This document shows, piece after piece, positions 1 to 64,000 of a stretch of DNA of 64,000 bases; position 1 is the stretch's first letter; the number at the start of each line of letters is the position of its first letter. A model generated the notes under the pieces. It made no database searches, was not told where the DNA came from, and was given only the letters and a program-made list of their open reading frames with translations. The position numbers and the translations under genes were made by a program. Source of the stretch: Candidatus Bathyarchaeota archaeon (GTDB lineage Archaea; Thermoproteota; Bathyarchaeia; Bathyarchaeales; Bathycorpusculaceae); NCBI GenBank assembly GCA_029881805.1, contig JAOULW010000001.1, positions 1 to 64,000 of the forward strand, written 5' to 3'.

Positions 1-516
1 AAGCACTATGGAAAACACTCCATGCATTTCTAAATCTAAAGCGTCTCTAAAAATTTCTTCGGCTTCTTCAGGTTTTTTGCCCTTCACACGGTAAATTTCG
101 GCCATTTGAGGAAGCATCCCTACATGCCCCATCACTGGGATTTCCGCGTTTATCAATGTTTTTACAACATCTGGTCTATTTCCTTCGATTTTGACTCCGT
201 GAGCCCCTGCCTCCAGAAACTTTTTCGCGTTTAGTAAGCCGTTTTCTGTTGTATTGTAGCTGTTTATCGGCATATCTCCTACGATCGGCGTTTTTCTAGC
301 TCCTCTTGCCACAGCTTTTACGTGATAGAGCATGTCCGCCATTGTGACGCTTTTAGTGTTGCCATAACCCTGCACAACCATTCCTAAACTGTCGCCGACG
401 AGAATCAAATCAATAGTCATTTCATCGAGTATTCTTGCCATTTGAAAATCGTACGCCGTTAGTATTATGATTTTTGCTTTACCTTTCTTTTGTCTGATAT
501 TCTTTTGAAAGTCCAT
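1..516 (-). CDS. panB: 3-methyl-2-oxobutanoate hydroxymethyltransferase (partial, N-terminal 172 residues)
   Basis: PanB transfers a hydroxymethyl group from methylenetetrahydrofolate (or its archaeal equivalent) to 2-oxoisovalerate, giving ketopantoate, the first step to pantothenate and CoA. Reading leftward from the ATG at 516 the translation contains ILTAYDFQMARILDE, LILVGDSLGMVVQGY, a metal-site GDMP segment, and GAHGVKIEGN then PVMGHVGMLPQ, the family's signature order. The gene leaves the window at base 1, so roughly the last third is missing. Its start lies inside the 3' end of panE (38-base overlap), so it is the last gene seen of a translationally coupled CoA operon. A purine-rich GGAGG precedes the start (521-526). 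Confidence 0.93.
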   Translation of the reverse strand, partial: MDFQKNIRQKKGKAKIIILTAYDFQMARILDEMTIDLILVGDSLGMVVQGYGNTKSVTMADMLYHVKAVARGARKTPIVGDMPINSYNTTENGLLNAKKFLEAGAHGVKIEGNRPDVVKTLINAEIPVMGHVGMLPQMAEIYRVKGKKPEEAEEIFRDALDLEMHGVFSIVL

Positions 517-1402
517 TTTTTTCCTCCAAGAATTTTATGAAGTAGACGAGCGTCTCGTTCATAGGTGTTGAAATGTTATGTTTTTGACCTAACTCAACTA
601 TTTTACCATTAAGAAAATCAATTTCAGTTCTCTTATTTTTCATGATGTCTTGACACATGGAAGAAAAATTCTCGTAGTTGAAGAGTTCTTTGTCAATTTT
701 CTCCTCCAGATTTTGCGGTAAGGCTATTCCCTCAGCTTTTCCAACTAAGATGCATTCCTTAGCTATTTGATGTCTAACCGGTTTAAGTGAATCAGCGGCA
801 ATTTCTCGATTTCTTGTACGGAAAATTGCTGTTAATGGATTTACAACGCAGTTAACAACAAGCTTGCTCCAAACTTCCTTGTGAATGTCTTTGGAAAGAG
901 TTGTCTTCAATTTGCACTGGTTGAACACATCGGCGATTTTTTCCGCGATGGAGTCTTGCTCAATTATTGTTTCACCATTCCAAAATCTTATTTCGCCAGG
1001 CTTGAAGAACTCTGCAGCCATGTTTGTTATTCCTCTTAGAATTTTGACTCGGTCACCTGCTGCACGCTTGATGATTTCTTCGTTTCCAAGACCATTCTGT
1101 AAAATCAGAATAACCGTATCTTTCTGAAAAAGTTTCCCTATTTTTCCAATAGCTTCTGCTGAGTCATACGCTTTTGTTGTAAGAACAATTAGTGTTTTTT
1201 CAGGTACTGTACGAATTTCTGTGTCAGTCTTTAGGTGGAAAGATTCGTTTACGCTTCCATGAACTGTTAAGCCATTTGATTTCACAGCGTCAATGTGGGC
1301 TTTGTCTCCGATTAGTGTCACCTCATTTCCTTTTGACAACAGGGCTCCGTAGGCGCTTCCTATGGCTCCTGCGCCTAGAACAAAAATCTTGTCGAAGCTC
1401 AT
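479..1402 (-). CDS. panE: 2-dehydropantoate 2-reductase (ketopantoate reductase)
   Basis: Reduces ketopantoate to pantoate with NAD(P)H in the cytoplasm. The 307 residues match the family length. Residues 10-16 are GAGAIGS, the Rossmann dinucleotide loop; LQNGLGNE at 101-108 and [16 protein letters not shown] from about 178 carry the expected catalytic Lys (K180) and Asn (N184) of the ApbA/PanE family. Its ATG overlaps the stop of the upstream ligase gene by four bases (ATGA), and its own 3' end overlaps panB, so the four genes are almost certainly one transcript. Having the reductase next to both PanB and the archaeal kinase and ligase supports pantoate as the real product. Confidence 0.93.
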
Positions 1403-2199
1403 ATTGCAGATTCACCAAAAGACAGGGTTTCACCTTTTTCTGCAAGCTCCGAAAGACTCTCCTTAATCAGAGCTATGATTTCAGTTAGATTCTTCCTATT
1501 GTCAAAGTTTAGTAGAACCTCCTTGAGCTCTGATTTTCCTTGGCATTTCAGTTTTTCTACGGTTTCTACGAGTCTCGGCATTGCTCTTACAACATTGTCG
1601 ACTATGGTTATGGTTGCGTTTTGCGCTGTGCGTGACAGCGGGTTCAGGTCTATTGCTACAACTTTCTTTCCCATCTTGACTAAGGCTTCTGTGCGATCTC
1701 CATCCTCAAGGGGCACCAAAACCACGTCAGCTACGAGTATTCCGTTTGGGTCTACGCGTCTTCTTTCGCTGCTTAACTCTGGGATCTTCGCAAGGGCATT
1801 TTCGCCCACACCGAGAACTTCATGAGCGCCAGCTTTTTTCAATCGCTTTTTGATAACTAGCTCCCTTTCAAGCGACCTATAGAATAAGTTGACTTCGATC
1901 TTTGCGTTTGTAACATGGGCCAGTTTTACGATTTCTTCAGCTACTAGCGCTGCAGTATTTCCGTTGACGGAGATCACGGGTTTCTTAGCGGTTAGAAGCA
2001 TCACTGCTGCTGCGTTTATAGCTTTTAAGGCTGATTTGGTTGTTTTTTCACCTAATAAATAGTCGAAGGTTTCTCCTCGACCGTGGGCCATTAGGCCTGC
2101 CACTGCAACCATTCCTTCGCTGTAATAGGCAATCAATTTTTCTCGTATTCGTAATGATTCTGCTCTTGGATGATCTGGGGGAATCTTTATGTCCGTCAT
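1399..2199 (-). CDS. 4-phosphopantoate--beta-alanine ligase (archaeal phosphopantothenate synthetase)
   Basis: This archaeal enzyme condenses 4-phosphopantoate with beta-alanine using ATP to give 4'-phosphopantothenate, replacing the bacterial PanC/CoaA order. The 266 residues are typical. Visible family segments are [17 protein letters not shown] at the N-terminus, [17 protein letters not shown] from about 39, [20 protein letters not shown], and [31 protein letters not shown] with the nucleotide-binding acidic motif. It overlaps the pantoate kinase stop by four bases upstream and the panE start by four bases downstream. No separate PanC-type ligase is needed in this arrangement. Confidence 0.93.
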
Positions 2200-3107
2200 T
2201 GAAGCAATCGCGCTCCTACATGATCGATTTCGCTGACTAGGATTTTTTCTGCATCGAATTTACGGAAAATTTCCAATAGTTTTTCGGTATGTTTCCGTTC
2301 AATTAACGTGAATACTGATTCGCCGAACATAGGCATACTGCAAATGAAGTTGGTTTCATCTGCTGCTTTCAGGACGCTTCTAACTTTGCTAGTTATTAAA
2401 CCCACATGCTCAGCAAATTGGCGAGAAAACTTCATGAAGTTGATGAAGTCTGGCTCTTCAACAAGTCTATCAACGAGTTTCCCCCCAAGCTCGTTAATGC
2501 GTCTGCAAGCCTCTTCATCTGTTAAGAATTTTCTTGTTGGCAACGGTGCAAAAAAGAGACAAGCAACTACTACATCTCTCGGCATTGCTACACGTTGTAT
2601 TTCTCCGATTCCTGGCGCTCCGGCCTTAACTCTGATTTCTAGGCCCCCGAATGTTTCAGCGATTACTGTTCCAAGTCCAGTTCTACATTCGACTTCAACT
2701 TTGTGTGCTAGTTGAGCAGCTTCGATTTTGGACATGCCTAAATCAAATGCCTCGTTTAATGCTAGTGTTAGACTTAGTGCTGCGGCTCCGCTGGTGCCGA
2801 AACCCGCCCCAATTGGAACCTTAGTGTAGTGTTCGACAGTTATTACCAGTTTTTCTGTTTCTTTAAGTAGGCGGCGAAAGGTGTTAACGACGTGGTGAGA
2901 AACCCTTGCAGAATTTGAAACAGAACCATTAATTTTTACTTGTAAGGAGTTTTTTGACGATTTCGTAACCATTGTTGTGGTTTCAACTCCTTCGGTCAAT
3001 GAAACGCCAGCTCCTCTCGAACCCACATGCGAGGCGTCTGCTGATTGGTCGAATATTTCGAAAAAGCCAGTAATATGACATGGTGCGAATGCTTTGACTT
3101 TTTTCAT
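2196..3107 (-). CDS. pantoate kinase (GHMP family)
   Basis: Phosphorylates pantoate to 4-phosphopantoate with ATP, the archaeal commitment step to CoA. The 303-residue protein has the GHMP glycine-rich loop at residues 97-108 ([12 protein letters not shown]), an N-terminal [11 protein letters not shown] segment that starts the GHMP fold, and a C-terminal [10 protein letters not shown] region. The next gene is the matching ligase, which separates pantoate kinase from other GHMP kinases such as mevalonate or homoserine kinase. The ATG at 3107 starts nine bases after the stop of a possible 57-residue ORF. Confidence in function is high because of the operon PoK - PPS - PanE - PanB. Confidence 0.93.
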
Positions 3108-3116
3108 ATCTGACGC

Positions 3117-3290
3117 CTAGCAATGCGGAAAGTCGAGGAAAGCCTTCAGATAAGAATTCTGTATAGCTTCTTTAAACAAGTCTAAACTTTCCAAAAGCTC
3201 CTTGAGTTCATATAATTCTTCATTGCGGATCAGAAGACAGCCTAAATTGTTGCACGAGTGTACAGTTATGTGTAGCTCTGTTCTACGCAC
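3117..3290 (-). CDS. possible small protein (57 residues) ahead of pantoate kinase
   Basis: A GTG-initiated frame of 57 codons ends nine bases before pantoate kinase. Its second half (NEELYELKELLESLDLFKEA and onward) reads like amphipathic helix with protein-like composition. Doubts: no family recognised; the GTG at 3290 lies only about 13 bases from the TATA-like stretch at 3299-3307, too close for that box to make a transcript containing this start; and the first ten codons coincide with a dyad that recurs at 4028-4053, where the same frame stops after 12 codons. It may be a real leader gene of the CoA operon, a remnant, or chance. Confidence 0.35.
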   Translation of the reverse strand: MRRTELHITVHSCNNLGCLLIRNEELYELKELLESLDLFKEAIQNSYLKAFLDFPHC

Positions 3291-3309
3291 AAACCATCAT
3301 ATTTAAAGA
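3256..3309 (+). promoter_or_regulatory. promoter with dyad element, prepilin gene 1
   Basis: A dyad at 3266-3291 has half sites TATGTGTAG and CTACGCACA separated by seven bases. It is followed by CCATC and a TATA-like ATATTTAAAGA at 3299-3309, about 32 bases before the prepilin ATG at 3341, so the mRNA is nearly leaderless. The same dyad, 24 of 26 bases identical and similarly spaced, precedes the second prepilin gene (4028-4053). The position just upstream of the TATA box fits an activator or shared regulator of pilus genes; that role is inference. The element also lies in the first codons of the possible minus-strand ORF ending at 3117. Confidence 0.6.
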
Positions 3310-3340
3310 AAGAGTGATTCTGGTGCACGGAGAGAAAAAA

Positions 3341-3904
3341 ATGAAACTCCTGAAGAATAAAAAAGCATTGAGCACAGTGGTAACTACTCTGATCATTCTA
3401 GTGGTTTCGGTACTTCTGGCAACTGTTGTAACCTTCTACGCCATAAACGTTACAACCACAAGAGTTCAAGAGGAATCACTATTCTTGACAAAGCCACACG
3501 TATGGTATAGCACTTCTAACACAACGGCAACTGGAGAAGCCGGTCTCATCATAATTAACACTGGTGGGCGGGACGTTGTCATAGACAAGATTACAGTGAG
3601 AGGACAGGACAGTGAGTGGACGGACGTTTATTACAACATAACAAGCGGCAGCATCTCAGCAGATCTTGCATTCAACTCAAGTCTAGCTGATGGTGGCTCC
3701 ATCGACATAGGCGGCACTGTCTACACATTTACACAGGGCACGGCCAACACAGACATAACATTGAGGTCAGGCTATACCATGATACTCTACGTCGACGATC
3801 CGGACAGCATAGCGCTAAATGATATTGGAACCAGTTGCGGTATAACAGTGTTTACTGCAAATGCACAGTACTATAGAGAAGCAAACGTACAAGCCACTGA
3901 CTAA
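3341..3904 (+). CDS. archaeal type IV pilin precursor (major pilin candidate)
   Basis: The start is taken at the ATG at 3341, preceded by a GGAGAG site at about 3329, rather than a GTG nine codons upstream. The protein (187 residues) begins with a short basic leader and a class III signal, KNKKAL then STVVTTLIILVVSVLLATVV: cleavage by an archaeal prepilin peptidase between Ala and Leu would leave a hydrophobic N-terminal helix. The rest is a Thr/Ser/Gly-rich extracellular beta domain of about 140 residues with several N-x-S/T sequons. It is the first gene of the pilus cluster and has its own promoter dyad, and a 190-base gap separates it from the next gene, which fits a separately and strongly expressed main subunit. 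Confidence 0.82.
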   Translation: MKLLKNKKALSTVVTTLIILVVSVLLATVVTFYAINVTTTRVQEESLFLTKPHVWYSTSNTTATGEAGLIIINTGGRDVVIDKITVRGQDSEWTDVYYNITSGSISADLAFNSSLADGGSIDIGGTVYTFTQGTANTDITLRSGYTMILYVDDPDSIALNDIGTSCGITVFTANAQYYREANVQATD

Positions 3905-4018
3905 AATTCTCAATCTTTTCCTTTTTTCTTTTCCCTGTTTTTTTGGCGCAGTAGCTATTATTAGACTTATTAAACTTTGAAGAGATGTGAAGGGGGCATC
4001 AGATTTTTGGCTACTGAT

Positions 4019-4070
4019 TCTGTATACTTATGTGTAGTTTTGTTCTACGCACACCATCTTATCTTATTCT
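4019..4070 (+). promoter_or_regulatory. promoter with dyad element, pilus operon
   Basis: Second copy of the dyad (4028-4053; halves TATGTGTAG and CTACGCACA) followed by CCATC and an AT-rich TATCTTATT TATA candidate at 4060-4068, some 30 bases before the ATG at 4095. Conservation with 3256-3309 extends a few bases either side of the dyad (TGTAYA upstream, CCATC downstream) while the flanking sequence differs, as expected for a selected regulatory element. It would control the long plus-strand run from 4095 to 10821, whose genes overlap or are closely spaced. Confidence 0.6.
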
Positions 4071-4094
4071 GAGTTTGAGAAAGTTTGATTAGAT

Positions 4095-4961
4095 ATGCAA
4101 GAGAGGAGACTGTTAAAAATATTGTATACTTGGGAATCGAAAAAACAGCTAGGAAAATTATTGAAATCAAGAAAAGCTTTGAGTATACCTATAACCTACC
4201 TGATACTCTTTGTTTCGCTTATTGCCGTAATCTCCGTGACATACAGCTTTGCGGTGATTAGGATAAGCGTTAGGGGCGCTTTGCTCAAGACTTCGGTTGC
4301 AAAGCAAAACATGCAGGTTTTGGATGACGCAGTGCGTTCTGTTGCATGGAGTTTTGGCGCTTCTAAAGTTGTCTACATGGATGACTGCGGCGGCACTTTC
4401 CAAACGCGACCTGCAGCAAAAACTCTTGTCATCAACTTTACTGATGAACAATCTTTCTACGACGTAGTGTTCAACAGTTCTGTTGGCAAAGCTTTCTATG
4501 AGCTTGAACCTTCAGAATCTAACGACGACGGTTTGTTTATCAGAGGCGATGACAGGGCAATAATCAACCAAAGCGCTTTCACCATGACACAGCTGCATTT
4601 TTCAGGAGGCAGTGATGCTAAGGAACTGGTATTATGTTACCGACCCTCTGCGACAGCGACATCGATCGGCACAAGTGATAGAAAACCATTAAACCTTATC
4701 CGCGTATACATCATTAACCTCAATTCTTCTCAGAGTCTGATGCTGAAGGAAAAGTTTCACCTGAAAGTAGCATCTATGAACGTCACGACAACCACAAGTC
4801 AATATGAGTTCAACCAACCTATCTTCTCTCTTGCATTAAAATCGACGCTTGATGGATCTCAAAACATCGTCTGGCTTCCAATTTCAAGTATCGCAGAAGG
4901 CGCCATCGTGAATGTGGAGATAGTCGTCTGCAGTGCTAAGATCCAAAGAGTTGAGGTGTAA
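4095..4961 (+). CDS. prepilin-like protein of the pilus cluster
   Basis: A 288-residue protein with a long basic leader, then a class III prepilin signal SRKAL at about 25-29, cleavable between Ala and Leu, followed by the hydrophobic helix SIPITYLILFVSLIAVISVTY. The mature part is larger than a normal pilin (about 255 residues) and lacks the low-complexity Thr/Gly character of the first pilin. It has sequons NFT and NSS and a Cys pair (about C95 and C178). It is the first gene of the operon proper and may be a minor or tip pilin. The start at 4095 sits about 30 bases after the TATA candidate, so the transcript is nearly leaderless. Not assigned to a named family. Confidence 0.72.
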   Translation: MQERRLLKILYTWESKKQLGKLLKSRKALSIPITYLILFVSLIAVISVTYSFAVIRISVRGALLKTSVAKQNMQVLDDAVRSVAWSFGASKVVYMDDCGGTFQTRPAAKTLVINFTDEQSFYDVVFNSSVGKAFYELEPSESNDDGLFIRGDDRAIINQSAFTMTQLHFSGGSDAKELVLCYRPSATATSIGTSDRKPLNLIRVYIINLNSSQSLMLKEKFHLKVASMNVTTTTSQYEFNQPIFSLALKSTLDGSQNIVWLPISSIAEGAIVNVEIVVCSAKIQRVEV

Positions 4962-4964
4962 CGT

Positions 4965-5423
4965 ATGCCATCTATAACGCTAAGCTATCTGTACACTTTC
5001 ATCGCTTTACTAGCTGTCAGCACTATTCTCGTATTCTCTTTCATGGCTTATGCAAACACTCTACGATTTTTTTCAGAAACAGAGCAACTCAAAAATCTGA
5101 TGGATCGCGTGGCAATGAAGAGCACACAACTGCTGACACTTACACTATCCACCAACGCCACGGCCGAGGTCTCTCTTCAAATGCCTGCAACTATAGGAAA
5201 CAAACAGTATTGGCTTAAGCTTAGCAACGATTCCGCAAAGGCATGGCTGGAAGGGGGTCTTGGAAATATGCCAATTGAGGAAACAGAATTGCGCGTTTAT
5301 CTCCCTAAAGAGGCGTCTGCAACAGGACATTATGTTGGAGGTTATGGTACAGCTTGTTTGAGATGCTACATCAGTTCGGGAGTTCCCAGAATCCAGCTTG
5401 CAAGCTTAACCGATGGTGACTAA
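4965..5423 (+). CDS. membrane-anchored protein of the pilus cluster
   Basis: 152 residues: one N-terminal transmembrane helix (about 5-30, LSYLYTFIALLAVSTILVFSFMAY) with no basic leader or prepilin cleavage motif, then an extracellular domain with paired Cys (CLRCY near residue 128). It is placed three bases after the previous stop, with a GAGGTG site inside the previous gene's end, and abuts the ATPase gene. It may be an accessory or priming subunit, by position only; I recognise no family. Confidence 0.65.
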   Translation: MPSITLSYLYTFIALLAVSTILVFSFMAYANTLRFFSETEQLKNLMDRVAMKSTQLLTLTLSTNATAEVSLQMPATIGNKQYWLKLSNDSAKAWLEGGLGNMPIEETELRVYLPKEASATGHYVGGYGTACLRCYISSGVPRIQLASLTDGD

Positions 5424-5424
5424 G

Positions 5425-7026
5425 ATGAAATTCAGTCTGAAGCCAAGCAAAAATAAATCTCAAAACGGAGCCTTCCAAGAAGCGATGAAGGAGGAAGGTG
5501 AACTAGTCGAGTTTCTAGATGTCAAAAGATGGAGTGTTCCAGAAGGTTACGGGGAAGTTGAATATTATCCACTTAAACCACCTTTCTCTTATGCTGCGGT
5601 CATTCAAGACGAAGAAACTTTAGAATATTTGTATGTCCTTGACGAACTTCCTTTAGCTAGAGAAGAACGCGACGGCTATTTCAGATTAAGGAACATTTTG
5701 GAATATGAACTTCAGGCTCCAGAGGGCGAAGAGACTCTCTCTGAATCCTTCAGAAGACAAATGCCCCTGATACTTTCTAATCATCAGAAAATGTTTGTCG
5801 GAATTTCTCCGGTTGGAATGCGCAAAATCCTGTACTACCTAGAAAGAGACATTGTTGGATATGGGAAAGTAGACCCTTTAATGTACGACGCCTACGTTGA
5901 AGATATCGGATGCGGTGGAGTAAATAAGCCAATCTTTCTGTGGCATAGGAAATATGAGAACATAAAAACCAACATACTTTTCCGAGATGAGCAGGAACTC
6001 GATGACTTCATAATGCGCATCGTCCACAAAGCTGGAAAACATGTGAGCATAGCCTTTCCAATAGTTGACGTCACATTGCCTGAAAAGCATCGTCTAGCTG
6101 TCTCTTTTGGAACAGAAATAACTCCTTCAGGGACATCCTTCACTATAAGAAAGTTCCGTAAAGACCCATTTACCATAGTTGATCTAATTGAAAACGAAAC
6201 CATAAATGAGGGCATAGCTGCGTACTTATGGCTTTTGATGGAAAACAAGATGTCAGTTATGATCATGGGAGCCACAGGCGCAGGAAAGACAACAGCTCTC
6301 AACGCGATCGCATGCTTGGTACGGCCAAACTACAAGATAATTTCAGTCGAGGAAGTTGCCGAAATAAACCTGCCACATGAAAACTGGACATCCACAATTG
6401 CCCGTTCAGGCTTTGGAGTAGAAAGCGAAGGAGAGATCACCCTATATGATTTGATCAAATCGGCTGTAAGACACCGCCCCGACCTCATAATTGTGGGCGA
6501 AGTCCGAGGTGAAGAAGCCTATGTGCTGTTTCAGGCGCTCGCAACGGGACACGGTGGTTTATGCACCTTGCACGCCGAGGATGTTGACACGTCGATTAAA
6601 AGGCTTACTCAGCCGCCCATGAACATTCCGAGTTCCATAATTCCGCTGATGAACTGTGTAATAAACGTGAAACATGTGAGAACACCAGTTTTCTTAGAAT
6701 CAGGGAAACGTTTTTCGAGCAGAAAATTTACGAGCATTTCGGAGATAAGAGATGCAAACACGTTCCAAGAAGTTTTCAGTTGGAATCCTTCAACTGACAC
6801 GTTTCAAGAAAACCTTTCCGAAAGTTACTTGCTGCGAAAGATGGCCACTAGCCTAGACATTTCCATTGAGAAACTAGTAGATGAATTGGAATATCGCAAG
6901 CGAGTGCTCATTCACATGGTTGAGCACAACATTCGTGACTACAGAAATGTGAACAAAGTTCTAAGCAAATATTACAACAATCCTCAGCTTTTCCAAAAAG
7001 AATTTCTGGAAAAACCCAAATGGTGA
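5425..7026 (+). CDS. type IV pilus assembly ATPase (PilB/GspE/VirB11-like, archaeal)
   Basis: Cytoplasmic secretion ATPase that powers pilin insertion. The start at 5425 is preferred over the ATG at 5413 because GGTGA at 5416-5420 is an ideal ribosome site. Motifs: Walker A GATGAGKTT at about residues 282-290, the Asp-box EEVAEINLPHENW, Walker B DLIIVGEVRGEEAY, and the His box ATGHGGLCTLHAE. The long N-terminal region includes the GIGFVDPLM-like stretch (DIVGYGKVDPLMYDAYVEDIGC) of archaeal FlaI/TadA-type proteins. It overlaps the platform-protein gene by seven bases. The 533 residues are in the usual range for archaeal pilus ATPases. Confidence 0.93.
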   Translation: MKFSLKPSKNKSQNGAFQEAMKEEGELVEFLDVKRWSVPEGYGEVEYYPLKPPFSYAAVIQDEETLEYLYVLDELPLAREERDGYFRLRNILEYELQAPEGEETLSESFRRQMPLILSNHQKMFVGISPVGMRKILYYLERDIVGYGKVDPLMYDAYVEDIGCGGVNKPIFLWHRKYENIKTNILFRDEQELDDFIMRIVHKAGKHVSIAFPIVDVTLPEKHRLAVSFGTEITPSGTSFTIRKFRKDPFTIVDLIENETINEGIAAYLWLLMENKMSVMIMGATGAGKTTALNAIACLVRPNYKIISVEEVAEINLPHENWTSTIARSGFGVESEGEITLYDLIKSAVRHRPDLIIVGEVRGEEAYVLFQALATGHGGLCTLHAEDVDTSIKRLTQPPMNIPSSIIPLMNCVINVKHVRTPVFLESGKRFSSRKFTSISEIRDANTFQEVFSWNPSTDTFQENLSESYLLRKMATSLDISIEKLVDELEYRKRVLIHMVEHNIRDYRNVNKVLSKYYNNPQLFQKEFLEKPKW

Positions 7027-8537
7027 AAATATTGCAGACCATTCTTAAAAAACCGAAAATATTTGGCTGGCTGCTAGACCTTCTTCGCGCAGAGGGCGCC
7101 AGCGAAGTTAATCGCGAATTGCCATTTGCTGCGCTTCTTTTTACGTTGCTAGCTGCCAGCGGAGTGACAATCTATGAAAGCTGGAAAAAATTATGCAACA
7201 TAGACTTACTGCCAACATTCAAGAAAGAGGCAAAAGAAATTGTCAGACAAGTGGAGGTCTTAGGTTATGACCCTCTAACAGTTATGTACAAGCGGGCTGA
7301 GAAAACAAAGTCGAGGAACTACCGCGAGTTTCTGTTGGGATATGTTTCCTCAGTCAGAAGTGGCGGAAACGTCGTAAATTATCTTAAAAGCAAATTGCGC
7401 TCGATATTTGAGGTTCAAAGCGCCGCTTCAATTCGTTCTATTGAAAGACTTAGCACGCTTGTGGAAGCCTACGCAGTAATGTTAATCGTGACTCTCTGTT
7501 CATACATACTCTTCATAATATTCGCAACAACATCCGTCTTCGAACCGATGAATGCAGGTGGAACCCCAAGCTTATCTCCGACCACTGTGTGCATTCTCAT
7601 ATTTTTCGTGACTCCTCTAATTTCGATATTTTTCATGGCTATTGCGCATGTGGAGAGAAAAAGCAACCTTATACGGGTTAAGCAACCTTATTACGCTGCC
7701 GTATTGCCCTCAGCAGCTGTCTCATGCTTCATAGCAGTACTATATTTTGTGCCGCAACTTCAATACTTGACAAGTCCAGAAGTATTCCCACTCGTTGTTA
7801 CTGCCTGCCTCCTTGCGGTTTCAATTCCTCCAGCAACAGTCTACATGAAAATAGCGAAGGTCAACAGCGACGCTGAAAACTCCATGCCAAGTTTTCTTAG
7901 AGACGTAACGGAAGCCAGGAAAATTGGGCTTTCGCCAGAAAAAAGCATAATCCACGCTACGAAGCGAACGGGTTATGGAAGGTTTTCCGAAACACTGTAT
8001 CTCATCCGCAGTCAAATGGAATGGGGAGTCTCCCTCAAGAAAGTATTCACAAACATCAAACAAAAAGTCCAAACGTGGCCCGTGCTTGTCAACTTTCTGA
8101 TACTCGTTGAAACAATCAAAATTGGTGGTGGCTCAGCCGCCGCTCTAGAGACATTGACAGATTACAGCGAAAAGCAAAAAGATGTCGATGCAAATAAGAA
8201 ATCGCTCCTGAGACCTTACGTGATTTTGGCTTTCATATGGAGTATTCTCATAGCCTTGACAACGACAATGGTCGCAATGACAATTTACGCTTTGACGCAA
8301 ATATCGCTTCCTGGATCAGCCGCCATGCCCTTTTCAGTAATGCAAATTCAGATAAACCTCTTTTCCACAGGCATAATCTTGCAGTGTTGGCTTTCCGGTT
8401 TCTTTGTAGGTAAAGTAAATGAAGGCACATTTGCTGCTGGCTTCAAGTATTCAGCAATGCTCGTCATAACAGCGTACGTATCGCTCATGCTTTCGCAGAA
8501 CTTTCTAGGTGGCATGTATGGCGCTGTTTCTCACTAA
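7020..8537 (+). CDS. pilus assembly membrane platform protein (GspF/TadC, FlaJ-like)
   Basis: Integral membrane platform that anchors the assembly ATPase. The 505 residues show two T2SSF-like helical cytoplasmic blocks (about 45-160 and 285-390, the second with SFLRDVTEARKIGLSPEKSI), each followed by a group of transmembrane helices (about 155-185, 195-215, 225-265, then 400-430, 440-465 and 475-495), the arrangement of archaeal TadC/FlaJ proteins. It starts inside the ATPase stop (ATG at 7020), the normal ATPase-platform pairing. No archaellum accessory genes (ArlCDEFGH) are near, so this is a pilus rather than an archaellum cluster. Confidence 0.9.
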   Translation: MVKILQTILKKPKIFGWLLDLLRAEGASEVNRELPFAALLFTLLAASGVTIYESWKKLCNIDLLPTFKKEAKEIVRQVEVLGYDPLTVMYKRAEKTKSRNYREFLLGYVSSVRSGGNVVNYLKSKLRSIFEVQSAASIRSIERLSTLVEAYAVMLIVTLCSYILFIIFATTSVFEPMNAGGTPSLSPTTVCILIFFVTPLISIFFMAIAHVERKSNLIRVKQPYYAAVLPSAAVSCFIAVLYFVPQLQYLTSPEVFPLVVTACLLAVSIPPATVYMKIAKVNSDAENSMPSFLRDVTEARKIGLSPEKSIIHATKRTGYGRFSETLYLIRSQMEWGVSLKKVFTNIKQKVQTWPVLVNFLILVETIKIGGGSAAALETLTDYSEKQKDVDANKKSLLRPYVILAFIWSILIALTTTMVAMTIYALTQISLPGSAAMPFSVMQIQINLFSTGIILQCWLSGFFVGKVNEGTFAAGFKYSAMLVITAYVSLMLSQNFLGGMYGAVSH

Positions 8538-8564
8538 AATGTAGAAAAAAGGAGGTCCGCCAGA

Positions 8565-9632
8565 ATGCCTGCAATCTCCATTGACACGTTCTTTGCATGT
8601 TCGCTAATGGTTTTGCTGGTGCTTTCAGCAATGGCTGGCGCCTCAAAACTACTGTATCCACACATAACCAACACAATCGGCGAGAACATGGGCGAAAGAT
8701 ATAGAGAAACTTCCAAATACATCCTTCTAAATGATGGAACACCTTCAAATTGGGGACAAAACAATCAGACAATCCCAGAAATATTCGGGCTGGCCAAGAA
8801 GAACTCGAATAACCCATATGAGTTGGATATAGACAAGGTTTCAAGGCTGAACAGTGAAAACGTTTATGCTTTTAGCTATGCCCAAATGTTTACAGCACTG
8901 AAGTTTTCTGACGTGTCCCTTAGGATAAAGATGGAAACTTTTTTTGACGTTGCCATAAATCTGACCGCGGTTTTTGAAGCATCAAATGAAACAACCTATC
9001 AATTTGAAATCTTGTCTCGAAAATACGGAGTATCTGTTCAAACAGAGCTAAGATGTTATGTGATTGCGGAAAGCTACTTTGAATCTTATTATGTCTTTGC
9101 TTCGAATGGCAGGAGTAACCTAAACATAACAATTCCGAATGACGTTGACGGACCTGCCTTGTTAGCCGTTCTTGCAAGATCCACAGATGACACTCAAATC
9201 GTGTCTTTCGAATCATACAGTTTAGCACATAACTCTACAGAACCCCAACCTGGTGGCGCTTTTCTGAGGCTCAGCCCCCTAAACTATTCTTTAACTGCGT
9301 CTTTCGTTTACCCAGAGACGATGTTGTCAAATGCTTACGCTTTGACTTTTGATTACAGTTTAACATTGACGCAAACTTCAATCAGCAACGACTCCGCCAC
9401 ATACGATGTTGCAAATTTCCTAGACTTCAGCCCAACATTACTCATCGTGACTGGCTGGAATTCCACAAACTTCTTCACTGAATGGACAGCATACCCTCAG
9501 ATACCTCTTGAGACAGGCGCAGACTTTGCAGATTCGATGACACTCTCAGATGTCTATGCCTATTCATACATTGTCACGATAAACTCTGTCCTTTACAAGT
9601 GCACAATATGGCTTGGAGGTCCAAGAAATTGA
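8565..9632 (+). CDS. membrane-anchored surface protein of the pilus cluster
   Basis: A strong AGGAGGT site (8551-8557) precedes the ATG at 8565. The 355-residue protein has one N-terminal hydrophobic helix (about 9-31, FFACSLMVLLVLSAMAGASKL) without a clear class III signal, and a large extracellular domain rich in Asn/Thr/Ser sequons (NLT, NET, NIT, NST, NYS). It seems to be a structural or adhesive component of the pilus. No named family recognised. The next gene starts within its last 25 bases, so the two are translationally coupled. Confidence 0.65.
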   Translation: MPAISIDTFFACSLMVLLVLSAMAGASKLLYPHITNTIGENMGERYRETSKYILLNDGTPSNWGQNNQTIPEIFGLAKKNSNNPYELDIDKVSRLNSENVYAFSYAQMFTALKFSDVSLRIKMETFFDVAINLTAVFEASNETTYQFEILSRKYGVSVQTELRCYVIAESYFESYYVFASNGRSNLNITIPNDVDGPALLAVLARSTDDTQIVSFESYSLAHNSTEPQPGGAFLRLSPLNYSLTASFVYPETMLSNAYALTFDYSLTLTQTSISNDSATYDVANFLDFSPTLLIVTGWNSTNFFTEWTAYPQIPLETGADFADSMTLSDVYAYSYIVTINSVLYKCTIWLGGPRN

Positions 9633-10051
9633 AGCGTCAAAATGAGGGACAAATCAGGATAATCGAAGCCTTTCTAGCTGTTCTAATCATTTTTTCAGCT
9701 TTCGCTGTGTCTGCGAATCTCGCGGCGACTCAAACCATGGCGAAAAATGATGATTTGACCTCCGTGGGGTTGCAGGCGCTTTTGAAATTGGATTCTGATG
9801 GAAGCTTAGGAAAGCACATAGATGGCGGAAACTGGAGTGCTCTCAGAGATTCTCTCAGCCTTGTTTTGCCGGTCGGTGTGGCCTTTAATCTGACAGTCTA
9901 TGATGAGCAAATGCAACGAGTCAACAACGCAGTCGTCTCGAATGGTGCTTTTGGCAGTCAAGACGTCGCTTTCGTGGAGTATGTTTGCGCAAGTAGCGGA
10001 TCTGTTTTCCGTTGCTACGAGGTTCATTTGTGTTTGGCGGTGGCCAAATGA
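9608..10051 (+). CDS. small pilin-like protein
   Basis: The start is placed at ATG 9608 (MAWRSKKLKRQ), overlapping the previous gene. The 147 residues have a basic leader followed by NEGQ and a hydrophobic helix IRIIEAFLAVLIIFSAFAV. The Gly-Gln junction resembles the G|Q prepilin peptidase site of archaellins, but the charged residue normally at -2 is Glu, so processing is uncertain. The mature domain is short, about 110 residues, with a few sequons. It is probably a minor pilin; its stop overlaps the next start (ATGA). Confidence 0.65.
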   Translation: MAWRSKKLKRQNEGQIRIIEAFLAVLIIFSAFAVSANLAATQTMAKNDDLTSVGLQALLKLDSDGSLGKHIDGGNWSALRDSLSLVLPVGVAFNLTVYDEQMQRVNNAVVSNGAFGSQDVAFVEYVCASSGSVFRCYEVHLCLAVAK

Positions 10052-10821
10052 TGTGGCACAAGAGAAAACTCAGAGCAAACAGTTCAGGGCAGCTTCTTAT
10101 AGTGGCTGCCTTAGCCATAGCCATACTGATTTCTTCAACCACGATTTACGTTTATGAAGTTAGTAAGGAAATAAACAGTGCAAATTCTTGGCCGATGACT
10201 GATTATGTCTTAGCCTTAAAGCAAAGCACAAGAAACACTGTGGTGAGTTCTCTTGTCAATGCTTCAAATGGAGGAGAAGAAACAGTGTTAACAGCAAATC
10301 TGAACGAGCTTTCTGAAGTTCTAAGGAGCTTGGATCAATTTGGGATTTGTCAGCTGGATTTTTATGTTTCAAATGATTCGGCGTATGATATGGGTGTGCG
10401 GCTTTCGTGGAACACGAGTGACTCTGGAGTTTCGAGCGCTTATGCAAATTTCACTTTGAACGTTTACGGTATAGCAGCAAATTTGGCGGTAGAATATACC
10501 ATCAATGTAACGACATTGATTGCAGTCAATGGCTACTATACTAGGCTTGCAGGCGATGAAAAACTGGTTAATCTAACATGCAATGTTTTTAATGAGGGAA
10601 AGCCGGCGCTAGCCAAGAACATAAGTCTGTTTTACGAAACGCTTGGAAGCTGGATACCTGTCAATTCGTCTAACAATCTTTCCGTGATTGATTGTGGTAA
10701 TGGCACGTACACCGCGTCTTTTACCGTTGACATCGCGTTGGATACTGTGACAGTTTCGGCACACATTTTTGACCTACGCGATGTTTTTGTTCAAGCAAAG
10801 ACCACTTGCTACGAAGCCTAG
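10048..10821 (+). CDS. pilin-like surface protein, last gene of the cluster
   Basis: Starts at ATG 10048, which overlaps the previous stop by four bases. The 257 residues begin with a basic leader, then NSSGQ and a hydrophobic helix LLIVAALAIAILISSTTIYV, again a Gly-Gln junction like that of the preceding protein. The extracellular part contains an Ig-like beta region (about 160-250, with AVNGYYTRLAGDEKLVNLTC and GNGTYTASFTVD) and many N-glycosylation sequons. It is likely a pilin or pilus-tip protein. Genes 9608 and 10048 share leader style and may be a paralogous pair. No specific family recognised. Confidence 0.65.
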   Translation: MMWHKRKLRANSSGQLLIVAALAIAILISSTTIYVYEVSKEINSANSWPMTDYVLALKQSTRNTVVSSLVNASNGGEETVLTANLNELSEVLRSLDQFGICQLDFYVSNDSAYDMGVRLSWNTSDSGVSSAYANFTLNVYGIAANLAVEYTINVTTLIAVNGYYTRLAGDEKLVNLTCNVFNEGKPALAKNISLFYETLGSWIPVNSSNNLSVIDCGNGTYTASFTVDIALDTVTVSAHIFDLRDVFVQAKTTCYEA

Positions 10822-10896
10822 TTTATGCAAATAGGTTTCGAGTCACTTAAATACAAAATGCGTCATTTCTAAGTAAACGGAAAATGGGGCTTCTGA

Positions 10897-11586
10897 ATGA
10901 CTGAAAAGCCTGACTATCGTCATCTCTTCGTTCTGCTGAAACTTGCAGAGATGGGCGCCCATAGAAGGACGGCAAGAATCTCGACAGAATATTTGGCTGG
11001 AAAACTAGGCACGTCGCAGCAGACAGCTTCGCGCTATTTAATAGAGCTCGATAACAAAGGATGGATTAAGCGAACTGTAACGCCTGAAGGCTGCCTCATT
11101 AAGATTACGGAGGCAGGCGTTAAAGAACTTCAAAAGCTCCATTCAAACCTGCGTTTTTTAATGGAATCCGCCTATCCGCCTTCAATAACTTTAGAAGGCA
11201 CAGTTTTTACCGGATTGGGCGAAGGAGCCTACTACATATCAAAAGAGAAATACCAGAAGCAATTCATTGAGAAGCTGGGCTTTGATCCTTATCCTGGCAC
11301 GCTTAATCTTAGGCTTACGACTGATTATGATGTTAAGGCTCGTTCAGAACTTGAGGCTTACCCGGCCATTGAGGTGGAAGGATTTAGAGATGAGGACCGC
11401 ACTTTTGGACACGTGAAATGTTATCCTGCAACAATCGAGAACAAGGTGAAAGGAGCCTTGATCTTGGCCTTGAGAACGCATTATGATGTTTCGGTTTTGG
11501 AGATCATTGCGCCTGTTTTTCTTAGAAAGCATCTTAAATTGAGGGATGGACATAAGGTTAAGGTAGAAGTTTTAACGTTGCCGTAA
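10897..11586 (+). CDS. ribK: riboflavin kinase, CTP-dependent (RibK) with N-terminal winged helix
   Basis: Phosphorylates riboflavin to FMN using CTP in archaea. Residues 1-90 are a winged-helix DNA-binding domain (ARISTEYLAGKLGTSQQTASRYLIELDNKGW), residues 95-229 the kinase: GTVFTGLGEGAYYISKEKYQ, LGFDPYPGTLNLRL, and ATIENKVKGALILALRTHYDVSVLEIIAPVFLR, the known archaeal signatures. The fusion suggests autoregulation of flavin genes, as in other archaeal RibK (RibR) proteins. A CTTAAATAC TATA box lies at 10848-10856, about 45 bases before the start. The FAD synthetase gene that uses its product is 1 kb away on the opposite strand. Confidence 0.94.
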   Translation: MTEKPDYRHLFVLLKLAEMGAHRRTARISTEYLAGKLGTSQQTASRYLIELDNKGWIKRTVTPEGCLIKITEAGVKELQKLHSNLRFLMESAYPPSITLEGTVFTGLGEGAYYISKEKYQKQFIEKLGFDPYPGTLNLRLTTDYDVKARSELEAYPAIEVEGFRDEDRTFGHVKCYPATIENKVKGALILALRTHYDVSVLEIIAPVFLRKHLKLRDGHKVKVEVLTLP

Positions 11587-11603
11587 ATTCCGAAGTGCTC
11601 CTT

Positions 11604-12227
11604 TTAGGTTCTAGTTGAATAAGTGTAGACAAATTCATGTGTTGCTTTTGGTTTGCGTTTCGTTGCCAACATGTACCCAAACAATAATCCAATAACCAAA
11701 CCGCCCAAATGCGCTAGATAATTAACATTTAGCCCCGAACTAATCATCAATAAAAAGAAGGAATACAATAATGCCCCTATTATCGACTGGCCGATTGTAC
11801 GTCTGACATAAATCGTGACGGCACCAAACAGTCCGAAAAGAGCGCCCGAAGCACCCGCTGAAGGTCGTGCTAACGGTCCGAAAAGCAGAGACAGCAGGTT
11901 GCCAGCTAACCCGCTAAAGAGATATATGGAAAGATATTCTTGAAGGTTAAATATTTCTTCCGCCCTAAGCCCAAAAATGAGCAGAAAAAACATGTTACCC
12001 AGCAAATGAACAATGTTCACGTGCACAAACATGGCTGTAAAAAGTTGCCAAAACCAGCCTTTTAGAACAAGATCATTCACTTGACCAAGCTGCTCGATAA
12101 CGTGATAATTTATTTCTATGAAATCACCGCTGAGCATCGATGTGTAAGCGTAAACAGCTATGTTTAGTATGATTATAATGTATGTTGGAAAAAATTTCTT
12201 GGAGTCTTTAAGAAACATCAAGCTCAT
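11604..12227 (-). CDS. rhomboid family intramembrane serine protease
   Basis: A six-helix membrane protease of 207 residues. The catalytic serine is in GASGALFG (S127) and the dyad histidine in YLAHLGG (H173); the loop between helices 1 and 2 has WFWQLFTAMFVHVNIVHLLGNMFFL, the conserved HxxxN region. Substrates are unknown. Its ATG overlaps the FAD synthetase stop by four bases (ATGA), so it is the last gene of a four-gene operon with dphB, DUF357 and ribL; no functional link is obvious. A short basic tail is predicted to be cytoplasmic. Confidence 0.92.
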   Translation of the reverse strand: MSLMFLKDSKKFFPTYIIIILNIAVYAYTSMLSGDFIEINYHVIEQLGQVNDLVLKGWFWQLFTAMFVHVNIVHLLGNMFFLLIFGLRAEEIFNLQEYLSIYLFSGLAGNLLSLLFGPLARPSAGASGALFGLFGAVTIYVRRTIGQSIIGALLYSFFLLMISSGLNVNYLAHLGGLVIGLLFGYMLATKRKPKATHEFVYTYSTRT

Positions 12228-12673
12228 CGTTCGAAGTCCTCAATGATTTTCTTTTTGATTTTTGACGAACTGTCCAGTTCGTCCTCTTCAAACTTGCTGA
12301 TTCTAACAATTTTTATCTTTAATCCTTGCTTTTCTACGTAGTCTCTTACGTTTTTTTCCATGCCGTCTTGATCGTATCCGAAAGCAATTACATCTGGTTT
12401 TATTTTTTCGATGACCTTTCCAAGATCAAATTTTTCGTAGCCAAGAACTGCTTCGTCAACGACTTTCAAGGATTCAACAAGGGTTCGCCGCTGATTTTCG
12501 AACATAACTGGTTTCTCTCCTTTCCTTTTCTCCATGGTGCTGTCTCTGGCTACAATAACTACGAGCTCTGCATCTTTCCCGCCAGACTTTTTTGCTTCTT
12601 CTAGAAACTTGACATGTCCAAGATGCAATAGGTCAAATACACCGGAAGCCAAAACTATTGTTCGTTTGCTCAT
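12224..12673 (-). CDS. ribL: FAD synthetase (archaeal RibL)
   Basis: Adenylyltransferase that makes FAD from FMN and ATP. The 149 residues carry the nucleotidyltransferase motif GVFDLLHLGH (about 11-20), ARDSTMEKRKGEKPVMFENQRRTLVESLK and GYDQ, as in archaeal RibL. A start six codons upstream (12691) is possible, but ATG 12673 overlaps the DUF357 stop by four bases, matching the coupling of the other genes here. Glycerol-3-phosphate cytidylyltransferase is the main alternative for this fold; the ribK gene nearby supports the flavin role. Confidence 0.9.
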   Translation of the reverse strand: MSKRTIVLASGVFDLLHLGHVKFLEEAKKSGGKDAELVVIVARDSTMEKRKGEKPVMFENQRRTLVESLKVVDEAVLGYEKFDLGKVIEKIKPDVIAFGYDQDGMEKNVRDYVEKQGLKIKIVRISKFEEDELDSSSKIKKKIIEDFER

Positions 12674-12942
12674 TTCTTTTTTGCTGGCCATTCAAATTTC
12701 ACTACTCCTAGCAGTTTTAATGCATCTAGCAACCCTTCACAATAGGCGACGGAAGCTAGACTTACTTCATTCTTCTTTTTATCCCTATAGTACTTAGCGT
12801 CCTCTAGATAGGCTTTGGCAACTTCCACAATCCTTCCAGCGGCGTCAGCACCAACCTGCGTGTGAGCATCAGCGATTTGCACTTCGCTAAGAACGTGTTC
12901 TGCAGAAGCTATGTACTTTGAAACAAGCTTTTCCAAACTCAT
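12670..12942 (-). CDS. DUF357 family protein
   Basis: A 90-residue helical protein matching the archaeal DUF357 pattern: VSKYIASAEHVLSEV near the N-terminus and GRIVEVAKAYLEDAKYYRDK, then ALASVAYCEGLLDALKLLG-like sequence. The function is unknown. It overlaps dphB upstream and ribL downstream by four bases each, a common neighbourhood for DUF357 in archaea, which hints at a housekeeping role. Confidence 0.85.
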   Translation of the reverse strand: MSLEKLVSKYIASAEHVLSEVQIADAHTQVGADAAGRIVEVAKAYLEDAKYYRDKKKNEVSLASVAYCEGLLDALKLLGVVKFEWPAKKK

Positions 12943-13736
12943 TTTGCCATCTCCATTACTTTCTTAGGAGCGCCAGCCAGTACTATGAGGGCTTCTGCTT
13001 CCATGAAATGAAGTTTTCCGGGAAAAATAACGCTGTAGGGTGGGGCCCCAAAATCGTAGTTTAGCAAGTTTTCCAGAAAATCAGCCTTGACAATTGGGTT
13101 CTTGCTTCCGGCCCTGGCTATTCCTACTCCAAGCGTTTTCATTGTGATTATGCGCTTTTTATTTTTCTCTTCGATTTTCAAGAGAGATTCCAGGCTTTCT
13201 TTGATGCTCAGACAACGTTTTTTCTCAACTTGGATATCTAGCAGACAAAGTGTGTGTAGTTCCAGTTTCCTGTTTTGGGTTATGACTTCATATGGGGTTT
13301 CGGAGAAGTTTTCCGGGAATGGAACGGTTACACTTTTTCCGAATTTGTAATTGTGTAGGCCCGATAAGCCCTCGACAGCAGAAATTATGGAAGCACCGTG
13401 AATTATGTGTGTTTTTATCCTCTTCTTTTCAGCCTCCAATCGCAAGGCAATGTGGGTTGTTGCTATGAGCGGGTCGCCTGGGACAAGCAGCACAGCCTTG
13501 CCTGTTTCTGCTGCTCTCAAAATCTTTTGTCCGCCTTCTTCCTCGAGCTCCTTCCTAGAGACGGAAGTTAGTGTTTTTCCAGAAATTTTTTGAAAGTTCT
13601 CTGTTGAAAAATTTGGTAGCAGATTGGTGTAAAGCTCTATGAAGACAGTGTCTGCGGTCTTGATTTCTTCTAGACCTCGTAGACTTATTCCCATTTCGTC
13701 GTGTAACCCGAGACCAATGAATACAATCTCAGTCAT
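12939..13736 (-). CDS. dphB: diphthine synthase
   Basis: S-adenosylmethionine-dependent methyltransferase of the tetrapyrrole methylase fold that methylates the modified histidine of elongation factor 2 during diphthamide synthesis. The 265 residues start with IVFIGLGLHDEMGISLRGLE, and contain ELYTN, VLLVPGDPLIATTHIALRLEA, and HGASIISAVEGLSGLHNYKFGKSVTVPF, the family landmarks. It is the first gene of the minus operon DphB - DUF357 - RibL - rhomboid. The other diphthamide genes are not in the window. Confidence 0.95.
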   Translation of the reverse strand: MTEIVFIGLGLHDEMGISLRGLEEIKTADTVFIELYTNLLPNFSTENFQKISGKTLTSVSRKELEEEGGQKILRAAETGKAVLLVPGDPLIATTHIALRLEAEKKRIKTHIIHGASIISAVEGLSGLHNYKFGKSVTVPFPENFSETPYEVITQNRKLELHTLCLLDIQVEKKRCLSIKESLESLLKIEEKNKKRIITMKTLGVGIARAGSKNPIVKADFLENLLNYDFGAPPYSVIFPGKLHFMEAEALIVLAGAPKKVMEMAK

Positions 13737-13853
13737 GGTTTCTTCCTTCTAGTCAAATTGGAATTAAAGCTTAAAGCTGTTAACTCTAACTAATGCTGAC
13801 AAAGCTAAATTTATTAAAGCGTGACTGAATGCATATTTACAAAAGCCTATCGG

Positions 13854-13959
13854 GGGCCCGTAGCTCAGTAAGGTTAGAGCGGCGGACTGACCGCTGCACG
13901 GGGTCGGGTTGAGGCTCTTAACCCGTAGGTCCCGGGTTCAATTCCCGGCGGGCCCGCCA
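13854..13959 (+). tRNA. tRNA-Lys(CTT) with intron, CCA encoded
   Basis: Acceptor arm GGGCCCG (13854-13860) pairs with CGGGCCC (13949-13955); discriminator G at 13956 and genomic CCA at 13957-13959. The D arm is GCTC/GAGC with a ten-base loop, and the T arm is CCGGG TTCAATT CCCGG. The anticodon loop CTCTTAA (13915-13921) gives CTT for lysine. The gene is 28 bases longer than the mature form; removing 13886-13913 restores a perfect anticodon stem GCGGG/CCCGT. A TATA-like TTTATTAAA lies at 13810-13818. It sits alone between dphB and the toroid-fold gene. Confidence 0.9.
13886..13913 (+). other. tRNA-Lys intron (28 nt), non-canonical position
   Basis: The extra 28 bases lie in the 5' strand of the anticodon stem, near position 30/31, instead of the usual 37/38. 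The boundary is uncertain by one base, because a G occurs at both ends. Inside, GACC (13889-13892) can pair with GGTC (13902-13905) to make an intron helix, and GTTGA can pair with TTAAC of exon 2. If spliced after 13888 instead, the stem would carry an A-C mismatch. I did not verify a bulge-helix-bulge. Confidence 0.65.
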
Positions 13960-14003
13960 CCTTTGAGATCTCCAACAAGAATAGAGAAAAGAGTGACATC
14001 GCA

Positions 14004-15074
14004 ATGGTTGATTGGATCAAGCTTCTGGAGAAAAGTCCGCTTGATTGGCTCCTAGATGAGGCCAACCCTTCTGTGCGCTGTTTTACACTGCGCGATGTTC
14101 TTGGTATGGAGGAATATGATTCTCAAGTGAAGGATGCGAAGCGAGAAATTCCCAAATCTACAGTTGTCCAGAAAATACTGCAGAAGCAAAATCGTGAAGG
14201 TTATTGGCAGGAGCCATCGGAGCCATACCATCCCAAATACAAGTCTTCTTATTGGCAGATAATGACGCTCAGCCAGCTGGGCATCGACAAAACCGACAAG
14301 AGAGTTGGTAAAGCCTGCGAATACATTTTTCAGTTTCAGCTAAAAGAAGGCGGCTTCTCCTCACACACCCAACTAACAGCATCAAAAGAATACGATTGGC
14401 TTCTGAAAAAAGGAAAAAAACTTTCACCTCGCGATGAGTTTGTGCAATCCATTATGTTTGAGCATCAATACTCGTGTCTTACAGGCAACATGGTAGCTGC
14501 GCTGATCAGAATGGGCTACGCAAACGACCAGAGAGTAGCTAAGGCTCTAGAATGGCTCTTAGAGATTCAGAACAGCGACGGCGGATGGCTCTGCCCCTAC
14601 TGGAGAGCTCATGTTAGGGATAAGCATGGCTGCTTTCACGGAACAATCTGCCCGCTGGAAGCTTTCTCCGAAGTCCCAAACAAGAATCTAACAAAAAAAA
14701 TGAAACAAACAATAGAACGAGGAGCAGAATTTCTACTCATGCACCGCTTGTTCAAGGCCGACCACCATAACTACAAAGTGATCAACAAGTCTTGGTTGCA
14801 GCTAAGTTTTCCATGGTTCTACGGATACAACATCCTAAGAGGATTAGATGTTCTGACCAAACTTGGATACATAAAAGATGAACGCTTGAACGACGCAGTC
14901 GAAATTCTTTTCCAGAAGCGGCAGAAGGATGGAACATGGATCTTGGAAAACGCCCCTATTGGAAGAATGCAAACTAACATAGAAGCGAAAGGAAAACCCA
15001 GCAAGTGGATCACCCTCATCGCCATGCGAGTGCTTAAGCGCCTATACTCGACAGATTCGAACGCACACAACTAG
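14004..15074 (+). CDS. prenyltransferase/squalene cyclase-like alpha-alpha toroid protein
   Basis: 356 residues made of repeated helical units with Gly-Gly/Trp motifs: REGYWQEP, QLKEGGFSSH, IQNSDGGWLCPYW and QKRQKDGTWILE at roughly 80-residue spacing, the QxxDGxW pattern of terpenoid cyclase and prenyltransferase toroids. The DxDD motif of squalene-hopene cyclases is not seen, so cyclase activity is doubtful; proteins like this are frequent in archaea without an assigned reaction. Starts 44 bases after the tRNA, with no shared operon. It could be a peptide- or lipid-binding scaffold instead. Confidence 0.75.
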   Translation: MVDWIKLLEKSPLDWLLDEANPSVRCFTLRDVLGMEEYDSQVKDAKREIPKSTVVQKILQKQNREGYWQEPSEPYHPKYKSSYWQIMTLSQLGIDKTDKRVGKACEYIFQFQLKEGGFSSHTQLTASKEYDWLLKKGKKLSPRDEFVQSIMFEHQYSCLTGNMVAALIRMGYANDQRVAKALEWLLEIQNSDGGWLCPYWRAHVRDKHGCFHGTICPLEAFSEVPNKNLTKKMKQTIERGAEFLLMHRLFKADHHNYKVINKSWLQLSFPWFYGYNILRGLDVLTKLGYIKDERLNDAVEILFQKRQKDGTWILENAPIGRMQTNIEAKGKPSKWITLIAMRVLKRLYSTDSNAHN

Positions 15075-15116
15075 AGTGCCAGATTATTTCTCAAACATAT
15101 ATCATTGATATAGTAT

Positions 15117-15272
15117 GTGGAACTCTGGTCTTTTCGGAGCGAACCATTAACTAGCAAAAACGAACAAAAAGGCGATAATGCTGAGGCTTCCTTACCTTCA
15201 GAGCGCTACACGATTTTCCACGCACTGTTCCAAGACTTAAAAGAGAAAGATGAAAAACGCAAGCTAAGATGA
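15117..15272 (+). CDS. possible small protein (51 residues)
   Basis: A GTG-start frame with protein-like composition, ending in RYTIFHALFQDLKEKDEKRK. A TATA-like ACATATATC at 15095-15103 lies about 20 bases upstream, which would give a leaderless mRNA. An overlapping ATG at 15115 is in another frame and closes quickly. No homology recognised. It ends five bases before the convergent MetE-like gene. Confidence 0.4.
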   Translation: MELWSFRSEPLTSKNEQKGDNAEASLPSERYTIFHALFQDLKEKDEKRKLR

Positions 15273-15276
15273 ATCG

Positions 15277-16308
15277 TTACTTCCCTTCCGATGATTTCGC
15301 CGCATTTACCGTTCTTTCCAGAAGTATTAGGGCAGCCTTTTGAGACGGCCAACCGCCCAAGCCGCAGTCAGGCCCAGTAAAGGCCATTCTGTCTCCGTAT
15401 TTTTCTCTAGCAATCTCAAGCCGTTTTTGAATGGTTTCTTCGCTTTCCACCAACTGCTCCTCTTGTGGTTTTGTTATGCCTCTTTCATAAAATTCAGCCA
15501 TAATTGAGTTTATGTCGGTTCTTGATATGCCAACTCTTATTTGCTTGTCCGCTTTTTCTAGCATACTTTTTGACACGCCTTCTATGTTTTTTGGAGATGC
15601 TGCGTATTCAAATGAGAATACATCGAGATTTCTGACGTTTAGTAAGTCTGACGCTCTTGATGGAGAATGAAGGTGAATCTGCTTTACAACACGATCGAAG
15701 TCAAAGGTTTTCTCCAAGATTTCTATAAGCGTGTCTCTGCCAGTGGTTATGTCTTGAAATCCAAAGCTGGGCTCGTCTATGGATACAACTTCAGTTTTAA
15801 TGTATTTGGAATTTAGAATCGAATTTTTTGCAAATCGTCTAACGGTTTCCGCAAACATTAGAAGGATGTCCATGTAAGCTGTAGTTCCGACCTCTTTAAG
15901 ATACAATTCCATCGGTCCCGTGACACACACACGAAGTGACACTTTTTTTTCAGTTTCTTCATAAAGCTGTTTAGCTTCTTTTTCGACTACATGCAACTCC
16001 GGTATTACTGCTTGCTTTTCCTCAACCAGGTATGTGCCCTTATTCATGGCATTGTGAATAACATCTGTGAACTGCCGATGCATATCGTAATGCTGTGGAT
16101 AGTTAACTACGTCTAAGCCAGTTTCACGTTTTTTTCTAAAGGAGCTGATTACAACTCGATAAAAGTTTTCCAGTAAGAACTTGTCTTTTTCTATACTTTT
16201 TCCACTGGTTATTGCTTCTCGTGCAATAGAATATGCACTATCGAACGTTTCTCTACTCACGTGGGACGGCAGGGGAAAACTTCCTGCATCATCGACAAGC
16301 GTATCCAT
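15277..16308 (-). CDS. MetE-like methyltransferase (cobalamin-independent methionine synthase C-terminal fold)
   Basis: 343 residues of the Meth_synt_2 barrel: SFPLPSHVSRETF at the start, DVVNYPQ, VCVTGPMELYLKEVG, SIDEPSFGFQD, IHLHSPSRASD and GPDCGLGGWPSQKAA near the C-terminus. The length matches the archaeal short MetE without the N-terminal folate-mimic domain. The zinc site appears altered: the usual His-x-Cys of the barrel is His-Leu-His here, while the Cys of GPDCGL is kept. The methyl donor (a corrinoid protein or methyltetrahydro-pterin) and acceptor are unknown. No metF or corrinoid protein gene lies next to it. Confidence 0.8.
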   Translation of the reverse strand: MDTLVDDAGSFPLPSHVSRETFDSAYSIAREAITSGKSIEKDKFLLENFYRVVISSFRKKRETGLDVVNYPQHYDMHRQFTDVIHNAMNKGTYLVEEKQAVIPELHVVEKEAKQLYEETEKKVSLRVCVTGPMELYLKEVGTTAYMDILLMFAETVRRFAKNSILNSKYIKTEVVSIDEPSFGFQDITTGRDTLIEILEKTFDFDRVVKQIHLHSPSRASDLLNVRNLDVFSFEYAASPKNIEGVSKSMLEKADKQIRVGISRTDINSIMAEFYERGITKPQEEQLVESEETIQKRLEIAREKYGDRMAFTGPDCGLGGWPSQKAALILLERTVNAAKSSEGK

Positions 16309-16409
16309 ACGGACATGTTAGCTGTTTGGGATAATTTAAAGCTAACTTGCTTTCATACAGTAAAGAATATATGTTACCGTTGTTCGTGAACAATAATTGG
16401 TGTTGAACG

Positions 16410-17369
16410 ATGAGCATTTGGAAACTTCGCGCATCTATGGTTGGGACTCTAGCCATAATAATTAGCCTATCTACGCTAGTTTTTACTGTGCTCCTGACAC
16501 TGTTCAGTAGTCTGAATCTGATAACTCTGGCAATTTTTGTCGTCACTTTCAACATTTTCCAGTGGCTCATATCGCCATACATAATCAACGCCATCTACCG
16601 CGTACGGGAATTACCTCAAAATGAGAACCCTAAGCTTCATGAAACAGTTGAAAACCTAAGCAGAAAAAGCAACATAAAAAAGCCCAAGCTCATGCTTGCC
16701 CAAATTCCCATTCCAAACGCGTTCGCATACGGCTCACCGATAGCAGGAAGTCATATAGCAGTCACAAGCGGATTATTGGACACGCTGGAGTATGAGGAAG
16801 TAGAAGCCGTTCTCGGCCACGAGCTTGGACATTTGAGACACAGAGACGTGCAGATAATGATGTTTGTTTCCATTTTGCCCGCATTACTTTATTACATCGG
16901 CTTTTCGCTCATGCTTTCATCTATGTACGGAGGAAAAAGACAAGAAGGCGGTGGAGCTGCACTGTTGGGCATAGGCTTCATGGTTTTCTCATGGATTCTA
17001 AACATGTTTATACTCTACCTGAGCCGCTTACGCGAATATTACGCCGATAGGCACAGCGTATCAATAGTTGACGATGGTTCACGTAAGCTTTCGGAAGGTT
17101 TAGCAAAAATAGTTCACAAAACCCGCAACATGGGCAAAATCAGAAAAGAAGCAAAACAGCTAAACGCCTTCAAAGCTTTGTTCATATCTGACCCTGACCG
17201 TGCAGAAGCAGATGCAGCAGAAGTGACCAGATTTACAGCCTCGAGCGACCAGAAACTCGTCCAAGAGATTCTGTCAAAAGAAATAACGTCAATTGATAAG
17301 ATCGTTGAAGCTTTCTCCACACACCCCAACATAATTAAACGACTTACAGCCCTCCAAGAAACACGCTAG
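16410..17369 (+). CDS. htpX: M48 family zinc metalloprotease (HtpX-like)
   Basis: Membrane protease involved in quality control of membrane proteins. 319 residues: two N-terminal transmembrane helices (about 10-60), the zinc motif HELGHLRH at about 135-142, two more helices (about 150-210), and the third ligand in LREYYADRHS around 216. FAYGSPIAGSHIAVTSGLLD before the zinc site is typical of HtpX. Minus-strand upstream gene is divergent with about 100 bases between the starts. Confidence 0.93.
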   Translation: MSIWKLRASMVGTLAIIISLSTLVFTVLLTLFSSLNLITLAIFVVTFNIFQWLISPYIINAIYRVRELPQNENPKLHETVENLSRKSNIKKPKLMLAQIPIPNAFAYGSPIAGSHIAVTSGLLDTLEYEEVEAVLGHELGHLRHRDVQIMMFVSILPALLYYIGFSLMLSSMYGGKRQEGGGAALLGIGFMVFSWILNMFILYLSRLREYYADRHSVSIVDDGSRKLSEGLAKIVHKTRNMGKIRKEAKQLNAFKALFISDPDRAEADAAEVTRFTASSDQKLVQEILSKEITSIDKIVEAFSTHPNIIKRLTALQETR

Positions 17370-17457
17370 AACCAACATTTACTATTTTTCCTTCTGCAAG
17401 GAAAACTTAAAGCCAACAATCGCCAATCAATTCTAATTCACTAAAAAGTGAACTACA

Positions 17458-18684
17458 ATGCAAATTCAGAATGTTTTCTCACAAATCGAGAAGCAGAAAG
17501 CCGAAGTTACGGAGACCTTGATGGAACTGATTCGCATTCCGGCAGTCGCTCCAGAAAACGGAGGAGAAGGCGAAACAAAAAAAGCCGAAAAACTAATGCA
17601 AATATTGGCTACGATAGGCTTCGACAAAATAGAACGCTATGATGCAGAGGATATCAGAGTCCCAACACAAAAGAGACCAAACATAGTAGCCTATTGGTAT
17701 GGAGGAAACGCCCCTGAAAGACTCTGGATAATAACGCACATGGATATAGTACCTCCAGGCGAGGAGACTCTTTGGACAGTTACAAAACCCTTCGAGCCAA
17801 TAGTCAAAGAAGGACGAATTTACGGACGTGGCAGCGAAGACAACACGCATTCTATGGTAGCGTCAATCTTTGCTCTCAAAGCACTAAAAGATTTGGGCAT
17901 GAAACCAAAACGAACTGTAGCCTTAGCCTTCGTCGCTGACGAGGAGCAAGGAAGCAAATACGGAATCCAACACCTCATAGAGCAAGAGCTTTTCAGAAAA
18001 GATGACCTGATAATTGTGCCAGACGGCGGAAACGAGAACGGAAGTTTCATAGAGATAGCTGAAAAAAGCGGCTTGTGGTTCAGGATTCGCACGGTTGGAA
18101 AGCAAACACACGCCAGCAGGCCTCACGCGGGCTTGAACGCGCATCGCATAGGAATGGAATATACCCTAGCCTTGGACAAGCTGCTACATGAAAAATATTC
18201 GCTTAAAGATGCCTATTTTGATCCCCCGGAAAGCACAATTGAACCGACCAAGAAAGACAAGAACGTGGATGCAGTAAATATAATCCCAGGCGAAGACGTA
18301 GTATACTTCGACTGTAGAATACTCCCAGACTACAATTTGGATGAGATAGTCAGCGACATCGAAAAACTTGCAAAGGAATTTAAGGAGAAAACAGGTGCCG
18401 AAGTGAAAATTGAGCTCTTGCAGAGAAGTGTCGCTCCAAAACCAACAGATGCCAACGCCAAAATAGTCCACATGCTAGAAGATGCCATAAGAAAAGTGAG
18501 AGGAATAGAGCCGAAGGTTGGAGGAATAGGCGGAGGAACATGCGCGGCCTTCTTCAGAAGAATAGATGTCCCAGCAGTTGTCTGGAGCACAATCGACGAA
18601 ACAGGTCATCAACCAAACGAATACACAAAAACAGAAAACATAATCAGCGACACCAAAATTTTCGCTTCCCTAGCGATTTCCTGA
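17458..18684 (+). CDS. M20 family metallopeptidase (ArgE/DapE/dipeptidase-like)
   Basis: A 408-residue two-domain zinc amidohydrolase. The metal ligands are visible in WIITHMDIVPPGE (first His and Asp), GRGSEDNTHSM (bridging Asp), and VADEEQGSKYG (catalytic and ligand Glu). The dimerisation insert holds HASRPHAGLNAHR, the M20 lid His. The C-terminal His ligand is in DETGHQPNEYTK. Archaeal members act as dipeptidases or diaminopimelate-type deacylases; no biosynthetic neighbours decide which, so the substrate is left open. TATA-like CTTAAAGCC at 17406-17414. Confidence 0.88.
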   Translation: MQIQNVFSQIEKQKAEVTETLMELIRIPAVAPENGGEGETKKAEKLMQILATIGFDKIERYDAEDIRVPTQKRPNIVAYWYGGNAPERLWIITHMDIVPPGEETLWTVTKPFEPIVKEGRIYGRGSEDNTHSMVASIFALKALKDLGMKPKRTVALAFVADEEQGSKYGIQHLIEQELFRKDDLIIVPDGGNENGSFIEIAEKSGLWFRIRTVGKQTHASRPHAGLNAHRIGMEYTLALDKLLHEKYSLKDAYFDPPESTIEPTKKDKNVDAVNIIPGEDVVYFDCRILPDYNLDEIVSDIEKLAKEFKEKTGAEVKIELLQRSVAPKPTDANAKIVHMLEDAIRKVRGIEPKVGGIGGGTCAAFFRRIDVPAVVWSTIDETGHQPNEYTKTENIISDTKIFASLAIS

Positions 18685-18746
18685 TCACCAAGCTGCGCTC
18701 TCAAACAATCGATTTCTCTCACAGCCTGATATCGATACTTTCGAAA

Positions 18747-18773
18747 GTTTTATATGGATGGATAATCCATCCA
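18747..18773 (+). promoter_or_regulatory. TATA box plus 19-bp palindromic operator before ECF S component
   Basis: GTTTTATAT at 18747-18755 is the TATA box, immediately followed by the perfect palindrome TGGATGGATAATCCATCCA at 18755-18773 (nine-base arms about a central A), then the ATG at 18779. A site between TATA and start fits a repressor that blocks the polymerase. The regulator is unknown; a vitamin-responsive repressor is a reasonable guess from the gene downstream. Confidence 0.65.
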
Positions 18774-18778
18774 ACATT

Positions 18779-19339
18779 ATGCAAAACAACACTAAAAATC
18801 CCTTAATAATCGCGTTGATGGGTGTTTTGACAGCTTTATGTTTGGCGGTTCAGTTGTCTCCGAGACCGCCGAATGTGGAGTTTACTTCGCTTTTTACATT
18901 TACTTTTGGTTTTTTGTTTGGTCCGTTTCTAGGGGTATTGTTTGGCAGTTTTGTGATGTTTGTTAATGGGTTCTTTTCACCGTGGGGATTTGCCGGACCT
19001 AATTTGCCTTTTCAAATCGCGGGAATGGCTATCGTTGGGTTGGCTGGAGGCTTGTATAAAAGATACGTTAAAGGTTACAACGCAGCTGGGTTTTGCATTG
19101 AGGTGGCTGTTCTTGGGGCGTTTCTTACAGAGCTCTATGACCTTGTAACCAATTTCGGAGTAGCTTTCTCTTACATGATTGTTGGAATGAATCCCAGTTT
19201 GGCTGTGTTCACCGCTTTGGCTTATGGCACACCGTTTTCTTTAGTACATGTGTTTTCCAACATTGCAGTTTTCGGGATAATGTTCTTTCCGTTAATTGGC
19301 TCTCTAAATCATGTGTTGAGGGTGGAGAATCTTGGTTGA
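18779..19339 (+). CDS. ECF-type transporter substrate-binding (S) component
   Basis: A 186-residue membrane protein with about six helices. It begins NPLIIALMGVLTALCLAVQLSPRPP and continues TFTFGFLFGPFLGVLFGSFVMFVNGFFSPWGFAGPNLPFQIAGMAIVGLAGGL, the layout of energy-coupling-factor S components, including the conserved GxxxG stretch that contacts EcfT. The start at 18779 follows from the TATA position (18747); a frame extension to 18758 would lie within the operator. Substrate not identifiable by sequence alone; the adjacent DUF4430-like anchored protein points to a corrinoid. EcfA/EcfT must be elsewhere (a shared module). Confidence 0.78.
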   Translation: MQNNTKNPLIIALMGVLTALCLAVQLSPRPPNVEFTSLFTFTFGFLFGPFLGVLFGSFVMFVNGFFSPWGFAGPNLPFQIAGMAIVGLAGGLYKRYVKGYNAAGFCIEVAVLGAFLTELYDLVTNFGVAFSYMIVGMNPSLAVFTALAYGTPFSLVHVFSNIAVFGIMFFPLIGSLNHVLRVENLG

Positions 19340-20159
19340 AAAACGGACACTCTTGTTTGCGTCTTTACTGATGTTTGTTTTGGCAATGTTGACTTCAAGC
19401 CTAGCAGGATATTTCTATCTTCAAAACGCAGTAAGCAGTGAACAGAATGCTGAAAACCTGCAGTCTATAGATGCAATGGCAACGCGTTATAATGATGCGA
19501 TGACTAAGTACAATAAGCTATTGAGTGACTATTCCATGTTGTACGGAAGTTATTCTCTTTCGCAAGATACTGATTTTACCTTGCCTACGGATTCGCTTAA
19601 CGATCTGCTAGATCATGCTGAAGGTAACTTTAGTTCGCTGTTAGCAAGCCAGAAGGACCTGAATGAAACTTGTTATGAATTGCGGGGTAAATGCCAAGCG
19701 CTTCTTGCCAGGGGCAACGTAACACGAGAAGAGTTTGGAGAGCTGCTGAATGAACTTTACGAACTGCTAAATCTACTTGTAATTAGAGAACTTAACAGCG
19801 CAATGAGCGAAGTCACAACCTTGGCTATAAACATGTGCATAGACTATGGAAATGAAACAGTAAAGTGGTATAATAACACGGATGTATCCCCCGGTTCTTC
19901 ACTGTTTCAGGCGATACAAAAAGTTGCCACGGTCAACTACACTTATTATGCTTGGATGAAACCAGGGCACATCCGCTTGACGGCGATAAATGATAAAGAG
20001 GAATATGCTATTGGCTATTCTGAGGGATGGTCTTGGATTTGGTATTATTGGAATGATGATTTGCAACAATTGGTTTCAGGACCTGTGGGCTGTGATGCTT
20101 GGATGCTGAAGGATGGTGGCACTTACAAGTGGAGATTTGAACATTGGTCTTGGCCTTAA
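19332..20159 (+). CDS. membrane-anchored extracellular protein with DUF4430-like C-terminal domain
   Basis: 275 residues: an N-terminal helix (about 5-28) facing the outside, a coiled-coil-like segment (about 35-165) with heptad-rich Leu, and a C-terminal domain (about 195-275) that follows the DUF4430/transcobalamin C-terminal pattern: SSLFQAIQKVA, a beta stretch, GWSWIWYYWNDD, then AWMLKDGGTYKWRFE. In known proteins this fold binds cobalamin or similar ligands outside the cell. It starts eight bases inside the ECF S gene, so the two are co-translated and probably work together in uptake. Several sequons (NFS, NVT, NET, NYT). The ligand is inferred. Confidence 0.65.
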   Translation: MVEKRTLLFASLLMFVLAMLTSSLAGYFYLQNAVSSEQNAENLQSIDAMATRYNDAMTKYNKLLSDYSMLYGSYSLSQDTDFTLPTDSLNDLLDHAEGNFSSLLASQKDLNETCYELRGKCQALLARGNVTREEFGELLNELYELLNLLVIRELNSAMSEVTTLAINMCIDYGNETVKWYNNTDVSPGSSLFQAIQKVATVNYTYYAWMKPGHIRLTAINDKEEYAIGYSEGWSWIWYYWNDDLQQLVSGPVGCDAWMLKDGGTYKWRFEHWSWP

Positions 20160-20216
20160 CGGTTTAAAGGCAAAAATACCTCCTTGTATTAACTTGTTGC
20201 CAAAGGTGTTTCAACT

Positions 20217-20912
20217 ATGAGTGCAGCATCAAAAGTGTTTGAGAAAGTCAGGAAGGAAGGAAGAAAGTTCCTTTTGGAGCCAGAAGCCAAGGCTGTATGC
20301 GTCGAATACGGGATTCCCGTTACAGATTTTAGTTTAGTCAAGAGCGAAGCAGAAGCCCTAAAGTCTGCAGAGAAAATTGGTTATCCTGTAGTTTTGAAAA
20401 TTGTCTCACCAGACATTATTCACAAATCGGACGTTGGCGGTGTCATAATTAATCTAAGAAGCACGAGCGGCGTCAAAAACGCCTACAAGCAAATATTGAG
20501 GAATGTGAAAAAGCACAAGCCAAAAGCGAAAATAGTAGGCTTGCTTGTGCAAGAAATGGCACCATCCTCAACCGAAGTCATCGTCGGTGCCATTAAAGAT
20601 CCTCAGTTTGGTCCAGCAGTAATGTTTGGGCTCGGCGGAATTTTTGTGGAAGTTCTGAAGGATGTGACTTTCAGGGTTGCACCAGTAACAAAGGATGAAG
20701 CTCGCGAAATGATCAGTGAAGTTAAGGCTTATCCGCTCCTAAAGGGGTATAGAAATTTGCCACTAGCAGATATAGACACTATAGTGAAAATATTGTTAAG
20801 CACTTCAAAGCTAGTAATGGATTATCCAGAGATTAAGGAGCTTGACCTGAACCCCATTATGGTTTACAAGAAGGGAGCAAAAACGGTCGATGCAAGAATC
20901 ATCCTTGAATAA
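20217..20912 (+). CDS. acdB: acetyl-CoA synthetase (ADP-forming) beta subunit
   Basis: ATP-grasp subunit of the archaeal ACD that conserves energy as ATP while cleaving acyl-CoA to the acid. 231 residues: LEPEAKAVCVEYGIPV, GYPVVLKIVSPDIIHKSDVGGVIINL, LLVQEMAPSSTEVIVGAIKDPQFGPAVMFGLGGIFVEV and LDLNPIMVYKKG are standard. The alpha subunit is not adjacent; in many archaea the subunits are encoded apart. CoA-ester substrate (acetyl, aryl or branched-chain) not determinable. RBS-like GGTGTTTC precedes the ATG. Confidence 0.93.
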   Translation: MSAASKVFEKVRKEGRKFLLEPEAKAVCVEYGIPVTDFSLVKSEAEALKSAEKIGYPVVLKIVSPDIIHKSDVGGVIINLRSTSGVKNAYKQILRNVKKHKPKAKIVGLLVQEMAPSSTEVIVGAIKDPQFGPAVMFGLGGIFVEVLKDVTFRVAPVTKDEAREMISEVKAYPLLKGYRNLPLADIDTIVKILLSTSKLVMDYPEIKELDLNPIMVYKKGAKTVDARIILE

Positions 20913-21180
20913 ACCAGTTTTTAAAAGCCACTTTATCATAAGTGCACACCACGTGTTTTTTTCGAAAAACTGCTCTAAAGGAAAATTTTGTTCACTTCTC
21001 CATCATTTCGACATGGACATGATGGAAGAGTAAAGAGACTAGGTTCAAATGTCGTCGGCGCAAAATCTGAGTTGACGACGACAATTGAGCAGCTGTAGAG
21101 TGGATTGCCCTTCCTCAAACAAGTTCTGAAAGTTATGGCTGCGGCATCATGTTCTTCAAGAGATTCAAAGCATATACGCG

Positions 21181-21549
21181 CTAAATCTTAATAGACTGTC
21201 CTTTTGACTGTTTCTTTCTGCATTGATCGAGCATATCCACCGCACGACGTAAGTGTGGAATTACAATCGAGCCGCCGACCACCAACGCAACGTTTAGGGC
21301 TTCGAAAAACTCTTGGTCAGAGACACCTACTTGGACGCAGCGGATGACGTGGTAAGTTATGCAATCGTTACAACGCAAAACAGTAGAAGCAACTAAACCC
21401 AGTAGCTCTTTTGTTTTGACTTCTAAAGCGCCTTTTTCGTATGCACGGCTATCCAACGCGAAAAACCGTTTGATTCCAAGATTATTAGCCGAAAGAATGC
21501 GTGCGTTCATACGTTCTCGATAACACCTAAATTCTTCCAGATCGTCCAA
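21181..21549 (-). CDS. carboxymuconolactone decarboxylase family protein (AhpD-like)
   Basis: 122 residues with the AhpD-like redox motif LRCNDCITYH: Cys60, Cys63 and His67, preceded by a KTKELLGLVAS helix. Such proteins act as alkylhydroperoxidase-like peroxidases or disulfide reductases. The gene is isolated and transcribed toward a 268-base gap (20913-21180) that holds only an open minus frame of about 70 codons without a usable start. Physiological partner not known. Confidence 0.88.
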   Translation of the reverse strand: MDDLEEFRCYRERMNARILSANNLGIKRFFALDSRAYEKGALEVKTKELLGLVASTVLRCNDCITYHVIRCVQVGVSDQEFFEALNVALVVGGSIVIPHLRRAVDMLDQCRKKQSKGQSIKI

Positions 21550-21659
21550 CGTAATTCCCCAACTTCTTAATTGTCAACACTAGGTAAAATCCTATTTGCT
21601 CTCTGAAGGATTTCTCTTACATGCTTTTGCTATTCCTTTCATCTCAGAGTAAACTAGTG

Positions 21660-23015
21660 TTAGAACAGGGTTGCATCGCTCATTTTGACTCTGCAATTCT
21701 TGATTGGCACGCCTTCTTTTTCTACTTGCTTCCTTCTAGACTCAGCTGCTTTCTTCTCTCCTCCGAACCCGCCATCAGACCTGACGACACGATGGCAAGG
21801 AACAACGGGGTGAAGTGGGTTCTTGCGTAATGCGCTAGCAACTGCACGATAAGCTCTCGGTCTGCCTATTTTTTCTGCTATCCTCTTGTACGTGCTGACT
21901 TTTCCTTTCGGAATCTTGAAAGCGCCGACCAGGACATTTCTCTCAAATTCTGTCTTGTCACTCAAAAAGCGAATCACATCCTCTTCTGTCTTGATTTCAT
22001 CCTTCTCCCTTGGAGCTGTGCCCTGGGATTTTAAGAATTCTTTTGGAATGTGTATGGCAAATTTGCAGATGAGATCTCCTTTCAGAACAGTTTTGATGAC
22101 ATCAGCTTTCACAGACTGATCAAAAATAACGTCCCAAGGTCGCTTTTCAAAGCCAGCGCTACAGTAGCAGAAGTTGGAAGAGATTTTCAAATCTGATTTT
22201 ATGGCTTCGCGCACCCACGGACAATGGCAGTAGTAGTATCTCTTCTTCTTTTCATCTTTCTCGTGTAGGTACTTCTTTACCATGTAGGGAATCTTCGTGA
22301 CATAGATCGTGTCGCCTTCTCTCACGCCGTTTTGACATGTCGGAGTTTTTCGAACGTATTCAACAACTTCTTCATCGATTTCCTGAGTAAAGAAAAGCGT
22401 CTTTTCTCTTCTGTGTTTTTCGAGTTCGTCAACAAACTCTTTGTGTCGTTTTTCGAGAAAATCGTCTATACTCTTGGATTTTCGAAATTTTTTTCTCTCG
22501 GGCAGAAACACTTTTTTTGGAATCGGTCCGTGAAGTCCGCTTGACAAAATTTCTCTGCATGCTTTTTCATCAAACTCGGCTTCAAGTCTTTCCATGACTT
22601 TCTTTGTTATTTTCGGTTTATCCTTTGAATGTGTGCCTAAGGGCGGCAACTCAATTCCTTTAAATATCGCGTCACGCTTGGTCTCACCGACAGTTCGTCT
22701 CACGGCGTCCGAAAGGTTCTGTAGAACCTCACTGCCATCCATAAGCTCTAACAATGCAACTTCTACTTTTCTGTTGTTTGAGAAACGACTGTATCTGAGG
22801 AGAGCCAAGAAATTTTCCCACGTGTTCTTCTTGTTCTTCATCAAATGAGCCACAAAGCTTTGTAGGTCGGGGGCTGTAGCGTTGCTCAAATACTTATTTT
22901 TACCTTTCTTTTTCAGAAAAGCCTCAAACTCTTTTACCATTTTGATGTGCGCTTGTGTCACTTCTTTATGTAGGCTTCTTTTGGTGCAGAAGTCTCTGAA
23001 TCCTTCTTGATCCAA
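21660..23015 (-). CDS. fusion: N-terminal helical domain, Cys-rich middle, C-terminal O6-alkylguanine-DNA alkyltransferase (MGMT)
   Basis: 451 residues, about 280 more than an ordinary alkyltransferase. The last 85 residues hold the MGMT core: GAFKIPKGKVSTYKRIAEKIG, RAYRAVASALRKNP and VVPCHRVVRSDGGFGG, with the alkyl-accepting Cys at about 407 in PCHR. Residues 1-85 resemble a SAM-like helical module (HIKMVKEFEAFLKKKGKNKY); the middle (about 230-350) has a YYYCHCPWVR and NFCYCSAGFE cysteine signature that I only tentatively compare with DUF6144. The gene could be a repair protein with a sensor domain or a DNA-binding regulator in the style of Ada. It is a single gene. Confidence 0.8.
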   Translation of the reverse strand: MDQEGFRDFCTKRSLHKEVTQAHIKMVKEFEAFLKKKGKNKYLSNATAPDLQSFVAHLMKNKKNTWENFLALLRYSRFSNNRKVEVALLELMDGSEVLQNLSDAVRRTVGETKRDAIFKGIELPPLGTHSKDKPKITKKVMERLEAEFDEKACREILSSGLHGPIPKKVFLPERKKFRKSKSIDDFLEKRHKEFVDELEKHRREKTLFFTQEIDEEVVEYVRKTPTCQNGVREGDTIYVTKIPYMVKKYLHEKDEKKKRYYYCHCPWVREAIKSDLKISSNFCYCSAGFEKRPWDVIFDQSVKADVIKTVLKGDLICKFAIHIPKEFLKSQGTAPREKDEIKTEEDVIRFLSDKTEFERNVLVGAFKIPKGKVSTYKRIAEKIGRPRAYRAVASALRKNPLHPVVPCHRVVRSDGGFGGEKKAAESRRKQVEKEGVPIKNCRVKMSDATLF

Positions 23016-23213
23016 ACTTCTATTCCCTCTTTCGCTGCATTGTTCTCAATTCCATATTTAACCTTTGACGAATTAGAAACCAAAAAGAACATCGCTGCTG
23101 ACTGTGCCAAAACATTGTTGCATTGAACATCTGTGGTTTCAGCAGATTAAGTTATCATTTCTTCTATTTCGTCTTGTTATGTGCAAAGGGCAAAACTTAA
23201 CTTTAGAAAAAAC

Positions 23214-24281
23214 ATGAAAAGACGGTGGGTAGGTGTCTTGTCTAAAGAAATCGAGCTGCTTGGAAAACTGTCGAACGCTTTCGGGCCTTCTGGAAGCGAG
23301 GAGGACGTGGCTGAGATCCTCAAGAAGGAGCTTGAAGGACACGCTGATGAGACACGTGTTGACAAGCTTGGAAACATATTTTTCTACAATAATGGAAAAG
23401 ATGGATATTCCAAAATCATGCTTTCGGCTCACATGGATGAGATAGGCTTCATAGTCACCTTCATAGAGCAAGATGGCTTCCTCCGTTTCGACACCCTCGG
23501 AGGCATAACCAGCAACATAATGCTTGGGCAAAGAATACTTCTTCGAGGAGACAAAGGTTACCTTAAAGGAATAATCGGGACTAAGCCTCCTCACATCATG
23601 ACAGTTGAAGAACAGAACAAGGTCATACCTAAGGAAGATCTCTTCATCGACATAGGCGCCGACAGCATTAAGCAAGCGGAAGAAAAAGGCGCGGATGTAG
23701 GGGTGATGGGCGTCTTTGACGTCGACTTCACAGACTTAGGCGGCGGATATTTCAGAGGTAAGTCGTTTGATGATAGAGCCGGATGCGCAGTTCTCGCTGA
23801 AGTGTTCAGGTCTATGAAGGATTCTCCATACAATCTTGTAGCCGTTGGATCCGTTCAGGAAGAGCTTGGAATCAGAGGGGCAAGAACTGCAGCTTGGCAA
23901 GTAGACCCGGATTATGGGCTTGCCTTAGAAGGAACATTTGTCGCTGATGTTCCAAATACCCGACCAGACAGAGTGTCATCAAAAATTAAAGGTGGCCCTG
24001 TCATAACAATATTGGACAGGACAGCTTTCACTCATCCCACGGTTCTTAAAACATTGATTAGAATAGGAAGAGAGGGATCAATACCTTTTCAGTTCAAGAA
24101 AGTACCAATGGGTGGAACAGACGCAGGCGCAATCCACCTGACAAAAGCTGGAGTGCCAAGCGGAACAGTAGCCGTACCCTGCAGATACATTCATGGACCA
24201 GCCTCAATCATACATATCGACGATTTAAAGAACACCATAAAACTTGTAACCGAATTCGTAAAAACTATCTCATCAAGATAA
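23214..24281 (+). CDS. M42 family metallopeptidase (TET-type aminopeptidase/FrvX)
   Basis: Cytoplasmic zinc or cobalt aminopeptidase that trims peptides. Ligand motifs: SAHMDEIGF (first His), GKSFDDRAGC (bridging Asp), VGSVQEELGIRGA (catalytic Glu), LEGTF and the C-terminal PCRYIHGPASIIHIDDL. The protein is about 355 residues, normal for TET. I use ATG 23214; the frame also allows GTG 23181 and starts nearer LSKEIELLGKL, and no ribosome site clearly decides. Neighbours are unrelated. Confidence 0.92.
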   Translation: MKRRWVGVLSKEIELLGKLSNAFGPSGSEEDVAEILKKELEGHADETRVDKLGNIFFYNNGKDGYSKIMLSAHMDEIGFIVTFIEQDGFLRFDTLGGITSNIMLGQRILLRGDKGYLKGIIGTKPPHIMTVEEQNKVIPKEDLFIDIGADSIKQAEEKGADVGVMGVFDVDFTDLGGGYFRGKSFDDRAGCAVLAEVFRSMKDSPYNLVAVGSVQEELGIRGARTAAWQVDPDYGLALEGTFVADVPNTRPDRVSSKIKGGPVITILDRTAFTHPTVLKTLIRIGREGSIPFQFKKVPMGGTDAGAIHLTKAGVPSGTVAVPCRYIHGPASIIHIDDLKNTIKLVTEFVKTISSR

Positions 24282-24374
24282 GCATTCGCTGTTGATTGGA
24301 AAAAACTCATTAGCCCTAGAAATTGTTCAAAAAACTTTAAGAAACGTAGTGATGCTTAGTTTTAATTCTCAGCG

Positions 24375-25808
24375 GTGAACATCTTGGAGAAGCGCAGCCA
24401 CCCTTACATTCCAAACTCTCTGCCAGAAATTAAACAGGAAATGATGCAGGAAATAGGCATAAAAAGCATAGACGAACTGTACGCAGATATATCGCAGAAA
24501 TACCGCTTGAAAAAACCATTGAATCTGCCGCATGCTTTGTCAGAGTTTGAGGTTAAGAGACACGTAGAAGCCTTGCTCTCCAAAAATAAGACTTGCAACG
24601 ACATTCCTGTGTTTTTGGGTGCTGGATGCTGGCCACATTATGTGCCCGCAGTCGTAAGGGAAATTGTCCAACGCAGCGAACTTGTCACTTCATACACACC
24701 CTATCAGCCTGAAATCTCGCAGGGCATGCTTCAAGCACTTTTTGAATACCAAAGCATGATTTGCGAGTTAACAGACATGGACATTGTTAACTGCTCGATG
24801 TATGATTGGGCTTCAGCCTTAGGCGAAGCTGCTCGCATGGCGACCCGCATAACAGGACGAAAAGAGATTTTGATTCCTAAACTCATCCATCCAGAAAGAG
24901 CTGTCACACTGCAAGTTTATGCTGAACCTGCGGGAATAGTAACCGAAAAATTGGTCTATGATAAAGAAAACGGACAAATCAATACGGATGATTTGAAGGG
25001 AAAAATCTCAAACAAGACCGCGGCTGTTTACATTGAAAACCCTTCGTACTTGGGATTTATCGAGGAACAAGTTAAAGAAATTAGCAGAGAAGCACATGCA
25101 CACGGTGCTCTCTTCATAGTAGGCGTAGATCCTACTTCTCTTGGGATCTTAAAGCCGCCCGGCGAGTACGACGCTGACATTGTGATTGGCGAGGCGCAAC
25201 CATTAGGTAACTTCATGAATTTTGGCGGTCCACTCTTGGGAATCTTCGCTTGTCGCGATGATATGAACATTATTAGACAGATGCCCGGGCGCATCATCGG
25301 AATGACAACCACCCAAGACAGTAGCAAACATGGCTTTTGCATGACCTTGCAAACCCGTGAACAGCACATCAGGCGAGAGAAAGCAACATCAAACATATGT
25401 TCTAATGAAGCCTTATGCGCCGTAGCTTCAGCTGTTCACATGGCTCTGCTTGGGCCAGAAGGTTTCCGCGAGCTTGGAGAAACAATCATGTATAAGGCTA
25501 ATTATGCTATGCAGCGGATTTCAAAGATCAGCCGTGTCAAAGCTCCAATCTTCAATTCTACTCACTTCAAAGAATTCACAGTGAACTTTGATGAGGCTGG
25601 TCAAAGCGTTGAGGAAGTCAACAAAAAACTCCTGCAAAATCAAATTCACGGTGGAAAAAACATTTCAGAAGAGTTTCCAGAATTTGGCGAAACAGCTCTT
25701 TTCTGTGTAACTGAGATTCACTCGAAAAATGAAATCGAACGTCTAGCAGAAGCATTAACAGGAATATTGGAGGGCAAAAGTGATGTTCAAGCAAGCAAGC
25801 TGGGATGA
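24375..25808 (+). CDS. gcvPA: glycine dehydrogenase (decarboxylating) subunit 1
   Basis: First half of the split P-protein. PLP-dependent decarboxylation of glycine transferring the aminomethyl to the lipoyl H-protein. 477 residues beginning with GTG; HPYIPNSLPEIKQEM at the N-terminus and FLGAGCWPHYVPAVV, SYTPYQPEISQGMLQALFEYQ, IGEAQPLGNFMNFGGPLLGIFACRDD and RQMPGRIIGMT are typical for gcvPA. A single minus-strand start precedes; gcvPB overlaps by 26 bases at the 3' end. GcvT, GcvH and dihydrolipoamide dehydrogenase are not in the window. Confidence 0.96.
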   Translation: MNILEKRSHPYIPNSLPEIKQEMMQEIGIKSIDELYADISQKYRLKKPLNLPHALSEFEVKRHVEALLSKNKTCNDIPVFLGAGCWPHYVPAVVREIVQRSELVTSYTPYQPEISQGMLQALFEYQSMICELTDMDIVNCSMYDWASALGEAARMATRITGRKEILIPKLIHPERAVTLQVYAEPAGIVTEKLVYDKENGQINTDDLKGKISNKTAAVYIENPSYLGFIEEQVKEISREAHAHGALFIVGVDPTSLGILKPPGEYDADIVIGEAQPLGNFMNFGGPLLGIFACRDDMNIIRQMPGRIIGMTTTQDSSKHGFCMTLQTREQHIRREKATSNICSNEALCAVASAVHMALLGPEGFRELGETIMYKANYAMQRISKISRVKAPIFNSTHFKEFTVNFDEAGQSVEEVNKKLLQNQIHGGKNISEEFPEFGETALFCVTEIHSKNEIERLAEALTGILEGKSDVQASKLG

Positions 25809-27312
25809 GCCAGTAATCTTCTCCCGCGGAAGGAAAGGAAGAAGAGGACATATTCCACCAAAGGCTGAACAAGAAATTAGGCAAGCTCTAGGCGACTTAA
25901 ACTCACTTCTGCCTAAAAACATGCAACGCACTAGTAGGCCTAGACTTCCTGAGCTTTCTGAAGTTGAGGTAATGCGCCACTTTCTGCGATTATCGGAAAT
26001 GAACTATGGAGTAGATTCAGGCTTGTATCCGCTTGGAAGCTGCACAATGAAGTATAACCCGAAAATAAACGAATTACTCGCTAGTCTACCAAGCTTAAAC
26101 ATGCTCAACCCATACCAAGACGAAAGTACCGTACAGGGTATACTTGAAATTCTCTACAGGCTTGAGCGGTGGCTCGCTGAAATTACAGGCACTCATGAGG
26201 TTTGTCTGCAACCTGCTGCTGGTGCACATGGTGAGTTGCTGGGCACACTACTGATGCGTGCACATCATAAGCTGAATGGAGACTACGAGAAGCGAAGTGA
26301 AATTATTGTCCCGGACTCGGCACATGGCACAAATCCCGCAAGTGCAGCAATGGCTGGTTTCAACGTGGTTGTTGTTCCGTCCGATGATGACGGGTGTGTT
26401 AGTTTGGGAGCGTTGAAGGCCGCTGTCTCGGAACGAACAGCGGGTTTAATGCTCACAAATCCTAACACGTTAGGCATATTCGAGAAGAACATCGACGAGA
26501 TAGCTAGAATCGTTCACGAAGCGGGCGGCTTACTCTACTATGACGGGGCAAACCTGAATCCGCTATTGTGTAAGGCTAGACCAGGCGACATGGGCTTTGA
26601 CATAGTCCACATTAACATTCACAAAACTTTCAGCACACCCCACGGCGGAGGCGGTCCAGGGGCAGGTCCTGTGGGAGTCACGGAGGAATTGGCTAAATTT
26701 CTGCCTATTCCACGAATAGGCTTCAATGGCACGCGCTACTGTTTGGACTATGATAAGCCGCACAGTATTGGAAAAATTCGTGGATTTTACGGGAACATTG
26801 CAGTTCTCTTGAGAGCCTACGCGTACATCCTAAGCTTAGGCAATGAGGGGTTAAAGGAAGTAGCTGAAGTCTCCGTTTTGAACGCGAACTACCTAATGAA
26901 AAAGCTCCAAGGAGCTAAAGGCTTAACCCTCCCATACAACAGCGTAAGACCTAGAAAACATGAGTGCGTCTTCAGCGCTAAACTATTGAAGAGTGAAACT
27001 GGCGTTTCAGCCTTGAACATCGCTAAACGTCTGCTTGATTTTGGACTGCACGCGCCAACTATTTATTTTCCGCTAATTGTTGAGGAGGCGTTAATGATTG
27101 AACCCACTGAAACGTTTGAAAAGGAAGAACTTGACCGCTTTACTGAGAACATGCATAAAATCTGTGAGGAAGCCTACACGACCCCTGAGACCGTCTTGCA
27201 AGCGCCCCATAACACTGCAGTTTCAAAACTGGATGAGGTCAAGGCTTCGCATCCTCGGACTATGGCTTTAAGTTGGCGCATGCATTTGAAGAAAAATGCG
27301 CAAAAAACATAG
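25783..27312 (+). CDS. gcvPB: glycine dehydrogenase (decarboxylating) subunit 2
   Basis: Second half of the P-protein, carrying the PLP lysine in HINIHKTFSTPHGGGGPGAGPVG. Also visible: YPLGSCTMKYNPKIN, GAHGELLGTLLMRAHH, PDSAHGTNPASAAMAGF and PTIYFPLIVEEALMIEPTE. Start ATG 25783 is preceded by a GGAGGG site inside gcvPA; the GTG at 25780 is one codon upstream. 510 residues is normal. Together with gcvPA it makes a heterotetramer; the pair is the usual archaeal and Gram-positive arrangement. Confidence 0.96.
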   Translation: MFKQASWDEPVIFSRGRKGRRGHIPPKAEQEIRQALGDLNSLLPKNMQRTSRPRLPELSEVEVMRHFLRLSEMNYGVDSGLYPLGSCTMKYNPKINELLASLPSLNMLNPYQDESTVQGILEILYRLERWLAEITGTHEVCLQPAAGAHGELLGTLLMRAHHKLNGDYEKRSEIIVPDSAHGTNPASAAMAGFNVVVVPSDDDGCVSLGALKAAVSERTAGLMLTNPNTLGIFEKNIDEIARIVHEAGGLLYYDGANLNPLLCKARPGDMGFDIVHINIHKTFSTPHGGGGPGAGPVGVTEELAKFLPIPRIGFNGTRYCLDYDKPHSIGKIRGFYGNIAVLLRAYAYILSLGNEGLKEVAEVSVLNANYLMKKLQGAKGLTLPYNSVRPRKHECVFSAKLLKSETGVSALNIAKRLLDFGLHAPTIYFPLIVEEALMIEPTETFEKEELDRFTENMHKICEEAYTTPETVLQAPHNTAVSKLDEVKASHPRTMALSWRMHLKKNAQKT

Positions 27313-27366
27313 TTTTGTGGCAATAGTTTATATGCTGCATGTACTTTTATCGCCTGTATTAAGCGG

Positions 27367-27663
27367 GTGCGTCAGAGTTTGACGGAGCTAGAAAACAAAG
27401 TACGTGAAGCTGTTGGTAAAGTGATCGACCCTGAGACAGGCTTAACCTTCGCTGAAATGCAGCTGATCGCAAATGTGAAAGAGGAAGAATCAGGCGTCGT
27501 TGGAGTGGACTTCATTCCTTCAAGTCCTTTCTGTCCGATCGCTTTTAAGCTTGCTATGGATGTTAAAAACGCTGCTTTGAAGGTTGCTGGTGTCAAGAAA
27601 GTCTTGGTCCATTGTCGTGGGCATACGATGGAACAGCAAATTAACGAAATGGTGAATAAATAG
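27367..27663 (+). CDS. MIP18/PaaD family (DUF59) iron-sulfur assembly-like protein
   Basis: 98 residues with the DUF59 core: VREAVGKVIDPETGLTFAEMQLIANV, then VGVDFIPSSPFCPIAFKLA containing the conserved Cys, and HTMEQQINEMVNK. SufT/PaaD family members support iron-sulfur cluster assembly or metal insertion. A TATA box GTTTATATG at 27327-27335 gives it its own promoter just after gcvPB, with a GTG start about 40 bases later. Its exact partner is unknown. Confidence 0.85.
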   Translation: MRQSLTELENKVREAVGKVIDPETGLTFAEMQLIANVKEEESGVVGVDFIPSSPFCPIAFKLAMDVKNAALKVAGVKKVLVHCRGHTMEQQINEMVNK

Positions 27664-27810
27664 GGCAGAAACAGCAGAAACCCTCCCTTATTTCTTTTGG
27701 GAAGAAAGCCAACGTCAGGATCTAATTTTGAAAATCAACAGAAAGCGGCAGTGAAAACTTAATTAAGACAGCGAGAGAGTAAAGTCAGAACGGAGAAGGG
27801 TGAAAGGATT

Positions 27811-28824
27811 GTGAGGAAGATTAAAACTATTTTAGTTTTGCTAGCGATCTTGTGTGTGGCACTCCCATTTGCCGCTGCAACACTACTTACACAGACAGGC
27901 GCATCAGATGCAACACTCTACGTTGATCCGCCAAGTATTGAAGACCCGGCAATCTTGCTAGGCGACAATATTGTTATACACATAATGATTGACAGCGTAT
28001 CCGACATGAAAACTTGCGAATTCAACTTGACGTTTAGTCCAAGTGTGCTTTCAGTTTTGCGCATAACCAAACTGGCCGTTCAGGGTCAATATCCCGATTC
28101 AAAATTGGATTTGGACAGCGACAACGGATACATCTGGATCAGCCTAGTATATAAAACAGCTTTGACAATTACCACAGATACGGCGATTCTAGAAATAGAG
28201 TTCTATGTAAAGGATTATGGAGCCACTGATTTGCACTTTCAATCTTCAGAACTCTTAGACACTGGTGGAGCCCCTATTCCGCATGAAACGCGTGATGGTT
28301 TCGTGAGGATCATCTTAAGAAACATTGTGGTAAAACAGATTTCACCTACGTACAGCGAAACCTACGTAGGACGCATAATTCCAATAAACGTTACGACTCT
28401 AAATGACGGAAACATACCTGAAACTTTCACTGTCAGCCTCTTCTATGATTCGACCCTCATAGACACAATGGATGCGGTTGATCTGCCACCTACAGAAAAT
28501 ATCACAGTGACCTTCAACTGGGACACAGCTTCCGCGCCTCCTCTGATGACGCCTTACACTATCAAAGCAGAAGCAAGCACAGTGCCGTACGAAGTAAACA
28601 CGACTGATAATACGTTAGTGGATGGAACAATAAAGCTCAAGATTGTGGGTGACGTGGACGGCGATGGGGCAGTAGACATAAACGATTTAATCGCATGGGA
28701 CGATGCCTATGAAAGTCATGCTGGAGACCCTAGCTGGAATGCGCAAGCGGACATCAACAATGACAGCGTAGTTGACAAAGCTGATGCAACTCTTATATTA
28801 GACCACTATAAGGAGACGCTGTAA
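27811..28824 (+). CDS. secreted cohesin - CARDB - dockerin protein
   Basis: 337 residues: signal peptide (1-about 24, KTILVLLAILCVALPFAAA), a cohesin-like beta domain (about 33-166; CEFNLTFSPSVLSVLRI, GYIWISLVYKTALTITTDTAILEIEFYVKD), a CARDB-like adhesion domain (about 170-278; NIPETFTVSLFYD, VNTTDNTLVDGTI) and a C-terminal type I dockerin (about 281-337) with two calcium loops, GDVDGDGAVDINDLIAW and ADINNDSVVDKADATL. Extracellular scaffold or surface protein. The next gene also ends in a dockerin, so the two may form a complex. Start GTG 27811 after GGTGAAAGGA. Confidence 0.83.
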   Translation: MRKIKTILVLLAILCVALPFAAATLLTQTGASDATLYVDPPSIEDPAILLGDNIVIHIMIDSVSDMKTCEFNLTFSPSVLSVLRITKLAVQGQYPDSKLDLDSDNGYIWISLVYKTALTITTDTAILEIEFYVKDYGATDLHFQSSELLDTGGAPIPHETRDGFVRIILRNIVVKQISPTYSETYVGRIIPINVTTLNDGNIPETFTVSLFYDSTLIDTMDAVDLPPTENITVTFNWDTASAPPLMTPYTIKAEASTVPYEVNTTDNTLVDGTIKLKIVGDVDGDGAVDINDLIAWDDAYESHAGDPSWNAQADINNDSVVDKADATLILDHYKETL

Positions 28825-28917
28825 TCTTCTCTCTCTTTTTCTTTGTATGATACGGGCTGGTTTCTATTACACTAAAAAATAAATAGTAGAACTCGGTTAA
28901 ACTAGTAATGGGAGAAG

Positions 28918-31377
28918 ATGTTATTAAAGATAATTGTTCGAGTGATCGCACTAGTCTTTTTGCTGAGCATACTGACTGGGTCATCTATCGGCAACCCATC
29001 AACTATTGACTGGAGCTTAGCAAGCAACGAGATCGCGGTGCCTTCTGCGGCTTGTTCTCTTCTTTCCAAAGCAAAAGAGTACCAGCCCAGTATTGGTGTA
29101 AGCTCTGTTATCGATTATGGTGGACTTCCAAGAGTCGATGAAATTTTATATAAAGCATATCCAGGCGCTACTGTAGACACGATGGTTGATGAATTCTTGC
29201 TGGGAGTCACCGACTGGATGGCAGGCCCCGGAAGAATAGACCTATATGACCAATTGGTCGCGGCTGGTGAGAAGATTTCACCTTTCGATCCTCTACCAGA
29301 ATTCTCTTTAGCAGCGATAAACTGCAGAGATTACAAAGAAACATCGGGGACTGAAAATTTTCCCCTGAATGATAGCGCGTTCAGGTTGGCTTTGACGTGG
29401 ATTTATGGTGTTAACGACAAGCAAACCGACATTTTCGGCTATGTTGGGGCTCCATGGACTTTCGCCATCGGCAACCCTGTGCCTCCAGCGCAGAAGCCTT
29501 GGTACAACGAGAGCATACAAATGCCAGACACTGAATGGACCACTGCGTGGGATATTCTACAGGAAGCTGGCTATTATGTTAATGCAACGGACAATTGGCT
29601 ATACAAAGGTCAAACAAAACTAAGAAACATGAATATTTCGTACTCTGGCGATCTGTTCTGGGAACAAGGACCTGGAAAAGGATTTAGTGACTCTTTCAAC
29701 GAGTTTATTACCACACACGTCGGCGCCACAGGTCCAATAATGACTTTTACGCCGACATCGTTCTCTCACCTTGTTGAGGAACTTATTTTCGTCCGCAATT
29801 ACGATTTTATCTGCATTGGTTTTCCGGAAATTGGAAGATACGTCTACTGGCTATACAACTACCTACACTCAGACAGCATAAAAAGTGGAGCATGGAATTT
29901 TGCTGGCATCTCAGATTCACTATTTGATCAATGGACAATGTCGATTTTGACAAGTGTAAATGAAGATGAAGTGATTGGAAATGCATCGCTTGTGCAAGCG
30001 CGATTCGTGTACGAACTTATGCCTTGGCTACCTATTAGCTGCGAAATGACATTTTGCACGACAGCAAATGATAGTCGAGGAGAGTTAGTTGGCATTGTTT
30101 CAATGCCCAATCTTGGACCTGCAAACGATTGGAGCTGGATGACAGCTCACTGGAAGGATTCAACTGGCGGCACAGTAAAAGTAGCTTTAACCAACACAGT
30201 TCACTCAATGAACCCGTACAATGAAGACAGCGTATATGGATGGCGGATTTTGGACAGGTCAATAGCAGGACTCTTAGGCGTCAGTCCAATAACGTTAACA
30301 GAGACGCCTCTAGTCGCCACTGAATGGTCATGCACTCCATGGGTCAGCATACCTGAGCTCGGCATCGTAGACGGAACTATATTAACATTTTATCTTAGAC
30401 AGGATGTTTACTGGCATGACGGCAAACAAGTGACAGCCTACGACTGCGTAAATAACCTGAAACTTCTAAGAAAGTATAGACCAGGAAGATACGCAAGAGT
30501 TTGGGCGTCGCAGGCCTACGAAGAGGTGCAAGGTCCATACAAATTTAGCACATACTCCTACACCCAAGGTATATATTATGCGTACGACGTTGCAGATGTA
30601 GCTTTGCTTTCACCCAAACACATCACAGACGCTGCTGAAGCAATGTACGGAAGCATTCTTACAGGCTGGGACCCAGCCTTCAATTCCTACAAGGCTCTCC
30701 TAGGGGTAGATCCTCCGACTGAATATCCATTTATGAAACAGATTGTAGGATGTGGACCTTACGTCTTTGACTATTATGACAAGGACATCGACCTAGGTCG
30801 TGTAGTCAAATACGACGACTTCTTCGTTAAAGCTCCAGTCATAAGTGCGGTCGTCGGCGATTGGTGGATCGGGTCAATAGCGGCAGGGTGGGAACCATCG
30901 TTAAGTTACCCATACACGTATAAGGTGTTGGTTCAGAACATTGGAGCCCAAGCAAACTCGTCCGACAGTGAACTAGTCTCTGTGACTGTTGACGTCAAAG
31001 TATACGAGGACAATGTGCTTATGCACACTGAATCTGACATCGTCTTAGACCCATGGAGCTATACCTATCTAGGACCATACACTACAGACCCAGTAATCGG
31101 TCTACATGAAATTAAGGTTGAAATTCTCGAGTCTGGAAACGTGATACACACTTACATCCACAAGTACGTAGCAGTTGTTAGACAGGACATCACGTCATAT
31201 TCAGGCGATTTCGTAGACTGCTTCGTAGACGTCAAAGACTTGTTACGGGCTGCCATCGCATATGGAAGTTACCCAGGAAGCTCTAAATGGGATGCAGCAT
31301 GTGACATAAACGACGACTACTTCGTCGGCATCAAAGACATACTTTCAACCGTTTTTGTATACGGTTGGCATGCATAG
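28918..31377 (+). CDS. extracellular solute-binding protein (SBP_bac_5-like, apparently permuted) with CARDB and dockerin
   Basis: 819 residues with a signal peptide (1-25). The peptide-binding fold seems permuted: residues about 55-420 match the usual second half (GLPRVDEILYKAYPG, NDSAFRLALTWIYGV, AWDILQEAGY), and about 416-640 the usual first half (VHSMNPYNEDSVYGW, DGTILTFYLRQDVYWHDGKQVTAYDCV, VGCGPYVFDYYD). Then a CARDB-like domain (about 645-760; YKVLVQNIGAQANSSDSELV) and a dockerin (about 764-819; FVDVKDLLRAAIAYG, CDINDDYFVGIKDIL). No permease or ATPase genes lie near. Likely a surface-tethered peptide or sugar receptor; substrate unknown. Confidence 0.78.
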   Translation: MLLKIIVRVIALVFLLSILTGSSIGNPSTIDWSLASNEIAVPSAACSLLSKAKEYQPSIGVSSVIDYGGLPRVDEILYKAYPGATVDTMVDEFLLGVTDWMAGPGRIDLYDQLVAAGEKISPFDPLPEFSLAAINCRDYKETSGTENFPLNDSAFRLALTWIYGVNDKQTDIFGYVGAPWTFAIGNPVPPAQKPWYNESIQMPDTEWTTAWDILQEAGYYVNATDNWLYKGQTKLRNMNISYSGDLFWEQGPGKGFSDSFNEFITTHVGATGPIMTFTPTSFSHLVEELIFVRNYDFICIGFPEIGRYVYWLYNYLHSDSIKSGAWNFAGISDSLFDQWTMSILTSVNEDEVIGNASLVQARFVYELMPWLPISCEMTFCTTANDSRGELVGIVSMPNLGPANDWSWMTAHWKDSTGGTVKVALTNTVHSMNPYNEDSVYGWRILDRSIAGLLGVSPITLTETPLVATEWSCTPWVSIPELGIVDGTILTFYLRQDVYWHDGKQVTAYDCVNNLKLLRKYRPGRYARVWASQAYEEVQGPYKFSTYSYTQGIYYAYDVADVALLSPKHITDAAEAMYGSILTGWDPAFNSYKALLGVDPPTEYPFMKQIVGCGPYVFDYYDKDIDLGRVVKYDDFFVKAPVISAVVGDWWIGSIAAGWEPSLSYPYTYKVLVQNIGAQANSSDSELVSVTVDVKVYEDNVLMHTESDIVLDPWSYTYLGPYTTDPVIGLHEIKVEILESGNVIHTYIHKYVAVVRQDITSYSGDFVDCFVDVKDLLRAAIAYGSYPGSSKWDAACDINDDYFVGIKDILSTVFVYGWHA

Positions 31378-31493
31378 ATGCCTTGCTTAATCTTAAGCGA
31401 AGATGCTCAGTCAGTATTCTCCAGCATTTTTCTATAGTTTTATATTGTACACCACGTAAAGTCGTCCAAATATTCAAATCTCTAGGTGGTTGT

Positions 31494-32408
31494 ATGGAAG
31501 ATTCTAAGAATAACCGTAGCAGCATACAGGGTGATCACGAAATCTATTGTTGCGGTGCGCGCGTGCAAATTTCCCCAAAGGGCGTGAGAGTCCTAAGCGA
31601 GCCTACTGTTGAACGTTGCCCTCTACACGCAGCTATGTATGGAACCAAGAAAATCGATTCTGAAGCCGTACGGAAAAGTGTGGAAATGAAAATAGCTGGC
31701 CATGTTTTTTGCTGTGCAAGTCGTGCTTTTGACGCTGAACCCATTGTGGCATATGGAGCTTCTGAAATGATGCACGTTTGGCTTAGCGAACGACTCATCG
31801 ACTGCGCCGTTGTCGTCTGTGAAGGGACAGGGACGGTCATAACTTCAAACGGAGCACTTGTCCAAGCAATCGGCGCACGACTAACCGGCATGATCAAAAC
31901 TTCGCCTATACAACAAATTATTGAACGCATAGAAGTGGATGGTGGAGTCATTCTGGACAAAGCTAACGCACGAATTGATCAACTTGAAGGCGTGAAACGA
32001 GCTTTTGATTTAGGCTACAAATACATTGCTGTCAGTGTTGCAGGCTTTCAATCGAAGACCATCAGCGAAATTAGAGATTTTGAGGCTAGCGTTAAGGCAG
32101 ATGTCTTTGTCTTTTCAGTGTGCAACACGTGTGTACGCGATGCAGATGTGAAGCACATAGCCAAGGCGGATGTTGTATGTGCAAGTGCTTCGAAAATACT
32201 TCGAAAGGAAATCGGGAGCAAGGCACTACTACAATTGGGTGTTACAATTCCAGTCTATGCCTTGACAGAGAAGGGCAAACGGCTCGTTTTGGCCTATTTA
32301 ACCGAACTCAAAGACAAACTTGTTATTTTCAGAACAAGCAAACTGCCTTATTTGACAAAGGATAAAGGACCAAAACTCAAAGACTCTGTCAATAACCAAA
32401 ACACTTAA
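31494..32408 (+). CDS. DUF2099 family protein (methanogenesis marker protein 8-like)
   Basis: 304 residues. The start is the ATG at 31494 (RBS AGGTGG at 31484); an in-frame extension to 31365 overlaps the upstream gene's end and a TATA (TTTTATATTG at 31438-31447) and is not used. Family features: RVQISPKGVRVLSEPTVERCPLH, ASRAFDAEPIVAYGASEMM, VVVCEGTGTVITSNGALVQAIGARLTGMIKTSPI, KANARIDQLEGVKRA and ADVVCASASKILRKEIGS, matching the DUF2099 pattern first noted as methanogenesis marker 8. Biochemical function unknown. No other methanogenesis gene is seen here. Confidence 0.85.
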   Translation: MEDSKNNRSSIQGDHEIYCCGARVQISPKGVRVLSEPTVERCPLHAAMYGTKKIDSEAVRKSVEMKIAGHVFCCASRAFDAEPIVAYGASEMMHVWLSERLIDCAVVVCEGTGTVITSNGALVQAIGARLTGMIKTSPIQQIIERIEVDGGVILDKANARIDQLEGVKRAFDLGYKYIAVSVAGFQSKTISEIRDFEASVKADVFVFSVCNTCVRDADVKHIAKADVVCASASKILRKEIGSKALLQLGVTIPVYALTEKGKRLVLAYLTELKDKLVIFRTSKLPYLTKDKGPKLKDSVNNQNT

Positions 32409-32446
32409 GAAGAGAAAACAATGTTATGTGTTTTGTCTAAATATAG

Positions 32447-32944
32447 GTGGTGAAGTATTTGGCTATCGAAAGTTTTTCAGGAAGCAGACAACCTGTAGAC
32501 GTGAAAGTCGGCGAATTGACGACCGATTCTAGGGCAGTAAACGTTACAGCTAAATTAGTTTCAAAAAGCGAGATTAGGAACATCGCTGCTGGCAGAGATG
32601 GAGCACCACACCGCGTCTGTGACGCTCTGGTTGGTGATGAAACAGGATGTGTTTACCTAACCCTATGGGATGACAACATCGAGAAAGTAAATGAAGACGA
32701 TACACTAAGCATAGGAAATGGTTACGTGAGCCTGTTCAGAGGAAACATGCGCTTGAACATTGGGAGATACGGCACGCTAGAAATCGCCAAAGAAGCACTC
32801 GAAGGCGAAGTGAATACAGAAAACAACTTATCTACCAAAGTGTATGAGCAGCCCAGACGTCCATTCCGAGGAAGAGGCGGAAGAGACTTCGGCGGAAGAG
32901 GCGGAAGAGAAAGAAGAGGCGGATACAGGCAAAGAAGATATTAG
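32447..32944 (+). CDS. single-stranded DNA-binding protein (OB-fold, Arg/Gly-rich tail)
   Basis: 165 residues: an RPA/SSB-type OB fold (about 12-115; VNVTAKLVSKSEIRN, VCDALVGDETGCVYLTLWDDNIEKVNEDDTLSI, YVSLFRGNMRLNIGRYGTLEIA) and a flexible Arg/Gly-rich C-terminal tail (about 128-165, RGRGGRDFGGRGGRER) as in crenarchaeal SSB. Binds ssDNA in replication and repair. The start is either GTG 32447 or TTG 32459, where the GGTGG site is better spaced. A second, longer OB protein of the same type lies at 58063-58770. Confidence 0.9.
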   Translation: MVKYLAIESFSGSRQPVDVKVGELTTDSRAVNVTAKLVSKSEIRNIAAGRDGAPHRVCDALVGDETGCVYLTLWDDNIEKVNEDDTLSIGNGYVSLFRGNMRLNIGRYGTLEIAKEALEGEVNTENNLSTKVYEQPRRPFRGRGGRDFGGRGGRERRGGYRQRRY

Positions 32945-33090
32945 GTGCCATTTGCAGCGAAAAAGCTTCAATCATTTTCTTTTAGTTAGCAAGTGTCTTT
33001 CAGCCGGCATGCCAATTAAGGCTGCTAACCGACTTGCTACTGAGTTAGATTCTTATTGATGTTCGATTACGTATTATCTGAGGAAAACCA

Positions 33091-33660
33091 GTGTCTTTCG
33101 CTGACTACTTCATATTTTCTTGGGCGACTTCTCTCATAGTGGTTGGCCTAATTTTCACAGCGTCTGGCTTTGGCATTTTCGTTGTAAGTCGCTTAGAAGG
33201 TTTCGTAATGATCTTGATTGGATTGGCCATGTTTTGGGGAGGATGGGTTATGAGCGGCGCACGAGGCTTTCCTTGTGCAGCTGCTGCCCTTCTCAACGTC
33301 TTTGACGCCGCATCGACAGTTGCTTTCTGGAATTTCGAATTGAACCCTTTTGTTCTAAAACTGGGACCCACACTTTTTTTGATAGCCAAGATCGCTGCTT
33401 CATTAAGCATTATGCTGTACGCAAAGCTTTACTCCAACCCAAAAAAGGGAGGAATTCTACTGTCTGTGTTTTTCGCCATAATCGTAGGATGGAACCTAAG
33501 TCAGCATCTGAGGGCTTATCTGGATTTAATGGTTATAGACTACGCGCTTTTCCTCGGTGCCGCTTTTAGCTTCACTGCGTCAGCAATAGTCTTGTTTGCC
33601 ATTTTTATCAGTGAACGTCTAGAAAAAAGGACTACTAAATTAGTGTCGCCAGCGCGTTAA
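33091..33660 (+). CDS. multispanning membrane protein (DUF5658-like)
   Basis: 189 residues with about five predicted transmembrane helices (12-35, 40-60, 90-115, 125-145, 150-175). The middle segment NVFDAASTVAFWNFELNPFVLKLGPTLFLIAKIAASL resembles the DUF5658 pattern, with an Asp and Glu near Asn-Pro. Start is GTG 33091. No function known. It is isolated; the 32945-33090 gap before it holds only a short closed frame. Confidence 0.72.
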   Translation: MSFADYFIFSWATSLIVVGLIFTASGFGIFVVSRLEGFVMILIGLAMFWGGWVMSGARGFPCAAAALLNVFDAASTVAFWNFELNPFVLKLGPTLFLIAKIAASLSIMLYAKLYSNPKKGGILLSVFFAIIVGWNLSQHLRAYLDLMVIDYALFLGAAFSFTASAIVLFAIFISERLEKRTTKLVSPAR

Positions 33661-33676
33661 GTCTCAATCGGCAACA

Positions 33677-34456
33677 TCATTTTTTTCTGAGCAAGGTTGT
33701 CGGTCTGTTGAAGCTCGCTGCCTTTTCTAATGGTTGAGTGAGGTCAAAGTTGTTGTACCATCCCACGAATTCAAATTTTCCTTGTTTCTCAACCAGTTCG
33801 AGAAATTCTTGTGGAAAAATAATTTTGCCAACGTTCTCCATTTTCAGAGTTTTCCCCTTTTCGCCTTCAATGACTTCAAGAAGTAGTCTCTCAATTATCT
33901 TTTGTCCAACGTGGCTTATTGGAACAGCTTCCCACGTGACATTTATTGTCAACCCATTCTTTATTATAGTCCAGTTCTGAGGACTCAACTTTGTCCAATC
34001 AAATTGGATCGAAGCATCAATTAAGTATAAGCCACCGCCTTTCAAACAACCTGCAACAGAATCTAGGTGAGAAAGAAAGTCTTTATTCGATTCAACTTCA
34101 ATGGAACCAAGCATACAAAAGGCAAAATCGAACTTTTCTTTTGACCTGAAATTGCGCATGTCCGCGAGAATAGTCTTTATTCTAATTCCAGCCTTTCTAG
34201 CCTTCTCCAAAGAATAGTTAAGCATCGCCTTGCTAATGTCCAAACCCGTGAAAGCATAACCACGTTTAACTAGTTCAAACATGTAGGGGCTAGGTCCACA
34301 TCCGATGTCAATAATCTTCTTAACTCTAGTTCTGGAGATATTTCTGATGCATTGCTCAAAAAAGTCAACTTCTATTTTTATGTCTCTGAAACTAAAAGCA
34401 ACCTCATAATAGAAAGGACTAGCATACACTTCAAGCGTTTCTTCTTTCTTTCCCAT
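33677..34456 (-). CDS. class I SAM-dependent methyltransferase
   Basis: 259 residues with KIIDIGCGPSPYMFELVKRGYAFTGLDISKAMLNYSLEKA, motif I and II of the Rossmann methyltransferases, then TILADMRNFRS and FDFAFCMLGSIEV. The C-terminal half (MENVGKIIFPQEFLELVEKQGKFEFVGWYNNF) is typical of small-molecule methyltransferases such as glycine sarcosine-like types; acceptor unknown. Convergent with the membrane protein at 33091 and upstream of an AT-rich 244-base gap that holds a doubtful 46-codon plus frame (34512-34652). Confidence 0.85.
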   Translation of the reverse strand: MGKKEETLEVYASPFYYEVAFSFRDIKIEVDFFEQCIRNISRTRVKKIIDIGCGPSPYMFELVKRGYAFTGLDISKAMLNYSLEKARKAGIRIKTILADMRNFRSKEKFDFAFCMLGSIEVESNKDFLSHLDSVAGCLKGGGLYLIDASIQFDWTKLSPQNWTIIKNGLTINVTWEAVPISHVGQKIIERLLLEVIEGEKGKTLKMENVGKIIFPQEFLELVEKQGKFEFVGWYNNFDLTQPLEKAASFNRPTTLLRKK

Positions 34457-34700
34457 AACGCGTCAACATCGCTATGTAGCCAAATACTCATATGCTTTAC
34501 ATCATTTAAATATGCCAGATTGTATTCAACTTCCAGCAGAAGTTGGATTAAAAACGTTTGAGAAAGACAAAATAAATCTTTGGATGGCAACTCAAATTTC
34601 AAAAGCGCCGTTTCTTTTGGGTTTCTTCTTAATTATCGACCGTAACATTTAAAATCTAATATTGAAGACATCAACTTCTCATTGGGAGGAGAGAAATGTA

Positions 34701-36083
34701 ATGAATCAAGAGAAAAGAGAAGATAGGAAACCTACTGTGGAAGAATTATTGGCTAAAGCCAAAAAACCTTCACTTCTTGCTCCGCCAATGCACAGGTTTT
34801 ATGAAGGCAAGGTTCAGGTGATGCCCAAATGTGCAATAAGAAGCGCTAAAGACTTTGCAATATGGTACACCCCAGGTGTCGCCACTCCATGTAGGGAAAT
34901 TCAGGCAAACCCAGACAAATCTTTTGAGCTTACCAACCGGTGGAACTACGTAGCGGTAGTGACTGACGGCACCCGGGTATTAGGTCTGGGAAACATAGGT
35001 CCAGAGGCGGCCATGCCGGTTATGGAAGGAAAAGCTTTGTTGTTTAAGTACTTGGGCGGCGTAGATGGCTTTCCAATCTGTCTAAGAACCAGGGACCCGG
35101 AAGAAATAATCCATGCATGTGAACTCATTGAGCCATCCTTTGGAGGAATAAACCTAGAAGACATAGAGAAACCTAAATGCTTCTATGTTTTGGAGGAAAC
35201 AAGGAAGCGGCTGCAAATTCCTGTTTGGCATGATGATCAGCAAGGGACAGCCACAGTGATTCTGGCAGGCTTAATGAATGCATTTAAATTAGTTGGCAAA
35301 AAACCGAAAGAAAGTCTCATAACCCTAGTCGGTGCAGGGTCGGCCAATCTACGGACAGCCTACGTTCTAATAAAGTGGGGAATGAAAACTGGCAACATAA
35401 TACTTGTGGATACTAAAGGCGTGATCCACGCTGGCAGAAAAGACATAACAAAAGAAGAAAATCCATGGAAATATGAATTGGCCCAGAAAACAAATGAGGA
35501 AGGAAGAACGGGTGACATAACCCAAGCTTTCAAAGGCGTAGATGCAGTTGTGGCAGCATCAAAACCTGGACCAGACACCATAAAGAAAGAATGGATAACC
35601 ACAATGGCTGATGACGGAATAGTATTTGCATGTGCCAATCCCATACCTGAAATATGGCCGTGGGAAGCTGAAGAAGCCGGAGCCCGCATAATTGCCACAG
35701 GTAGAAGCGACTTTCCCAATCAAGTGAACAATAGTTTAGGTTTTCCGGCGATATTCCGCGGCGTCTTGGATGTAAAAGCTAAAACAGTAACTGATGACAT
35801 GTGCATAGCGGCTGCAGAGGAACTTGCAAAATTTGCCCAAGAAAGAGGAATACACGAAAAGGACATTTTGCCCCGAATGGAAGAATGGGAAGTCTTCCCA
35901 AGAGAAGCAGTGGCATGCGCACTAAAGTCCATAAGCCAAGGTGTGGCAAGGGTAAAGCCCAGCAGACAGGAGTTGTACGAAAAGGCTTCTGCCATAATCA
36001 AAAATGCAAGAGAATCAACATTACTGCTAATGAAAAACGGTTGGATAAAGCCGCCTCCACCAGAAGAGAAACTACTGAAATAA
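34701..36083 (+). CDS. NADP-dependent malic enzyme
   Basis: Oxidative decarboxylation of malate to pyruvate. 460 residues starting at ATG 34701, behind a GGAGGAGA ribosome site at 34686-34693. Signatures: MPKCAIRSAKDFAIWYTPGVATPCREI, SVTDGT-like VVTDGTRVLGLGNIGPEAAMPVMEGKALLFKYLGGVDGFPICL, WHDDQQGTATVILAGLMNA, LVGAGSANLRTAYVLIKWG and ATGRSDFPNQVNNSLGFPAIFRG. Length matches the archaeal short form without a phosphotransacetylase domain. TATA AACATTTAAAATC at 34645-34657. Confidence 0.95.
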   Translation: MNQEKREDRKPTVEELLAKAKKPSLLAPPMHRFYEGKVQVMPKCAIRSAKDFAIWYTPGVATPCREIQANPDKSFELTNRWNYVAVVTDGTRVLGLGNIGPEAAMPVMEGKALLFKYLGGVDGFPICLRTRDPEEIIHACELIEPSFGGINLEDIEKPKCFYVLEETRKRLQIPVWHDDQQGTATVILAGLMNAFKLVGKKPKESLITLVGAGSANLRTAYVLIKWGMKTGNIILVDTKGVIHAGRKDITKEENPWKYELAQKTNEEGRTGDITQAFKGVDAVVAASKPGPDTIKKEWITTMADDGIVFACANPIPEIWPWEAEEAGARIIATGRSDFPNQVNNSLGFPAIFRGVLDVKAKTVTDDMCIAAAEELAKFAQERGIHEKDILPRMEEWEVFPREAVACALKSISQGVARVKPSRQELYEKASAIIKNARESTLLLMKNGWIKPPPPEEKLLK

Positions 36084-36190
36084 ACGGTGAATACTAATAA
36101 ACTCTCCAAAATTTTCGCTTTTTTTGCTCTAGGGAGCAGAAAATTATTTAAACTATTCCATAGAACATAGATGGGTTAGGGAGAAAAAAT

Positions 36191-36667
36191 ATGCGCTCAG
36201 ATTATGCCCTCTACGTGGTGGCGATAATCCTTTTCATTTTAACAGCTATAGTGCTCGCGTACCAAGTGGAACTCAGAGAACTGTGGAGTATCACAACCGC
36301 CGTACTAGGACTTCTCTTCATCGGAATGGGCTACTCTCAAAGACCAAAACCACAAGCCACCGTAAGCAAGGCACTGCCACCTCCGATCCCACCGCCACGA
36401 CCGGCAGCGGCAACCGTAGAAGCTGTGACAGAAGAAAGAAAAGAAACTGGTGTCACGGTTACAGAAGCCAAGCCGAAAGCTGCAAAACTCACAAGGATCA
36501 GAGGCATTGGAGAAAAACGGGCAGAACAACTAAAGACTTTGGGAATCGACAACACCGAAGACTTGGCTAATGCTTCAGCAAAAGACCTAGCCAAAAAACT
36601 AGAGATTTCATCGAAAACCACAGGAAGATGGATTGAAAACGCCAAAAAACTCGCCAAAAAACCATAA
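36191..36667 (+). CDS. membrane protein with C-terminal helix-hairpin-helix domain
   Basis: 158 residues: two N-terminal transmembrane helices (about 6-25 and 32-50), a Pro/Ala-rich linker (about 60-80, ALPPPIPPPRPAA), a charged stretch, and a C-terminal HhH domain (about 97-155; RIRGIGEKRAEQLKTLGIDNTEDLANASAKDLAKKL). HhH modules bind DNA non-specifically, so this may tether DNA to the membrane; that is inference. TATA box ATTTAAACT at 36146-36154, GGAGAAAAAAT before the start. Confidence 0.8.
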   Translation: MRSDYALYVVAIILFILTAIVLAYQVELRELWSITTAVLGLLFIGMGYSQRPKPQATVSKALPPPIPPPRPAAATVEAVTEERKETGVTVTEAKPKAAKLTRIRGIGEKRAEQLKTLGIDNTEDLANASAKDLAKKLEISSKTTGRWIENAKKLAKKP

Positions 36668-36695
36668 AAAATGGAGCTAAAGAGAAAGCTCTGCG

Positions 36696-36995
36696 TTACA
36701 AGTTCAAGATTCTTACTATGTTCCTTCTTTCTAACCTTTTTATGGCATCTAAGAACTCGTTCTTCTTTTTCCCGTTTAACTTGAAACTGTGAAGCATATC
36801 CATGACGGAGGTTTCTGATTTTCCGAAACCTTCAGTTCTTCTATGAAGATGCTTCACTATTACGCGTTCTAGCTTTCCACATCTCCATGTCGTGTTTCTG
36901 AGAAGAACGACGATTGCCCTGCCAAGCCTCTGGGTTTCACCACTCCTTCTTCTAGTCAAGAGAATTCCCAATAAAGAATTTGCTGTTTGACACAT
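36696..36995 (-). CDS. hypothetical basic protein
   Basis: 99 residues, strongly basic, mostly helical by composition, with RLGRAIVVLLRNTTWRCGKLERVIVKHL and ETSVMDMLHSFKLNGKKKNEFLDAIKRLERRNIV. It might be a winged helix-type nucleic acid protein, but I assign no family. The region has no competing gene. Convergent with the HhH protein. Start ATG 36995 could also be later; the first residues are weak. Confidence 0.55.
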   Translation of the reverse strand: MCQTANSLLGILLTRRRSGETQRLGRAIVVLLRNTTWRCGKLERVIVKHLHRRTEGFGKSETSVMDMLHSFKLNGKKKNEFLDAIKRLERRNIVRILNL

Positions 36996-37078
36996 TTAGA
37001 GTTTGCGTTTCGGTCTTTCGGGGCCTCAAAATTTAAATAAAGTCTTGCCAAACAGTGACGTTCGAGAGAGGCAGCATA

Positions 37079-37501
37079 ATGAAAGGACAAATTGGAAAAA
37101 TGTGTTTTTTCCGCATATCGGAAGGGGAAGATTTGGCAGAAGCCATAGAAAGAAGAGCCAAAGAATCTGACATAAAGGCAGGAGTTTTCATCTTAATTGG
37201 AACCTTAGAAAGGGCTACTTTGGGATACTATAAGGAAGGTGAGTACAAACACATCCAGCTTGATTGCCCTTTGGAAATCGCTTCATGCATGGGAAACGTG
37301 ACGGTTGACGAGAAAGGTGATGTCATAATTCATGCGCATGTTGTTGTTTCAAATGAAAAAGGCGAAGCCTTTGGCGGTCATGTGATGAAGAATTCTCCCG
37401 TAGGTGTGACGGCAGAACTGGTCATCATCGAATGTGCAGGTATAAACCTGCAGAGGGCTTTTGACGAGAAAACAAAGTTAAACCTTTTGAAGTTAAATTA
37501 G
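37079..37501 (+). CDS. PPC/DUF296 domain protein
   Basis: 140 residues; start ATG 37079 follows GAGAGGCAG, about 45 bases after TATA AAATTTAAATAAA (37027-37039). FRISEGEDLAEAIERRAKESDIKAGVFILIGTLERATLGYY, CPLEIASCMGNVTVDEKGDVIIHAHVVVSNEKGEAFGGHVM are the PPC/DUF296 signature, with metal-binding His in HAHV and GGHV. Bacterial and archaeal members are thought to form trimers of unknown role; plant ones are AT-hook partners. Convergent, overlapping nine bases with the RimI-like gene. Confidence 0.88.
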   Translation: MKGQIGKMCFFRISEGEDLAEAIERRAKESDIKAGVFILIGTLERATLGYYKEGEYKHIQLDCPLEIASCMGNVTVDEKGDVIIHAHVVVSNEKGEAFGGHVMKNSPVGVTAELVIIECAGINLQRAFDEKTKLNLLKLN

Positions 37502-37945
37502 AGCCTTTTCAAGATATAGCCCATGAGCATTTCCGTAATAGTTCCTCAGTTTTCCAATTTTTTTGTACCCAGATTTTTGGTAAAGTCTCAGTGCAGGAAT
37601 GTTATCTTCTCGCACTTCGAGACGGCATGCCTCAACGCTCTTTTCCCTGAATATTTTTTCGATCTCCTGCAAAAGCATTTGGGCGGTCCCTTTTCGGCGA
37701 TATGCAGGCAAAACGTCTATTGTTGATATATGCCCCATCATCGACCTTCGTTCAATGTGCGCTTTGCCTATTACGAAACCTACTATCTTGTCATTTTCTT
37801 TTGCGATCAAACCTATAGAATTGTAGTCAGTCAGCAAGTAGGCGATTTGCTGCTTTGTAAACGCCTCTGTTTTGAAACATTCCAGTTCAATTTCACAAAG
37901 TCTTGCTAAATGTCGCATTGACACATTTTCTATTGTAACCGTCAT
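37493..37945 (-). CDS. RimI-like N-terminal acetyltransferase (GNAT)
   Basis: GNAT fold of 150 residues. VTIENVSMRHLARLCEIELECFKTEAFTKQQIAYLL at the start, IDVLPAYRRKGTAQMLLQEIEKIF with the acetyl-CoA RxxGxA loop, and LEVREDNIPALRLYQKSGYKKIGKLRNYY are typical of archaeal Ard1/RimI N-terminal acetyltransferases (L and Y as the peptide-binding residues). I take ATG 37945 (MTVTIEN); a longer frame begins at 37978. Likely acetylates N-termini of proteins. Confidence 0.88.
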   Translation of the reverse strand: MTVTIENVSMRHLARLCEIELECFKTEAFTKQQIAYLLTDYNSIGLIAKENDKIVGFVIGKAHIERRSMMGHISTIDVLPAYRRKGTAQMLLQEIEKIFREKSVEACRLEVREDNIPALRLYQKSGYKKIGKLRNYYGNAHGLYLEKALI

Positions 37946-37981
37946 CTGAGACATCCATTCAACATAAAGTCGAAGCAAAAT

Positions 37982-39037
37982 TTAGGTTTTCTGTGCTTGC
38001 TGTTGTCTTATTGTTTGAATCTCAAGCCATTGCTGAACAACGAACCCTACAAAAAACCTAAGCCACAGCGTTAAAATTCTTGTCAAGATTGTTGCTGTTG
38101 CACTCACGTCAAACGGAACACCCAACAATGTATATAATGTTGTCATCGTTATTTCCGGAAGCCCTATCTCGAAAGGCACACCCAAGGGCACGGCTTTCAC
38201 AGCAACCACTATCGAGCTCGTTACAATGATTACGCTCCAAGGTACAGGATATCTCATGGCTAAGAAAACAAAATATGCAACTCCCAAACTGAAAACCCAC
38301 GCAATGGCGTGAAGAAAAATCGATGCGAAGAGGGTTTTTGGAGCGCGGACGAACTCATTCATTGAATCGTGAAAAATCCTTGCTACTTCAAACGCATTTT
38401 TTCTAATTTTCGCAAGTTTCCAACGTCTTCTACTCACATATTCAACAAACCGTATTACGGCGTCAATAATCCTTAAAGTCCATTGTTCTTTAACACATAA
38501 AAGAATCAGCAACACCAGAGATATCGTTGTTACAATAGCCAAGAATAATGTTAAGTTAAGTACATCTCCGCTAACTCGACCTCTGAGCAATAGAGCGCTT
38601 ATGCCTATGAGCAAGGTTGTGATGTTTGTTCCCATGCCGATTAGCCTATGAGTAACCAGAGATGCGATGACTTTTCCGCTAGTTCCATCTTGCTCTCTTG
38701 TAACTAAATATACTCTTGAAATCTCTCCGCTTATTGATTCCGCTGGAATAATTATGTCCATGAACACTCCGTACCAAACGTATAAGAAAGACTTCACAAC
38801 AGACAGTTTCACGGAGAGAAAGTCAAGCAGAAGACGCCATGATAGTGCAAAGAAAAAGGCTTCAAGCATTATAAGAACTATGCCGAAGAAGTAAATTGTC
38901 AGGTCTATCTGCTGAACCATTGCAATTATTGTCGGAATGTCCACATTAAACAGGTAAAGATATACGAAAAAAGACAATAAACCCAACACTGGAAGGATAA
39001 TAGCTTTCCACGTGACTTTAAACTTCATCGAAACCAT
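37982..39037 (-). CDS. UPF0104/AglD-like multispanning membrane protein
   Basis: 351 residues, eight or so transmembrane helices, matching the LPG-synthase-TM/UPF0104 family: AESISGEISRVYLVTREQDGTSGKVIASLVTHRLIG contains the conserved glutamates and Arg-x-Tyr motif. In archaea, family members include the AglD-type proteins linked to polyprenol-phosphate sugar handling. Often next to glycosylation genes, but none here. A gene of the same strand, RimI-like, lies four bases downstream of its stop. Confidence 0.85.
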   Translation of the reverse strand: MVSMKFKVTWKAIILPVLGLLSFFVYLYLFNVDIPTIIAMVQQIDLTIYFFGIVLIMLEAFFFALSWRLLLDFLSVKLSVVKSFLYVWYGVFMDIIIPAESISGEISRVYLVTREQDGTSGKVIASLVTHRLIGMGTNITTLLIGISALLLRGRVSGDVLNLTLFLAIVTTISLVLLILLCVKEQWTLRIIDAVIRFVEYVSRRRWKLAKIRKNAFEVARIFHDSMNEFVRAPKTLFASIFLHAIAWVFSLGVAYFVFLAMRYPVPWSVIIVTSSIVVAVKAVPLGVPFEIGLPEITMTTLYTLLGVPFDVSATATILTRILTLWLRFFVGFVVQQWLEIQTIRQQQAQKT

Positions 39038-39164
39038 GCGAGCTTACACCTAACATGGAGCAGAAGGACTTAGACCATGATTATATATTTTGCCTATTTC
39101 CGCTTCAAAATAACGAATCCGTCTCTATCTCAAGATTTAACTATGTTGTCATATTAATGTTTAA

Positions 39165-40082
39165 ATGGTGCCATTGTTGGAATTGAAAGGTGTACACTTT
39201 CTCCTCACATACAAATGTGATCTGGAATGTGATCACTGTTTTGTCTGGGGAAGCCCTGAAGCAAGAGGCGTTTTTACCAGTCGGCAAATAAAGAATATTT
39301 TGAATGAAGCAAAGAAGCTCGGAACCGTGAACTATGTTGCAATAGAAGGTGGCGAGCCTTTTCTATACCATCCAATCGTGGTTAAGACTGCCAAGGAAGC
39401 CGTGAGTCTCGGTTTTCGTGTGGAGATACTCTCAAATTGCTATTGGGCCACCTGTCAAGAAGATGCAATAGATTGGTTACGTCCATTAGCCAATGCCCAC
39501 GACGTAGAATTAAGCCTAAGCAGCGACCTTTATCATGGAGAAAAATGGGAAAGCGAAGCGGTTAGAAACGCTGCAAAAGCTGCAAACGCCTTAAACATAA
39601 AAGCAGGAGTAATTTCTGTCAAACATCCAAGTATTGAAACACCTTCTGCAAGCCAAATTGAGGGAGTAAAAGTTGATTTTTGGACGTTGATGTATCGAGG
39701 CAGAGCGGCTTCAAAATTGACCGAAAAGATTGAGAAAAAAACTTGGCGCGAATTCACAAAATGTCCCTATGAAAACTTTGCCAAGCAAGAAAGAGTGCAC
39801 ATAGACCCCTTTGGACATGTACATGTCTGCCAAGGCATCTCGATTGGCAACGCTTGGCACCGACCATTTTCAACAATAATCGAAGGGTATAATCCTTATG
39901 TTAATCCGATCCTTGAGCCTTTGGTTCGAGGCGGTCCAGTTGCGTTGGTGGAGAAATTCAGCTTACCCCATGATGAAGTTTACGCGGATGCATGCCACTT
40001 ATGCTATGTTGCACGTTACATACTGCGGGAGAAATTTCCAAACATACTGGCTCCGGGTCAGATGTACGGAGAACCTGAATAG
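39165..40082 (+). CDS. radical SAM protein
   Basis: 305 residues. The CxxxCxxC cluster is CDLECDHC (Cys18, 22 and 25), and IEGGEPF supplies the GGEP motif. A C-terminal Cys set, CPYENF ... HVCQGISIGNA ... CHLCY, suggests an auxiliary Twitch/SPASM-like iron-sulfur site. Reaction unknown; the architecture suits peptide or small-molecule modification. TATA CATATTAATG at 39149-39158 with a leaderless-style ATG. The downstream HD gene is 51 bases away on the same strand. Confidence 0.9.
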   Translation: MVPLLELKGVHFLLTYKCDLECDHCFVWGSPEARGVFTSRQIKNILNEAKKLGTVNYVAIEGGEPFLYHPIVVKTAKEAVSLGFRVEILSNCYWATCQEDAIDWLRPLANAHDVELSLSSDLYHGEKWESEAVRNAAKAANALNIKAGVISVKHPSIETPSASQIEGVKVDFWTLMYRGRAASKLTEKIEKKTWREFTKCPYENFAKQERVHIDPFGHVHVCQGISIGNAWHRPFSTIIEGYNPYVNPILEPLVRGGPVALVEKFSLPHDEVYADACHLCYVARYILREKFPNILAPGQMYGEPE

Positions 40083-40133
40083 CAGTTTCGAGAAGTTATA
40101 AGTTAGTATGTTATACATTAATGAGTCTAGGCG

Positions 40134-40694
40134 ATGCTTATGCTGTCGCGGGATGACGCATTTAACCTAGTTAAAAAGCATGTTTCGAAAAGAAACGTTG
40201 TTTTTCACATGCTTGCTGTGGAAGCCATAATGAAAAGTTGCGCCAAACATTTCGGCGAAGATGAAAAACTTTGGGGTTTAGTGGGCTTGCTTCACGATAT
40301 TGATTATGAGAGGACTGAGATTGCGCCTGAAAAGCATAGTCTTGTGGCTGAAAAAATTTTGAAGGGACTGCTTTCAGATGAGCTCACTAAAGCTATAAAA
40401 ACCCACAATTTTCTGCACACTGGTGTTAAGCCAGAAACTAGAATGGAAAAGGCGCTTATTGCATGTGACGCTATTTCGGGATTGCTGGTAGCCTGTGCTT
40501 TGGTTATGCCTTCCAAGAAGCTGGCAGATGTGAAAGTTGAAACGGTTGCGAAAAAGTTTAAGGATAAAGACTTTGCCAGAGGAGCAGAAAGAGACAGAAT
40601 TCTCGTTTGCGAGGAAATAGGATTTCCACGAGACAGATTCTTTGAAATCGCTCTAGACGGACTGAAAAATGTCGCCAAAGAAATAGGTCTATAA
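40134..40694 (+). CDS. HD domain phosphohydrolase
   Basis: 186 residues. The metal ligands H...HD...D are visible: NVVFHMLAVEAIMKS (first His), LVGLLHDIDYERT (HD), KTHN and ACDAISGLLVACAL (last Asp). Typical of archaeal HD hydrolases of uncertain substrate, resembling tRNA- or nucleotide-related HDIG proteins. It sits 51 bases downstream of the radical SAM gene. No co-regulated operon evidence. Confidence 0.88.
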   Translation: MLMLSRDDAFNLVKKHVSKRNVVFHMLAVEAIMKSCAKHFGEDEKLWGLVGLLHDIDYERTEIAPEKHSLVAEKILKGLLSDELTKAIKTHNFLHTGVKPETRMEKALIACDAISGLLVACALVMPSKKLADVKVETVAKKFKDKDFARGAERDRILVCEEIGFPRDRFFEIALDGLKNVAKEIGL

Positions 40695-40714
40695 CACACA
40701 AGTCGTCTACAATC

Positions 40715-41337
40715 ATGTTGATAGAGACTATTTTGGCCGTTTCTCTTCTTGTTTGTCTAGGATTTTTCTTTTCAGCTAATTTGCATAACATCCTTGTAGT
40801 GCATAAACGCAAGGGCGGCGTTAAGTCTTATGCGGAGGTTGAGCGTCCTTCAGAGTTCTGCGTGAGCCTAGCTGCGGCGGGACATTAGTGTATTTTCTAG
40901 AAGCGTTATTGTATCCTTTTTTCGTTTTCACTGGTTTCGTTTATACGCTTCGCGGTTTCCCTTTTGATTTCGAATTTCCATTCATTTTTTATACACAGGT
41001 TTCAGGTTTGACTTTCACAATTGTCGGATACTTCTTGTTCATCTGGAGCGTTATTGCTCGTGGTAAACATGCAGTTTCTTGGAAAATGCCAGATAACCAA
41101 AAGCTTGTCACTTGGGGTCCATACCATTATGTCCGGCATTCTTCTTATCTTGGTTATTTTCTCATGTTCTTCGGATTGTTCTTTCTATGGCCTAATTTGT
41201 TTACGCTTTTTCCTCTGGTAGCTATCCCTGGATACTTTCGAGTTACTTTTGAGGAGGAAAGGCTCTTAATTCAGCGTTTTGGCAAGGAATATGAGAAATA
41301 TCAGCGGAAAACTGGGCGTTTTATTCCTAGGTTTTGA
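40715..41337 (+). pseudogene. isoprenylcysteine carboxyl methyltransferase-like gene, frameshifted
   Basis: Two frames join to make one membrane methyltransferase. Frame 1 (40715-40888) reads 57 residues with an N-terminal helix (LIETILAVSLLVCLGFFFS) and ends ERPSEFCVSLAAAGH then TAG. The second frame (40888-41337, GTG start touching that TAG) continues VYFLEALLYPFFVFTGF and carries the ICMT/PEMT motif GPYHYVRHSSYLGYFLMF and EERLLIQRFGKEYEKY. Restoring one base near 40880 joins them as LAAAGTLVYFLEA, giving about 208 residues, the family length. It may be an inactivating one-base loss, an assembly error, or a programmed frameshift. The fragment from 40888 alone still holds the catalytic part. 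Confidence 0.72.
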
Positions 41338-41438
41338 TGATGCTTTTAGCTATTAGGGCATTTATCTGCATTTAAGTTATTCATAGATAGAAGAATATAT
41401 TCAGGTGGTTAGAAAATAAGTGGAAAGGTGTGGGATCT

Positions 41439-42443
41439 ATGCAAGAGATGATTAAAGAGATTGAACTAAAAGACATTCATCCGAGCAAACTTAATCCGAG
41501 GTTAGAGGTCAACTTGGAACGCCTCAATGAATTAGCTGAGAGCATAAAAGAAGTTGGATTGCTTGAACCGATTATCGTCAGACCCATAAAAAGTGGATAT
41601 GAGGTTGTAGTTGGTGAAAGGCGTTATAGAGCATCTCAGCAATCTGGCTTGAAAACGGTCCCCGCCATCGTAAGAGAGTACAGCGATAACGAAGTAGTCC
41701 AATTAAATCTTATCGAAAACATCCACAGGGAAGACCTCAGTGCAATTGAAAAGGGAAAAGTCTGCAAATATCTACTTGAAAATTGTCCAGAAAAATATTC
41801 TTCTCAAGCTGAATTGGCAAAGAAAATTGGCGTCAGTAGCGATGCAATATCTCTTTGGCTAAGAACTGTTGAGGTCATTCCAGAAGAAGCCCAAACATAC
41901 GTTGCACCATCCACTGTTTCTGGTCAAGTGCCAGAAGGCAAAATTGATTATTTAACAGCGGTTAAAGTTGGCCGGTCGGTTGAGGAACCAAAAAAGCAAG
42001 TAGAGGTCATTAAGACATTGGCTGAAAAGCGGCTTCCAGTCAAAGAAAGAAATCAAATCATTAAGAGAATTGCGAGGGAACCGGAAAAGTCAGTTGAAGA
42101 AGTTATTAAAGAAGTTGTTGAAACTCCATGTGAACTGCAGTTTGCCGCCATCGACAAGCAGGCAATACTGAATGGAGCCAAAACTCAGACTTCGAGAACA
42201 AGCCCTCCAGACCCTAAAGTTAAGGCAGGAGCAATAGTTCATGCAACTATTTGGGAACCCCATATTGCAGATTTGAGCATAATATCTATTGAAAGAAAAC
42301 GATTAAAATACTTTGACGAAGAAGACGCAAAAAGAGAAGGCGGTCACACCCTAGAAGAGTTTATGGAAAAATGGAAGGAAACTCATGGAGAATGGGATGA
42401 AAATCAGCTTGTTTACGTAATACACTTTGAAAAGATAAAATGA
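41439..42443 (+). CDS. ParB-like protein fused to an ASCH domain
   Basis: 334 residues. N-terminal ParB/sulfiredoxin-type domain (about 1-110): LKDIHPSKLNPR, LAESIKEVGLLEPIIVRP, EVVVGERRYRASQQSG and NLIENIHREDLSAIEKG; then an HTH (about 130-155; YSSQAELAKKIGVSSDAISLWLRT). C-terminal ASCH/PUA-like domain (about 238-334; QAILNGAKTQTSRT, HATIWEPHIADLSI, HTLEEFMEKWKETHGEW). AGGTG lies 12 bases before ATG 41439. No ParA or parS-like repeats seen nearby, so an RNA- or nucleotide-binding regulator is possible. Confidence 0.88.
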   Translation: MQEMIKEIELKDIHPSKLNPRLEVNLERLNELAESIKEVGLLEPIIVRPIKSGYEVVVGERRYRASQQSGLKTVPAIVREYSDNEVVQLNLIENIHREDLSAIEKGKVCKYLLENCPEKYSSQAELAKKIGVSSDAISLWLRTVEVIPEEAQTYVAPSTVSGQVPEGKIDYLTAVKVGRSVEEPKKQVEVIKTLAEKRLPVKERNQIIKRIAREPEKSVEEVIKEVVETPCELQFAAIDKQAILNGAKTQTSRTSPPDPKVKAGAIVHATIWEPHIADLSIISIERKRLKYFDEEDAKREGGHTLEEFMEKWKETHGEWDENQLVYVIHFEKIK

Positions 42444-42458
42444 ACAAGAAACAGGTCG

Positions 42459-43331
42459 TTAATCTATTAGCATATATTCTTCCTCAGTCTTCACCCCTAT
42501 TCCAAGCTTTACGGCTCTGCGAATCTGAGTATAATTCCATGGATCAGCCTCCAAGCTAGAGCCCTCAAAGTTTTGAATTGTCTTTATTGCTTCCACATCT
42601 ATTGCTGTTCTGTCTCCAGAAGCAAGCACAACATTTGGGTTCCGCAGTTCACCACACGTTGGTCCACCGCTTATGAAGCATTTTCTCCCGTCCATGATCA
42701 TCAGGTTGGGATGCACAACTAGGTTTAAATCTGCAATTTTTTCCTCCAAATGTCTCATGTGTAGTTGCATTCGTTCGGTAGGTTTCATAAAGCCCACAGC
42801 TAACTTCAGGCTTAGCGTAAATTTCGCCCACCTATGCGTCTTCATAGTGCAAGCGTAAACAAGCTTCTTTGCGTTTAAGGCTGTTTCGGGCAGGCTTACC
42901 TTTTTTAAATACTCTTCACCTGTGGAAACTTTCACCCACTTGCCCTCATCGAAAAAAACAACTTCAGCTCCTGCTTCCATCGCTTTACGCATCATTTTTG
43001 TCTCTTCAAAAACCTTGCGAGTTGAAAGCGAAAGCATTGATGATTCGCCCAGAATACCCTTTGACGCCTCATGCTCATACAGCAATTCAATAACTGCCTT
43101 AACAAATTCTGGGTCACTCGACCCAGGCGGAGCATCACCAGTGTTAAAATTAGGTTTCAGCCATATTTCATCGTCTTTCTCAACGACCTTTCCAAACCCG
43201 CCAATTAAGTCTACGGCTTTCAAAATGCTTTTCTTCAAATCATGTACATTCGCAACTTTGCTAACCAAGGCTTTGTCGTGCCACTTGTAAGGATTCTCTC
43301 CTGCCCTGCCAATACCCACGTCAGTTGTCAT
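42459..43331 (-). CDS. DUF362 domain protein
   Basis: 290 residues. LKKSILKAVDLIGGFGKVVEKDDEIWLKPNFNTGDAPPGSSDPEFVKAVIELL and VYACTMKTHRWAKFTLSLKLAVGFMKPTERMQLHM are the DUF362 pattern. Start at ATG 43331 (MTTDVGIG) is preferred: the in-frame ATG at 43382 falls inside the TATA box itself (minus-strand GTTTTTATAT at 43381-43390), so the apparent hydrophobic leader would not be translated. Function unknown; DUF362 proteins are often fused to ferredoxins, but there is no Cys cluster here. Confidence 0.8.
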   Translation of the reverse strand: MTTDVGIGRAGENPYKWHDKALVSKVANVHDLKKSILKAVDLIGGFGKVVEKDDEIWLKPNFNTGDAPPGSSDPEFVKAVIELLYEHEASKGILGESSMLSLSTRKVFEETKMMRKAMEAGAEVVFFDEGKWVKVSTGEEYLKKVSLPETALNAKKLVYACTMKTHRWAKFTLSLKLAVGFMKPTERMQLHMRHLEEKIADLNLVVHPNLMIMDGRKCFISGGPTCGELRNPNVVLASGDRTAIDVEAIKTIQNFEGSSLEADPWNYTQIRRAVKLGIGVKTEEEYMLID

Positions 43332-43511
43332 GCTAACCACTAACGTATACAATACGATTATCCAAAATAGCCTTAACCTCATATAAAAACGAACAGGTGC
43401 TTCCCCTTCATCTTGGAATTTTGCTTTATGTGATGGACTCGCAATAAATTCCCTTGGTCAAATAATCCTAAATTTGCTCAGGTCTTGGAAACTTCGAATT
43501 ACTCTAGAGTT

Positions 43512-43567
43512 CAACATATATGCGCAGGAGGTCTGGGCTAATGTCACAGAAACTCGCCGTCACTTAA
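43512..43567 (+). promoter_or_regulatory. TATA, RBS and start codon followed by an eight-codon frame
   Basis: CAACATATATGC (TATA, 43512-43523), GGAGGT ribosome site at 43527-43532, and ATG at 43541 read MSQKLAVT then TAA at 43565-43567. Well-formed start signals with almost no coding sequence, overlapping the 3' end of the gene on the other strand. It may be a leader peptide, a remnant of a gene removed to the right, or chance. Confidence 0.3.
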
Positions 43568-44057
43568 ACAACGCTAGGACGATGGCTCTAATAACTAATG
43601 ACACGCCAACAAGCATTATTATTGTAGCCCAAAAGGCAAACCACATCGCAATATCGGTGTCTTCATTAAGGAAATTAGTGACGAGGAAACTGCTTGCCAG
43701 CCAAAAAACAATGTCTGACGTGTTCTCTGCTTTCTTCTGCAGTGGCGAACGGGCAAAAATCCTTATCATAAGCAATCCTACTAGGAAGATGCCCCATGCA
43801 AGACTGAAATACATTACAGCAGAGTAAACTGTCGTGTGATTTGCCAGGTGCGACGGTGCAGGAAGCATAAATCCTGGAACATGAGGCACCTGAATTATGG
43901 TAAAATCCTTAAAAAACTGTAAAACGGCATCAAAAATGCCTGGTATTGCCACAAAAATTATGCCAATCAAAATCAGGAAGACTCCTGCAGAAAACGCGCT
44001 AATAAAGCCTTCTCTTGACTTCCGAGACGGATTCCAGACAACGACTTCCCTGTTCAT
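43560..44057 (-). CDS. membrane protein, four helices
   Basis: 165 residues: predicted helices at about 20-42, 77-99, 112-130 and 138-160, with a short loop PHVPGFMLPAPSHLANHT. No family recognised. It is convergent with a plus-strand short start region (43512-43567, separate entry). N-terminal NREVVVWNPSRKSREG is cytoplasmic. Confidence 0.7.
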   Translation of the reverse strand: MNREVVVWNPSRKSREGFISAFSAGVFLILIGIIFVAIPGIFDAVLQFFKDFTIIQVPHVPGFMLPAPSHLANHTTVYSAVMYFSLAWGIFLVGLLMIRIFARSPLQKKAENTSDIVFWLASSFLVTNFLNEDTDIAMWFAFWATIIMLVGVSLVIRAIVLALFK

Positions 44058-44157
44058 TCCAATATCTCCATCAAACTATTTTGCAATGGTAGCATATAAC
44101 ATTTCTTAAATACTAGATGCGCAGATAAAATGTAAATCAGAAAGATGGTGAAAAGCA

Positions 44158-44562
44158 ATGCCGGAATGCAAGAAATGCGGACATAAGATCCAGGAAGAAA
44201 TGAGCTTTTGCCCAAATTGCGGTGCACCACTAAAAACTGAGCAACCGACTGTTGAACAACGTCCGTCAGCTCCAGTGCGCCCAAGAGGTGAAAAAGAAGA
44301 GAAGCACGAGAAACAAGAGAAGCACGAAAAGCAAGAGAAACAGGAGAAGCACGAGAAAGGCGAATACGCATTCATGGGTCCACTGATCGGCGGAATAATC
44401 CTCACAATCATAGGCTTAATGTCTTATCTCCAAGTAGCTGGTATAATTGTAATTGATTCAAAAATCTTGGGGGCGTTCTTCCTAATCATAGTTGGAATAG
44501 TGATAATATTTGGGGCACTTTACGCCATGACGAGGACGAAGAGGAGAAACCCACCAACCTAA
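44158..44562 (+). CDS. zinc-ribbon membrane protein with charged repeats
   Basis: 134 residues. N-terminal zinc ribbon CKKCGHKI ... CPNCGAPL (four Cys, about 4-24), a Lys/Glu/His-rich repeat (about 48-68, built of EKHEKQ units) and two transmembrane helices (about 75-95 and 103-124). Adaptor-type membrane protein of unknown role, common in archaea. Start ATG 44158, with GATGGTG site before it; four bases overlap the convergent GH3-like gene. Confidence 0.78.
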   Translation: MPECKKCGHKIQEEMSFCPNCGAPLKTEQPTVEQRPSAPVRPRGEKEEKHEKQEKHEKQEKQEKHEKGEYAFMGPLIGGIILTIIGLMSYLQVAGIIVIDSKILGAFFLIIVGIVIIFGALYAMTRTKRRNPPT

Positions 44563-45749
44563 GTTAGCCATCCCAGAAGCAACCTGTAAAGCTGATGCTC
44601 CAAACGCGTCAAAAACTGATCCCGTCCAAAAACACGGAAATAACTTTTCCCAGCCGCCTCTATCAAATCTCCAATGTCATATCTGGGAAACATACAAGAA
44701 GAAACTAATAACTTGCCCCATTCTCCACGTTTAAGTTCATGCAACATCTTTATTCCTTTACTAGTTTCAACCTCAAGGAAGTACTTGTCATAGTTCGGCG
44801 AAATATACGGTAAGTCGTCGAGTTGCTGTCCAAAGACACCTTCAGTAGCGCTGTAAATTTCGACAACGGGGACCTCACCGTACAACATGCGCAGTTTTGG
44901 AGCATACTTGAATTGTATCTTTCGGACGCTCGTACAGAACAAAGCCCGAAGCTTCCACAAGTCTCCAGGTTTTTTCCCATGCTTCTTTTTAACATATCTT
45001 GCGAACCCCAATATAATCGGCGTCACGCCCATGGCAGCAGTCATATCCGCATCCAGCGCCCGCTGATAAGCCAATTCAAACCTGTTTTCCCAGTCACGTT
45101 TAGTGATACCTGGACCTAACGCATCTATCTCCTCCTGTCGGGGCAGGAGGCTGACCTCACTAAGCATGGGGTTGAGTCTTGCATACGTACCGGAGCTGTA
45201 GCCATAAGTTACCTCTCGCCCATCAGCTATCATAGTGTGAACGTTGGAAGGAAAGTTTAGGTTGAGAATCTTCCCTTTAAACACGTCAAAATCGTTCTTT
45301 CGGAGCGCATAATTTACAAGTGCCCTTGCCCCGCACGTAAAAATCTGTTCAATATGAGTGCTAGTTGCTGGCAAAACCTTTGCGGCGCTAGTTGAACCTC
45401 GAGTCATTACCCAGCACAGAACGGGTTCAGGAAGAATAACGTCATAACAGCCTTTCATGACTTCAGCAAAGAATGAACTGAGACCTTTATAATTTATAAT
45501 GGGAAAATTTGCCCGAAAGTCTGCGATGTCCTTGACCTCAGATACGCTGTGGCTTTGTCCATAACGAGTCGTACTATATTGCCTGACAAGATCTGAGAGA
45601 ACTGACGCTTGATAATTCTCCGGATTCCTCAGGGATTCGTACCATGAACCAATTATAGGCTTGAAGATTCCGAGGTTACTGTTTTCTTGGAACATGTGAA
45701 ATACAGAACGTAATCTGATCAGGCCAGTTATATATGTCTCGCCATCCAT
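44559..45749 (-). CDS. GH3-like acyl-adenylate/acyl acid amido synthetase
   Basis: 396 residues. An adenylate-forming fold: WVMTRGSTSAAKVLPAT is the phosphate-binding loop, YSATEGVFGQQLDD the adenine motif (compare YASSEG in GH3), and PRYDIGDLIEAAGKSYFRVFGRD the ribose region. Plant GH3 enzymes couple amino acids to acids; bacterial and archaeal members have unknown substrates. It starts 10 bases downstream of the HExxH protein stop, so both are one transcript. Start ATG 45749 could be shorter. Confidence 0.83.
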   Translation of the reverse strand: MDGETYITGLIRLRSVFHMFQENSNLGIFKPIIGSWYESLRNPENYQASVLSDLVRQYSTTRYGQSHSVSEVKDIADFRANFPIINYKGLSSFFAEVMKGCYDVILPEPVLCWVMTRGSTSAAKVLPATSTHIEQIFTCGARALVNYALRKNDFDVFKGKILNLNFPSNVHTMIADGREVTYGYSSGTYARLNPMLSEVSLLPRQEEIDALGPGITKRDWENRFELAYQRALDADMTAAMGVTPIILGFARYVKKKHGKKPGDLWKLRALFCTSVRKIQFKYAPKLRMLYGEVPVVEIYSATEGVFGQQLDDLPYISPNYDKYFLEVETSKGIKMLHELKRGEWGKLLVSSCMFPRYDIGDLIEAAGKSYFRVFGRDQFLTRLEHQLYRLLLGWLT

Positions 45750-45759
45750 ATCTGCGCTT

Positions 45760-46269
45760 CTAGACTATGTATCTGTCTGTTTTCTCAAAATCCTTCACAA
45801 TCTCCATAACACGCTTCGGAACACTAACTGCCTCAAGCGGAATGCCTTTAAGCAAGGTCCATGGGCTTTTCTCCGCAATCACCGTTACAATATAATCTTT
45901 ATCAAAACATCTTTGCGCAATCTCATAAACCATGTGCCTGACTTCAACTTCAGAATACTCGCCCAAAGCATGCAAATACTCGTGCAAAAGCAAATTGTAG
46001 ACTAAAGCATTAACCACACGTTTCGACTCAATCGCAGCTTCCACAATTTGAACCAAACGTCTATTCAAGACAATGTTATTCGTTCCGATCGGGTGATAGG
46101 CGCCCAGTTGAATGGGCAGGTCATCGAGGAAAAGCATCATACCGCTCCTACGCTTGTGCAGAGAAAAAGCCACCGTGTCCTTAACAATCTCCCAGACTTC
46201 ACCATAACCCGCGGCTCTCTCCAAGCGAATACGAAACTTTTCTGCCGGAGTGGGACTACCTTCGTCCAA
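45760..46269 (-). CDS. small HExxH-motif protein (putative metallopeptidase)
   Basis: 169 residues with LLLHEYLHALGEYSEVEVRHMVYEIAQRC, a zinc HExxH motif at about 95-100 with a third possible ligand Glu or His downstream. The N-terminal half (AEKFRIRLERAAGYGEVWEIV) and LDDLPIQLGAYHPIGTNNIVLNRRL are conserved-looking but I cannot name the family. It precedes the GH3-like gene in the same operon, which is an odd pairing; a processing peptidase for the GH3 product is possible. Confidence 0.65.
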   Translation of the reverse strand: MDEGSPTPAEKFRIRLERAAGYGEVWEIVKDTVAFSLHKRRSGMMLFLDDLPIQLGAYHPIGTNNIVLNRRLVQIVEAAIESKRVVNALVYNLLLHEYLHALGEYSEVEVRHMVYEIAQRCFDKDYIVTVIAEKSPWTLLKGIPLEAVSVPKRVMEIVKDFEKTDRYIV

Positions 46270-46413
46270 AGCTCTTTGCCCTCAGACTAAGATATGTAAA
46301 ACCAAGCCTTTAAACGAATAGCCCGAATCTGACTCTGCCGCTATTGTTAGAGCACGCGTGCACAAACACAAATAAATGACTGATCCACATGAATGGTTTG
46401 GAGGAAAAATTCG

Positions 46414-46845
46414 ATGGCAAGCATAGTTCTTGTAAGAGACATAATGTCAAAAGACATTAGGGTGGTTCGACCGGACACAAGCATGAAAGAAGTTGTAGCC
46501 ACAATGAACAAGTTCAACATAGGCTCCATAGTAGTTGTGCAAAGCAAAAGACCCGTAGGCATCATAACAGAACGCGACATTCTGAGAAGGCTTGTAGAGC
46601 CATGTCTAGCGCCAGAAGCCTTAGCCGCAAGGCAAGTCATGACCAGCCCGCTGATAACAATAAGCGAAACAGCAAGCATAGAAGAAGCAGCCAGACTTAT
46701 GGCAAAGAAGAGAATCAAACGACTTCCAGTAGTGAATGATAGCCAGCTTCAAGGAATAGTGAGCTTCACGGACATAGTGTTCAAAGTGCCGACACTGCTC
46801 TCTTTACTAGAAGAAATCGTAAGACCATATCACCGGACATACTGA
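46414..46845 (+). CDS. CBS domain protein
   Basis: 143 residues, two CBS motifs: VRDIMSKDIRVVRPDTSMKEVVATMNKFNIGSIVVV and RQVMTSPLITISETASIEEAARLMAKKRIKRLPVV, ending in FTDIVFKVPTLLSLLEEIVR. Binds adenine nucleotides as an energy sensor. Start ATG 46414 follows GGAGGAAAAA (46400-46409); the frame opens earlier at 46393. It is divergent to the HExxH gene. Confidence 0.9.
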   Translation: MASIVLVRDIMSKDIRVVRPDTSMKEVVATMNKFNIGSIVVVQSKRPVGIITERDILRRLVEPCLAPEALAARQVMTSPLITISETASIEEAARLMAKKRIKRLPVVNDSQLQGIVSFTDIVFKVPTLLSLLEEIVRPYHRTY

Positions 46846-46864
46846 ACTCCGCAATGACTCCTTC

Positions 46865-48496
46865 CTATTTTTGGAACTCAGGCTTATGCCTACCCAATTT
46901 TCTATCTAGACATGCCTTGATAAAACCGTAGTATTCTGGGTCTGGTTTTCCGGGACGGCTTTTGAATTCGCCATGAAATTGTGAGGCAAAAAAGAAGTAT
47001 CGATCAGGCAGCTCCAATGTTTCCATTCTTCTGCCGTCTGTGCTTTTTCCGGAGAAGACCAGACCATTTTCCTTCAAGGTTCCAAAATAGTCTAAGTTAA
47101 CTTCGAATCTGTGACGGTGGCGCTCATAAATTTCCGCATTCTTGTAGAGTGTGTGTGCCATGGTGTTTGGTTCTATTATTATCTTGTGGGCGCCCAATCG
47201 CATTGTAGCTCCCTTAATTGCTATTCCCCGCTGCTCTGGCATGAGGTCAATTACCGAGTAGGGCGAGTTAGGATTGATCTCGGTGCTACTCGCATCTTTT
47301 AAGCCACAAATATTGCGTGCAAACTCTATTACAGCCAACTGAAAGCCATAGCATATCCCAAGGAACGGAACATCATTTTCTCTTGCAAAGCGTATTGCCT
47401 TTAACTTTCCCTCAGTGCCCCTTGGGCCAAAACCATAGGGAACAAATATCCCATCAAAATTCTTCAAAGCTTCAATGTTCTTTTGGTTTTCCTCAAACTT
47501 TTCAGCCTCTATGTGGGTAATGCAGACCTTTGCCTTGCACGTGGCACCTCCATGTCGCAGAGCTTCATTCATGCTCACATAGCTATCAGACAAACCTGCA
47601 TATTTACCAACTAAAGCAATGTTCACTTCATGCTCCGGATTTAATACAGCGTCGACAAACTCTTTCCATTCTTTAAAATCCTTTTTCTGTTCAAGGAAGC
47701 TTAATCTTTTGCAGACAAATTTACCCATCCCTTGGTCGTCCAAAATAACCGGGACCTGATAGATGGATTCGACATTATAGGAGCAGAAAACTGCGTTCTC
47801 TGGAATTGTTCCAAACAAGGCTATTTTTCTCAACGCCTCTGCGTCAATCATTTCAGGGCTTCTCGCAACAATAATGTCAGGTTGAATACCGATGCGCCGC
47901 AATTCATTGACGCTGTGTTGAAGTGGCTTCGTCTTCATCTCTTTCGTAACATCTAAAATGGGAACCAAGGCAACATGCACATATAACGTATTTTCATAGC
48001 CCTCTTCCAATCGCATCTGCCGAATAGCCTCAAGAAATGGTAAACCTTCGATGTCGCCCACGGTGCCTCCGACCTCAGTCAAGACTACGTCAACATCCGA
48101 AGCCTTCGCGACCCTGCGAATGCGATGCTTAATCTCGTCTGTCACGTGCGGAACAATCTGAACGCATCTTCCCAAAAAGTCGCCGCGCCGTTCCTTTTCA
48201 ATGACTGCCCGGTAAACCAAGCCCGTGGTAATATTGTTCTCCTTTCGCAAGTTCAAGTCGAGAAAACGCTCATACCAGCCTAGGTCTAGGTCTGTTTCGC
48301 CTCCGTCATCAGTCACATAGACTTCGCCGTGCATGTAAGGATTCATTGTTCCAGCGTCAACGTTCACATAAGGGTCAATCTTTATTACTGTGACCTTCAA
48401 ACTTCTGGTTTGAAGCATTTTGCCAATTGAAGAAGTTAAAATACCCTTACCAACCGAGCTCAACACGCCGCCAGTGACAAAAATATACTTAACCAT
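46865..48496 (-). CDS. pyrG: CTP synthase
   Basis: Amination of UTP to CTP with glutamine. 543 residues starting MVKYIFVTGGVLSSVGKGI; the N-terminal synthetase domain has KIDPYVNVDAGTMNPYMHGEVYVTDDGGETDLDLGWYERF and the C-terminal GATase has PFLGICYGFQ (nucleophile Cys) and the distal His/Glu (FHGEFKSRPGKPDPEYYGF). An upstream ATG at 48514 would add six residues. Isolated gene, minus strand, followed by the CBS gene on the plus strand. Confidence 0.97.
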   Translation of the reverse strand: MVKYIFVTGGVLSSVGKGILTSSIGKMLQTRSLKVTVIKIDPYVNVDAGTMNPYMHGEVYVTDDGGETDLDLGWYERFLDLNLRKENNITTGLVYRAVIEKERRGDFLGRCVQIVPHVTDEIKHRIRRVAKASDVDVVLTEVGGTVGDIEGLPFLEAIRQMRLEEGYENTLYVHVALVPILDVTKEMKTKPLQHSVNELRRIGIQPDIIVARSPEMIDAEALRKIALFGTIPENAVFCSYNVESIYQVPVILDDQGMGKFVCKRLSFLEQKKDFKEWKEFVDAVLNPEHEVNIALVGKYAGLSDSYVSMNEALRHGGATCKAKVCITHIEAEKFEENQKNIEALKNFDGIFVPYGFGPRGTEGKLKAIRFARENDVPFLGICYGFQLAVIEFARNICGLKDASSTEINPNSPYSVIDLMPEQRGIAIKGATMRLGAHKIIIEPNTMAHTLYKNAEIYERHRHRFEVNLDYFGTLKENGLVFSGKSTDGRRMETLELPDRYFFFASQFHGEFKSRPGKPDPEYYGFIKACLDRKLGRHKPEFQK

Positions 48497-48600
48497 TCCT
48501 GATTTTCCTCGCAATAACCTAAAGCTTTTGGACTGTAGTAATATAACTTTTTGCGTTCATGACAACAAGCTGTTTTTGACCTATTTTTTCATCTGATAGA

Positions 48601-49638
48601 TTATGGATTTATTGCTATCTTTATCTCGCTCTTTGACGTAGCAAGTATTTCAAACGCCTTTTTGATTTCTTCCAGCCTCATCTTTCCAGTTATGAGTGAC
48701 CGAACATCAATTGCCCTTGATGCTATAAGGTTTAGGGCTTTTCTAAAATGCAAAGGGGTGGTGTGGAAAGTGCCGAGGACTGTGAGCTCTCCGTAGTGAA
48801 GCATTTCTGCATTAACTTTGATTTCCGTTCCGGGTGGGCAGCCGCCAAACTCCAGAACGGTTCCGCCTTTTCTGGCTAGTTTAACAGCTTGTTCCCACGT
48901 GGATGGCAATCCTATGGCTTCGATTGCAACATCGGCACCATACCCACTTGTCATTTGCTTGACAGTTTCTACCACATCCACTTTTCCTGCGTTGACTGTT
49001 GCATCTGCGCCCAGTTTTTCCGCAAATTCTAGCCTTTCATCAACAAGGTCTATGATTATCGTCTTCGTAGCCCCAATCTTCTTGACGGTTAATAGGTGCA
49101 GCAATCCTATTGGTCCAGCGCCGACTATCGCGACTGTATCGCCGAGCTTGACCCTTGCCTCCTCAACACCATGTAAAACACACGCCAAAGGCTCCGTGAT
49201 CGCCGCTTCCTCATAAGAAATGTGTTGCGGAATCTCCTGCATATTCACTAAGATCATGCGCGCTGGAATCTTGATGTATTCAGCGTACGCGCCCCAAAGC
49301 CAAATCATATTTTCGCATAGATTGTACTTGCCCTTTTGGCACATCGAACAACGTAAGCAAGGTGCACTATTGCCAGCACGAACGCGCATGCCCTTTCTCG
49401 GCCATTCCAAGCCTCCCCCGATTTCAACAACATCTCCAGCCCACTCGTGTCCAAAGATTGCAGGAAGTTTTATGATTTTTTCAAGGTATCCTCTTTGGAA
49501 TATTTTTAGGTCCGTGCCGCACGTCGTGGCCGCTTTGACTTTTACGAGAACCTCTCCAGTCGTAACTTTCGGTGTCTCAACATCCTCAACTTGTAGGTCC
49601 TTTACCCCGTAAAGCATTGCTCCTTTCATTCTTATCAC
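48601..49638 (-). CDS. zinc-dependent alcohol dehydrogenase (threonine/butanediol dehydrogenase-like)
   Basis: MDR family, 345 residues. Catalytic zinc ligands: TTCGTDLKIF, GHEWAGDVVEIG; structural zinc Cys in CLRCSMCQKGKYNLC; Rossmann motif VAIVGAGPIGLLHLLTVKKIG. The start at 49638 overlaps the stop of the upstream ADH by four bases (ATGA); a start at 49629 is also possible. Substrate specificity cannot be read from sequence. It is next to an E1/E2 2-oxoacid dehydrogenase, as in butanediol or acetoin loci. Confidence 0.85.
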   Translation of the reverse strand: MIRMKGAMLYGVKDLQVEDVETPKVTTGEVLVKVKAATTCGTDLKIFQRGYLEKIIKLPAIFGHEWAGDVVEIGGGLEWPRKGMRVRAGNSAPCLRCSMCQKGKYNLCENMIWLWGAYAEYIKIPARMILVNMQEIPQHISYEEAAITEPLACVLHGVEEARVKLGDTVAIVGAGPIGLLHLLTVKKIGATKTIIIDLVDERLEFAEKLGADATVNAGKVDVVETVKQMTSGYGADVAIEAIGLPSTWEQAVKLARKGGTVLEFGGCPPGTEIKVNAEMLHYGELTVLGTFHTTPLHFRKALNLIASRAIDVRSLITGKMRLEEIKKAFEILATSKSEIKIAINP

Positions 49639-50660
49639 TCATTAAGAACTATCACTTTCAAGCTTTCTGTGCTTTCTAAGGCCGTCGTAAACGCTTTCGC
49701 CGCATCAGCAAGCCTGAAACGGTGAGTTATCAATTCTTTCGCATCAAGCTTACCAGATTTTATGAGCCTCAGAGCTTCTCTCGTCTCTAAGTGTGATGTC
49801 GAGTACGATGGGATCAGTCTAATCTCAGATAAAAAAAGCTCTTTGGGGCTTACCCGCAAGTACTTTCCCGGTTCTGTGGGGGCAAAAACGCAGAGTTTTC
49901 CGCCTCTACGACAGACGCTTAACCCAACCTTGTACGCCTCGAGATTCGGCGCGGTGACAACCGCTATGTCAACGCCCCTTCCATCAGTCTCAGCCTTGAC
50001 AGTCTCAAGGATATCTTCATTTTTTGGGTTGACCACAACTTCTGCACCAAACTTTTTAGCCACATTCAAGCGGTAATCAATTAAATCGCTCACGATAATT
50101 CTTGTAGCGCCAAACACTTTCGATAGAGCTGTATGGATTATTCCAGTTGCCCCCGCTCCAATTATGACTACTGAGTCGCCTTTTTTGATGTCACACTTTT
50201 TAAGGGCTCTCAAACAGCATCCAACAGGTTCTATCAAAGTGGCTTCTTCAAAAGAGATGGCATCAGGAATTTTCAGAGTATCAATCTGTAGGTTTGGCGC
50301 TGGAACTCTGAAGTATTCTGCAAGCCCACCGGGCTCAATGTTAGTCTCGTGAAACTGCTTGCATAATGTGTAGTCGCCATGCGCGCAATAGTGACATCTT
50401 AGGCAAGCCACATGATGATGCACGAAAACTCTATCACTCACGTTGAAGCCCGTGACGCTTCCTCCTTTCTTGACGATTATTCCTGCTGGCTCATGACCAA
50501 GAACAAGCGGAACCCGCGTTTCGAGATACCAATCCATCAAATCGGAGCCACATATCCCGCAGGCCTTCATATTTACTAGGATCTCGTCTTTTCCCATTTC
50601 CGGTGTGGGCATTTCTTCTATCCTTATATCTTTTGGGCTGTAATACATGGCGACCTTCAT
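49635..50660 (-). CDS. zinc-dependent alcohol dehydrogenase, second copy
   Basis: 341 residues of the MDR family: KACGICGSDLMDWY, VLGHEPAGIIVKKG, CLRCHYCAHGDYTLC (structural zinc), and VVIIGAGATGIIHTALSKVFGA. Similar to sorbitol, threonine or 2,3-butanediol dehydrogenases. It is upstream of and coupled to the gene ending at 48601; the two are paralogues but not near-identical. Substrate unknown. Confidence 0.87.
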   Translation of the reverse strand: MKVAMYYSPKDIRIEEMPTPEMGKDEILVNMKACGICGSDLMDWYLETRVPLVLGHEPAGIIVKKGGSVTGFNVSDRVFVHHHVACLRCHYCAHGDYTLCKQFHETNIEPGGLAEYFRVPAPNLQIDTLKIPDAISFEEATLIEPVGCCLRALKKCDIKKGDSVVIIGAGATGIIHTALSKVFGATRIIVSDLIDYRLNVAKKFGAEVVVNPKNEDILETVKAETDGRGVDIAVVTAPNLEAYKVGLSVCRRGGKLCVFAPTEPGKYLRVSPKELFLSEIRLIPSYSTSHLETREALRLIKSGKLDAKELITHRFRLADAAKAFTTALESTESLKVIVLNE

Positions 50661-50799
50661 TTCGATTCAATCGTTTCTCTATCGTCAGACACTTAAGATT
50701 TTCCGAAGCGACATGGTGTGTCCGCACATGAAGTGTGTGTGAAAAGACCTTTTCATTCGGGAATAAAGCAATTATAAGAGAACAAAGTAAGCCGTTCCT

Positions 50800-51153
50800 A
50801 TGAACACCAAAAAAGCACAAAAAATAGAGAAAACTACTGGGTATACACTGTTAGTCATCGGGCTAATCTTGATGATAATTCCAGCAGCGCTATTGCTATG
50901 GATGTTCTTGAGTGGAGCACAGATTCCGCAACTCGTTCCAATTTCGACCGAAGAAACAAGCGAAATCGTCAAATCCATAATTGTATTCAGTAATGCCTGC
51001 ATCATGTTCTTCGTCTTTATCATCATAGTGTGGGCTGGCTCCATAATTTCGAGCCGCGGCGTAACGATGATAAAAGACGTGAGGCTGAGACTGATCAGAA
51101 AAAGCCTCAGAGAATCTGCAGAGGCGGCAGATAAGGCAGGAAGCGAAGATTAG
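50800..51153 (+). CDS. small membrane protein
   Basis: 117 residues: two transmembrane helices (about 14-38 and 65-87) with an Ile/Thr-rich loop between, and a basic then acidic C-terminal region (DVRLRLIRKSLRESAEAADKAGSED). Predicted small inner membrane protein of unknown function, lying plus-strand between the minus ADH and E2 genes. Stop TAG at 51151-51153 meets the E2 stop on the other strand. Confidence 0.7.
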   Translation: MNTKKAQKIEKTTGYTLLVIGLILMIIPAALLLWMFLSGAQIPQLVPISTEETSEIVKSIIVFSNACIMFFVFIIIVWAGSIISSRGVTMIKDVRLRLIRKSLRESAEAADKAGSED

Positions 51154-52257
51154 CTAGACTTCAGAATCTAGGGTTTTCTCGATTTTTCCTTTAACGTTTC
51201 GCAGAAATTCAGCAGCCGGAGCGCCATCAACGACTCTGTGATCGTAAGAAAGACTCAAAATCATCACGAGCTCAGCTTCAATTTTTCCATCGACTATAAT
51301 TGGCTTTTGTGTTATTCTCCCCACGCCGAGTATGGCGCCTTCTGGAGGATTAATAATTGGCGTGAAAAAATCAACGCCGTACATACCTAGGTTAGTTATC
51401 GTGAATGTCCCCCCAGCTACTTCATCCTTTGTCAATTTTCCTCCTCTGGCCTTTTCGCTCAACTCTTTGATGGATGTTTCTATTTCTTTCAGTGACTTCT
51501 TGTCAGCATTTTTTATGACTGGGACTACTAGACCGTAGTTTGTGGCAACGGCTATGCCTATATTTACGTCTTCAAATAATTTTATCTCGCTTCCATCCAA
51601 AGTCGAGTTCAGTATTGGATGTTCAAGCAGGGCTTTCGCAACGGCTTTCACAATAATTGCTGTATAAGATACTTCAAGTTTCTTATGCAGTTCTGTTGCT
51701 TCTGAAACGTTGACTTCCATCATTATTGTGCTATGTGGGGCAGTTCTGAAACTAGTAGAGACGCGGTCTGCGGAGGTTTTTCTGAAGCCGCTTAAGGGAA
51801 TGGTTTCCTTAACTTTTGGCGAAATCATCTGAGATTGCTCGACAAAACGTCTCACGTCTTCCTCTACTATTCTTCCTTCTGGTCCGCTGCCTTTTACAAT
51901 GGATATATCTATCTCGTATTCTCTTGCCAATCGCTTTGCTGCTGGAGAGGCCAAAACCTTTTCGGTCTCTTTGACCGCTTGAGGAGCTTCGAAAGCTATT
52001 TCCGTTTCTAGTTTTTCGTCAGGTGCAGTTATTACGGCTAAGACAGCGTTTACGAGTGCATCAACGCCTTCTTCTACCATTATTTTCCGCAGTATGCCTG
52101 CCGCAGGTGCTTCTAAGTCGTATGTGGCTTTTTCTGAGATTACTTCCGCTATCGGTTCTCCCTTCTCAACGTTGTCGCCTTCTTTCTTGTACCATTTTCC
52201 TACGGTGCCTTCTTTCATTGTTAGGCTAAGCCTTGGCATGACTACCGTTGTCACCAT
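51154..52257 (-). CDS. 2-oxoacid dehydrogenase E2 component (dihydrolipoamide acyltransferase)
   Basis: 367 residues. Lipoyl domain at the N-terminus with the modified lysine in SEKATYD (K43), a peripheral subunit-binding segment (about 110-145; SPAAKRLAREYEIDISIVKGSGPEGRIVEEDVRRF) and a catalytic domain with YDHRVVDGAPAAEFL, the HxxxDG active site. Three bases downstream of the E1-beta stop. Likely core of a pyruvate, branched-chain or acetoin dehydrogenase complex; E3 (dihydrolipoamide dehydrogenase) is not in the window. Confidence 0.94.
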   Translation of the reverse strand: MVTTVVMPRLSLTMKEGTVGKWYKKEGDNVEKGEPIAEVISEKATYDLEAPAAGILRKIMVEEGVDALVNAVLAVITAPDEKLETEIAFEAPQAVKETEKVLASPAAKRLAREYEIDISIVKGSGPEGRIVEEDVRRFVEQSQMISPKVKETIPLSGFRKTSADRVSTSFRTAPHSTIMMEVNVSEATELHKKLEVSYTAIIVKAVAKALLEHPILNSTLDGSEIKLFEDVNIGIAVATNYGLVVPVIKNADKKSLKEIETSIKELSEKARGGKLTKDEVAGGTFTITNLGMYGVDFFTPIINPPEGAILGVGRITQKPIIVDGKIEAELVMILSLSYDHRVVDGAPAAEFLRNVKGKIEKTLDSEV

Positions 52258-52259
52258 TT

Positions 52260-53249
52260 TTATGCGATCTCCTTGACTGCTTTAATTATGGCTTTCTCGT
52301 CTGGAATTACATACCGCTCAAGGGGTGGGCTGAATGGTATTGGCGTGTCAGGTTCGGCCACACGCTTTATTGGAGCATCTAAATAATCTATTGCCTCTTC
52401 AGCTATGATTGCAGCGATTTCAGCGCTTACGCCTGCGGTTTTGCAGTCTTCGCTTACTACGACAATCCGCCCAGTTTTTTTGACAGATTTCATCATTGCC
52501 TGTTTATCTAAAGGCGTCAGCGTTCTCGGGTCAACAACTTCCACGCTTATGTCTTCTTTCTCAAGATGTGCAGCCGCGTTTAGAGCTTTGTGAACCATGA
52601 ATAAAGTGGCCACTATAGTCACGTCTGCCCCTTCCCGTTTTACATCTGCCACTCCGAACGGAATTGTGTATTCTTCTTCCGGAACCTCTCCCTCGATTGG
52701 ATACAACAGTTTATGCTCGCAAAAGAAAACAGGATTTTCCCCTCTTATGGCCGTTTTCAGAAGACCTTTAGCATCATTCGGTGTTGACGGAACAGCCACG
52801 TTAATGCCAGGCACATGCATGAACCACGCCTCTAAGCTTTGTGAGTGATGTGAAGCTATGTTCACTCCTGCGCCAAAGGGCGTTCGGATTACAAGCGGGC
52901 ATTTTGCCTGACCTCCGAACATGTAGCATATTTTTGCTGCTTGATTTGCAATCTGATCCATGGCTAAGGCAGTTAAGTCTCCAAACATTATTTCGGCTAC
53001 TGGGCGCATACCAGTTATCGCGGCGCCTACGGCTGTTCCGATGATGGCGGATTCAGATATGGGTGTGTCTCTTACTCTTTCGTCTCCAAATTCTTCTGCC
53101 AAGCCATCGGTCACCTTAAACGCGCCCCCCCAGTATCTGCCTATATCCTCGCCCAAAAGGAAGACTGATGGGTCTCGGCGCATTTCTTCTCTTAGAGCTT
53201 CACGCAACGCTTCTCTATATGTTATTTTACGCATGGCTTTTTCCTCCAT
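52260..53249 (-). CDS. 2-oxoacid dehydrogenase E1 component, beta subunit
   Basis: 329 residues of the transketolase C-terminal fold: REALREEMRRDPSVFLLGEDIGRYWGGAF, ADRVRDTPISE-like RVRDTPISESAIIGTAVGAAITGMRPVAEIMFGDL and VVDPRTLTPLD. Pairs with E1-alpha to form the thiamine-diphosphate site. Starts directly after the E1-alpha stop; a second ATG at 53234 (MRKITYREAL) is also plausible. Confidence 0.94.
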   Translation of the reverse strand: MEEKAMRKITYREALREALREEMRRDPSVFLLGEDIGRYWGGAFKVTDGLAEEFGDERVRDTPISESAIIGTAVGAAITGMRPVAEIMFGDLTALAMDQIANQAAKICYMFGGQAKCPLVIRTPFGAGVNIASHHSQSLEAWFMHVPGINVAVPSTPNDAKGLLKTAIRGENPVFFCEHKLLYPIEGEVPEEEYTIPFGVADVKREGADVTIVATLFMVHKALNAAAHLEKEDISVEVVDPRTLTPLDKQAMMKSVKKTGRIVVVSEDCKTAGVSAEIAAIIAEEAIDYLDAPIKRVAEPDTPIPFSPPLERYVIPDEKAIIKAVKEIA

Positions 53250-54227
53250 TTAGGCGTAAACGTCCTCTAAGGCTTCTTCGGAAGATGGGTATGGGCTCTC
53301 TATTGCGAATTTCACTGCTTCCTCGATTTTGGTCACAACTTCTTTCTCAATCCGTTGAATTTCAGTTTTTGTCAAGGTATTTGTTTGTAAAAGTTTTTCT
53401 TTCAGGCGTTTGATTGGGTCTCTGGCTAGCCATTCTTCAACTTCTCCTTTTGGCCTGTATTTAGCTGGGTCAACTCTTGAATGCCCTTTCTGCCTGTAGG
53501 TCTTACATTCAATTAGGGTCGGTCCTTCGCCTTTTTTGGCTCTTTCAACACCTTTCTGTACAGCTTCATAAACAGCTAGAACATCGTTTCCGTCCACGAC
53601 CACGCCTGGAATTCCGTACGCCACAGCTCTATCGGCTATGTTTTCAACATTCATGGCTATAGATTGACGTGTACCCATAGCGTAAAGATTGTTTTCGCAT
53701 ACAAAAATTACAGGCAATTTCCATGTTGACGCCAAGTTTATGCTTTCGTGAAACGTCCCTTGGTTTGAGGCGCCTTCACCGAAGAAGCACGCCACGATCT
53801 GGTCGGTTTTTCTGAGTTTTATTGACAGACCGGCCCCAACTGCTATTGGTAGTCCTGCTCCAACCACGGCCGTTGCGCCTAGCATTCCTATGTTGAAGTC
53901 TGCTATGTGCATGGAACCGCCTTTGCCTTTGCAGTAGCCTGTCTCTTTGCCCAAAATCTCTGCCATTGTTCGTTTCAGATCTGCGCCTTTTGCTATGCAG
54001 TGTCCATGTCCTCTGTGCGTGCTTGTTATGTAATCATCTTTCCCTAAATTGCTGCAGACGCCTACGGCGATGGCTTCTTGTCCAGCGTATAGGTGGATTG
54101 TGCCTGGAACAAGGTTTTGACCGTAAAGCTCGAAAACTTTTTCTTCGAAAAGGCGGATTTCAAGCATTTTTCTGTACATTCCGATAAGCTTCTCTCTTTC
54201 TAGATTTTGAGCCAACTGTTTCTCCAT
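53250..54227 (-). CDS. 2-oxoacid dehydrogenase E1 component, alpha subunit
   Basis: 325 residues. RMLEIRLFEEKVFELY and the TPP-binding signature GDGxxNxG replaced here by FFGEGASNQGTFHESINLAS; HRGHGHCIAKGADLKRTMAEILGKETGYCKGKGGSMHIA is the family hallmark. TATA ATAATATAAAAG lies upstream near 54270-54281 on the minus strand. First gene of the complex operon E1-alpha, E1-beta, E2. Substrate, acetoin versus branched-chain 2-oxoacid or pyruvate, is undecided. Confidence 0.95.
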   Translation of the reverse strand: MEKQLAQNLEREKLIGMYRKMLEIRLFEEKVFELYGQNLVPGTIHLYAGQEAIAVGVCSNLGKDDYITSTHRGHGHCIAKGADLKRTMAEILGKETGYCKGKGGSMHIADFNIGMLGATAVVGAGLPIAVGAGLSIKLRKTDQIVACFFGEGASNQGTFHESINLASTWKLPVIFVCENNLYAMGTRQSIAMNVENIADRAVAYGIPGVVVDGNDVLAVYEAVQKGVERAKKGEGPTLIECKTYRQKGHSRVDPAKYRPKGEVEEWLARDPIKRLKEKLLQTNTLTKTEIQRIEKEVVTKIEEAVKFAIESPYPSSEEALEDVYA

Positions 54228-54494
54228 CCCTTGGCGTGTCGGCTTACTTCTTATGAATTGGACACTTTTATATTATGCTATTCTGCAATTATTCCAGCTG
54301 TCTCACGCGTAAGACGGTCTTTTGCTCTTTTGATATCTGACAAGACCAGAACTCTCTTGAATAGATCGAGTATTTGATATGGTTTATCGGAAGTCCAAGA
54401 CTATAGCACGAACAGATTGTTGAGGCATGAAGCCAAGACTAATATATCAAATGAAGTTTAAATTACGATTCTCATACCAGTGAGTTGCTCAAAA

Positions 54495-55025
54495 ATGAAG
54501 GGGGAAATTTCAATTTCAGATGGATTAAGACAATTGCCCATAAGACCTGTCTATTTAGTTTCGGTTGAGCATGATGGAAAAAAGAACATCATAAGCATCG
54601 GTATGTTTGCTTACTTTTCAGGGAAACCGACGCTAGTTGGCGTTGGCATAGCACCTTCTAGATACTCTTTCGAACTTGTTCGCCAAAGCCGAGAATATGT
54701 AGTCAATGTTGTTGATGAAGAACTTATGGAAGCCGTGCGCATTTGCGGAGAGAAATCAGGTCGCGAGGTAGAGAAATTTGAACAGACAAAACTCACTCCA
54801 GCGAAAGGAGTCAATGTGAAGGCTCCGCTCATTAAAGAAAGCCCGCTGAGCATAGAATGCAAGGTCGTAAAAGAAGTGGAAACTGGCGATCACGTCTGGT
54901 TTATAGGGGAAGTAATGGCAGTCCACATCCGCGAAGGCTACGACTGGAAGGATGGACTTCTATTCAAATGGATAGGTCAAGAAGGATTCTACTACAAGAT
55001 AGGAGAAAACACAGGCAAGTATTAA
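54495..55025 (+). CDS. flavin reductase-like FMN-binding protein
   Basis: 176 residues. QLPIRPVYLVSVEHDGKKNIISIGMFAYFSGKPTLVGVGIAPSRYSFELVRQSREYVVNVVDEEL is the flavin reductase-like split barrel. Start ATG 54495; the frame also extends upstream to GTG 54480. TATA GTTTAAATTA at 54456-54465. It may reduce FMN for a partner monooxygenase; none adjacent. Confidence 0.85.
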   Translation: MKGEISISDGLRQLPIRPVYLVSVEHDGKKNIISIGMFAYFSGKPTLVGVGIAPSRYSFELVRQSREYVVNVVDEELMEAVRICGEKSGREVEKFEQTKLTPAKGVNVKAPLIKESPLSIECKVVKEVETGDHVWFIGEVMAVHIREGYDWKDGLLFKWIGQEGFYYKIGENTGKY

Positions 55026-55061
55026 CGTATTAGCTATAGATTAGATTCTAGTGAGTTCAAA

Positions 55062-55799
55062 TTGGAACAAGCTTTCAAGTTAATGTACGAACGTTTAGCC
55101 GACTTCATGATGAAAAATCGAGATTTTGACAAAGCCTCCGTCATTCTTGAAGCCGGATGTGGAATGGGACAACTCACGATACCTCTCGTCAATAGACTCA
55201 GGAACATTAAAGAAAGTTTCAAGATTATCGCTTTCGATATTTCTGCTGTGCCTTACGAAGGTGATTTGGAAATTTTAAGGAAAAGAATAATGAAAGAGAA
55301 ACTTAAGGAATTTATCACACCCATGAAGGGCAATGTTAGAAACATGAAAGCAATAGACGACGCGAATGTTGACTTAATAGTTTCAAACGAGCTCTTTTGC
55401 GAATTGAACAGAAATGGTCTTGAACAGGCACTCAAAGAGTTTTACAGAATCTTAAAACCTAACGGTCAAATGGCTCATGGAGAACTTAGTCCGATTCCAG
55501 AAAATGAAGCCCAAAAACTTGTCGTTCAAGCAAACGCCCACTCTCTAGAGACCATGGAGCCAAAGCTAGAATGGTTCTCGCCATACTCAGACGAAATAGC
55601 CGTTCTCATGCACAAGATAGGCTTCAAGAACTTAGTGGTAAAGTATTTTGAAACAAACCTTAAGATGGATTTTGACACGGCGATAAGGAAACTTGGAGAG
55701 TGGAAAACGGACCCAGTTTTCATTGAAGAACATCTGAACGACCTTCAAAGATATGGCTTAGAGTACCCAATCGAACACGTCATCTTTTGCGAAAAATAA
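55062..55799 (+). CDS. SAM-dependent methyltransferase
   Basis: 245 residues. VILEAGCGMGQLTIPLVNRL is motif I; IIAFDISAVPYEGDLEIL and DLIVSNELFCELNRNGLEQALKEFYRILKPNG follow. Start TTG 55062 is the frame's beginning, preceded by no strong RBS; an ATG at 55083 gives a shorter protein (MYERLADF). Acceptor unknown. Different from the methyltransferase at 33677. Confidence 0.82.
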   Translation: MEQAFKLMYERLADFMMKNRDFDKASVILEAGCGMGQLTIPLVNRLRNIKESFKIIAFDISAVPYEGDLEILRKRIMKEKLKEFITPMKGNVRNMKAIDDANVDLIVSNELFCELNRNGLEQALKEFYRILKPNGQMAHGELSPIPENEAQKLVVQANAHSLETMEPKLEWFSPYSDEIAVLMHKIGFKNLVVKYFETNLKMDFDTAIRKLGEWKTDPVFIEEHLNDLQRYGLEYPIEHVIFCEK

Positions 55800-55872
55800 A
55801 CAGAGGCAAATATGGCTTATTTTGTCTGCACAGATTCAATAATGACGAAAGCATGTCCAACTCTGAGAACTC

Positions 55873-56730
55873 GTGAATCAACGCGTGAAGCCTCTATTTC
55901 TTATTTTGAGTAATTATTTACAGTTCATAAAACTAAAAAGGATTTCAACTGACTCTAATTGTGCGCGCGTTGAAAGTGGTGATGAAATTTTGGCTGTATC
56001 GACTTTAGTTGAAAAAGAAGAAATGAAGGCAAAAATAGAGAAAAGGAAGCTTATAGTGCATAATATCGCTTTCGACCTTGAAACCGTAAAAAACATTATA
56101 GAGAAAGACAAAACTAGATTCTTTGCAAGATTAGGCTTATTTAAGCCCAAGGACGAGGAGATCGAGTGTGAGTCAGTTCAACTATTCTACGAACCTTTTA
56201 TAGTGGCAAGGGCAAACTACTTCCTTGATTACTATAAGAAGAAGACTTACATAATTGAAGTAGGCGAAGAGGTTTGTGAAGTCATCGCTTTTGGGCAGAC
56301 TTTTAAGCCCAAAGCAGGGACAGGAGGGGGAATCCTGAAACGAGCTTACAAAGCAATTGCCTTCGACGCTCAAGAAAGGGTAATTCATAAAGCTGCGACA
56401 CATATGGGCTTGAATAGAACTGGACGCGAAATTGACCCAACAAGGTTGCCATCTGGTCCCACAGAGCTTGAACCCGAGAAAGCTTTGAAAAGAGATGGCA
56501 GCAGCGTGCGGGAACTTAAGGTTTCACCCGATATCATACTAGATATGATTCGCAGCAGAACGGCCAAAAGACCCCCAGACGCCAAAAAAATTGCAGAAGA
56601 GGTATTTGAAGTAACGGAATACGCTTTAGTTTGTACACCAATATACGAAGCTCGCTGTCGAAGACTAAAAACAGGAGAAACCAAGATCATTCCAGTAAGT
56701 GGCGTCACAGCTAGTGTGTTGTCATTATAA
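55873..56730 (+). CDS. hypothetical protein, KPK/GGG-linker type
   Basis: 285 residues beginning GTG. No recognised catalytic motif. Features: a Glu/Lys-rich first half with KRKLIVHNIAFDLETVKNIIEKDKTRFFARLGLFKPKDEEIECES, a beta-rich middle with VARANYFLDYYKKKTYIIEVGEEVCEVIAFGQTFKP, a Gly-rich turn KAGTGGGILKRAYKAI, and a C-terminal segment with two Cys (CTPIYEARC). Unassigned. Neighbours give no clue. Confidence 0.6.
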   Translation: MNQRVKPLFLILSNYLQFIKLKRISTDSNCARVESGDEILAVSTLVEKEEMKAKIEKRKLIVHNIAFDLETVKNIIEKDKTRFFARLGLFKPKDEEIECESVQLFYEPFIVARANYFLDYYKKKTYIIEVGEEVCEVIAFGQTFKPKAGTGGGILKRAYKAIAFDAQERVIHKAATHMGLNRTGREIDPTRLPSGPTELEPEKALKRDGSSVRELKVSPDIILDMIRSRTAKRPPDAKKIAEEVFEVTEYALVCTPIYEARCRRLKTGETKIIPVSGVTASVLSL

Positions 56731-56933
56731 GGACAGAATCAATCAGATGAAGGACATTCGTTGAGTGACATAGAAACCTACAATTCTAGAGTTTGCTTCT
56801 ATTTTGTCTAACCCTTTTCGCCCCGTCATTCTTCTGCTGCCCACTATTTGCCGCTTTTCCTTCCAATATTACAAAACTCATGCGTACTACATATCTTGCC
56901 TTTTGTCCCACAAGTCCTTTTCTCTTTTCTATG

Positions 56934-57689
56934 CTAACGCTGTTTGGTTGGTATTATGAAGAAAACTATACCTCCGAATTGGCTGATTCGCTTGCCTGTT
57001 GGCGTTTCCGCGTTGACTGTTCTTGTTTTCACTTTTCTATTCTGTGAAATCTGCAATAACCTATGAATACTGTTCTTGTCCTCACTGTCAGCAATATACT
57101 TGTCAGTAAGCATCAGATATTCCGTTCGAGAGTCATTGTTCCTTTCTCGGTTATAGACCATGTCTTCGATTTCTCTGAGCGAAAACAGAACAACGCAGTT
57201 ACTGTCGATGCTGTAAAGATATTTCTCCAAAATATTGAGGGTGTGATCAGCTTCTTCGGAGATCGTCTCTGCGATTAGCTCGCGGAACTCTTTGGTTTTC
57301 ACCAGTTCGGCCACCCTCTGAGGCTGGTCTGCGGAACCGATTAGCATGGCGAAAGTTGCCCTATTCGGACTCTTTGATTGCATTAGATAGCCGTGATGTT
57401 TTCGCATGTGGTCCAGAAAGTCTGCGGCATAAGTGGTTTTCATTGGAGCTGTTACTACGATGCTTCTTACCCCCTCCTTGAGCATTGGTCTCAACGCGTC
57501 AACTACAGATTCATGAAAGTTGTATAGTGCTTTCTCATCTGTCCTCTTTCCTCCAAGCTTCAACGTAAGGTGCAGTTTTACGACATGACTAAATACCTGC
57601 CACAGAACCGCATAACCATCCTCAAAACCAACAAGAAGTGCTACCGAGTACCCGCGTCTATAGCCTTTTTTCCGCTTCACTTCTGTCAC
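56934..57689 (-). CDS. eRF1/Pelota-like protein lacking the N-terminal domain
   Basis: 251 residues matching the central RNase H-like and C-terminal L7Ae-like domains of eRF1, Pelota or Vms1: GYSVALLVGFEDGYAVLWQVFSHVVKLHL, SIVVTAPMKTTYAADFLDHMRKHHGYLM, then TLNILEKYLYSIDSNCVVLFSLREIEDMVYNRE, EYLMLTDKYI and GKRISQFGGIVFFI. There is no NIKS or GGQ motif. About 150 residues shorter than eRF1 (around 410). It may be a ribosome rescue or hydrolase-like protein; the family resembles the Vms1/Bacteroidetes-type release-factor-like group. Confidence 0.75.
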   Translation of the reverse strand: MTEVKRKKGYRRGYSVALLVGFEDGYAVLWQVFSHVVKLHLTLKLGGKRTDEKALYNFHESVVDALRPMLKEGVRSIVVTAPMKTTYAADFLDHMRKHHGYLMQSKSPNRATFAMLIGSADQPQRVAELVKTKEFRELIAETISEEADHTLNILEKYLYSIDSNCVVLFSLREIEDMVYNRERNNDSRTEYLMLTDKYIADSEDKNSIHRLLQISQNRKVKTRTVNAETPTGKRISQFGGIVFFIIPTKQR

Positions 57690-57816
57690 CGAATTCTCCT
57701 AGCCGCTCTATATTTTCATTGCAAGGCAGTCTTTTATTATGTTCTTATCGTGCGCGAGAAACTGGCTACATTGAACTTTTCAGAGAGATGAGGTCCGAGT
57801 GATTTGAATTCAGAGT

Positions 57817-58059
57817 TCATTCAACTCCATTTGGATGCTTATTCATCCAATCCATAGCAAATGCTTCTGCTTTTGATTCGGTCGCATACTCTGGTGATAT
57901 CTTCTTGCCTTCTTCATCATCATTTTTTACCATAGGAAATAGCATTACTAGGTAGCGCTCTCCAAACTCTGTCTTTGTAACAATGAGATTCTGTCCTGTT
58001 GTGGCATTTATATATCCTCTCTGATTATCTATTCTTCTCCAACCTTTTACTATTTTCAT
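57817..58059 (-). CDS. small conserved-looking protein, third gene of the SSB-like operon
   Basis: 80 residues beginning MKIVKGWRRIDNQRGYINATTGQ, apparently a compact beta-rich fold, with YLVMLFPMVKNDDEEGKKISPEYATESKAEAFAMDWMNKHP. Unknown function. It begins three bases after the SSB-like stop. It resembles the small archaeal proteins with a W..I...GYIN..TG motif; no name known to me. Confidence 0.6.
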   Translation of the reverse strand: MKIVKGWRRIDNQRGYINATTGQNLIVTKTEFGERYLVMLFPMVKNDDEEGKKISPEYATESKAEAFAMDWMNKHPNGVE

Positions 58060-58062
58060 AAA

Positions 58063-58770
58063 TCATTCCTCACGCGGACTATGTACTTCTTTTAGTTGGT
58101 AGCCCGAGTCTTCAATGTTACTGAGCGTTCCTGTTTTTCCAAGGCTCAATTGTCTTTCCCCCCTGAATGTGGACGTTCGTGCGTCCTCAATCTGAATGGT
58201 GTCTCCATGGGAGACGGAGTTTATTTGCTCATTCCACAAGCACAGTTTGATTGTTCCGGTTTCGTCCGCTATCAAAGCGTGAGCTACACTGGCGCAGTTT
58301 CCAAACCGCGTAACGACAAGTCTGGGTCTCGGAATTTCCAGAACTTTAGCCCTCAAGTTAACATGGCTCATTCCAGTGCGCAAGTCTCTGATCAAAAGAG
58401 AATGTGACCCCCTATTCTTCTTAATTAGATATCTGCGAGGCAAGTCGGTTTCCATAAAATTCTTAATTGGATTGCTTTGTTCTAGAAGGAATCCCCTTAA
58501 TACTGGAAATTGCGCAACAACTTTAGAGCCCTTCAAAATCAAAAAGATGACTTTATCTCGTGTCTTACCGCGACATTCGATTGAAAGGTTCTCACATTTG
58601 GACTTTTGATTTTCTTCTGCTGAGATTAACGCATAAAAAAATTCGTCAGGATTAACTTCATATTTTACTGAAAGAAAAGCGAGATATTCGCCCGATGACA
58701 CCCTGTTTCTCAAAGCTTTTCTACCCTTTTTTTCATGTGTTATTTTTATGCGGAAACCATCCTTGGACAA
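58063..58770 (-). CDS. OB-fold ssDNA-binding-like protein with extra N-terminal domain
   Basis: 235 residues. The C-terminal half (about 128-225) is an OB fold homologous to the SSB at 32447: TGMSHVNLRAKVLEI, ADETGTIKLCLWNEQINSVSHGDTIQIEDARTSTFRGERQLSLGKTGTL. The N-terminal 125 residues (KGRKALRNRVSSGEYLAFLSVKYEVNPDEFF) have no family I recognise. It lacks the Arg/Gly tail. Second gene of an operon of three, one base after the 58772 stop and three bases before the next start. Confidence 0.75.
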   Translation of the reverse strand: MSKDGFRIKITHEKKGRKALRNRVSSGEYLAFLSVKYEVNPDEFFYALISAEENQKSKCENLSIECRGKTRDKVIFLILKGSKVVAQFPVLRGFLLEQSNPIKNFMETDLPRRYLIKKNRGSHSLLIRDLRTGMSHVNLRAKVLEIPRPRLVVTRFGNCASVAHALIADETGTIKLCLWNEQINSVSHGDTIQIEDARTSTFRGERQLSLGKTGTLSNIEDSGYQLKEVHSPREE

Positions 58771-58771
58771 T

Positions 58772-58963
58772 TCAAAGATCTTTCAGAAGGCTTAAGAGAT
58801 GATCTTGCTTGTTGAAGTCTTTGTTCTTTTTGGCTTCTAATATGGCACGTTGCACCCAACTTCTCAATTCAGAATAATAGTCTATTTCAGGCGGATGCAT
58901 TCTTTCCGCTCTGCTGGTCCACGATAGCGCTGGCGTGCTTACCTCCTTATCTACCAATTCCAT
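58772..58963 (-). CDS. small hypothetical protein, first gene of the SSB-like operon
   Basis: 63 residues starting MELVDKEVSTPALSWTSRAE, helical C-terminus (YSELRSWVQRAILEAKKNKDF). The ATG at 58963 has an ideal GAGGTGA six to twelve bases upstream; a longer frame to 59035 crosses the palindrome and is not used. Unknown function; co-expressed with the OB-fold protein. Confidence 0.65.
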   Translation of the reverse strand: MELVDKEVSTPALSWTSRAERMHPPEIDYYSELRSWVQRAILEAKKNKDFNKQDHLLSLLKDL

Positions 58964-58992
58964 AGTTTTCACCTCATGTTCTTTAGTAGAAT

Positions 58993-59035
58993 GGTTAAGA
59001 AAAATGACAAAATTTGTCATAGTCCATTTTGTCAA
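58993..59035 (-). promoter_or_regulatory. palindromic operator and TATA-like region of the SSB-like operon
   Basis: Perfect palindrome ATGACAAAATTTGTCAT at 59004-59020 (eight-base arms about a central base). A further half site TTTTGTCAA lies at 59027-59035 and the TATA candidate TTTTTCTTAA (minus) near 58993-59003, about 30 bases from the ATG at 58963. A dyad at the TATA edge suggests a dedicated regulator, possibly DNA-damage or stress linked. Confidence 0.6.
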
Positions 59036-59162
59036 TATTTTTCTCTGCGAGAATTCTACCCACTAATATAATACACTTGGTTGCATATTAACATATGTGA
59101 GGGTGTGTTCAATCGGGCCTGATTTTGGGGCGCTTCTCCAGTCGAAATGGCTTTTGTGTGCA

Positions 59163-59218
59163 AGGTTAAATTTAAACGGAGTATAAATTATCGGAGGTAA
59201 CAAATGCCAGCGTGTTAA
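59163..59218 (+). promoter_or_regulatory. start signals followed by a four-codon frame (MPAC)
   Basis: AGGTTAAATTTAAACGG (TATA, 59163-59178), a second TATA-like GTATAAATTA, GGAGGT at 59193-59198, and ATG at 59204 read MPAC then TAA at 59216-59218. The stop coincides with the stop of the winged-helix gene on the other strand. It is probably a remnant or a leader peptide; transcript data would tell. Confidence 0.3.
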
Positions 59219-59514
59219 ATTAGGGAGAATGCAGAAATTCTAGGATCAAGTAGCATAACCATTTTGTTATATATTTTTAGAAACTCTCGGCCAGCTTCTG
59301 TTCTTTGATAGGTAACTTTTCCCGCAATTGTGGCTATCCGAATAAGGTAATTTGACTTCATAAAACTCAAGTATTCCCCTGATTGCAAGGAACTCATGTT
59401 ACAATGAGACATGATATTCGTTCTACCAGTTGGCTTGCGCAACTGACTCAGAATCTCCGCTATGATCTCAAATTTGCTACGGTTTCTGTCGGAGACTTCT
59501 CTCATTCTTAACAT
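59215..59514 (-). CDS. winged-helix transcriptional regulator
   Basis: 99 residues. RSKFEIIAEILSQLRKPTGRTNIMSHCNMSSLQSGEYLSFMKSNYLIRIATIAGKVTYQRTEAGREFLKIYNKM is the small archaeal wHTH pattern (DNA-binding helix NIMSHCNMSSLQSGEYLSF) with the wing YQRTEAGREFL. A possible alternative start is ATG 59505. It may regulate a neighbour such as the SSB-like operon. Autoregulatory site not identified. Confidence 0.82.
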   Translation of the reverse strand: MLRMREVSDRNRSKFEIIAEILSQLRKPTGRTNIMSHCNMSSLQSGEYLSFMKSNYLIRIATIAGKVTYQRTEAGREFLKIYNKMVMLLDPRISAFSLI

Positions 59515-59709
59515 GTTATATTACTTCTCAGGCAAAAGCAAACGACTTCTAGGAAAACAGTTTTGCAATAACCTATCGGCACGCCTTCACACAATGTATC
59601 TCAGCGTACCTTATAAAGATGAGCGTGCCAAGATTGGTTTTCTACCTTCTAACGCACGCTAAAAACATGTATATAGAAAATCTAATGATTTTAAAGAGTG
59701 GTCATCAAA

Positions 59710-59922
59710 ATGTCAAAAGATATTAAGCTTGAACGTGGAGTCAAAGGATACAACATTATTAGGAAAAAATGTCCAAACTGTGGTGCTGAATTCGTCTTCA
59801 AAATTCATAAGAACGCAGTTCACGACGTAGGCGGAGACGCGTTATATTATCCTGAAGAAAACGTTGTTCGCTGTAAAGTCTGCATGAGCACGTTCAAATA
59901 TGAATCTAAGCCTAAGGGCTGA
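59710..59922 (+). CDS. small zinc-ribbon protein
   Basis: 70 residues with four Cys in two pairs: KKCPNCGAEFVFKI and VVRCKVCMSTFKYE. Start ATG 59710, with a TATA GATTTTAAAGAG at 59686-59697. A GHPALYYPEENVV-like middle (DVGGDALYYPEENVVRC) is typical of archaeal ribbon proteins. Function unknown. Confidence 0.75.
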   Translation: MSKDIKLERGVKGYNIIRKKCPNCGAEFVFKIHKNAVHDVGGDALYYPEENVVRCKVCMSTFKYESKPKG

Positions 59923-59999
59923 AAACCAAATAAGTATACTAAGTTGCTAAGCTCACAGACTTCTTTAAGTGCCGATAGTGAGTACGCACTAGTGCGCCA

Positions 60000-60208
60000 A
60001 CATTGTGTTTTTACCTTCTTTTCTGTTTCTTTCCTCCTCAAGCTCTTCTCGTTTGATGCCCCCTCGCTTTGTCACGACGAGCGGTCTCCTTGGCTTTTCT
60101 ACGGGAATCCTGTTCTCTACTCATGTTCTGTCACCTTACCTCTTAATCATCAGTAGTATCCCTTCAAAAATAAACCTGTTGTTCAAATAGCGCACGTTTA
60201 CCTACACT
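60000..60208 (-). repeat. inverted repeat copy B (small basic protein gene with promoter)
   Basis: Matches, in reverse orientation, 63668-63872. The coding part is about 98% identical over 114 bases; the upstream stretch aligns over the TATA (GGTTTATTTT) and GGTRAGGTGAYAGAAC ribosome region, with more divergence beyond. The pair lies about 3.5 kb apart. Confidence 0.75.
60011..60124 (-). pseudogene. 37-residue basic protein gene interrupted by a stop (copy B)
   Basis: Reads MSREQDSRRKAKETARRDKA then RGHQTRRA and TGA at 60038-60040 where copy A (63745-63858) has CGA; the remaining eight codons (GGKKQKRR) continue in frame to TAA at 60011. Only one other base differs (ACC versus GCC at codon 14). 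A truncated 28-residue product may still be made. The gene keeps its own TATA and RBS. Confidence 0.75.
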
Positions 60209-60306
60209 TCAAGAAGTGAGGTTACATTAAACTTGAGCACGCGCTATAGCGAGAGTCTCTCCATAATCAAGCATCTTCGAGTTTGCTTCAACGCATGCTT
60301 GTGCTC

Positions 60307-60444
60307 TAAATAAGCCTATCTGGACTGTTGCCTTTCAAGTCTTGCAAGCTTTTTCTTCTTCCGCTTCGCTTCTCTTTCTTTCTTTTTCTGAGGCTTAGGT
60401 TTTCTCAGGTCTTCTTCTCGTGTTTCTCCTCTTGTGCTGCCCAT
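60307..60444 (-). CDS. small basic protein (45 residues)
   Basis: Begins MGSTRGETREEDLRKPKPQK with a Lys-rich region KKKEREAKRKKKSL, ending DRLI. Start ATG 60444 preceded by GGAGGCAG (60448-60456 region). The basic character resembles the other tiny proteins of this region but is not homologous to the 37-residue pair. Unknown; possible nucleic-acid binder. Confidence 0.5.
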
Positions 60445-60567
60445 GTAACTGCCTCCTTCTTACATAAGGGCAAAGATTCTTATCTTCTTTTCTTGTGTGA
60501 TTAAAATATTAATGCGTGTTGACACAAATAATGAACTAAAGCAAAATGGTTGAGAAAGGTGTGAATA

Positions 60568-60792
60568 ATGGAACAAACCAAAAAGGAAACCTTGCTAGAG
60601 CGTTACTGGAGACTTAGAGGAGAGGCGGACGAATTGTATCAGAGACGAATGAGAGAGATCAAGCAGAGAATTAACGAGGAAATGAGAAAGTCTGTACAAA
60701 GAGAACTTGATGCATTGGAAGATGCCATAGAGAGAGCAGACCTTGCTGAGGTTTTACGTCACAAACTGATATTGGAAGTCCTGCTAGGATAG
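60568..60792 (+). CDS. small coiled-coil protein
   Basis: 74 residues, wholly helical and charged: LLERYWRLRGEADELYQRRMREIKQRINEEMRKSVQRELDALEDAIERADLAEVLRHKLILEVLL. Start ATG 60568, AAAGGTG upstream. TATA AAAATATTAA at 60502-60511. Family unknown; likely an oligomeric or binding protein. Confidence 0.7.
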   Translation: MEQTKKETLLERYWRLRGEADELYQRRMREIKQRINEEMRKSVQRELDALEDAIERADLAEVLRHKLILEVLLG

Positions 60793-60886
60793 CAATCCGC
60801 ATCACGCGCGCAAGGTGTGTTGGACATAGAAGGTGTTAATAGCTTATCAGTAAGCTATTCTCCTGTTGATAAGCGTAGGAGGGCAG

Positions 60887-61120
60887 GTGAGGAAAAGCTT
60901 GAATGGCCTAATGGCAGGTCAACTCTTTGGCGGAGTGCTTTTGCTCATTGGGTTTGTGCTGGTAGCATGGTCTTACAGCAGCGACCAACTGATGGGCCAG
61001 CTCTTTGGCGGAGCGTTGATTCTTATCGGCATTGTATCAGCAGCGTTGGCTTATAATAAGAGAAAACGTTTTGTTGGAACGCGTGAAAGAACGTCTCCTG
61101 ACGCATTGAAACCTGCATGA
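60887..61120 (+). CDS. small membrane protein with internal repeat
   Basis: 77 residues. GTG 60887 follows GGAGGG (60877-60882). Two similar halves, MAGQLFGGVLLLIGFVLVAWSY (about 9-30) and MGQLFGGALILIGIVSAALAY (about 35-56), each a transmembrane helix, then a basic tail. The frame opens at 60866. Function unknown. Confidence 0.65.
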   Translation: MRKSLNGLMAGQLFGGVLLLIGFVLVAWSYSSDQLMGQLFGGALILIGIVSAALAYNKRKRFVGTRERTSPDALKPA

Positions 61121-61241
61121 GTAAAGCCGACCGAGCCTTCTTGTGTTTTCATTGATTAATAAGCGTTAGCAAAGAGCGTAGATCGGTAGGCCCGCGCAGG
61201 TCACATAAACATAAATTTGTGTTTCAGCTTGAATTGTAATT

Positions 61242-62525
61242 ATGAACTTAGAAAAACTGAAGTGTTTTATTCCGATTGGTGGTCAGGCTAAGAGGTTAAT
61301 GCCCCTGACACACGACATATCAAAGCCTTGTGTCAGATTCTTGAATAGACCGTTAATCGAATTCTCAATGGCGACCTTGGCTGAACAAGGCGTGAGGAGT
61401 TTCATCTTCGGGGAGTATGGTTATACTAATTATTCGAACCTTTTCGATCAATATGGAGAAGGAGTTGGGTTCTCAGCAAAGTATAAGATCGAGCCGAGAG
61501 TGCACATCAGACATCAACCCAACCTAGACGACTTGGGAAGCGCCGATTCTTACAGGCTAAACATGGAATACTATGATGTCCTGGATCCGGTTCTTGTTGT
61601 ACAGGGAGATAACCTCTTCGAGATCGATCTGAACGACTTCACTAAAAGGCACGAAGAAAAAGGAGCAATGATGACCATCGCGTTGACGAAGGTGAAAAAG
61701 GTAGAAGAATATGGAATAGCCGAGTTAGACAACAATCTGAAGATTAAGAGGTTTGTCGAGAAACCTTCAGAGGAAAAAGCACCAAGCAATTTCGCCAACG
61801 CAGGAATCTACCTGCTTTCACCAGAAGCCAGAAAGATAGTTGAAAGCGAAGAAGTAAAGATGATAGCGGAGGAAAGGGGGAGGCTCGATTTCGGTTTTGA
61901 TTTCATTCCGTATCTGGTGGATAAAGGATTTCCAGTCTATGGATATGAATTAAAAGTTTGGTACGACGTTGGGAGTCCAGAAAGCTATCTAAGGGCAATG
62001 CATGACTTTCTCCATGGAAAGTTAAACATAAGAGTCTTGGAAGAAAGAATTTTGCCAAACAGAAACGTTTGGGTTCAAGGATACAGCGAAGAGTCTGTCA
62101 AAAGGCGGGAAGACATCGCCAGAAAATATAAAGAAAACAAGTTGTGCTTGGATGCTGCTGCTCTAATTGGCAGACACACAAGAATAGGTGATTATTCAAA
62201 GATTTCAGATTCAAGCATCGACAATTTCTATATATTGGGTGAACATGTGAGCGTGAAAGGCTCAGCAATTATGGATGCTGCAAAGATTGGAGATTACGCC
62301 AATTTGTCAGACAGCATTCTAGGCAGGAAAGTTGTCGTAGAATCGAGTCGTGAAAACCCTACTTGCATTGAATCGACTTCTGTGATAGGCAACTCTGTCT
62401 ACATCAGGAAAGGATGTAGACTCATAAAAACTAGGGTCAATCCGAGTTTAACGATTCCGCCAAGCATGATATATAAAGATAAGTTCCTGCAGAACTACGA
62501 AGATGTTGTTAGATTAGCATCTTAG
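61242..62525 (+). CDS. sugar-phosphate nucleotidyltransferase
   Basis: 427 residues. N-terminal nucleotidyltransferase fold: FIPIGGQAKRLMPLTHDISKPCVRFLNRPLI (activation loop), LVVQGDNLFEIDL, FVEKPSEEKAPSNFANAGIYLL; the C-terminal part (about 300-427) is a left-handed beta-helix-like hexapeptide region (IGRHTRIGDYSKI, IGDYANLSDSIL, SVIGNSVYIRKG). Resembles glucose-1-phosphate or mannose-1-phosphate NTP transferases; acceptor sugar unknown. TATA CATAAATTTG at 61209-61218. Confidence 0.9.
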   Translation: MNLEKLKCFIPIGGQAKRLMPLTHDISKPCVRFLNRPLIEFSMATLAEQGVRSFIFGEYGYTNYSNLFDQYGEGVGFSAKYKIEPRVHIRHQPNLDDLGSADSYRLNMEYYDVLDPVLVVQGDNLFEIDLNDFTKRHEEKGAMMTIALTKVKKVEEYGIAELDNNLKIKRFVEKPSEEKAPSNFANAGIYLLSPEARKIVESEEVKMIAEERGRLDFGFDFIPYLVDKGFPVYGYELKVWYDVGSPESYLRAMHDFLHGKLNIRVLEERILPNRNVWVQGYSEESVKRREDIARKYKENKLCLDAAALIGRHTRIGDYSKISDSSIDNFYILGEHVSVKGSAIMDAAKIGDYANLSDSILGRKVVVESSRENPTCIESTSVIGNSVYIRKGCRLIKTRVNPSLTIPPSMIYKDKFLQNYEDVVRLAS

Positions 62526-62632
62526 TGCGCGCACTCAACCAGAGAAGAGAAAATCAATCTGATCGCCATTATCTTAAATTGAAACAGTCTGAAAAAAAAG
62601 GTTCTCCCTTAAGTGCTCGCCATCGGTAATCA

Positions 62633-63175
62633 TTAAGCTTTTTTGTCATTTCCGTTTTGAATGATACGTAGCCCTGCTTTCTCTCGCCACTTCTCTTTCC
62701 AGCTTTTCCATCCTGTCTTTACGAGTCTTTCTCTTAGCGCAGGTCTTTCCGCAACCCATTCTAGAAATGTCCAGAAACGTCTTGTGTCTTCTAGCCTTTC
62801 TGCTGGAACTCCCATCTTCTTGCACCATCTTATGTAGCCTCTTTCAACCTTTTCTTGGAGTTCACCTGTGACTTTCACTTCTTCCACCTTGAATCCCCGT
62901 TCTCTCAAGTGTCTACGTATGCTGGAGAGAACGTATCCTGAGCACACTTTGAAGTTGGTTTCCCTGTCAGGCTGCAAAACCTCAACGATCTCCTCGGCAA
63001 TCTTCAGGGCATCATCTAGATACTTTTTATTCTCGAAGTTTGGCGGCTGGAAGGATGAGACCGGGATCCGGCGTTCCATATATCTGCAGTCTGGAGGTTT
63101 GAGGGCGCCGATTACCACGCCTAAGATAAGGTCTCCCCATCCAGCATCATCTATCAAAATCACCTTTTCAGACAT
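62633..63175 (-). CDS. hypothetical protein (possible RNase H-like fold)
   Basis: 180 residues. VILIDDAGWGDLILGVVIGALKPPDCRYMERRIPVSSFQPP at the N-terminus looks like the first strand and acidic pair of an RNase H-like fold, then KYLDDALKIAEEIVEVLQPDRETNFKVCSGYVLSSIRRHLRERGFKVEEVKVTG. The C-terminal region is Trp-rich (GWKSWKEKWREKA). No confident family. It is near small basic protein genes but is transcribed the other way. Confidence 0.65.
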   Translation of the reverse strand: MSEKVILIDDAGWGDLILGVVIGALKPPDCRYMERRIPVSSFQPPNFENKKYLDDALKIAEEIVEVLQPDRETNFKVCSGYVLSSIRRHLRERGFKVEEVKVTGELQEKVERGYIRWCKKMGVPAERLEDTRRFWTFLEWVAERPALRERLVKTGWKSWKEKWREKAGLRIIQNGNDKKA

Positions 63176-63310
63176 AAACCAACCGTCACTTCCATATTTG
63201 AAATCAAACTTTTAAGGTTGTTTTTAAGAAAGTGGAATAAGCGTTGCCGCTGATTGTCCTTATCTCAGGAATTTTCCCGCACTTGGCTTTAGCTTTACAT
63301 AGATCTTCTA

Positions 63311-63451
63311 CTATTCTTTGGCAACCCATGTTTTTACGGCTTCTTCGACAGCTTTGGATAGGTCACCCTTTTTCCCGCCAAATCTCTCGATGGTCTTGAA
63401 CCTGAGCTTCTTTTCCAGTTCATCTGGAAGCTCAGCACTGATTCGGCCCAT
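63311..63451 (-). CDS. small ribbon-helix-helix-like protein
   Basis: 46 residues: MGRISAELPDELEKKLRFKT begins with an RHH-type beta strand (RISAELPDEL) and helix, and a second helix KGDLSKAVEEAVKTWVAKE follows. Typical of small archaeal DNA-binding or antitoxin-like proteins; no toxin gene seen beside it. Start ATG 63451 has a GGTAATTG purine region upstream. Confidence 0.72.
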   Translation of the reverse strand: MGRISAELPDELEKKLRFKTIERFGGKKGDLSKAVEEAVKTWVAKE

Positions 63452-63667
63452 TTCAATTACCAACCATTATCAATTTTTTATGCACGATTCGCACGTGTCA
63501 GATGTTTTCCCAATAAGCAAATTGCCATACGCCAAGTGTTACTTTTGTTTTTGTTATCATTTTCCATCCACCTTAATTTTGCTTATCCACGTAAGATACT
63601 ATATGCGTACCAGCTTATAAAGGTATTGGTTTAAGCATTTAAGCGCTAAAGATATGACCTGATGCAT

Positions 63668-63872
63668 AATACGGTAAACGATCGATCATAAGAGGTTTAT
63701 TTTGGAAGGACGTTATTGACAATTGAAAGGTGAGGTGATAGAACATGAGTAGAGAACAGGATTCCCGTAGAAAAGCCAAGGAGGCCGCTCGTCGTGACAA
63801 AGCGAGGGGGCATCAAACGAGAAGAGCTCGAGGAGGAAAGAAACAGAAAAGAAGGTAAAAACGCAATCAATA
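63668..63872 (+). repeat. inverted repeat copy A (small basic protein gene with promoter)
   Basis: The plus-strand partner of 60000-60208. Includes TATA GGTTTATTTT (63694-63703), GGTGAGGTGATAG (63729-63741) and the ORF. Similarity fades upstream of about 63668 and past about 63872. Inverted pairs like this can recombine to flip the 3.5 kb between. Confidence 0.75.
63745..63858 (+). CDS. small basic protein (37 residues), intact copy A
   Basis: MSREQDSRRKAKEAARRDKA followed by RGHQTRRARGGKKQKRR: more than a third Lys and Arg, no hydrophobic core, probably disordered and nucleic acid-binding. ATG 63745 preceded by GGTGAGGTGA and a TATA GTTTATTTT 45 bases upstream. Duplicate, interrupted, at 60011-60124. 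Confidence 0.7.
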   Translation: MSREQDSRRKAKEAARRDKARGHQTRRARGGKKQKRR

Positions 63873-63911
63873 TTACATACATACAGAGGACTCATAAATA
63901 GGGTGAATTTT

Positions 63912-64000
63912 ATGCCCAGAAAGTACTATGAGCGTCGAGAAGATTGGTTAGTCACCTGTCCTGCATGCCATGGTACGGGCACAACAGGTGAAGGAGTTTC
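63912..64000 (+). CDS. CxxCxGxG-motif protein (partial)
   Basis: ATG 63912 begins MPRKYYERREDWLVTCPACH then GTGTTGEGVS, cut by the window end after 29 residues. CPACHGTGTTGEG resembles a DnaJ-type CxxCxGxG zinc motif. GGGTGAATTTT upstream. Function cannot be determined from the fragment. Confidence 0.55.
   Translation, partial: MPRKYYERREDWLVTCPACHGTGTTGEGV

Follow-up and report, generated by a model that had tools for sequence, protein, structure and literature searches.

Two neighbouring genes in a Bathyarchaeia MAG raise the question of why an archaeal solute receptor should end in a dockerin, and whether the cohesin-bearing protein encoded just upstream is its partner. Both genes are located in the window, i.e. 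the whole stretch of 64,000 nucleotides that was analysed. We consider it likely that gene 1 encodes an adaptor scaffoldin and gene 2 a permuted importer receptor, in which a dockerin stands in place of the membrane helix and which is held at the cell surface via cohesins.

Gene 1 encodes a predicted cohesin adaptor

Gene 1 (27811 to 28824, plus strand) has a GTG start and encodes a 337 amino acid long protein without a membrane anchor of its own, in which a signal peptide is followed by a cohesin, a CARDB and a dockerin domain. The earlier note had described it as a secreted protein with these three domains, and this is borne out by three Pfam matches over the cut-offs and by the AlphaFold2 (AF2) model and its Foldseek comparison. 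The cohesin domain (27910 to 28311, residues 34 to 167) matches PF00963 over residues 51 to 147 (E 2.7e-6, 28.0 bits against a curated cut-off of 24.1), the Ig-like CARDB spacer (28336 to 28617, residues 176 to 269) matches PF07705 over its entire length (E 4.1e-6, above the Pfam cut-off), and the dockerin (28648 to 28821, residues 280 to 337) matches Dockerin_1, PF00404, over residues 280 to 329 (E 3.6e-5, 24.3 bits against a cut-off of 22.9). The AF2 model has a pLDDT of 90.7 and displays the nine-strand jelly-roll of a cohesin, the fold that the earlier note had proposed to look for. Its best structural match in Foldseek is the cohesin-X-dockerin structure 4fl4 of Clostridium thermocellum (E 3.8e-12), and its cohesin domain matches the Archaeoglobus fulgidus cohesin 2xdh and 1anu with TM scores over the target of 0.79 and 0.75, respectively. 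The cohesin of gene 1 is predicted to bind a dockerin.

The dockerin of gene 1 is an outlier within the genome. In gapped comparisons its mean identity is 37%, compared to 41–61% for the other dockerins, and its recognition residues differ from theirs. This divergent dockerin is conserved among the orthologues of gene 1. A similar arrangement is found in the C-terminal trimodule of CipA from C. thermocellum (4fl4), which shares the order of cohesin, Ig-like module and dockerin and likewise contains a dockerin that differs from those of the clients. Different from CipA, gene 1 is archaeal and encodes a single cohesin, and neither a carbohydrate-binding module nor a cellulase was found among the clients examined.

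Cohesins and dockerins of the genome

The genome-wide search for further dockerin proteins that had been suggested earlier revealed at least 15 dockerin proteins and about 9 cohesins. The cohesins include membrane-anchored forms with a TM and cohesin-dockerin adaptors; one 712 amino acid protein combines two cohesins with one dockerin in the same Coh-CARDB-Doc build as gene 1. Candidates for membrane-fixed cohesins are the 231 and 563 amino acid proteins encoded on contig C8 and a 311 amino acid protein on contig C35. With a scaffoldin of several cohesins, an anchored cohesin and at least 10 dockerin-bearing clients, the genome contains a cellulosome-type layout. The clients scanned comprise SBPs, PKD, NosD beta-helix and zincin-like proteins, and this subset contained no glycoside hydrolase.

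Gene 1 would accordingly be an adaptor scaffoldin with one cohesin, which would take dockerins of the genome's common 'VKD' type, to which that of gene 2 belongs, and its divergent dockerin would plug into another cohesin, probably one of the membrane-fixed candidates on C8 or C35. As cohesin and dockerin are both present within one chain, the dockerin might instead dock on the cohesin of gene 1 itself, so that the protein would either polymerise or close up as a monomer; in this case, gene 2 would have no relation to it. This is improbable in view of the outlier position of the gene 1 dockerin and of the recurrence of the Coh-CARDB-Doc build with two cohesins and one dockerin in the same genome. 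It is also at odds with cellulosome adaptors, in which the cohesin and the dockerin of one chain differ in specificity. Thus, we favor the adaptor function of gene 1.

Gene 2 encodes a circularly permuted substrate-binding protein

Gene 2 (28918 to 31377, plus strand) encodes an 819 amino acid long protein, read in the earlier note as a solute-binding region followed by CARDB and dockerin. The SBP_bac_5 match (PF00496, E 5.6e-19), an all-beta stalk and the homology of the dockerin support this reading. The swapped order of the two SBP halves had not been mentioned there.

PF00496 is matched as two stretches that together cover the domain in crossed order: its positions 124–283 align with residues 53–224 of the protein, and its positions 15–151 with residues 485–645. 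Based on PF00496 and on profile A1, derived from the alignment of the permuted proteins (type A) and compared with the PDB, the canonical second half is placed first (29134 to 30150, residues 73 to 411). The linker HWKDSTG (30151 to 30171, residues 412 to 418) then connects the old C-terminus to the old N-terminus, as seen in the sequence and in alignment A1, and the canonical first half follows, as placed by PF00496 (30172 to 30840, residues 419 to 641). Profile A1 matches 121 PDB chains at E<=1e-5, with E-values down to 3.7e-53 for family-5 SBPs. Among the PDB matches listed, each chain is matched in two stretches, and the order is crossed in the three alignments inspected; no permuted SBP was found among the PDB matches. 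With PF00496 and profile A1, neither gene 2 nor its paralogues nor any type-A relative displayed the canonical N-to-C order of segments. A chimeric assembly or a frame artefact is ruled out, because the same swapped order is present in paralogues on four contigs (C3, C22, C24 and C33) and in about 50 genomes.

Compared with the cluster-C/family 5 SBPs (OppA, DppA, NikA, AppA; PF00496), type A is homologous over both halves, and its relatives likewise adjoin genes for DppB, DppC and ATPase. In contrast to cluster-C SBPs, the halves are reversed, the new termini are located inside lobe I, and the new end carries a dockerin or a C-terminal TM. As judged from sequence, the SBP of gene 2 is circularly permuted, with the canonical C-terminal half ahead of the N-terminal half, and is joined to a stalk and a dockerin. 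The start of the chain would be located in the loop that follows the 'GxGPY...ydxyF' strand. The canonical C-terminal half would come next and be connected by a newly formed, short linker to the canonical N-terminal half, and the new C-terminus of the SBP would run on into the Ig-like stalk and then the dockerin.

The swapped order could also be the result of a decayed tandem duplication, leaving two SBP remnants that form no joint fold and whose role is limited to binding or structure. Loss of the outer halves from a tandem copy would produce an identical order, and Pfam positions 124–151 are covered by both halves of the gene 2 protein. Nonetheless, we regard decay as highly improbable, given that about 50 aligned sequences have a single clean break at the same conserved loop with each half occurring once, that the open frames are conserved, ancient and widespread, and that DppB, DppC and ATPase genes flank many permuted SBPs. 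The AF2 model of gene 2 is of moderate quality (pLDDT 74.7) and gives partial Foldseek matches with TM scores over the target of about 0.40–0.52. These matches are consistent with the permutation, which is not demonstrable by Foldseek because its alignments follow chain order, and do not address whether the permuted fold closes.

Gene 2 probably encodes the substrate-binding receptor of an importer of the Dpp/Opp type, with a peptide as the presumed ligand. Gene 2 itself has no importer genes beside it; its paralogue on contig C33 adjoins DppB/DppC.

The stalk of gene 2 (30913 to 31173, residues 666 to 752) consists of beta strands in the AF2 model, is CARDB-like and can be aligned with that of other type-A proteins. 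The dockerin (31186 to 31374, residues 757 to 819) was delimited by dockerin comparison and its own profile (1e-19), and is about 50–59% identical to other dockerins in phmmer and direct comparisons. A Pfam search of gene 2 recovered neither CARDB nor dockerin, and PF00404 was absent at E up to 5. The calcium ligands expected earlier for the dockerins are intact (D/N) in both loops of gene 1, DVDGDGAVDIND and DINNDSVVDKAD, and mostly so in loop 2 of gene 2, DINDDYFVGIKD, whereas loop 1 of gene 2, SYSGDFVDCFVDVKD, is degenerate and lacks the canonical ligands. Calcium-dependent binding to cohesins would be expected, and the pairings proposed here are predictions.

Dockerin and membrane helix are alternatives

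Among the type-A proteins, 23 end in a TM helix, 21 in a dockerin and none in both, and the anchor type changed at least three times on the type-A tree. Many cohesins, among them that of the window, are missed when PF00963 is used on its own, and a broader cohesin profile was therefore built. With this profile, which was seeded from dockerin-rich genomes, all 17 genomes of the dockerin group contained cohesin matches (4–21 per genome), as did one of the 32 genomes with membrane-anchored SBPs; as the genomes are related, these co-occurrences do not represent independent events. Of the 21 dockerin-SBPs, 8 have a cohesin gene in their locus, compared to none of the 23 TM-SBPs (Fisher p 0.0011). 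The mutual exclusion of TM and dockerin and the co-occurrence with cohesins, both read from sequences, indicate that in type-A SBPs a dockerin most likely takes the place of the membrane anchor. In gene 2, it would tether the receptor via cohesins at the end where homologues carry a membrane helix.

Non-cellulosomal cohesins and dockerins of archaea are known from A. fulgidus (2xdh) and ANME (PMC9012536). For ANME, dockerins on NikA/OppA-type SBPs and scaffold-like cohesin-dockerin proteins were already reported (PMC9012536), and an archaeal dockerin-SBP is therefore not new in kind. Different from these examples, the present system belongs to Bathyarchaeia and lays out anchored cohesins, adaptors and clients together. 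The SBP of the present system is permuted.

Relation between gene 1 and gene 2

The two genes are separated by 93 bases (28825 to 28917, plus strand), in which a run of pyrimidines behind the stop codon of gene 1 is followed by an A/T box, aaaaaataaatagt, at about 28873–28886. Read from the letters upstream of gene 2, this box could be a putative TATA element for that gene. In the related genomes G006 and G035, the orthologue of gene 1 is found at the same place (GcvPB ... DUF2099) without an SBP. The case for an operon is weak, because the SBP is absent from these loci and a separate A/T box precedes gene 2.

The proximity of the two genes on one strand could also reflect a dedicated pair, in which the cohesin of gene 1 binds the dockerin of gene 2 one to one. 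The cohesin genes in the loci of dockerin-SBPs count in its favor, and the dockerins of gene 1 and gene 2 are only 36% identical, so that docking of gene 1 on itself would not necessarily be in competition. We nevertheless hold such exclusivity to be doubtful: G006 and G035 keep gene 1 without the SBP, a TATA-like box precedes gene 2, and other cohesins are present in the genome. Moreover, the recognition motif of gene 2 recurs in almost every other dockerin of the genome, which makes gene 2 one client among many. Of the surface receptor array proposed in the earlier note, a cohesin-dockerin assembly at the surface is well supported genome-wide, by anchored cohesins, adaptors, many clients and the co-occurrence of cohesins with dockerin-SBPs; binding between the two neighbours would be a further step, and their adjacency is not conserved.

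Spread of permuted SBPs

Of the 299 Thermoproteota genomes sampled, at least 47 contain type A, with A1 matches that run unbroken across the junction. The hosts include Sulfolobaceae, ammonia oxidisers and Bathyarchaeia, and type A forms one clade (SH-aLRT 97) in a tree that is independent of segment order. Type B, a second permutation at a different loop, is found in Thermoproteota, haloarchaea and Alphaproteobacteria. It needs three changes on the tree; independent origins of type B are not upheld, as a single clade is compatible with the AU test (p 0.55).

SBPs of the di/oligopeptide class in Sulfolobus have an N-terminal signal peptide and a C-terminal membrane anchor. The type-A SBPs of Sul7d-bearing genomes are permuted and fit this layout, with the TM anchor where gene 2 has its dockerin. 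In the open-licence literature searched, we found neither a report on permutation of Sulfolobus SBPs nor a description of natural circular permutation of SBPs in general. Annotation pipelines label type-A proteins merely as 'substrate-binding protein'.

Conclusions

The cluster-C SBP fold has probably been permuted at least twice at different loops: type A would be old, of single origin and phylum-wide in Thermoproteota, and type B would extend to haloarchaea and Alphaproteobacteria. The tether would thereby have moved to a new face, and the new end would be an exchangeable anchor site for either a membrane helix or a cohesin-dockerin plug. The permutation is the main novelty, and this large SBP group is apparently undescribed. 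Natural circular permutation would thus occur, seemingly undescribed, in a large family of transport receptors, including those of the well-studied Sulfolobaceae and of ammonia-oxidising archaea. The new termini make it testable how a lobe-closing receptor works and why the tether moved. Furthermore, anchor exchange would provide a concrete role for the non-cellulosomal cohesins and dockerins of archaea, a question that dates from their finding in Archaeoglobus. They may serve as a detachable replacement of the membrane anchor, by which receptors and other exported proteins would be gathered on one surface scaffold.

A circularly permuted solute-binding protein

Gene 2 (28918-31377, + strand) matches the family-5 solute-binding protein (SBP) domain SBP_bac_5 (PF00496; 5.6e-19) in crossed order, with residues 53-224 corresponding to model positions 124-283 and residues 485-645 to positions 15-151. 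The crossing is clearer in a paralogue on contig C22 of the same genome, in which positions 144-364 (2.3e-24) precede positions 3-146 (3.6e-23), and another SBP, on C16, is canonical and covers positions 2-366 in one stretch. A canonical-order profile built from five archaeal SBPs revealed about 30 proteins crossed in the same way as gene 2, with the break at about model position 229 (type A), and eight crossed in another way, with the break at about position 370 (type B). A1, a profile made from 24 type-A proteins, matched 121 PDB chains at E≤1e-5. Each of the 60 chains listed was matched in two stretches, the best of which lie where crossed order requires, and the three alignments inspected were all crossed. 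On AppA (1xoc), profile positions 45-372 align with residues 211-517 and positions 383-580 with residues 19-209. The type-B profile likewise matched its listed chains in canonical places. Because both profiles meet PDB chains in canonical order, no permuted family-5 SBP was seen among the structures listed for them. Gene 2 almost certainly encodes a permuted SBP. A search of the open-licence literature found no description of SBPs permuted in nature, so an earlier one elsewhere is possible. In one SBP frame (G053:C60:4555-6393), part of the first half is repeated before a nearly full domain, possibly a partial tandem duplication of the kind that could precede permutation.

Distribution and phylogeny of the permuted forms

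Across 299 genomes sampled from the phylum, type A spans the junction in one piece in at least 47, and a near-complete type-B match is present in 18. The hosts of type-A family f29 are Sulfolobaceae and those of family f17 ammonia-oxidising archaea, as indicated by Sul7d in 9/9 and archaeal AmoA in 7/7 tested genomes, respectively; in examples from these groups viewed at full length, a signal peptide precedes the permuted SBP, which is followed by a C-terminal membrane helix (TM). Type B (examples include loci L113-L120 and L161, and others in genomes G190, G109 and G179) also occurs in haloarchaea and on plasmids of the Alphaproteobacteria Microvirga (L183:1336-3084), Nitratireductor, Neorhizobium, Roseomonas and Ketogulonicigenium. 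The Microvirga query retrieved 35 records covered to at least 80% in one place, and nearly all listed ones are single-piece. In Thermoproteota, haloarchaea and Alphaproteobacteria, type-B proteins are annotated only as ABC transporter substrate-binding proteins. In an order-independent tree of 77 SBPs and 528 columns, type A forms one clade (SH-aLRT 97), which may be favoured by the alignment being based on a type-A profile. Type B requires three changes on this tree, and an AU test is compatible with a single clade (p 0.55).

Exchange of dockerin and membrane anchor

The earlier note had gene 2 ending in CARDB and dockerin domains. Pfam names neither in the tail, but the dockerin stands by homology: over its final 52 residues, gene 2 shares about 50-59% identity with other dockerins of this genome and its relatives, and our own dockerin profile matches at 1e-19. 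Residues 666-752 are predicted to form beta strands. The expected calcium ligands are only partly retained, as loop 2 (DINDDYFVGIKD) is mostly intact, whereas loop 1 (GDFVDCFVDVKD), preceded by a conserved DIT, is degenerate.

Among 49 type-A C-termini, 23 carry a TM helix, 21 a dockerin and none both; the remaining five include at least two fragments at contig or locus ends, one borderline TM and one degenerate terminal dockerin. The tree implies at least three anchor swaps. A cohesin gene shares the locus with 8/21 dockerin-SBPs versus 0/23 TM-SBPs (Fisher p 0.0011), in loci of unequal length, with the window counted by hand since its tree row derived from a short locus. Every one of the 17 dockerin-group genomes, of which 14 encode a type-A and one a canonical dockerin-SBP and the other two a gene 1 orthologue, has cohesin matches (4-21 each). 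Among 32 comparison genomes, selected for permuted, mostly TM-ended SBPs, one has a single match and 31 have none. Since the genomes are related and partly seeded the cohesin profile, this is an association and not a count of events. The dockerin is likely to substitute for the membrane anchor. A canonical-order SBP_bac_5 protein with a C-terminal dockerin (L128:4535-6724, - strand, G025) shows that the fusion is not confined to the permuted form.

Cohesins and dockerins across the genome

Gene 1 (27811-28824, + strand) combines Cohesin, CARDB and Dockerin_1, all above the Pfam cut-off, as originally proposed. Its cohesin fold is borne out by a confident AlphaFold2 model (pLDDT 90.7), for which Foldseek ranked the cohesin-X-dockerin trimodule of C. 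thermocellum CipA first (4fl4, E 3.8e-12) and also matched the A. fulgidus cohesin 2xdh (TM-score 0.79 over the target).

The Bathyarchaeia MAG from which the window comes comprises 39 contigs and 2.2 Mb. It encodes nine cohesins by a broad profile and at least 15 dockerins, so that other dockerin proteins are indeed present. These proteins fall into three tiers. Anchored cohesins are encoded on C8 (231 aa, cohesin and C-terminal TM; 563 aa, cohesin, PKD and TM) and C35 (311 aa, cohesin and TM). Cohesin plus dockerin, the adaptor arrangement, is found in gene 1, a 712 aa protein on C8 (two cohesins, two CARDB, dockerin) and a 358 aa protein on C2 (dockerin, then cohesin). The clients comprise at least four SBPs as well as NosD beta-helix, PKD and zincin-like proteins, and nearly all client dockerins share the motif (V/I)KDLLxxAxAYGSxPG...VDVKDIL. 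The gene 1 dockerin (INDLIAWDDAYES...DKADATLIL) is an outlier, with a mean identity of 37% versus 41-61% for the others, and its odd motif is kept by the orthologues in G006 and G035. Judged from sequence, such divergence would be expected of an adaptor with a separate docking partner, and gene 1 is probably an adaptor. ANME archaea have already been reported to possess scaffold-like cohesin proteins as well as OppA/NikA-type SBPs that bear dockerins (PMC9012536); the cohesin-dockerin part therefore adds a new and well-populated example to a kind already known.

Two further loci deserve mention. At L139:5176-5748 and the next frame (G000 C10:252340-253700), a cohesin frame continues, with a shift of one, into a CARDB and NosD-like beta-helix frame, reflecting either a disrupted gene or a misassembly. 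An open frame of 4972 codons (L073:3-7916 and upstream, G000 C24) encodes a giant protein of PKD repeats with a common-type dockerin at its C-terminus.

Adjacency and proposed function

Genes 1 and 2 are separated by 93 bases on the + strand. The gene 1 orthologues in G006 and G035 (64% identical) have the same neighbours as gene 1 in the window, GcvPB and DUF2099, with no SBP between them; thus, the SBP was gained, or lost, in one lineage. The DUF2099 gene of the window (31365-32408) has a listed TTG start that overlaps gene 2 by 13 bases, and its true start is therefore probably further in. Upstream of gene 2 lie a run of pyrimidines and an A/T box, an arrangement that fits separate transcription. 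The earlier note envisaged both proteins assembling into a surface receptor array. We regard them rather as members of one system than as a dedicated pair, and direct binding of the gene 2 dockerin by the gene 1 cohesin appears somewhat doubtful.

The gene 2 receptor would be exported via its signal peptide, fold as a permuted two-lobe SBP and attach, through its stalk and dockerin, to the gene 1 cohesin or to a different cohesin sharing its specificity. The gene 1 dockerin would in turn tether the gene 1-gene 2 pair to a cohesin that is itself membrane-anchored, and ligand captured by the receptor may then be handed to a DppBC-type importer. Such importer genes adjoin many permuted SBPs, including a paralogue on C33, and none lies beside gene 2. 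The chances that the ligand is a peptide are roughly even. Two dockerin proteins (L136:3635-4948, - strand; L133:2561-3847, + strand) look like peptidases by a HEYGHH motif and, by eye, a caspase-like segment, and Pfam names no peptidase domain in either. Proteins of this appearance would suit a protein-degrading complex at the cell surface.
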